Below, one piece after another: positions 1 to 20,554 of a stretch of DNA of 20,554 nt; position 1 is the stretch's first letter, and every line of letters begins with the position of its first letter. The stretch comes from Ectocarpus siliculosus. Taxonomy: Eukaryota; Sar; Phaeophyceae; Ectocarpales; Ectocarpaceae. The position numbers and the translations under genes are program-made. A model generated the notes under the pieces. The model saw nothing but the letters and a program-made list of their open reading frames with translations. It made no database searches and was not told the DNA's origin. The stretch covers positions 3,371,287 through 3,391,840 of the forward strand of contig FN649752.1 of the NCBI GenBank assembly GCA_000310025.1. The letters are read 5' to 3'.

Positions 1-3
1 GGG

Positions 4-25
4 CCCCCCCCCCCCCCCCCCCCCC
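4..25. repeat. poly-C homopolymer at the window edge
   Basis: A run of 22 C follows three G at the left edge. Similar C/G runs recur through the window and flank the LINE sequences. Its exact length may be unreliable because homopolymers are error-prone. Confidence 0.9.
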
Positions 26-2030
26 TTCACTGGTTGATCCCTCCTGTGTTTATGCCTAACAGATGAGGAGAGGGAGCATTAAAATGTGTCCCCGTTTGGG
101 CGTCCAGTACTTCTACAGTATGCAGTAAAAGGGTTAGGACACACGAAGTGCATAAACCCTTTTTGTGCACAGCTCATTTCCCAGGGACAGAGAGAGCATG
201 TCAAACGTGATAAGTATCATGTTTTGTCTATGATCCATTGAAGTTTTTGAGGAGCATTTCGAGAAACAGCCGAGATGCGCTTGAAACTCGCCCTCAATCA
301 AGCTCAATCTCCAACCCTCCTTGCGCGTGTATCCCCCCCGTCCATACGTACGTGTCTGAAGCCCCACCCACCCCCACTCCTTCCTCCGCGTGTCTGAATC
401 TCTCCCAACTCCTTGTGCGTGGCGCAATAGAATATATTTCGCGGGTCTTGACACCGGTATCTAACAAGAAGCAAGCGCCTCCAGGTTCACAGCCCCAAAC
501 TGCCCGTTAACAAAAATGTGACACACCTCAAGGGCGGGGATACATGCATGTGCCTACCACACCATGATACGTTAGAGTAGTACACGCTTGCTTGTAGACA
601 CTACAGTAGTTAATACACCCACCCTTCCTTGAAGCTTCCTTGAACAGAGCACGCGGCCAGTGGAACAAGACAACAAGATTACGTCTGCTCAAAGCCCCAT
701 CATGTGGGGATGGCCGCCAAACAAAGGCGTCGGCTTCAAGAAAACGAACACAACAACCGCCAACAAAAAGACACCGACCGATACAATGGAGGGCACACAG
801 CCACGAAATACACCACTGTAAGCAGCACACTGTGACAATGTCCCGAAATACAAAAAGCACGTCCGTTACAAATTACTTTACATGCGCCGTTTCTCTGTAC
901 TGTTCAGAGGCACGCACTGTACTCGTATTTTAATGCTGAAATGCCGTATATCTGCTGCTGCACCAATGGCGACAGCTGCTGCACGATAGAGACAGGGTAG
1001 AATTCCAATTCTATTACATCGACATTTACATTCAAAGTTATGAATTAGCACCGAAATGGCGGCTTAAACCCCCGCCGCGAACAACTTACACCGTGGGTGA
1101 TGGCTGTTTCCCCCCCCCTCTGGCATGATTCTACGACAAAAGTATCTCCATTCGCGTTCGGTGGTTTTGCAGGGGGGGGGGGGGGGGGGATTCAGGAAAA
1201 TACTGTAGCCCTATTTGGAAGAGCTGTTATTATTTGATGCCCCGGCTACAGCACCGTACTTTTGACGGAGCTATGACACTTCTCTGGGATATGCGGTGTG
1301 CACTGGTACCCCTCGAGGGGAGGGTATGACTCCACCCTAGAAAGCCAGCCTCAAACAACTCCGTAACCTTGTTCCATCGAACGTCTGCTCAAAAACATAA
1401 GGTCATGCATCGTAAGAGAGTACCCCCAAGAAACCATCATCCATGTAGATTGTTCAGAAATACTACCTTGCCCGCTGTGGTGCCTCTAGACGGAGTTTGT
1501 TTCCTGCCGTCCGTTTCGCTAAGAACATGCTGAGGTTCCACACCCTTGAATGAAACTACTTTGCTTGGATGACTGCTATAATACTACTACTTGCTGTAGC
1601 CCCTAAAAAACATGCGAAGGCAATCGGAACGTCGTCCGTGATAGAAGGGAAGAAAATGAAGCGAAGAAAATACGTAATTACAAAAGCAATAGAGTACAAG
1701 GCAGCCGCCTTTCATGCCAGCAGGATTTTTTGGTCTGCCATCCGACAAGGGTTCGCCAGGTGAACGGTACGCGCTAAACACGGCCCAGTGCAGCGTGCAA
1801 AACACTCATCATCTTTCTCGATGCACTGGTTTTCGTGCATCCCACCCATCCATCCGTTCACCCAGCTCGCTCGCGTCTCCTCTGTCCCTCCGACGATGGA
1901 GCATAAGCCTTACTGCACACGGACGATACTCCTACCGCAACGGCTGCTGCCACCGTTTGACTACTCGCCACCGCCGTCGCCATGACTCCTCATCACCAAT
2001 CCTCCTCATCTCCATTCATCGTTCCGTTGA
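26..2030. other. non-coding region 3' of the discoidin-WSC-thaumatin gene
   Basis: No reading frame here carries a recognisable domain, and the longest ones (about 90-110 codons) have low-complexity or scrambled composition. The part nearest 2031 should include the 3' UTR of the minus-strand gene ending there; brown algal 3' UTRs are often long, so its limit cannot be placed by eye. I found no clear AATAAA-type signal to fix the cleavage site. Confidence 0.6.
1172..1189. repeat. poly-G homopolymer (18 G)
   Basis: An uninterrupted run of 18 G in otherwise mixed sequence. It is of the same type as the G/C tracts that border the LINE copies at 8565-8580 and 15145-15157, but no element sequence is attached here. 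Confidence 0.9.
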
Positions 2031-5000
2031 TCACCACTCTAGAAGGTTGCCCTGCGAATCTCCGGGGCAGAACTCGATGGTGTAGGACATGCTGTTCTTG
2101 CCGTCGTGGTCGTTGTTCTCGTCTTCGTTACGGCACACGAACGTCGAAGAGTGGTCGTCGTACGGGAAGCAGTCTGAAACCGTCATTCGAGCACAGCGGG
2201 GGAGGAAGGCGAGGTTAGACGGTTCGGGTTGATAACAACATAGTTCCTGCTAAAACGGGGAAGAAAGATACAGCGGTAGATCGAATACATACGTCAAATG
2301 ATGCGCCTAGAGGGTGATGTTTCCCAACTACCAATACACGCAGCAGACGGTTATAGAGCACCTACCCACGCTTATTTATGCGTCCCGCGCCTCTGTTCAC
2401 CTACACATCCACATGGAATGCTACCAGGACTCGGTTCTTGATGGAGTGCTGCTTTCGAGAACAAAATTAATTGCCATCCTTCTGCCTTGGAGGAGGCATG
2501 TAGAGTGAGTCACTGCAGGCTAGACGAAACGAGGATGGTTCGCCCTGGTGATCTGCTGTAGTTGGTATCCTCAAAAACGTCCGGCAGCTAGGTTGAAGGT
2601 TCGCTGAACGGCGAGGTGTTTATCCCGCATTCCTTGTGTATCCTACTGTGAACAAAAAACGCTTTCCAAAAGCACGCGTGCCGGCGCCGGAACTGCTGAA
2701 CCCTTCTCGGATTAAAAAAATGAAGGTATGCACCACAGAGTGGTGTTTTCTGTGGCGCCGGATCCGGCTCGGAGGGGTGAGACAGGCAAGACCGTACGGT
2801 AGGGGAAACGTGCGAGCAATGGATTATTACGCTTGCCGAATCTCCCCCCCTCCCTCCCCCAAACTCGACGGTTCTACGCAGGGGGAGTATAATACTGGTG
2901 GTGTACACAAGATAATTTAGTGCGGATGATTTAGTCTTGTGTATGGAGCTCACATGCGGTGGGGCAGGCGCGCTTGAGGTACTTGAGCCACGGCACGGAC
3001 AGCGCCTCCCAGTATGGGTTCTTGCCGTAGCAAGTAGACTCCGACGGGGCGTTGATGCCCAAGGCGGGCCAGTCGGGGCAGCCGCACGCCGTGTCCTCCG
3101 CGTTCCTGCTGTACCTGCTCGGCAGAAGAAGCGGTAGCAGAAGCAACCGTAGTGGTAAAAACAGCAGCAACAGCAGCAGCAGCAGCAGGGAAAACGAACA
3201 TACATTTGTTGGTGAAGAGCCAGATTGGGAGCTGCCGAAGCGCACAACTCAATGTGCCGGTGTCATCAAGGTTAAACATTGCCGTAGTTGCTCTCACGGA
3301 CTTTTACGAACACATAGCTCGAATTTGGGGGCAAACTCGACACATTCTTACCCGGACAGCCCATATATGGGGCCAGCGCAGCCATAGATGTCGGAATAGG
3401 TAGAGTTGTCCCCGATCACTTGCATCGTGTGTTTGTCGCACATGAAAGGGAACGAGTTGGGGAAGTACCTGGTGCGATGATGTGTGGATAGACGAAAAGA
3501 CGGAACACACGAAAGGGGTCACGGCGGGAGGGAGGGTATGTGTGTGGGGGGGGGACAGTGTATGCATACACGATTTCGTTGCCACCAGCGCACTATCCAA
3601 CCACGTATATGCTTCCGCCTGTTCGCATACTCCCTCGCATACTCCATGGCCCTTTGCCATGCTCTTGTTACGTTGTAGCACAATATGTGCCACCTGTCAA
3701 ACAATCCTCGGCCCGCATCATGACTTCTAGTGCCCTCTGTCCCCATCAACAAGGGTACGAAATTATGCAGTGCCATACTTCTATTTTCTTCCATTTGGAT
3801 CATAACTAACCCACCAACCTGGAGACAGGCATGCACGAGAGGTGTCGCCCCCCTCTCCCGGAGCTCCCCCCCCCCTCCCTCTAAATCTCTTAACTATAAA
3901 AAAATGACACCGGTTTTCTTCATTTTCTCGTGTCTGAGTCCATGGCTATACTTTCCTTCTCGTATCCCTGCCAATCACTTTTGCTGGTGGTAGGAGTTTC
4001 ACCCCAGCATTCCTCTCTGTTAACGGAGAGAAAAAACATCGGAACCATCCAAAGAAAAGCCAATGCTTCAAGAACAAACCATCTGCGGTGCGTCTGTCGA
4101 GCACTTGAGCGGCAGCTTACCCAAGGGGCTTCGATCTCGAATTTCCGCAGATGGCGTTGGGGCTGTGCCACCCCAGGTTGGAGCCGCACTTCTTGGGGAA
4201 CATCTGGCACGGTCGTGGTGCAAACATCCCGCAGAGTGGAACAATAGTGGAGGGGTGGGTGTTATGTTTTTTATTTGCTCAGGTGTTGTGACTGTAGAAA
4301 GTTACGAGCGACAGCCACCAACCACGGGATGGGGCGATCGATGAAGGCGGCCAATACATGCCGCAACACTACCCCAACACCTCACACATGTTGCGTGAGT
4401 ATTTCGGTCGATATACCGTGCATTCCAGCAATGCACTACCATCCGCACCTCTTCTGTGACACCGCCGTTGAGCGTGTCCTGCCCGAAGAGCGCACCGCAC
4501 TTAAGCTTCTGCCCGACACCCTCGCCTTCCACATCCTCACAGTCAGAGTCGTCTTCGCAGTCGGTGAACAGGCCGTCGTTTCGAACCCAGCGGAGGTACC
4601 TATATATCGGTGTGACGTTTCAGACGAGGGTTCCACCGTTCAGTTGGTTTTGGTCTTTTGGTGGTGGGTGCGTGTGATCAATCAGTGAAAGGCCACGGAA
4701 TAGACCGGATCCTTACGTTTTGCCGGTATGTTCTGTTAATAGGAAGATAAGTCGACGCCAACGCGGGCGCTTGCATTGTGGCCATATGAACAGCGACTTC
4801 AACCCTTCTTCTACTGGCGCCACACAGGCGCACGAGCGCGCGCACTGCTTGCAGGAAGAGAGGGTTGTGGTCGTTGGTGATTGTGGTTGTTGCTGTTGTT
4901 GGTTGTTGTTCTGGCCTTCACGTTCAGAGATCGTCTTGCGTAAAATTAAGAGTTTGTCGACGGCAAACAAGCCGCCACCACCACACCACCACCACCACCA

Positions 5001-8000
5001 CCACCACCACCAAAAGTAACAACAGGTATCAGACACCAACCCATGCGGCTGCTTGTACACACACACACATACATGGACATGTCGTGGTCGGGGAAGCCGT
5101 CGATCTCGGTCGCGTCGAACTCCCAAGTGCACCCTTCGAGCTCTTCGCTCATCGAAGAAACGCCTCCAGGGTTGGAGCACCAGTCTAGGAAGAAAGAAGA
5201 GAGACGAAGGCGGGGAAGGACATGAAAACGAATCAGTCTGATGAGTCAAGAAGAGATAAACTCTCCTTTCACGGCATGTACGCACCGGGAATGAGAAGAG
5301 CACGGCTTATTGGTTCTCTACTGAAAAACTGACCCGCCGAAAACTGGAGACGGCCGTTATTGTCTACCGGTGGTAGTGATGTCTCTCTATAGATTCTTGT
5401 GTGTAGCCGGCAATACGTTGAACCAGTTAATTATTTCGGTCATCGCTGTGTGCACGTGCTTCGACACTGTTTCTTCCATATTACTCTGACTGATTGAAAT
5501 TGACCCGTCGAAACCTTCCCGCTACATGACGTTTCATCCCTTTGCAGTACATCAACCTGGTATCACGCGTTAGCTCGTACTGTCGTCTTGGGACGAACTG
5601 CATACATGCTACGAAGCCGTTCTCCAAACTTTCTATGTGGCGATCCAATCGCCACCACGTCTGGGACAGACTCTGCACCCACTGCGGTGTCCCCGTTGCC
5701 ATCTACCAACCACTGCAAACTTGACTCTTGCTTCTATTCGGCTTTTCGGTGACGCTCGCATACTCACAAGGGTCTTCAAGTTTCTCCAACGGCGAGCTGA
5801 GCGGATCGGGCTTCATCTCGACGGGGACGTTCACGCCGTCAATCGCGGTGACATCGTAGTAGTCCACCCCCGTGTCCACCTGTTGCATAGCCGACGGGAC
5901 ACGTACGTGCCCGACACAACGTAGAGATGGGAGGAGCGACACGAGTCGGACGTACCGGTCGGGGGCAGGAGAGGGGATAGGAGGGGTACGGTCGAAGCGA
6001 TGGGTGATCGATGGTGGCGGTGTGCGCAATTTCCATCTTGACGGTCTTGACGCGAAAGCGCGCATCTATGTTTGATGTTTTTCTATCCATACTCCGTATA
6101 TGCGTTTGGCCGACGGACTTCGCTTGGAAACCCACCAGAGTGAACTCGGCCTTAGTGACGGGACCGGTGGGTCCCGTCGAGGGAGGGCAGTAGCCGTCCG
6201 GGTAGCCGATGTTCCGCAGGCAGGAGGCCGTCTCGCAGCCCACTTTGCTGTGGCACCCGGTCGCAGCCCACATGTTGCCGCTCCACCGCACACCTAGAAC
6301 GCCGTGACAACCACAGATAGATGACAAAAGCGCAGCCGGAACGCCGCAGAACATGTTTATGTTTCTATCGTGCCATCTACATACATACGGTATCCAGTCG
6401 AGATCCCCCTCGGGCCCCAGTCTCTCCCAACCTCCCCTCTCCACTCAACATTGGCGGGGACCCCCGCCATGTGTTGAGTCCCCGCCAATGTTGAGTGCGG
6501 TAGGTTCAGCCCGGCAATACCGGCGTGCACGAGAGGCCCTGCAGTATGGTATGGCAACTTGAAGCTCATCCGACCCCGAAACAATCGCTTAAGAGCAGCA
6601 GCCTCAAAGTGGGGGGACCTGACTCTTCGTCCTTACTGGGAGTACAGCGGGACAATAGCAGTGGTCCTTCTCTGGCGAGATGATGGCGCATGTTACGTAC
6701 ATGCAGCCGAAGTTCGAACGAACAAGTCGAGCATAACGGAAAAACGGAGCAAGACGCGCAAACCACGCGCCCTGCCTTGTACGTACCGTTCACGGCATTG
6801 TTGTCGAGGATGACCTCGATGGACCCTCCTGGTTCGATGTCGAAAGTCTTGTCGTCTTCGGGCAGCGGTAGCCCCCAGAAACAGGCCCCGACCTTCGAGG
6901 ATTGAGGAGCAACAACGACAGCAACAACACGCAACTGAGTGCAGCATTCAAGCGGAAGGCGGCCGGCAAGATATTGCAGCCACATAATAAAAAATATGCC
7001 ATTGGTACACCCTACGTGTTTGGGCGAACCAGCACCAACGGCCAAGTACGCGAATCGATGGGGGAAGGGTGCACGCGCACGGAAGTGCGGGGTATGTGAG
7101 ATAGAGACAATTTTGTACCGTTTCGCTGACCACATTCCGAGACGGGAGGCAGGCAAGGCTCTCGCTTTTGCGTGAAACAAGGCAAGCACTTCCGTTGTGG
7201 TGGGATACGATTCGAGCCATGCACATCTATGCCAGTCTCAACGCTTGGTGTCGCCAAGCGCATCAGAAAGCATTGTTGTGCACACTAACAAGGTAAGCTC
7301 TTGTTGGGTGGACTTTTCGAGTCTTAGTATCGCCGAGAGGACGCGTGGCGGAGGGAGGGAGGGAGGGAGGGTGGTACACTACATATAGAAGCGTCTACAT
7401 GCCTTCGTCTGTTGAGCAGTTGTCATGTCGTGCCGTCAGGCCGAGATCGTATTTCTCCTATACCGCCTGTTTTGTGGGAGATCGTATATCTCCATACCGC
7501 TTGTGTTGTGGGCGCATAGCAGTTACCATGGCTGTGCTGTTTGTAATGGGCTCGTGTACCATGCCCGTATACCTCTTGGTTGTCCTCATGCCATTTGTGT
7601 GCAGACATTCGATTGCTATTCACTCTCTACTGAACTCTCGACAGCACAAAAGCCATTCTCTGTGCACCTCTCTCTCTCTCTCTCTCTCTCTCTTACCGCT
7701 TCGTCGAGCACGCTCCCTTCGGGACACGACTCCACGGTGGGGTCGTCCAGAGCCTTCACGTACCCTCCGGTGGCCCCAAGTCTGACCTGCTCGAAGCAGC
7801 TGTTGATCACGGTGAACTTCCTCCGAGGGACGCCGTCGCTCTCTTTCGGTCCTTCTTGCGCCTTTTGGGTGAATTCAAGCGTACAATATGAGGGTACGCG
7901 ATGGGATAGGTCGGGACGTGCTGAGTAGCTGACGGAGGTAGGAGACCCCTTCCGAAGAAATGCGCACGGTCTCGAGTGTCCGAACAAAGCATAGACGAAG

Positions 8001-8310
8001 CAATACCGTTACGAGTAGCACTTGTTATTGTGCCACCGCTGTTGTTGTTCCCCCCAAACATTCTCCTTCGTCAGCATTTACGAACTTTTGTGCCTCCTGT
8101 TTGGTCGTCCACGAAATACCCAGGCGAGATGAAAATACTCCGTTTATGAACGGAGTAATGAGTGTAACAGCCAATGGCGTTACAGATCTGTTTATTTGTA
8201 CATCGAACCGATGGTCTGTCTGTCTGTCTTTATGTCTGACTGACTGTCTGTCTGTCTGTCTGTCTCAGTCTCTCTCCCAGTCTCTCTCAGTCTCTCTCAG
8301 TCTCTTTCTA

Positions 8311-8343
<33 letters not shown>

Positions 8344-11300
8344 AGTCTCACCGCCAGCTCCTCCTCTGTCATTTCCGTGGGGTCCCCCACGATGTAGATC
8401 GAGTTGGACCACGCTCCACCGCAAATGACGTTCTCGTCACCTTTGCAGGGCATGTTGCAGGTGTCGGTTGGAATCGCGTCCCTCTCGGCAGTGTAGTACG
8501 TATCCGCGCAGAAGCAGTCCTGAGAGTACTGCAGCGCCATGTACTTGTACCTGGTCAGGTGTAGGGGGAGGGAGGGGGGGGTACTCTTATGTTTTGCATG
8601 CCTTAGCGGTTATTAGACCGTTGAACACGCGTCTTCGAGAGGACGGAGGGGGGTGGTGGGGCAGTCACTTGATTGCTCTTCAAGAATATGCTTTTCTAGT
8701 TTGGAAAGGGTTGTTGTTGCGGCTGGGTGACTCACGAGCGCATGTCTAGGAATGCTCCCATTCTGGCGATAGAGAAGAACGCGGGGGTCGTCGGCATGAA
8801 CAACTAATTTCTTTACAGGCCCTCCTGGCTTTCAGTTCTCGTTATACCTTCTTCTTTCCATTGAACGGAAAAAATACGCATCCCGCTTTAAAACGAGCCT
8901 AATTGGATATAATATGTATTTTCATTGTTCTTGTGGGGTATCCTCTGATAGTGATAAAGGTCCCACTGTGTGTATGTGGGTTGTGTGCATGCTACTTGCC
9001 CCAGTGATGAGTCCACCGATCACCCTGCTCAATCACTACTTGCGTCCTCGGGGGGGCAGGAGGGTCGGTTAACATCGGTGTGAGATGACCTCTCTGGGCT
9101 GGCTTGGCCTCCACGGGGATAGAAGGTGGACAGCAGCATAGGTTGGATGTGGGTGCCGGCGAAACAGAAGAAGAACGGATGAACTCCTCGAAACCTCGCA
9201 CGACTCTACTGGTCCGTGCACCATGCTCCTTCGCCCAGGGCGCCTTGAGGCTCACCCTGTTGCTGCTATGGTTCGCGTGAAGAAACAGTCTTGTCCTGGG
9301 TACCTCACTTGTACTTTGAAGGAGTCATATCATCATCCTCTCCATCACAAACGCAAGCCTTGCGCGGGTTAGCGCGAAGACTTCCCGATAACATGTGTGT
9401 GTGCGGCTCGAATGGATGTCACTATATCACCCGAAAAACGGACTTGTCCTCGTGATTTCGCAAACAGCACAACAACAATAGCCCCGAATCTACAAGCCGC
9501 CTGCATTTGGCACAATTCTGACAAACACCGAGCAACTATATCGGGACGGTGTGGATCTCTCCAGGCTGTGGCGGATTCTCCATATCCTGGTGTCAACGCC
9601 TCTCTCTCTATGTATCCCTTTCTCTCGATCGATCGGCTATTTGATCGAATCTCAACGTTACTTGTCTCCATGTTTTCTTCCTTTCTATCTATCTCTCTCC
9701 CTTACCCGGAGCAGAACTCCGCACAAGATTGAGGCGTGAGGTTCTCGTCTTGCATGCTCTTGTCGTCGAGGAACCTCGTCAGCCCCGTGTCGTCGTCCAT
9801 GAAGCATCCCACGTACGTCAATCCCGACGAGGTCAACGGTGGCACGGTCGGCGGGGACACCGGCGCTGGAGTGACGATGTTGTGGAGACAGATGGACACC
9901 TGTTTGTTCGGCGATGTTTCATTAGAGGTGTGGGGTGGGATTGCCGTGGCTATTGTGATTTCAAATGGTTGCTGGTGAAACGGCAAGGATGAAGCAATTC
10001 TACCCCAAGACAGGATCAAACGATGGGAAGAAATAGGAGCGAGCTCGGTTAAAGGGACACCTGGCAGGTACTTGACGCGCTATGTGCCTAAGCCGGCGCG
10101 AGCAACGCGCCGCGCATCAAAGTTGGCAAGTTCGCAAGCAGGCGTGTTAATAGCTGCAGCTATAGAAAAATCCTTTAGCTCCCAATGGCAGGGACATATG
10201 GTGGCAAGTTCACGGCATGAGAGCAAACGGTCTAGACTGGTGTTGCTTCCCACTGACCTCCGCGACGGCGTTCCATATTCCTGCCGTGGTGCCCTTGAAG
10301 TCGAGACGGACCTTGGACCCCTCCGCGTGCTCCTCGAAGTAGAACGTCTCGTAGTCTTGGGTCTGCCCTCCGCTCTCGATGTCCTTCCTCTTGGCTACGA
10401 CGTTGTCGTACTTGTCGTACAGGGTCATCTGAAAAGCGGTATGCCCGGGACAGGGCGCGGCAGGAGCAGGACAACAAAGTAAAGCTACGAAGTGGCGTCA
10501 TATGGAATCGATAGCGAAAACATTTAGGAGGGGGGCGGGGGGGGGGAGGGGGGGAGGTCACTTGGTTGCCTTCGTGTTCGGACCACTGGTCCCATCCTCC
10601 TCATTTTTGACGGAGCGCCGTTCGTATTCCTTCAAGAAGGGGGGGTAATAAATCTGTTTCCTGACTGGTTTGGAGAAATCTCCGGACCTTCGGCGCGCGA
10701 ATGCTACTGTGTGTTTCGAACTTGTTCCTCAAGTGTCTACAGGCATCCCAGAGCAATTTATTTTACACATCTCTTGACAACGACATACTGTAGTTTGGAT
10801 TTTCTGCTGAGTCAAATCGAAAAGGTTTTAAATTCCTGGATCTAAACATTGTGTAAACACAGCAGTCAATCGAAAGAGCACTTTCCGCACACACGTTCTA
10901 GGAGGCGTTTCTCTCTGTAAACCCCTCATCTCCTCCCCTCTCCCCTTGTTTTCTTTCTCTCCAAAACAGCTGCTCACATCGAAAAAGGCGCTCCTCCTGT
11001 GCCCACGAAAGAAGGCGATGGCTACGCCACTGACGTCTGAATCGCCGTCCTCGCCGCCCTCGAATTCGATGTCCATCCACCTGTTTATGCCTCTTCTCCC
11101 CCACCTGTCATTATCCAACAAGCCACAACAACAACTGAGCGTCTGCATATATATAGACAACTTGTTTGGCAAGTTTGTAGACTACCCTGTTGATATATTC
11201 GTCAGCGTAAGAACGTCGGCGTACAGTAGTGCGAAAAATACCAGCGCCGCACAGCTTCCACTCTAGACGAAATATCTCCACGAACACATCAACCTTGTAG

Positions 11301-11933
11301 TATTTGGTCTATCTGCCCAAGCTCACGGTCTTCATATGTACAGATATTATCCACTTCGCTCGCGTCGGTTGTTTTAGACCCTCACCAGGTCGAAGGGTCA
11401 CCGTCGATAGCGTGCTCGGCGATGTTGCCGGTCTTCGGCTTGTCGTGTTTCACCTTCACGGAGGTCATATCCGCGGGGATTAGGCATCCTTCAAGCAGGA
11501 CGGTCGGGATGCTCGAACTGATGCTGTCGAAATATAGATCCGGCGAGTCAGAGTCATCCTCGGTCCGGACATCGGGCCTCAACTTGCGTTCGAGCGGGAG
11601 AGGCTTGCTGCCGCCGCTGATATCGCCGTGCTTTGAGGACAACGGCCCGTCTTCCTCCACCTCCTCCAGCGACTTCTTGATAGTGGCGTCGCCGAGAGCG
11701 GTGGCCGGGGTGTCGATTGCCGACGCTGCAGCTTCCGCGGAGAGCATGAAACCATTGCCCCGGGTGGCCGTAGATGAGGATGATGATGGCCAGAACGACG
11801 AAGAAGGATAGCCACCGACGAAAACCATGGCGACGAAAAGGAGGGAAGCGCGGGTGCCATGGCCGTGCAAGTTCCACGGCATCGTCGAGCGATGCTCTCT
11901 CCCCGCGACACGAGGCATAGAAGACGGTGTCAT
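2031..11933 (-). CDS. secreted multidomain protein: discoidin-like + WSC + thaumatin-like (15 exons)
   Basis: Exons, in transcript order on the minus strand: 11933-11386, 11080-10978, 10428-10258, 9899-9706, 8550-8352, 7861-7697, 6892-6787, 6293-6136, 5879-5768, 5184-5073, 4599-4449, 4203-4121, 3468-3352, 3105-2954, 2173-2031. All introns are GT-AG. Every junction keeps phase (2,0,0,2,0,0,1,0,1,2,0,2,2,1), the total is 2514 nt, and the last codon is TGA at 2031-2033, giving about 837 residues. A hydrophobic stretch at residues 29-42 (ASLLFVAMVFVGGY) is a signal peptide or anchor, followed by a Ser/acid-rich spacer, a discoidin-like domain (about 150-277), a Pro/Thr linker, WSC (about 301-393) and a thaumatin-like domain (about 420-837). 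The likely role is binding wall or extracellular-matrix glycans, possibly in defence; this is inferred from the domains. The start is uncertain: ATGs at 11933 and 11882 both have A at -3, the frame is open further to 12170, and 11882 would give a more classical signal peptide. The least certain boundaries are the 7861 acceptor (AAG, alternatives close by) and the 6892 acceptor (AAG). Confidence 0.88.
3159..3188. repeat. CAG/CAA trinucleotide repeat in an intron
   Basis: A run of CAG with two CAA interruptions (CTG on the transcribed minus strand), lying in the intron between exons 13 and 14 (3106-3351) about 50 bases upstream of the exon 14 acceptor. It is not translated in the gene model. 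Confidence 0.85.
4972..5014. repeat. CAC trinucleotide repeat in an intron
   Basis: About a dozen CAC/CCA triplets (GTG/TGG on the minus strand) inside the intron between exons 10 and 11. The poly-His or poly-Trp translations of this stretch are artefacts of the repeat. Confidence 0.85.
5047..5072. repeat. GT/CA dinucleotide repeat starting at a 5' splice site
   Basis: On the minus strand the donor of exon 10 (GTATGT, starting at 5072) runs directly into a short GT microsatellite ending in GTACAAG. The repeat therefore forms the first bases of the intron. Confidence 0.75.
6442..6497. repeat. perfect 20-bp inverted repeat (hairpin) in an intron
   Basis: The left arm 6442-6461 (CACTCAACATTGGCGGGGAC) is exactly complementary to the right arm 6478-6497, with a 16-base spacer. 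The spacer itself is an imperfect extra copy of the right arm (CCCCGCCATGTGTTGA against CCCCGCCAATGTTGA). It lies inside the intron between exons 7 and 8 (6294-6786), so the pre-mRNA can fold into a very stable GC-rich stem. It could be a palindromic mobile-element end, a small-RNA precursor or a chance rearrangement. Confidence 0.9.
7670..7693. repeat. CT microsatellite at a 5' splice site
   Basis: About 12 CT units on the plus strand. On the transcribed strand the donor of exon 6 (GTAAGA) continues straight into GA repeats, so the microsatellite forms the first bases of that intron. Confidence 0.9.
8213..8343. repeat. compound TCTG/CT microsatellite next to exon 5
   Basis: A (TCTG)n stretch grades into (CT)n with interspersed CAGTCTCT units and ends eight bases from the exon 5 donor at 8351. 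On the minus strand the intron begins GTGAGACTAGAGAGAG. The run is within the 490-base intron between exons 5 and 6. Confidence 0.9.
8581..8648 (-). mobile_element. 68-bp 3'-terminal fragment of the LINE, in an intron
   Basis: This matches the last coding bases, stop codon and tail of the LINE at 15159-15223, with about four substitutions and one extra TTA triplet. The shared part runs from GTACTCTTATG through GCATGCCTTAGCGGTTA to TCGAGAGGACGGA. It is in the same orientation as the full copy. A G-rich tract (8565-8580) abuts its 3' end, as at the full copy, and another (8648-8661) abuts its 5' end. It sits in the intron between exons 4 and 5 and reads as an extreme 5'-truncated insertion. Confidence 0.85.
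9629..9705. repeat. pyrimidine-rich TCTATC/CT tract at a 5' splice site
   Basis: On the minus strand the exon 4 donor (GTAAGG, from 9705) runs into GGAGAGAGATAGATAGAAAGG. It is weaker than the two following cases but of the same type: a purine-rich simple repeat at the very start of the intron. Confidence 0.65.
9891..11486 (-). other. discoidin-like (F5/8 type C-like) domain of the large gene
   Basis: Encoded by the end of exon 1, exons 2 and 3, and the first codons of exon 4. The N-terminal part ends in the family-typical AIDGDPSTWW, formed across the exon 1/2 junction. It continues with DVSGVAIAFFRGHRRSAFFD in exon 2, matching the strand in which these domains read V-x-G-V-x-I-A-F-x-x-G. 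Exon 3 closes with IWNAVAEV, joined to SI of exon 4, like the usual I-x-E-V-x-V end. Such jelly-roll domains bind sugars or cell surfaces. The ligand cannot be read from sequence, and a related carbohydrate-binding module family remains possible. Confidence 0.75.
10529..10558. repeat. G-rich tract in an intron
   Basis: A nearly pure run of G with single C and A interruptions, within the intron between exons 2 and 3 (10429-10977). It is C-rich in the transcript, so it could serve as a long pyrimidine tract, but the exon 3 acceptor used (TTTTCAG) lies about 100 bases further on. Confidence 0.8.
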
Positions 11934-13217
11934 CGTTCTGGTGCTCTGTTCGTGCCGGCTAGGTAAGCGGCGACACTTCTTGCTGTGTTTTGTGTCCGTC
12001 CGTTGATAGCCTGTGGGAGTTGTGGCGAGGCGCAAATGATTGATGATGTGGTGCGACGAGTTGTACATGAAACTGTTTTTTGGGAGTGGCGTGTACTGAC
12101 AAAGAGTGGAAGTCCTGGTTGGTCGTAGTTGGATGCGGGAGTGGTCTGGAGTTTTCAAAGAAATACCCAAATCAGCTCAGCAATAAATATAAGAAGTGAG
12201 TTGGACAAGTGGGTCGGTGCCTGTAGCACCTGTTATTCCCATGAGGCAGTATCGACGCGGGGCGATTGAATACCGTAGCTCTTTCCCGTGGAGGTTCGCA
12301 CACTCTTTTCCCGAGGCGCCCATATAAAATAAGCTCCAAGAAGTACTTATTTTGCTGTGGTGCTGCAGCAGGAGTCTATGCACGCTGTACTCTAAACTAA
12401 TGAAGTTGTGCTTGTCGTCTATATGTGCACATGTCTCGTTTCGCCACCGCCCAAACGTCAACCTATCGCATGGTATTAGTTGGTGGGGACGATTCTATGG
12501 GACCTTCTCTGTCGGGAATACCGGCGTTGTCCTCTCTAACGACTACTCAACCGAATTTCACGATACATATACGCAACGGTTCCTACAACAACAGCAGTGC
12601 TGGACCGAACTACAATTCGTGTGCAACGTACGCTACCGTAGGACTTGTTCGTTATCAGCTGAACTCCTACGCCCTACCTGGCCTTCTCGCTTCTTTTTCC
12701 CAAATACGGGAACCGCCGAATGTGCTGGCTGAGCGCCGTCACTGAGAAAAAAGTGCGGCGCAAACAACGTTTCTCTCGACGGCGCGGCGGAAAGAAATGT
12801 GGACAAAAAAAAAGCTGAAACGGCAGAACGGCAGGGAACCTGGAAACCCTTTGTTGGCGTTCTCGGCGAGCACACACCCCCTTTCCAAAAAAAAAAATCA
12901 CCATCCACTAAGATCCCTGCAGCAAACGTCGTGGCCAATGTCCTTACTGCACTACGATAGCCACGCCACTTGGGGATATATGTTGCTGCTGTGCACAACA
13001 ACAAGTTTGAGGAGCATCGAACAAGAACCTCTCTTTGTGCACATATATAGTCTACATGTATGTGTTGTAGGCCGCAGCAGGCGTCCCTCTCCGTGATGTA
13101 ATATTGTATGTATGCATACTGCCTCTGGTTGCTTGAATGTACAGCAGCAGCAGCACAGCAGTATCATGTGGTACTGCTGTACTGCACTAGTCTACTGTCT
13201 GTGTGAATTACGTGCAT
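11934..13217. other. non-coding region 5' of the large gene
   Basis: It should contain the 5' UTR and promoter of the minus-strand discoidin-WSC-thaumatin gene. The exon 1 frame stays open to 12170, so the 5' UTR or an N-terminal extension lies at 11934-12170. I see no convincing TATA box. Plus-strand frames around 12352-12745 have unremarkable composition and no domain. Several A-runs and a GCA/GTA-rich stretch near 13140-13190 are the only visible structure. Confidence 0.55.
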
Positions 13218-13291
13218 CATATGATGCGAGAAGGGTTCAGCGGCCCCCTTCCCTCATATGATGCGAGAAGGGTTCAGCGGCCCCCTTCCCT
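13218..13291. repeat. exact 37-bp tandem duplication
   Basis: Two identical adjacent copies of a 37-base unit beginning CATATGATGCGAGAAGGG and ending CCCCCTTCCCT, followed by CAT of a third start. Perfect identity suggests a recent slippage or duplication event. No gene is affected. Confidence 0.95.
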
Positions 13292-13529
13292 CATGGACCG
13301 TGAAGGCGAAGTGCGGCGCACAAACACGATGCAGATCAAATATATATACAAGTACAAGATACCCCTTCGGAGGTGGCTTCACTGTCTGTCTTGAACACAG
13401 GGGGCGATGCAAGGGAATGGCAACCAGTACTCAGGATAAAAGATTCATGCGGTGTATTCTGGAGACGGAGTAAGTAGAGTAGTGCAAAGAATTAGGGTGG
13501 AAAAGTACGTGCAAAGTGTTTTGTTGAGG

Positions 13530-14131
13530 AGGATGAGGCGGTGGCGGGAAAGGGGTGCCGGCGATGACAACCTCTGTGGTGAGTCCGTACAAATGTGAGA
13601 CAGCAGCAACTTCAATGTAACCACCGTATGCGGAGGGTTGAGCTATGATGGACAGGTAGTCCTGAAGAGAATAGTACACTGATGGCGGAGATCCTTGGAT
13701 CCGAATTGGGTCGTTTCCGAATCCGTTTGATATGTCTGTATGAAAGGTTCCTGGGTTGTGCTGTACGTACGTGTTGGACAATCAATGCCATGCCGAACTT
13801 GCGCGTGATTCGCTGGGTCACCAAAGGCTTTTCTAGAAATTGCTCTGAGAAGACAGGCCCCATCACCAATTCCATCCAAAATATTCCATGTTGATGACGG
13901 CGGGGTAGGACGTGGAGGAACAGGAGCTAGCTGTGGTGTTCTGTATAGACGTTCAATATCGTCGGGGATAGGAACCAAAGGCCACACAACGTACTTGCCT
14001 CCTGAACAACAGCAGTTGATTCTTCTGCCCATGTCCAAACGCTGAGTGCCTGCAACGCTGGTTTCTTTCATGGCGAAAACTACTGGCTCGAAAGACGTAC
14101 TCAACAGGCAAGCGAATGGAAAGGTCCCCAA
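13530..14131 (-). pseudogene. broken OTU-domain frame, probably a Helitron relic
   Basis: Reading leftward on the minus strand, a cysteine-containing stretch with INCCCSGGKYVVWPL and IPDDIERLYRTPQ resembles the CC-x-x-GK-V-x-x-P-L segment of Helitron replicase N-termini. It is followed by GIGDGACLLRAISRKAFGD and NHAQVRHG, the OTU cysteine-protease core (catalytic Asp and Cys in GDGxCLxRA). The frame is then lost near 13785. The rest, TYVQHNPGTFHTDIS and SLQDYLSIIAQPSAYGGYIE, continues in another frame from 13781, where the preceding codon is a stop. The terminal catalytic His region is not recognisable. OTU domains do occur in Helitron proteins, but no helicase or replication-initiator motifs are present here. 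It is best read as a decayed transposon fragment; a cellular OTU pseudogene is the alternative. Confidence 0.65.
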
Positions 14132-14185
14132 AAGCTACAACACCCAGGCGACGACCATTGGACATCACATGTCTTAGAAGTAAGT

Positions 14186-14787
14186 ATATTCTCCCGTACA
14201 AACGGAAAAACACGCAACAATGCCGGTCTAACGTCCACAAATAGGGGGCGTATCAACAACAGCGAACTGTATTCCTCTCGCACAAACGGAGGATAATACG
14301 CAACAATGCCGGTCTAACGCCCACAAGAAGCGGACGTATCAACAACAGCGAAATATATTCTCCCGTACTAACGGAAAAGTACGCAACAATGCCGGTCTAA
14401 CGTCCACAAGAAGCGGACGTATCAACAACAACAGCGAACTGTATTCCTCTCGCACAAACTGAGGATACGCAACAATACCAATCTAATGTCCACAAGAAGC
14501 GGACGTATCAACAACAGCGAACTGTATTCCTCTCGCACAAACGGAGGATACGCAACAGCAGTGCCGGTCTAATGTCCACAAGAAGCGGACGTATCAACAA
14601 CAACAGCGAACTGTATTCCTCTCGTTCCAACGGAGGATACGCAACAATGCCGGTCTAACGTGCACAAGAAGCGGAAGCGGACGTATCAACAACAGCGAAC
14701 TGTGTTCCTCTCGCACAAACGGAGGATACGCAAAAATGCTGGTCTAACGCCTTCAAAAAGCGGACGTATCAACAACAGCGAAATGCA
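14186..14787. repeat. minisatellite of about seven 83-89 bp units
   Basis: Units start with GCAACAATGCCGGTCTAACG at 14214, 14300, 14383, 14469, 14552, 14641 and 14730, after a partial unit from 14186. Periods are 86, 83, 86, 83, 89 and 89. Most units share CCACAAGAAGCGGACGTATC, then AACAACAGCGAA and TATTCCTCTCGCACAAACGG. Length differences come from extra CAA triplets and a duplicated GCGGAA. Several units contain ACGTCC and GGACGT 9 bases apart, a 6-bp hairpin. The period is not a multiple of three, so the array is not a protein repeat. Confidence 0.93.
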
Positions 14788-14801
14788 CAAACTCTTAAGA
14801 G

Positions 14802-15114
14802 TCAGATATTCTTCGAGAAGCTCGTCGTCCAATCGGACTCGAGCGCCGCGAAGCTGACCGTCGCTTCGACGCGGGAGCGCTTCTCAGCCTGCTTGCTCTG
14901 CGTGCCCTGCTGCTTCTTCTGATACTTCGCAAGCACGCCTTTCGTCTTGTTTCTTGTATGTAGCGCGGATTAGGTCCTTGCGCTTGGCGCGCGCGCAGGT
15001 GTAGTGGACTACCTGCCCGAGCGGGGCAGTACCCAGCAGGAAATCCTCTTTTTGGATTAAAATTACGGGACCGTCGGGGGCGGTGTACACGGGCGAAATG
15101 CAGTCCTTTCCCAC
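14802..15114 (-). pseudogene. short unknown coding relic with one frame change
   Basis: On the minus strand, after an AAAAG that could be a 3' splice site, a frame reads VGKDCISPVYTAPDGPVILI, then QKEDFLLGTAPLGQVVHYT and ARAKRKDLIRATYKK, and would soon end at 14884. Dropping one base near 14945 moves into a frame reading TKGVLAKYQKKQQGTQSKQA and EKRSRVEATVSFAALESDW, ending at a TGA at 14802-14804. The change from ordered to Lys/Gln-rich sequence looks like a real C-terminus. I do not recognise the family. It could be the last exon of the disrupted gene starting at 20424, with the LINE between them, but that link is speculative. Confidence 0.4.
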
Positions 15115-15144
15115 CTTTTACAAACGATCGGGCAACGAAAAATC

Positions 15145-17622
15145 GGGGGGGGGGGGGCGTACTCTTATGCTTTGCATGCCTTAGCGGTTAGACCATTGAC
15201 CACGCGTCCTCGAGAGGACGGAGCATTGTTCCCACAGGACCGATCACCGATGGCCAATCGTTCCTTCCTACTTTGCCAAAGGTGGCTCAAAAATGTCTTC
15301 CCTAGTCTGTCTATCCTACCGATGTCACTTCCCGCCTTTTCAAACCACTTCCTACTCCCCAGTACCGCTACCGTCCTCTCCTCTCTATTCCATGCCTCAA
15401 ACATCTCCCTGTATGTCCCTTGTATTCTTCCCAGCTCAGTCATGTACACTTCCCTCTCCTTTTCGTACCACGGACATTCCGCGACTACATGAACACGGTC
15501 TTCGCATTCGAAGCCGCAATCACATTTGAACTTGTCGTCTTCGTCGTCTACCGTCCTATGTCTTCGTCGACGTTCGCGAAGGCCTATGTCCCCGGTCCTG
15601 AATTTGACCTTAAGCTTTGTCCCTGCATCCATTGGTCCATGTAGGTAATCCTTGAACCCTATTCCTTCTTTCAACATTCCGTACACTTCTAGACCCTCCT
15701 TATCCTTGGATTCTTTCCTTAGATTCTGTTCTTCTCTGTCGGCACAAGCAACAGATATCTTCTTCTTGAACCCCTGTAGACCCTCCGTTTCCAGCGTTTC
15801 ATCTTCGTTGATGTCCAATCCCTTCCATACGTCCTCTACAACCTTGACCCATTCCGTGGGTTGTCTACCCCTCTTTTTTTTTGCCCACTTCGCCTCCCAT
15901 ACTATTCTCGGCAACCTCTCCTCTCCCATCCCGCACATGCGGTACTGCCATGTCAGCTTCCTTACGTCTCTTCCCGACCGTAGGGATTGGATCCCCAATT
16001 CTGCCCTGACTGCTGCATTACTTGTGCGCTTGGAGCATCCTAGGATGATTTTCGCTGCTTTCATCTGCGCCGCCTCGAGTTCTTTCACTACCTTCTTATT
16101 TCCTTCCCATACTTCTCCGGCGTACTCCAGCGGCGGTACGATTACGCTCTTCAAAACCGTCAATTTGATGCGTGTATCAAGGTGCCGGTTTGCGAGTATT
16201 GGGTGAAGCTTCCCTGCTCGTGCTTTGCCCTTTTCCGCTACCTTGGACATGTGTGCATTCCACGAGCAATCTTTTGCGATCTCTACTCCGAGGTATGTGT
16301 ACTGGTCGACTACTGCAATCTCCTCGATCCCCCACTTCCATCTATGTTCTACTGGTTCCTCCCTGCCCTCGTTGCATACCATGACGGCACTCTTCGTAAC
16401 GTTGGCAGACAATCTCCACATATCAGTAAACTTCTTCGCCGCGTCAATTTGCAGTTGCAGTCCCTCAGGGGTGTCCGACATACCAACAAAGTCATCCGCA
16501 AACAGCATTCCTGACACCGAAGTTTCCGTGTCCCCTACTTTTACTCCCTTCCGGACTGCCTCTACGACTTCCAACAGATCGTTGATGAACACCTGGAACA
16601 ATGTTGGGGACAGCGTGCAACCTTGTGGGACCCCTTGCTCAATGTCGAAGAATTTAGACAGTTCTCCGTCTAGCATGACCGCGCTTTTCGTACACTCTGT
16701 CATCTTCTTCAGCACCCTCCACATTTTCCCCTTGATCCCGTACTTGGACAGTTGTTTCCACAGCCCATTTCTCCATACGGTATCGTATGCCTTTTTCACG
16801 TCCAGGAAGAAGCAGTACGTCCGCTTGCCCGCCCTCTTTCTACCTTGGATGATTCTCCCTACCGTGAATGCGTGGTCTACGCACCCCCTCTTCTGTCGGA
16901 AACCTGCCTGGCCCTCACTAATGCTACGTTTCTTCTCCAATACTCCCACTATCCTATCGTTCAGCAGCTTGCAGAACACTTTTCCTACTGTGTTCAACAG
17001 TGTGATACCCCTGTAGTTTCCTGGGTCAGTCTTGTCTCCTTTCTTAAACAAGTTCACAACCACTCCTTCCCTCCATCTACTTGGCGCATACTCGTTTTTC
17101 CACACCCAGTTGTACAGCAGTACCATCAGCTCGATCATCCCCTTGCCCCCAAACTTCATGAACTCGTTTACTATCCCATCCGCCCCTGCTGCTTTGTGGC
17201 ACTGCAGCTTGTTCACACACGCCTCAACCTCGTCCTCAGTGAACTCCTTTTCTAGTTCTACGTTCCCAACGTCTGCCTTCGATGTCTCTTCTTCTTTCTG
17301 GGCCCATGCGTCCACCTCCTTCTTAAACACTTGGTCAAAATCTTCATTCTCCGAAGGCACTCCAAGTCTCTTGTAGTGTCCTGCTAGAACTTCCCTTTTT
17401 CCCTTCCCACTGCTGACTAGTCCACCGTTCACACCTCGCAATGTTGCTACCCCTGTATCCCCCCCTTGCGCGGTCTTTTTTACCATCCCACTAATCCCTT
17501 CCCACATCTGCTTGACGTTCCCCTCCAGGCCTCCGTTGGCCTTCTGCACTACTTCGTCCCAAATGCTCTTTTTCTTCTTTTTCACTAGTCCCTTCACCTG
17601 TTTCCTCTTGGCCCTGGGGGGG
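15145..17622 (-). mobile_element. 5'-truncated LINE (non-LTR retrotransposon)
   Basis: The element contains a reverse-transcriptase frame whose stop codon is followed by only GAGTAC and one G before a C-run (13 C on the minus strand, 15145-15157). At its 5' side the frame opens right after a run of eight C (17615-17622 on the plus strand as G) and a TGA stop a little further out. The apurinic-like endonuclease that normally precedes the RT is missing, so the copy is 5'-truncated, as is usual for target-primed insertions. C-rich sequence at both ends could be the target-site duplication or the tail; no other direct repeat is evident. Confidence 0.85.
15165..17597 (-). CDS. LINE reverse transcriptase (endonuclease-less, uninterrupted frame)
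   Basis: About 810 codons without a stop. Residues 1-130 form the charged linker. The RT palm and fingers follow: HKAAGADGI near 134-142, NYRGITLLNTVGK at 194-206, GFRQKRGCVDHAF, FFLDVKKAYD with catalytic D266, QGVPQGCTLSP at 321-331, FADD with D368 and D369, and YLGV at 435-438. All three catalytic aspartates are present. Near residues 692-708, CDCGFECEDRVHVVAECP is the C-terminal Cys/His knuckle common in LINE ORF2 proteins. I see no RNase H. The first codon at 17597 is GTG and the same frame is open to about 17627, so the true start is lost with the truncation. The intact frame suggests a fairly young copy. It may not be expressed, lacking a 5' end. Clade unresolved. Confidence 0.93.
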   Translation of the reverse strand: MKGLVKKKKKSIWDEVVQKANGGLEGNVKQMWEGISGMVKKTAQGGDTGVATLRGVNGGLVSSGKGKREVLAGHYKRLGVPSENEDFDQVFKKEVDAWAQKEEETSKADVGNVELEKEFTEDEVEACVNKLQCHKAAGADGIVNEFMKFGGKGMIELMVLLYNWVWKNEYAPSRWREGVVVNLFKKGDKTDPGNYRGITLLNTVGKVFCKLLNDRIVGVLEKKRSISEGQAGFRQKRGCVDHAFTVGRIIQGRKRAGKRTYCFFLDVKKAYDTVWRNGLWKQLSKYGIKGKMWRVLKKMTECTKSAVMLDGELSKFFDIEQGVPQGCTLSPTLFQVFINDLLEVVEAVRKGVKVGDTETSVSGMLFADDFVGMSDTPEGLQLQIDAAKKFTDMWRLSANVTKSAVMVCNEGREEPVEHRWKWGIEEIAVVDQYTYLGVEIAKDCSWNAHMSKVAEKGKARAGKLHPILANRHLDTRIKLTVLKSVIVPPLEYAGEVWEGNKKVVKELEAAQMKAAKIILGCSKRTSNAAVRAELGIQSLRSGRDVRKLTWQYRMCGMGEERLPRIVWEAKWAKKKRGRQPTEWVKVVEDVWKGLDINEDETLETEGLQGFKKKISVACADREEQNLRKESKDKEGLEVYGMLKEGIGFKDYLHGPMDAGTKLKVKFRTGDIGLRERRRRHRTVDDEDDKFKCDCGFECEDRVHVVAECPWYEKEREVYMTELGRIQGTYREMFEAWNREERTVAVLGSRKWFEKAGSDIGRIDRLGKTFLSHLWQSRKERLAIGDRSCGNNAPSSRGRVVNGLTAKACKA

Positions 17623-17627
17623 GAGGG

Positions 17628-18419
17628 TAATCAGACGAAAGGAGGGACCACTCTGTAACACAAATAAATGGCAAAAGGGCAGTGGGTTATGCTTTCGGGA
17701 AAAAGTGGCTGTGTGGCGTGATAGGAGCACTTCGTTAATTAACAGCAGCAGTTTGTCGTGTGGTTTCTTAAAAAAAAAACTTGCGCATGTAGCTTAATTT
17801 CGTAGCGGAGATGCGGAGAGGAAAGGAGAACAAAAATAGGATTGTAAAGAACATATTTCAGAAGTAGTATGTATGTATGTGAAAAAAAAAAAAATATACA
17901 CCACACACAATCAATCAGAAGCACTGCTGTCTTTTGCGCGTACAGTAAACAAACATGTCATACACTCAACAGTAAACAGGAGTAGTACTATTTACAAACG
18001 TTCCATCTAATGTCTGTTTGCGCTAGCCAAAAAGGTGAAGAAAATCCAAGCATGACTCGGTGCTCACGTCTCTACTGAGGGCCTTGAACGCGACGGCAGA
18101 GACCTCCGTCCCAGGGGCCTAGTCCATCAAACAATTCCGGTGATGGACGTTGTGGTACGCTGTTGGTCCACGGAAGAAAGAGAGCGGGGACAGGCAGCAG
18201 GAACAAAAAGCATTTGCACGATCTATGGTTTATTTAGTGGCAATGTGGTACATATGCCTTGTATCATTTATTAATTACCCAAGAGGAACAATGGTGACAC
18301 CACAACATCCCCTAGTAGTTCTCTGCTGGGTCAACGACAAAATATCGGGGAGAATCCCTCCCTTGTGTCGTGTAATGTAAAATGTGACCTTCACAGGGGA
18401 CACGGCCCCAGTGTCTATT
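17628..18419. other. non-coding interval
   Basis: Contains A-runs near 17770 and 17882, a short GTAT repeat near 17868, and no frame with recognisable content. Minus-strand frames near 17491-17730 and 17739-17924 look like noise. Confidence 0.6.
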
Positions 18420-18506
18420 GTTAAGGAGGACCCGATTCGCAGGGTATCCGTCGATTGACTTTTACCAAAATCGGTACACCTTCGCATGTGGCGTCAGCGG
18501 CAGGAT
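18420..18506. repeat. 86-bp dispersed direct repeat, copy 1
   Basis: The unit starts GTTAAGGAGGACCCGATTCG and ends GCGTCAGCGGCAGGAT. It recurs at 18703-18789 with two or three substitutions. Copy 1 continues into ACTGGTTCGAATCTCC and a T-run (18533-18540), a combination resembling a tRNA B-box and a Pol III terminator, whereas copy 2 does not. Confidence 0.92.
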
Positions 18507-18702
18507 ACTGGTTCGAATCTCCTTGGGTGCACGTTTTTTTCTCCTGACTTGGACATTTTCCCATGGACACATGGTGTGTCAGTCCTGAGAACACCTCTTG
18601 GAATCGATCCTATAAAGAACCTTGTGACACTTCCATCGAATTACCCGTCCTGGCCACAAGAGGTTCGTTCCCAGTTGAGGGTAAATTCTGTGGGTGGAGA
18701 GT

Positions 18703-18811
18703 GTTAAGGAGGACCCGATTCGCAGGGTATCCGTCGATTGACTTTTACCAGAATCGGTACACCTTCGCATATGGCGTCAGCGGCAGGATCCAGAATCGGT
18801 ACACCTTCGCA
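18703..18811. repeat. 86-bp direct repeat, copy 2, plus a 22-bp internal re-duplication
   Basis: The second copy spans 18703-18789. It is followed immediately by a third, partial copy (18790-18811, CCAGAATCGGTACACCTTCGCA) of its own central part. The nearly identical minus-strand reading frames over both copies are a by-product of the duplication. Confidence 0.9.
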
Positions 18812-18999
18812 CTATTGACAGGTTGCTGGTTTGTCAATTATATTAGGAATAATATTGTGAAAATCATGCAAGATGGAACGAAGTCTACAGCAGTACAAAT
18901 ATTTGAATTTCACGGACAGCAGGTGTTTCCCGCCGTTTTTTTTTAATTTACAAAACGTATTTGATCCTTGGTGCATATTATAGTATAGTACAGTAGTGC

Positions 19000-19135
19000 C
19001 CTGGCAAGCTGCTGACAGAGGGCAGAACACACCAGGTGAAAGAACATGCTGGAATGGATGCAGCGCTGGGAAGCTGCTGATGGAGGTCAGAACACACCAG
19101 CTGAAACTTAGAACATGCTGGCTTGGAATACATGC
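19000..19135. repeat. two-copy imperfect tandem repeat, about 64-72 bp
   Basis: The first copy (about 19000-19062) and second copy (about 19064-19135) share AAGCTGCTGA, CAGAACACACCAG, TGAAA, GAACATGCTGG and ATGCAG, with small indels between them. No gene is involved. Confidence 0.85.
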
Positions 19136-19187
19136 AGCACAGTTCTGGCCGCAATTTTTTCCGACAGGTCAGAGGGTACACGGCCCA

Positions 19188-19636
19188 GAGTCGGCACAAC
19201 AGGCCGACTTGTCACGGAGGCAAGGGTGTGCATGCAGTATCATCGTGTCCACCGCATACAAAAAAAAAGGCAGCAGGCGCCCAAACAACGAACGATAAAG
19301 AGAAAAACGATGTGTGTGTGCTTTTTCACACACGCACGCGCACATTCGCCGTACATGTATGAAAATAAAAAGTCGGAATACACGTTTCGCAACGGAGAAA
19401 TCGACAGTCATGATACACAGACCACAGAGAGAGTCGACACAACAGGCCGACTTGCCGAGACGGGGGCAGGTAGGGGTGTGTGCGTGCAATAGCGTGTCCA
19501 CCGCATACCAAAAAAAGGCAAACAACGAACGGTGAAAAATATAAAAAACGTTTTTTCACACACGCACGCACGCACACACGACGGCCGTATGAAAAAAAAA
19601 GTCGGAATACACGATTAAAAACGAAGAAATTGATAT
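19188..19636. repeat. two-copy direct repeat, 243-bp spacing
   Basis: Copy 1 (19188 to about 19402) and copy 2 (19431 to about 19636) share, in order, GAGTCG, CACAACAGGCCGACTTG, GTGTCCACCGCATAC, an A-run, CAAACAACGAACG, TTTTTCACACACGCACGC, CGTATGAAAA and AAGTCGGAATACACG. Divergence and indels are concentrated in the simple-sequence parts. It is an old local duplication with no coding potential. Confidence 0.88.
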
Positions 19637-19956
19637 AACAGAACGGCAAAAACCGTGGCATTAATGACTGCGGTTCACGATGCATTATTACTCCGATGGT
19701 AGCAAGGATGGACCTGTGGCTTGGGCTGAGTTTTGACTGTATACGATGGCACCTCAGTAGTAGTGTGATTTGCCTTTCTTTGTGAAAACTAACACCGAAA
19801 CACACCGATTGAAGATAGATGTTGGTCGATGCGTTCACCATAAAAAAAACACAGAACGGTCTCCACACCCAGCAAGCAAGCAGCAGGTTTGAAGACAGGC
19901 AGCACGCAACAATCAATCACACTGCGGCGACTAATCAATCCGTACACGACACTCAC
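19637..19956. other. non-coding interval, probably part of an intron
   Basis: No recognisable coding content. If the donor at 19956 is genuine, this is the beginning of an intron of the cysteine-rich gene to its right. Confidence 0.45.
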
Positions 19957-20424
19957 CCTTGTCTCCGACCTTAAGCGAGAGGGAGATCGTGCCGGCTGGG
20001 ATTGAGCGGTTGCAGATGAAGCACGTGAGGTCGAACTTCATAAACGACCCCCCTCCGGCGCAGTCGCTGTCCTTCCTTGCACTTTGCGAACGTGACCCCC
20101 TTGTCGGAGTTCGTTCCCGGCAAGACGAACCGTTCGTTGGAGAAACTCCTTGCAGCCAGGGCGGTTGCACTTGACGGGGGGATCCAGCGGGAAGAGGCTC
20201 TCCTGCTGTTTCGTTGGGGTCCACCTCTCGGGCGCGACCGTGTCGGCCCGCGAAGGTCCTTTCCCCTTCTGGGGCGGGGTGTTGAGTGTTGAAGGAGGAC
20301 GGTGCCGCCCCGGCCGCAGCCCCAGCACCACCAGTGTGGTTGCGGGAGGAGGACCACCACCAGCCCCGTCAGCAGCGCGGCCAGCAGAGGCACGAGCGCG
20401 ACCACCACGGCGGCCGTTCGTCAT
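19957..20424 (-). pseudogene. cysteine-rich (zinc-binding-like) first exon with two +1 frame changes
   Basis: On the minus strand, an ATG at 20424 opens MTNGRRGGRARASAGRAADG, a Gly/Pro/Arg-rich leader, and reaches SLFPLDPPVKCNRPGCKEFL. The sense then continues one frame on as NERFVLPGTNSDKGVTFAKC, and one frame further on as KDSDCAGGGSFMKFDLTCFI followed by CNRSIPAGTISLSLKVGDK, ending at a good donor (GTGAGT, 19956). The Cys pattern C-x4-C, C, C, C-x2-C suggests zinc binding. I do not recognise the family. Each frame change needs one extra base removed (near 20136 and 20085). It is a decaying gene copy, or base-call errors near the contig end. A tiny intron of about 70 bases is a third option. 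An upstream in-frame ATG exists at 20502. Confidence 0.5.
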
Positions 20425-20554
20425 TTCTCGGGAAAAAAAGAGCAGTTTCCACACCACAGCTCCACAGCAGTTGCGCACGTGGAAAGAGCTGGGGGGCGGC
20501 ACATGCCTCCCACAGCAGGCGGTTGGGCGTGTGCCTCGGACAGCTGTTGTTGCT

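Follow-up and report, generated by a model that had tools for sequence, protein, structure and literature searches.

The window, a stretch of 20,554 nucleotides from contig FN649752.1 of Ectocarpus siliculosus, contains a gene on the minus strand (11933..2031) whose 15 exons are joined across GT-AG introns into one frame of 851 amino acids followed by a stop codon. The gene was found once in this genome and encodes a probably secreted protein of 851 residues with three modules: a CBM32 module, a WSC domain and a thaumatin-like protein (TLP) domain. The exons and modules are arranged as follows.

11386..11933, minus strand: exon 1, with the start Met, a hydrophobic segment near the N terminus (aa ~26-47), a linker and the first part of the CBM32
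10978..11104, minus strand: exon 2, CBM32
10258..10428, minus strand: exon 3, CBM32
9706..9899, minus strand: exon 4, one open exon with the last CBM32 strand, a Pro-rich linker and the first half of the WSC domain
8352..8550, minus strand: exon 5, second half of the WSC domain
7697..7861, minus strand: exon 6, N-terminal strands of the TLP
6787..6892, minus strand: exon 7, TLP
6136..6293, minus strand: exon 8, TLP with WSGNMWAATGC
5768..5879, minus strand: exon 9, TLP with DYYDVTAIDG
5073..5184, minus strand: exon 10, TLP, start of the long-type Cys-rich insert
4440..4599, minus strand: exon 11, TLP insert; an alternative donor after 4449 is also in frame
4121..4203, minus strand: exon 12, TLP insert
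3352..3468, minus strand: exon 13, TLP insert
2954..3114, minus strand: exon 14, TLP with CGCPDW...CPTA; tandem acceptor GAG/CAG, of which CAG (first base 3114) is preferred
2031..2173, minus strand: exon 15, TLP C-terminus YCFPYDDHSSTFVC...FCP and TGA stop
9888..11486, minus strand: discoidin-like CBM32 module in exons 1-4, aa ~150-286, with Cys150 and Cys286 at its flanks
8415..9815, minus strand: WSC domain, aa 311-392, eight Cys
2034..7822, minus strand: long-type TLP domain, aa ~427-851, 23 Cys

All 15 exons show a GC3 of 0.72 to 0.93, compared to a GC content of 0.51 in the introns and to GC1 and GC2 values of 0.54 and 0.48 over the coding sequence of the whole gene model. Phase continuity is weak evidence by itself, since the splice sites were picked to preserve it; the stronger support for the model comes from GC3, from domain matches running over the junctions and from paralogues linking the same domains. 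The CBM32 match crosses the junctions of exons 1 to 4, the Pfam match to the WSC domain (profile positions 1-82) crosses the exon 4/5 junction, and the TLP match crosses the junctions of exons 6 to 15. In alignments judged by eye, conserved stretches cover 11 of the 14 junctions, the exceptions being 5/6, 10/11 and 11/12. For exon 2, the acceptor at 11104 brings back the STxWxxxGxxxW core and was therefore chosen over an in-frame acceptor at 11080, and the exon 14 acceptor three bases earlier leads to a protein of 852 instead of 851 residues. These observations bear out the 15 exons in one frame given in the preliminary description and support its order of three extracellular carbohydrate-associated modules in one gene.

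Two paralogues in the same genome show other combinations of these parts: C8 contains CBM32 exons followed by TLP exons (CBM32-TLP), and C208 contains a WSC domain followed by a TLP (WSC-TLP). The sequence itself shows the gene model, its three modules within a single frame and the two sister genes. A protein search of the genome with the window protein (E up to 10) gave 17 rows, comprising 10 from the window gene, 1 from C208, 3 from C8 (one with an E value of 0.6), 2 from C16 and 1 from C12, the last of which (E 0.57) was taken as chance. The thaumatin family search of the genome returned C208, C8 and C16; the window gene escaped it, the shortness of its exons being the probable reason. Three consecutive exons of C8 match a CBM32 model (1.9e-5, 2e-5 and 4.7e-5) that includes the window's own CBM32, with the C26 rows taken without a Pfam check; a single CBM32 exon of C8 is weak alone (best PDB E value of 0.15, no Pfam family). 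The WSC domain of C208 reaches 28.9 bits in the genome search, above the cut-off, and its open frame alone scores 26.4 against a cut-off of 27.8 bits. The N-terminal core of the TLP is common to the three host paralogues in a comparison in which the TLP of C208 is truncated and that of C8 was joined by hand. On long branches, the host TLPs C27, C8 and C208 cluster at 97/95 in a 10-row tree, and C27 and C8 cluster at 95/95 in a 9-row tree. We infer that a conserved TLP core carries exchangeable N-terminal modules that serve as addresses.

It is very improbable that the exon model wrongly fuses two neighboring genes, one for CBM32-WSC and one for the TLP. The exon 5/6 junction itself lies outside the homology coverage, and the model rests on genomic sequence; against such a fusion stand the GC3 coding signal on both sides of this junction and its joining in phase 0. 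Furthermore, an open exon of C208 (L001:5746-6153) reads as the WSC end followed by the aligned TLP start, Pfam naming neither piece there, and the TLP exons of C8 lie ~400 bases or less from the last CBM32 exon piece.

The CBM32 module of the window lies below Pfam detection, with no F5/8C family recognized in the scan, and a search of the genome with PF00754 returned four places, none of them within the window. In a leave-one-out test, a model built from the other four CBM32 domains in the same genome matches the module at 1.4e-12 (search space set to 1000 sequences). The CBM32 protein search of the genome (E up to 10) gave six rows, three of which are the window gene; the others are C16 (1.3e-7), C26 (0.00275) and C12 (0.0456). 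Among PDB sequences, the module matches nine distinct entries at an E value of ≤1. Six of these, all at ≤0.002, are CBM32-bearing chains, namely, five alginate lyases and YeCBM32, with the CBM32 of AlyQ at 3.2e-7; the other three, at 0.12 to 0.13, are alpha-N-acetylglucosaminidases. These PDB matches indicate that the discoidin-like part of the preliminary description is, more precisely, a CBM32 of the alginate lyase type. The CBM32s of the alginate lyases (AlyQ, 7d29/5xnr; 5zu6/5zu5; 7w12) and YeCBM32 share with it the core GN..e..IDGd.sT.W...G...W and a C-terminal WN...EV strand (3.2e-7 to 0.0018). In contrast to the lyases, the window CBM32 is joined to a TLP, and it shows an additional flanking Cys pair, found in all five CBM32 rows of this genome. 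Since the nearest PDB matches are alginate lyase CBM32s, alginate is the better-supported ligand compared to beta-glucan, and by its match to these relatives, the module may bind alginate. The CBM32 of AlyQ does not bind intact alginate, whereas it binds poly-G and alginate that has been treated with lyase (PMC5651945).

The WSC domain covers positions 1-82 of the 82 positions of PF01822 with 65.1 bits, compared to a cut-off of 27.8 bits (7e-18), and its eight Cys residues fall at aa 314-390. The same complete domain with eight Cys is found in the Serendipita WSC3 lectin and in brown-algal WSC proteins; the window protein differs from these in having a single WSC domain, placed as the middle module of a TLP protein. 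WSC3 binds long-chain beta-1,3-glucan (PMC7816849), and the window WSC domain is possibly a beta-1,3-glucan binder as well. The genome contains at least 133 exon-level WSC matches at an E value of ≤0.01, with 150 of 244 candidates scored. The genome also contains at least 150 matches to EsV_1_7_cys, a family typical of brown algae, from the scoring of 150 out of 880 first-look candidates; these repeats suggest a brown-algal host.

The TLP domain matches PF00314 with 69 bits, compared to a curated cut-off of 27.4 bits (6e-19). It contains the WSGxxWaxTGC, DyyDv..iDG.N.P and CPtAY..pyDD..STF.C blocks of the PR-5 thaumatin-like proteins and differs from these by a long Cys-rich insert, by the replaced Arg of the REDDD motif and by the CBM32 and WSC modules at its N-terminal side. 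The insert sets it apart from the short TLPs of plants for which structures have been solved and obscures the correspondence of its 23 Cys residues to the 16 conserved Cys of the family. In the alignments, four of the five presumed cleft positions of the REDDD motif are retained (E, D, D and D), with Arg changed to Asn. Of 18 representatives, 13 keep the complete motif or an equivalent, so that it does not strictly define the family, and the TLP fusions described in plants are TLP-kinases (PMC3048497). The window TLP may act on beta-1,3-glucan.

The nearest non-algal TLP found is bacterial. Searches of bacterial and archaeal genomes confirmed four relatives from 38 pattern matches: the long-type TLPs L005 from a Thermoanaerobaculia MAG and L006 from a Binatia MAG and frames in L009 and L012. 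All are single uninterrupted frames with a similar insert and, by eye, CC/CGC and LK..CPTAY-type motifs, from which L012 deviates; no CBM32 or WSC was seen by eye in the four, and the Pfam scan covered L005. L005 aligns to query residues 1-416, with 35% identity in the best segment. In the 10-row tree it groups with the host clade at 83/82, whereas the 9-row tree gives it no firm position. TLPs occur in 3 of 147 genomes of its class, its own included. A GH64 match of L005 that stayed below the threshold (E 0.067) was disregarded, and its predicted structure, from a four-row alignment, was uninformative (pLDDT of 33.8).

A further long-type TLP, a 399-aa frame at C16, shares 36% identity with the TLP domain of the window protein. 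It is probably proviral, because CBM32-bearing and LPMO frames lie close by and the sole NCLDV capsid match lies ~57 kb away. Thaumatin is mentioned for an Ectocarpus virus (PMC2373305); the C16 TLP of the probable provirus is intronless, without CBM32 or WSC in the same frame. It sits on a long branch apart from the host clade, and the 9- and 10-row trees give it no firm position. A LegT match of this frame (20.4 bits, cut-off 1200) was disregarded. In the viral sequences of IMG/VR, no relatives were confirmed among 4 pattern matches to the window TLP, 20 to the four-row alignment and 4 to the C16 TLP frame.

The window protein is probably secreted; hydropathy places a hydrophobic stretch at aa ~26-47, behind a leader of 25 residues, and alternatively, this stretch could anchor the protein in the membrane. 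In yeast, the WSC sensors are type I proteins with a signaling tail. A wall integrity sensor with the N-terminal stretch as a type II anchor, whose modules sense the state of the wall like yeast Wsc proteins, would agree with this leader and with the presence of the WSC domain but is improbable: the six windows of highest hydrophobicity all lie away from the C terminus, Pfam finds no kinase, a start at the internal Met18 would turn the stretch into an ordinary signal peptide, and paralogue C208 shows, by eye, a hydrophobic stretch immediately N-terminal to its WSC domain.

With somewhat better than even confidence, we consider the product a secreted CBM32-WSC-TLP protein that is held in the wall by its alginate- and glucan-directed modules and whose TLP binds or hydrolyzes beta-1,3-glucan. 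After secretion, the CBM32 would hold the protein on alginate, perhaps at lyase-cut ends as the AlyQ module does; the WSC domain would provide a second hold, on beta-1,3-glucan of the wall or of foreign origin; and the TLP, with its acidic cleft mostly preserved, would bind or hydrolyze beta-1,3-glucan. Its role may be that of a wall-resident PR-5-like defense factor or of a wall-remodeling factor. The emphasis of the preliminary description on laminarin is partly supported: beta-1,3-glucan is a possible ligand for the WSC domain by analogy to the fungal WSC3, whereas the CBM32 points to alginate. A distinctly less probable reading is a structural or remodeling protein outside defense, in which an inactive TLP serves as a lectin-like scaffold cross-linking alginate and glucan during growth. 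The lost Arg of the REDDD motif, the abundance of WSC in the genome and the upregulation of one WSC gene in the Saccharina sorus (PMC11333212) are consistent with such a scaffold; the retained E/D/D/D positions and the TLP core kept in the host paralogues argue against it. More speculative, and unlikely as a whole, is a wound-addressed wall immunity, in which the CBM32 would recognize alginate ends cut by lyases. The TLP, with the WSC domain, would then gather where a pathogen digests the wall and attack or mask its beta-1,3-glucan; the TLP of phaeovirus-like elements, beside an alginate-directed gene set, would be a decoy of the same system or a copy taken from it.

To our knowledge, few extracellular effectors of immunity have been described in brown algae. 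Among the papers listed in a literature search on thaumatin with brown algae, WSC, discoidin or phaeovirus, no description of CBM32-WSC-TLP was found. The main text of a cDNA study of oomycete infection (PMC3174193) contains neither "thaumatin" nor "WSC," and neither "thaumatin" nor "alginate" occurs in PMC13236599. The lack of a described family, as first suggested, agrees with this search, and the genome has several related architectures, so that this one is not a singleton. The window protein looks like an apparently undescribed mosaic of known pieces, and the mosaic looks real because the same genome has sister genes with other mixes of the parts. A family with subsets of the modules and a probably proviral relative would make wall addressing and antimicrobial function separable for study, and it connects a multicellular alga with the long-type TLP, whose other occurrences in these searches were bacterial or in a probable provirus.

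The gene modelled in the window comprises 15 exons with GT-AG introns, running from 11933 to 2031 on the minus strand; spliced together, they give 851 codons followed by a TGA stop. For exon 14, which has a tandem GAG/CAG acceptor, 3114 is the preferred first base, and the start of exon 2 is set at 11104, preferred because it restores the core of the discoidin-like carbohydrate-binding module (CBM32). Since the splice sites were chosen for phase, phase alone is little proof of the model. GC3 lies between 0.72 and 0.93 in all 15 exons, with an intron GC of 0.51, and 11 of the 14 exon junctions fall inside conserved stretches of alignments read by eye, the exceptions being 5/6, 10/11, and 11/12. 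Composition and junction-crossing domains thus lend independent support to the single 15-exon frame proposed in the preliminary description.

Pfam identifies a complete WSC domain (7e-18, 65.1 bits, positions 1 to 82 of 82) and a thaumatin-like (TLP) domain (Thaumatin, 6e-19, 69 bits) in the protein and names no other family at E values up to 1. The first module, residues ∼150 to 286, lies under Pfam's detection level and matches the solved CBM32 sequences AlyQ (3.2e-7 and 2.2e-6) and 5zu6 (9.7e-6), the alginate lyases 5zu5 (7.9e-5) and 7w12 (1.1e-4), and YeCBM32 (0.0018); three more matching sequences (0.12 to 0.13) are alpha-N-acetylglucosaminidases. A leave-out model of four CBM32 domains from the same genome (two proviral and two from contig C26), excluding that of the window, recovers the module at 1.4e-12 for a fixed search space of 1000 sequences, and a flanking cysteine pair occurs in all five rows of the genome's CBM32 alignment. 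The trio of discoidin-like, WSC, and thaumatin domains initially read in one frame is supported by solved-module matches for the first and by Pfam for the others. The WSC domain contains eight cysteines and the TLP region 23. Under a provisional placement of the REDDD motif of the acidic cleft, the window TLP retains E, D, D, and D and has N in place of R; one of the eight rows of the TLP alignment (L007) carries R at this position.

Four TLP loci are found in the genome.

TLP loci of the Ectocarpus siliculosus genome
C27, window gene, minus strand: CBM32-WSC-TLP
C8 (L003), minus strand: CBM32-TLP
C208 (L001), plus strand: WSC-TLP
C16 (L002), plus strand: intronless TLP, 399-aa frame

Three successive exons of C8 match the CBM32 model (1.9e-5, 2e-5, and 4.7e-5), whose best match outside CBM32 exons in the searched frames has an E value of 1. 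The TLP exons start at most ∼400 bases after them, and no WSC of this stretch is among the matches listed in the genome-wide WSC profile search. C208 shows a hydrophobic stretch, WSC positions 1 to 47 in one exon, and a linking exon reading from WSC-like sequence into the aligned TLP start, in which Pfam alone names neither piece; after ∼175 TLP residues the sequence passes into low complexity and N. At the sequence level, the analysis demonstrates one gene model with three modules and sister genes with shuffled modules. No description of CBM32-WSC-TLP was found in the accessible parts of the literature searched (mostly papers free of subscription), and the arrangement may already stand in automatic annotations.

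The assembly searched (189 Mb, 492 contigs) holds at least 133 WSC matches at E ≤ 0.01 (best 150 of 244 candidates scored), at least 150 matches of the EsV-1-7 repeat family (best 150 of 880 first-look candidates scored), and one of the NCLDV capsid family, ∼57 kb from the C16 TLP (Pfam, 1.6e-12). Taken together, the repeat family, the capsid match, and the abundance of WSC suggest a brown alga. Near the C16 TLP lie an LPMO_10 plus CBM_1 frame and a frame with two CBM32s (F5_F8, 1.8e-22) after a PL6-like region, whose Chondroitinase B match (E of 0.015) is under the cut-off. The stretch (C16:4488500-4498400) is probably a phaeovirus-like provirus, in which TLP, PL6-like region with two CBM32s, and LPMO_10 with CBM_1 would form a wall-directed set in an algal viral element. 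The available text of one report mentions an Ectocarpus virus coding for a thaumatin (PMC2373305); viral TLPs are therefore not new. A 591-aa frame of C26 (L004:2209-3981), PL6-like and then with two CBM32 domains by eye and by alignment with those of C16, resembles the C16 frame in layout; no TLP of C26 is among the matches listed in the genome search with the window TLP.

A scan of bacterial and archaeal genomes gave 38 pattern matches, four of which were confirmed as TLPs. A Cys-rich insert similar to that of the window TLP occurs in L005 (Thermoanaerobaculia MAG) and L006 (Binatia MAG) from the scan and in L009 and L012 from later frames; L007 and L008 are TLPs of the ordinary kind. No CBM32 or WSC is visible by eye in the four with the insert (Pfam scan for L005 only). 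TLPs occur in 3 of 147 genomes of the class of L005, its own included, and that genome carries a second long-type TLP, L009 (G001:C42; 849-aa frame), ∼29 kb from the first. The structure prediction for L005 (pLDDT 33.8) is too low to use. The 10-row tree groups C27, C8, and C208 (97/95), with L005 next (83/82); the 9-row tree without C208 groups C27 and C8 (95/95) and leaves the placement of L005 unresolved. The C16 TLP branches off apart from the host group; its branch is long, and the position is not trustworthy.

Elsewhere in the window, 15165-17630 on the minus strand forms an open frame of 821 aa whose reverse transcriptase domain (RVT_1, 3.9e-33) suggests a LINE-like element. Close to its 3' end, a segment of 46 nt (15145-15190) reappears with 91% identity at 8567-8612, within intron 4 of the TLP gene; L001 and L003 also show tail sequence of a similar kind. 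Further features are 6.7 tandem copies of an 86-bp unit (14212-14782), a minus-strand frame (13643-14134) with a subthreshold OTU-protease match (E of 0.058), perhaps a transposon relic, and a 106-nt direct repeat of 91% identity (18419-18524 and 18702-18807).

A hydrophobic stretch near its N-terminus suggests that the window protein is secreted. Its TLP domain would act on beta-1,3-glucan, as is generally held for TLPs. CBM32 may attach the protein to alginate: the solved modules closest to it belong to alginate lyases, and one of them, the AlyQ CBM32, in the available text binds lyase-treated alginate and poly-G and not intact alginate (PMC5651945). WSC would attach the protein to glucan, by analogy with the Serendipita lectin WSC3 and in view of a beta-glucan-rich matrix that is enriched in WSC proteins, as given in the accessible parts of both reports (PMC7816849 and PMC9252488). 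Antifungal activity and an acidic cleft are described for TLPs in the portion available of a further paper (PMC3048497). The main rival is a structural role in the wall; judged from sequence, a role in defence appears the likeliest for this protein.
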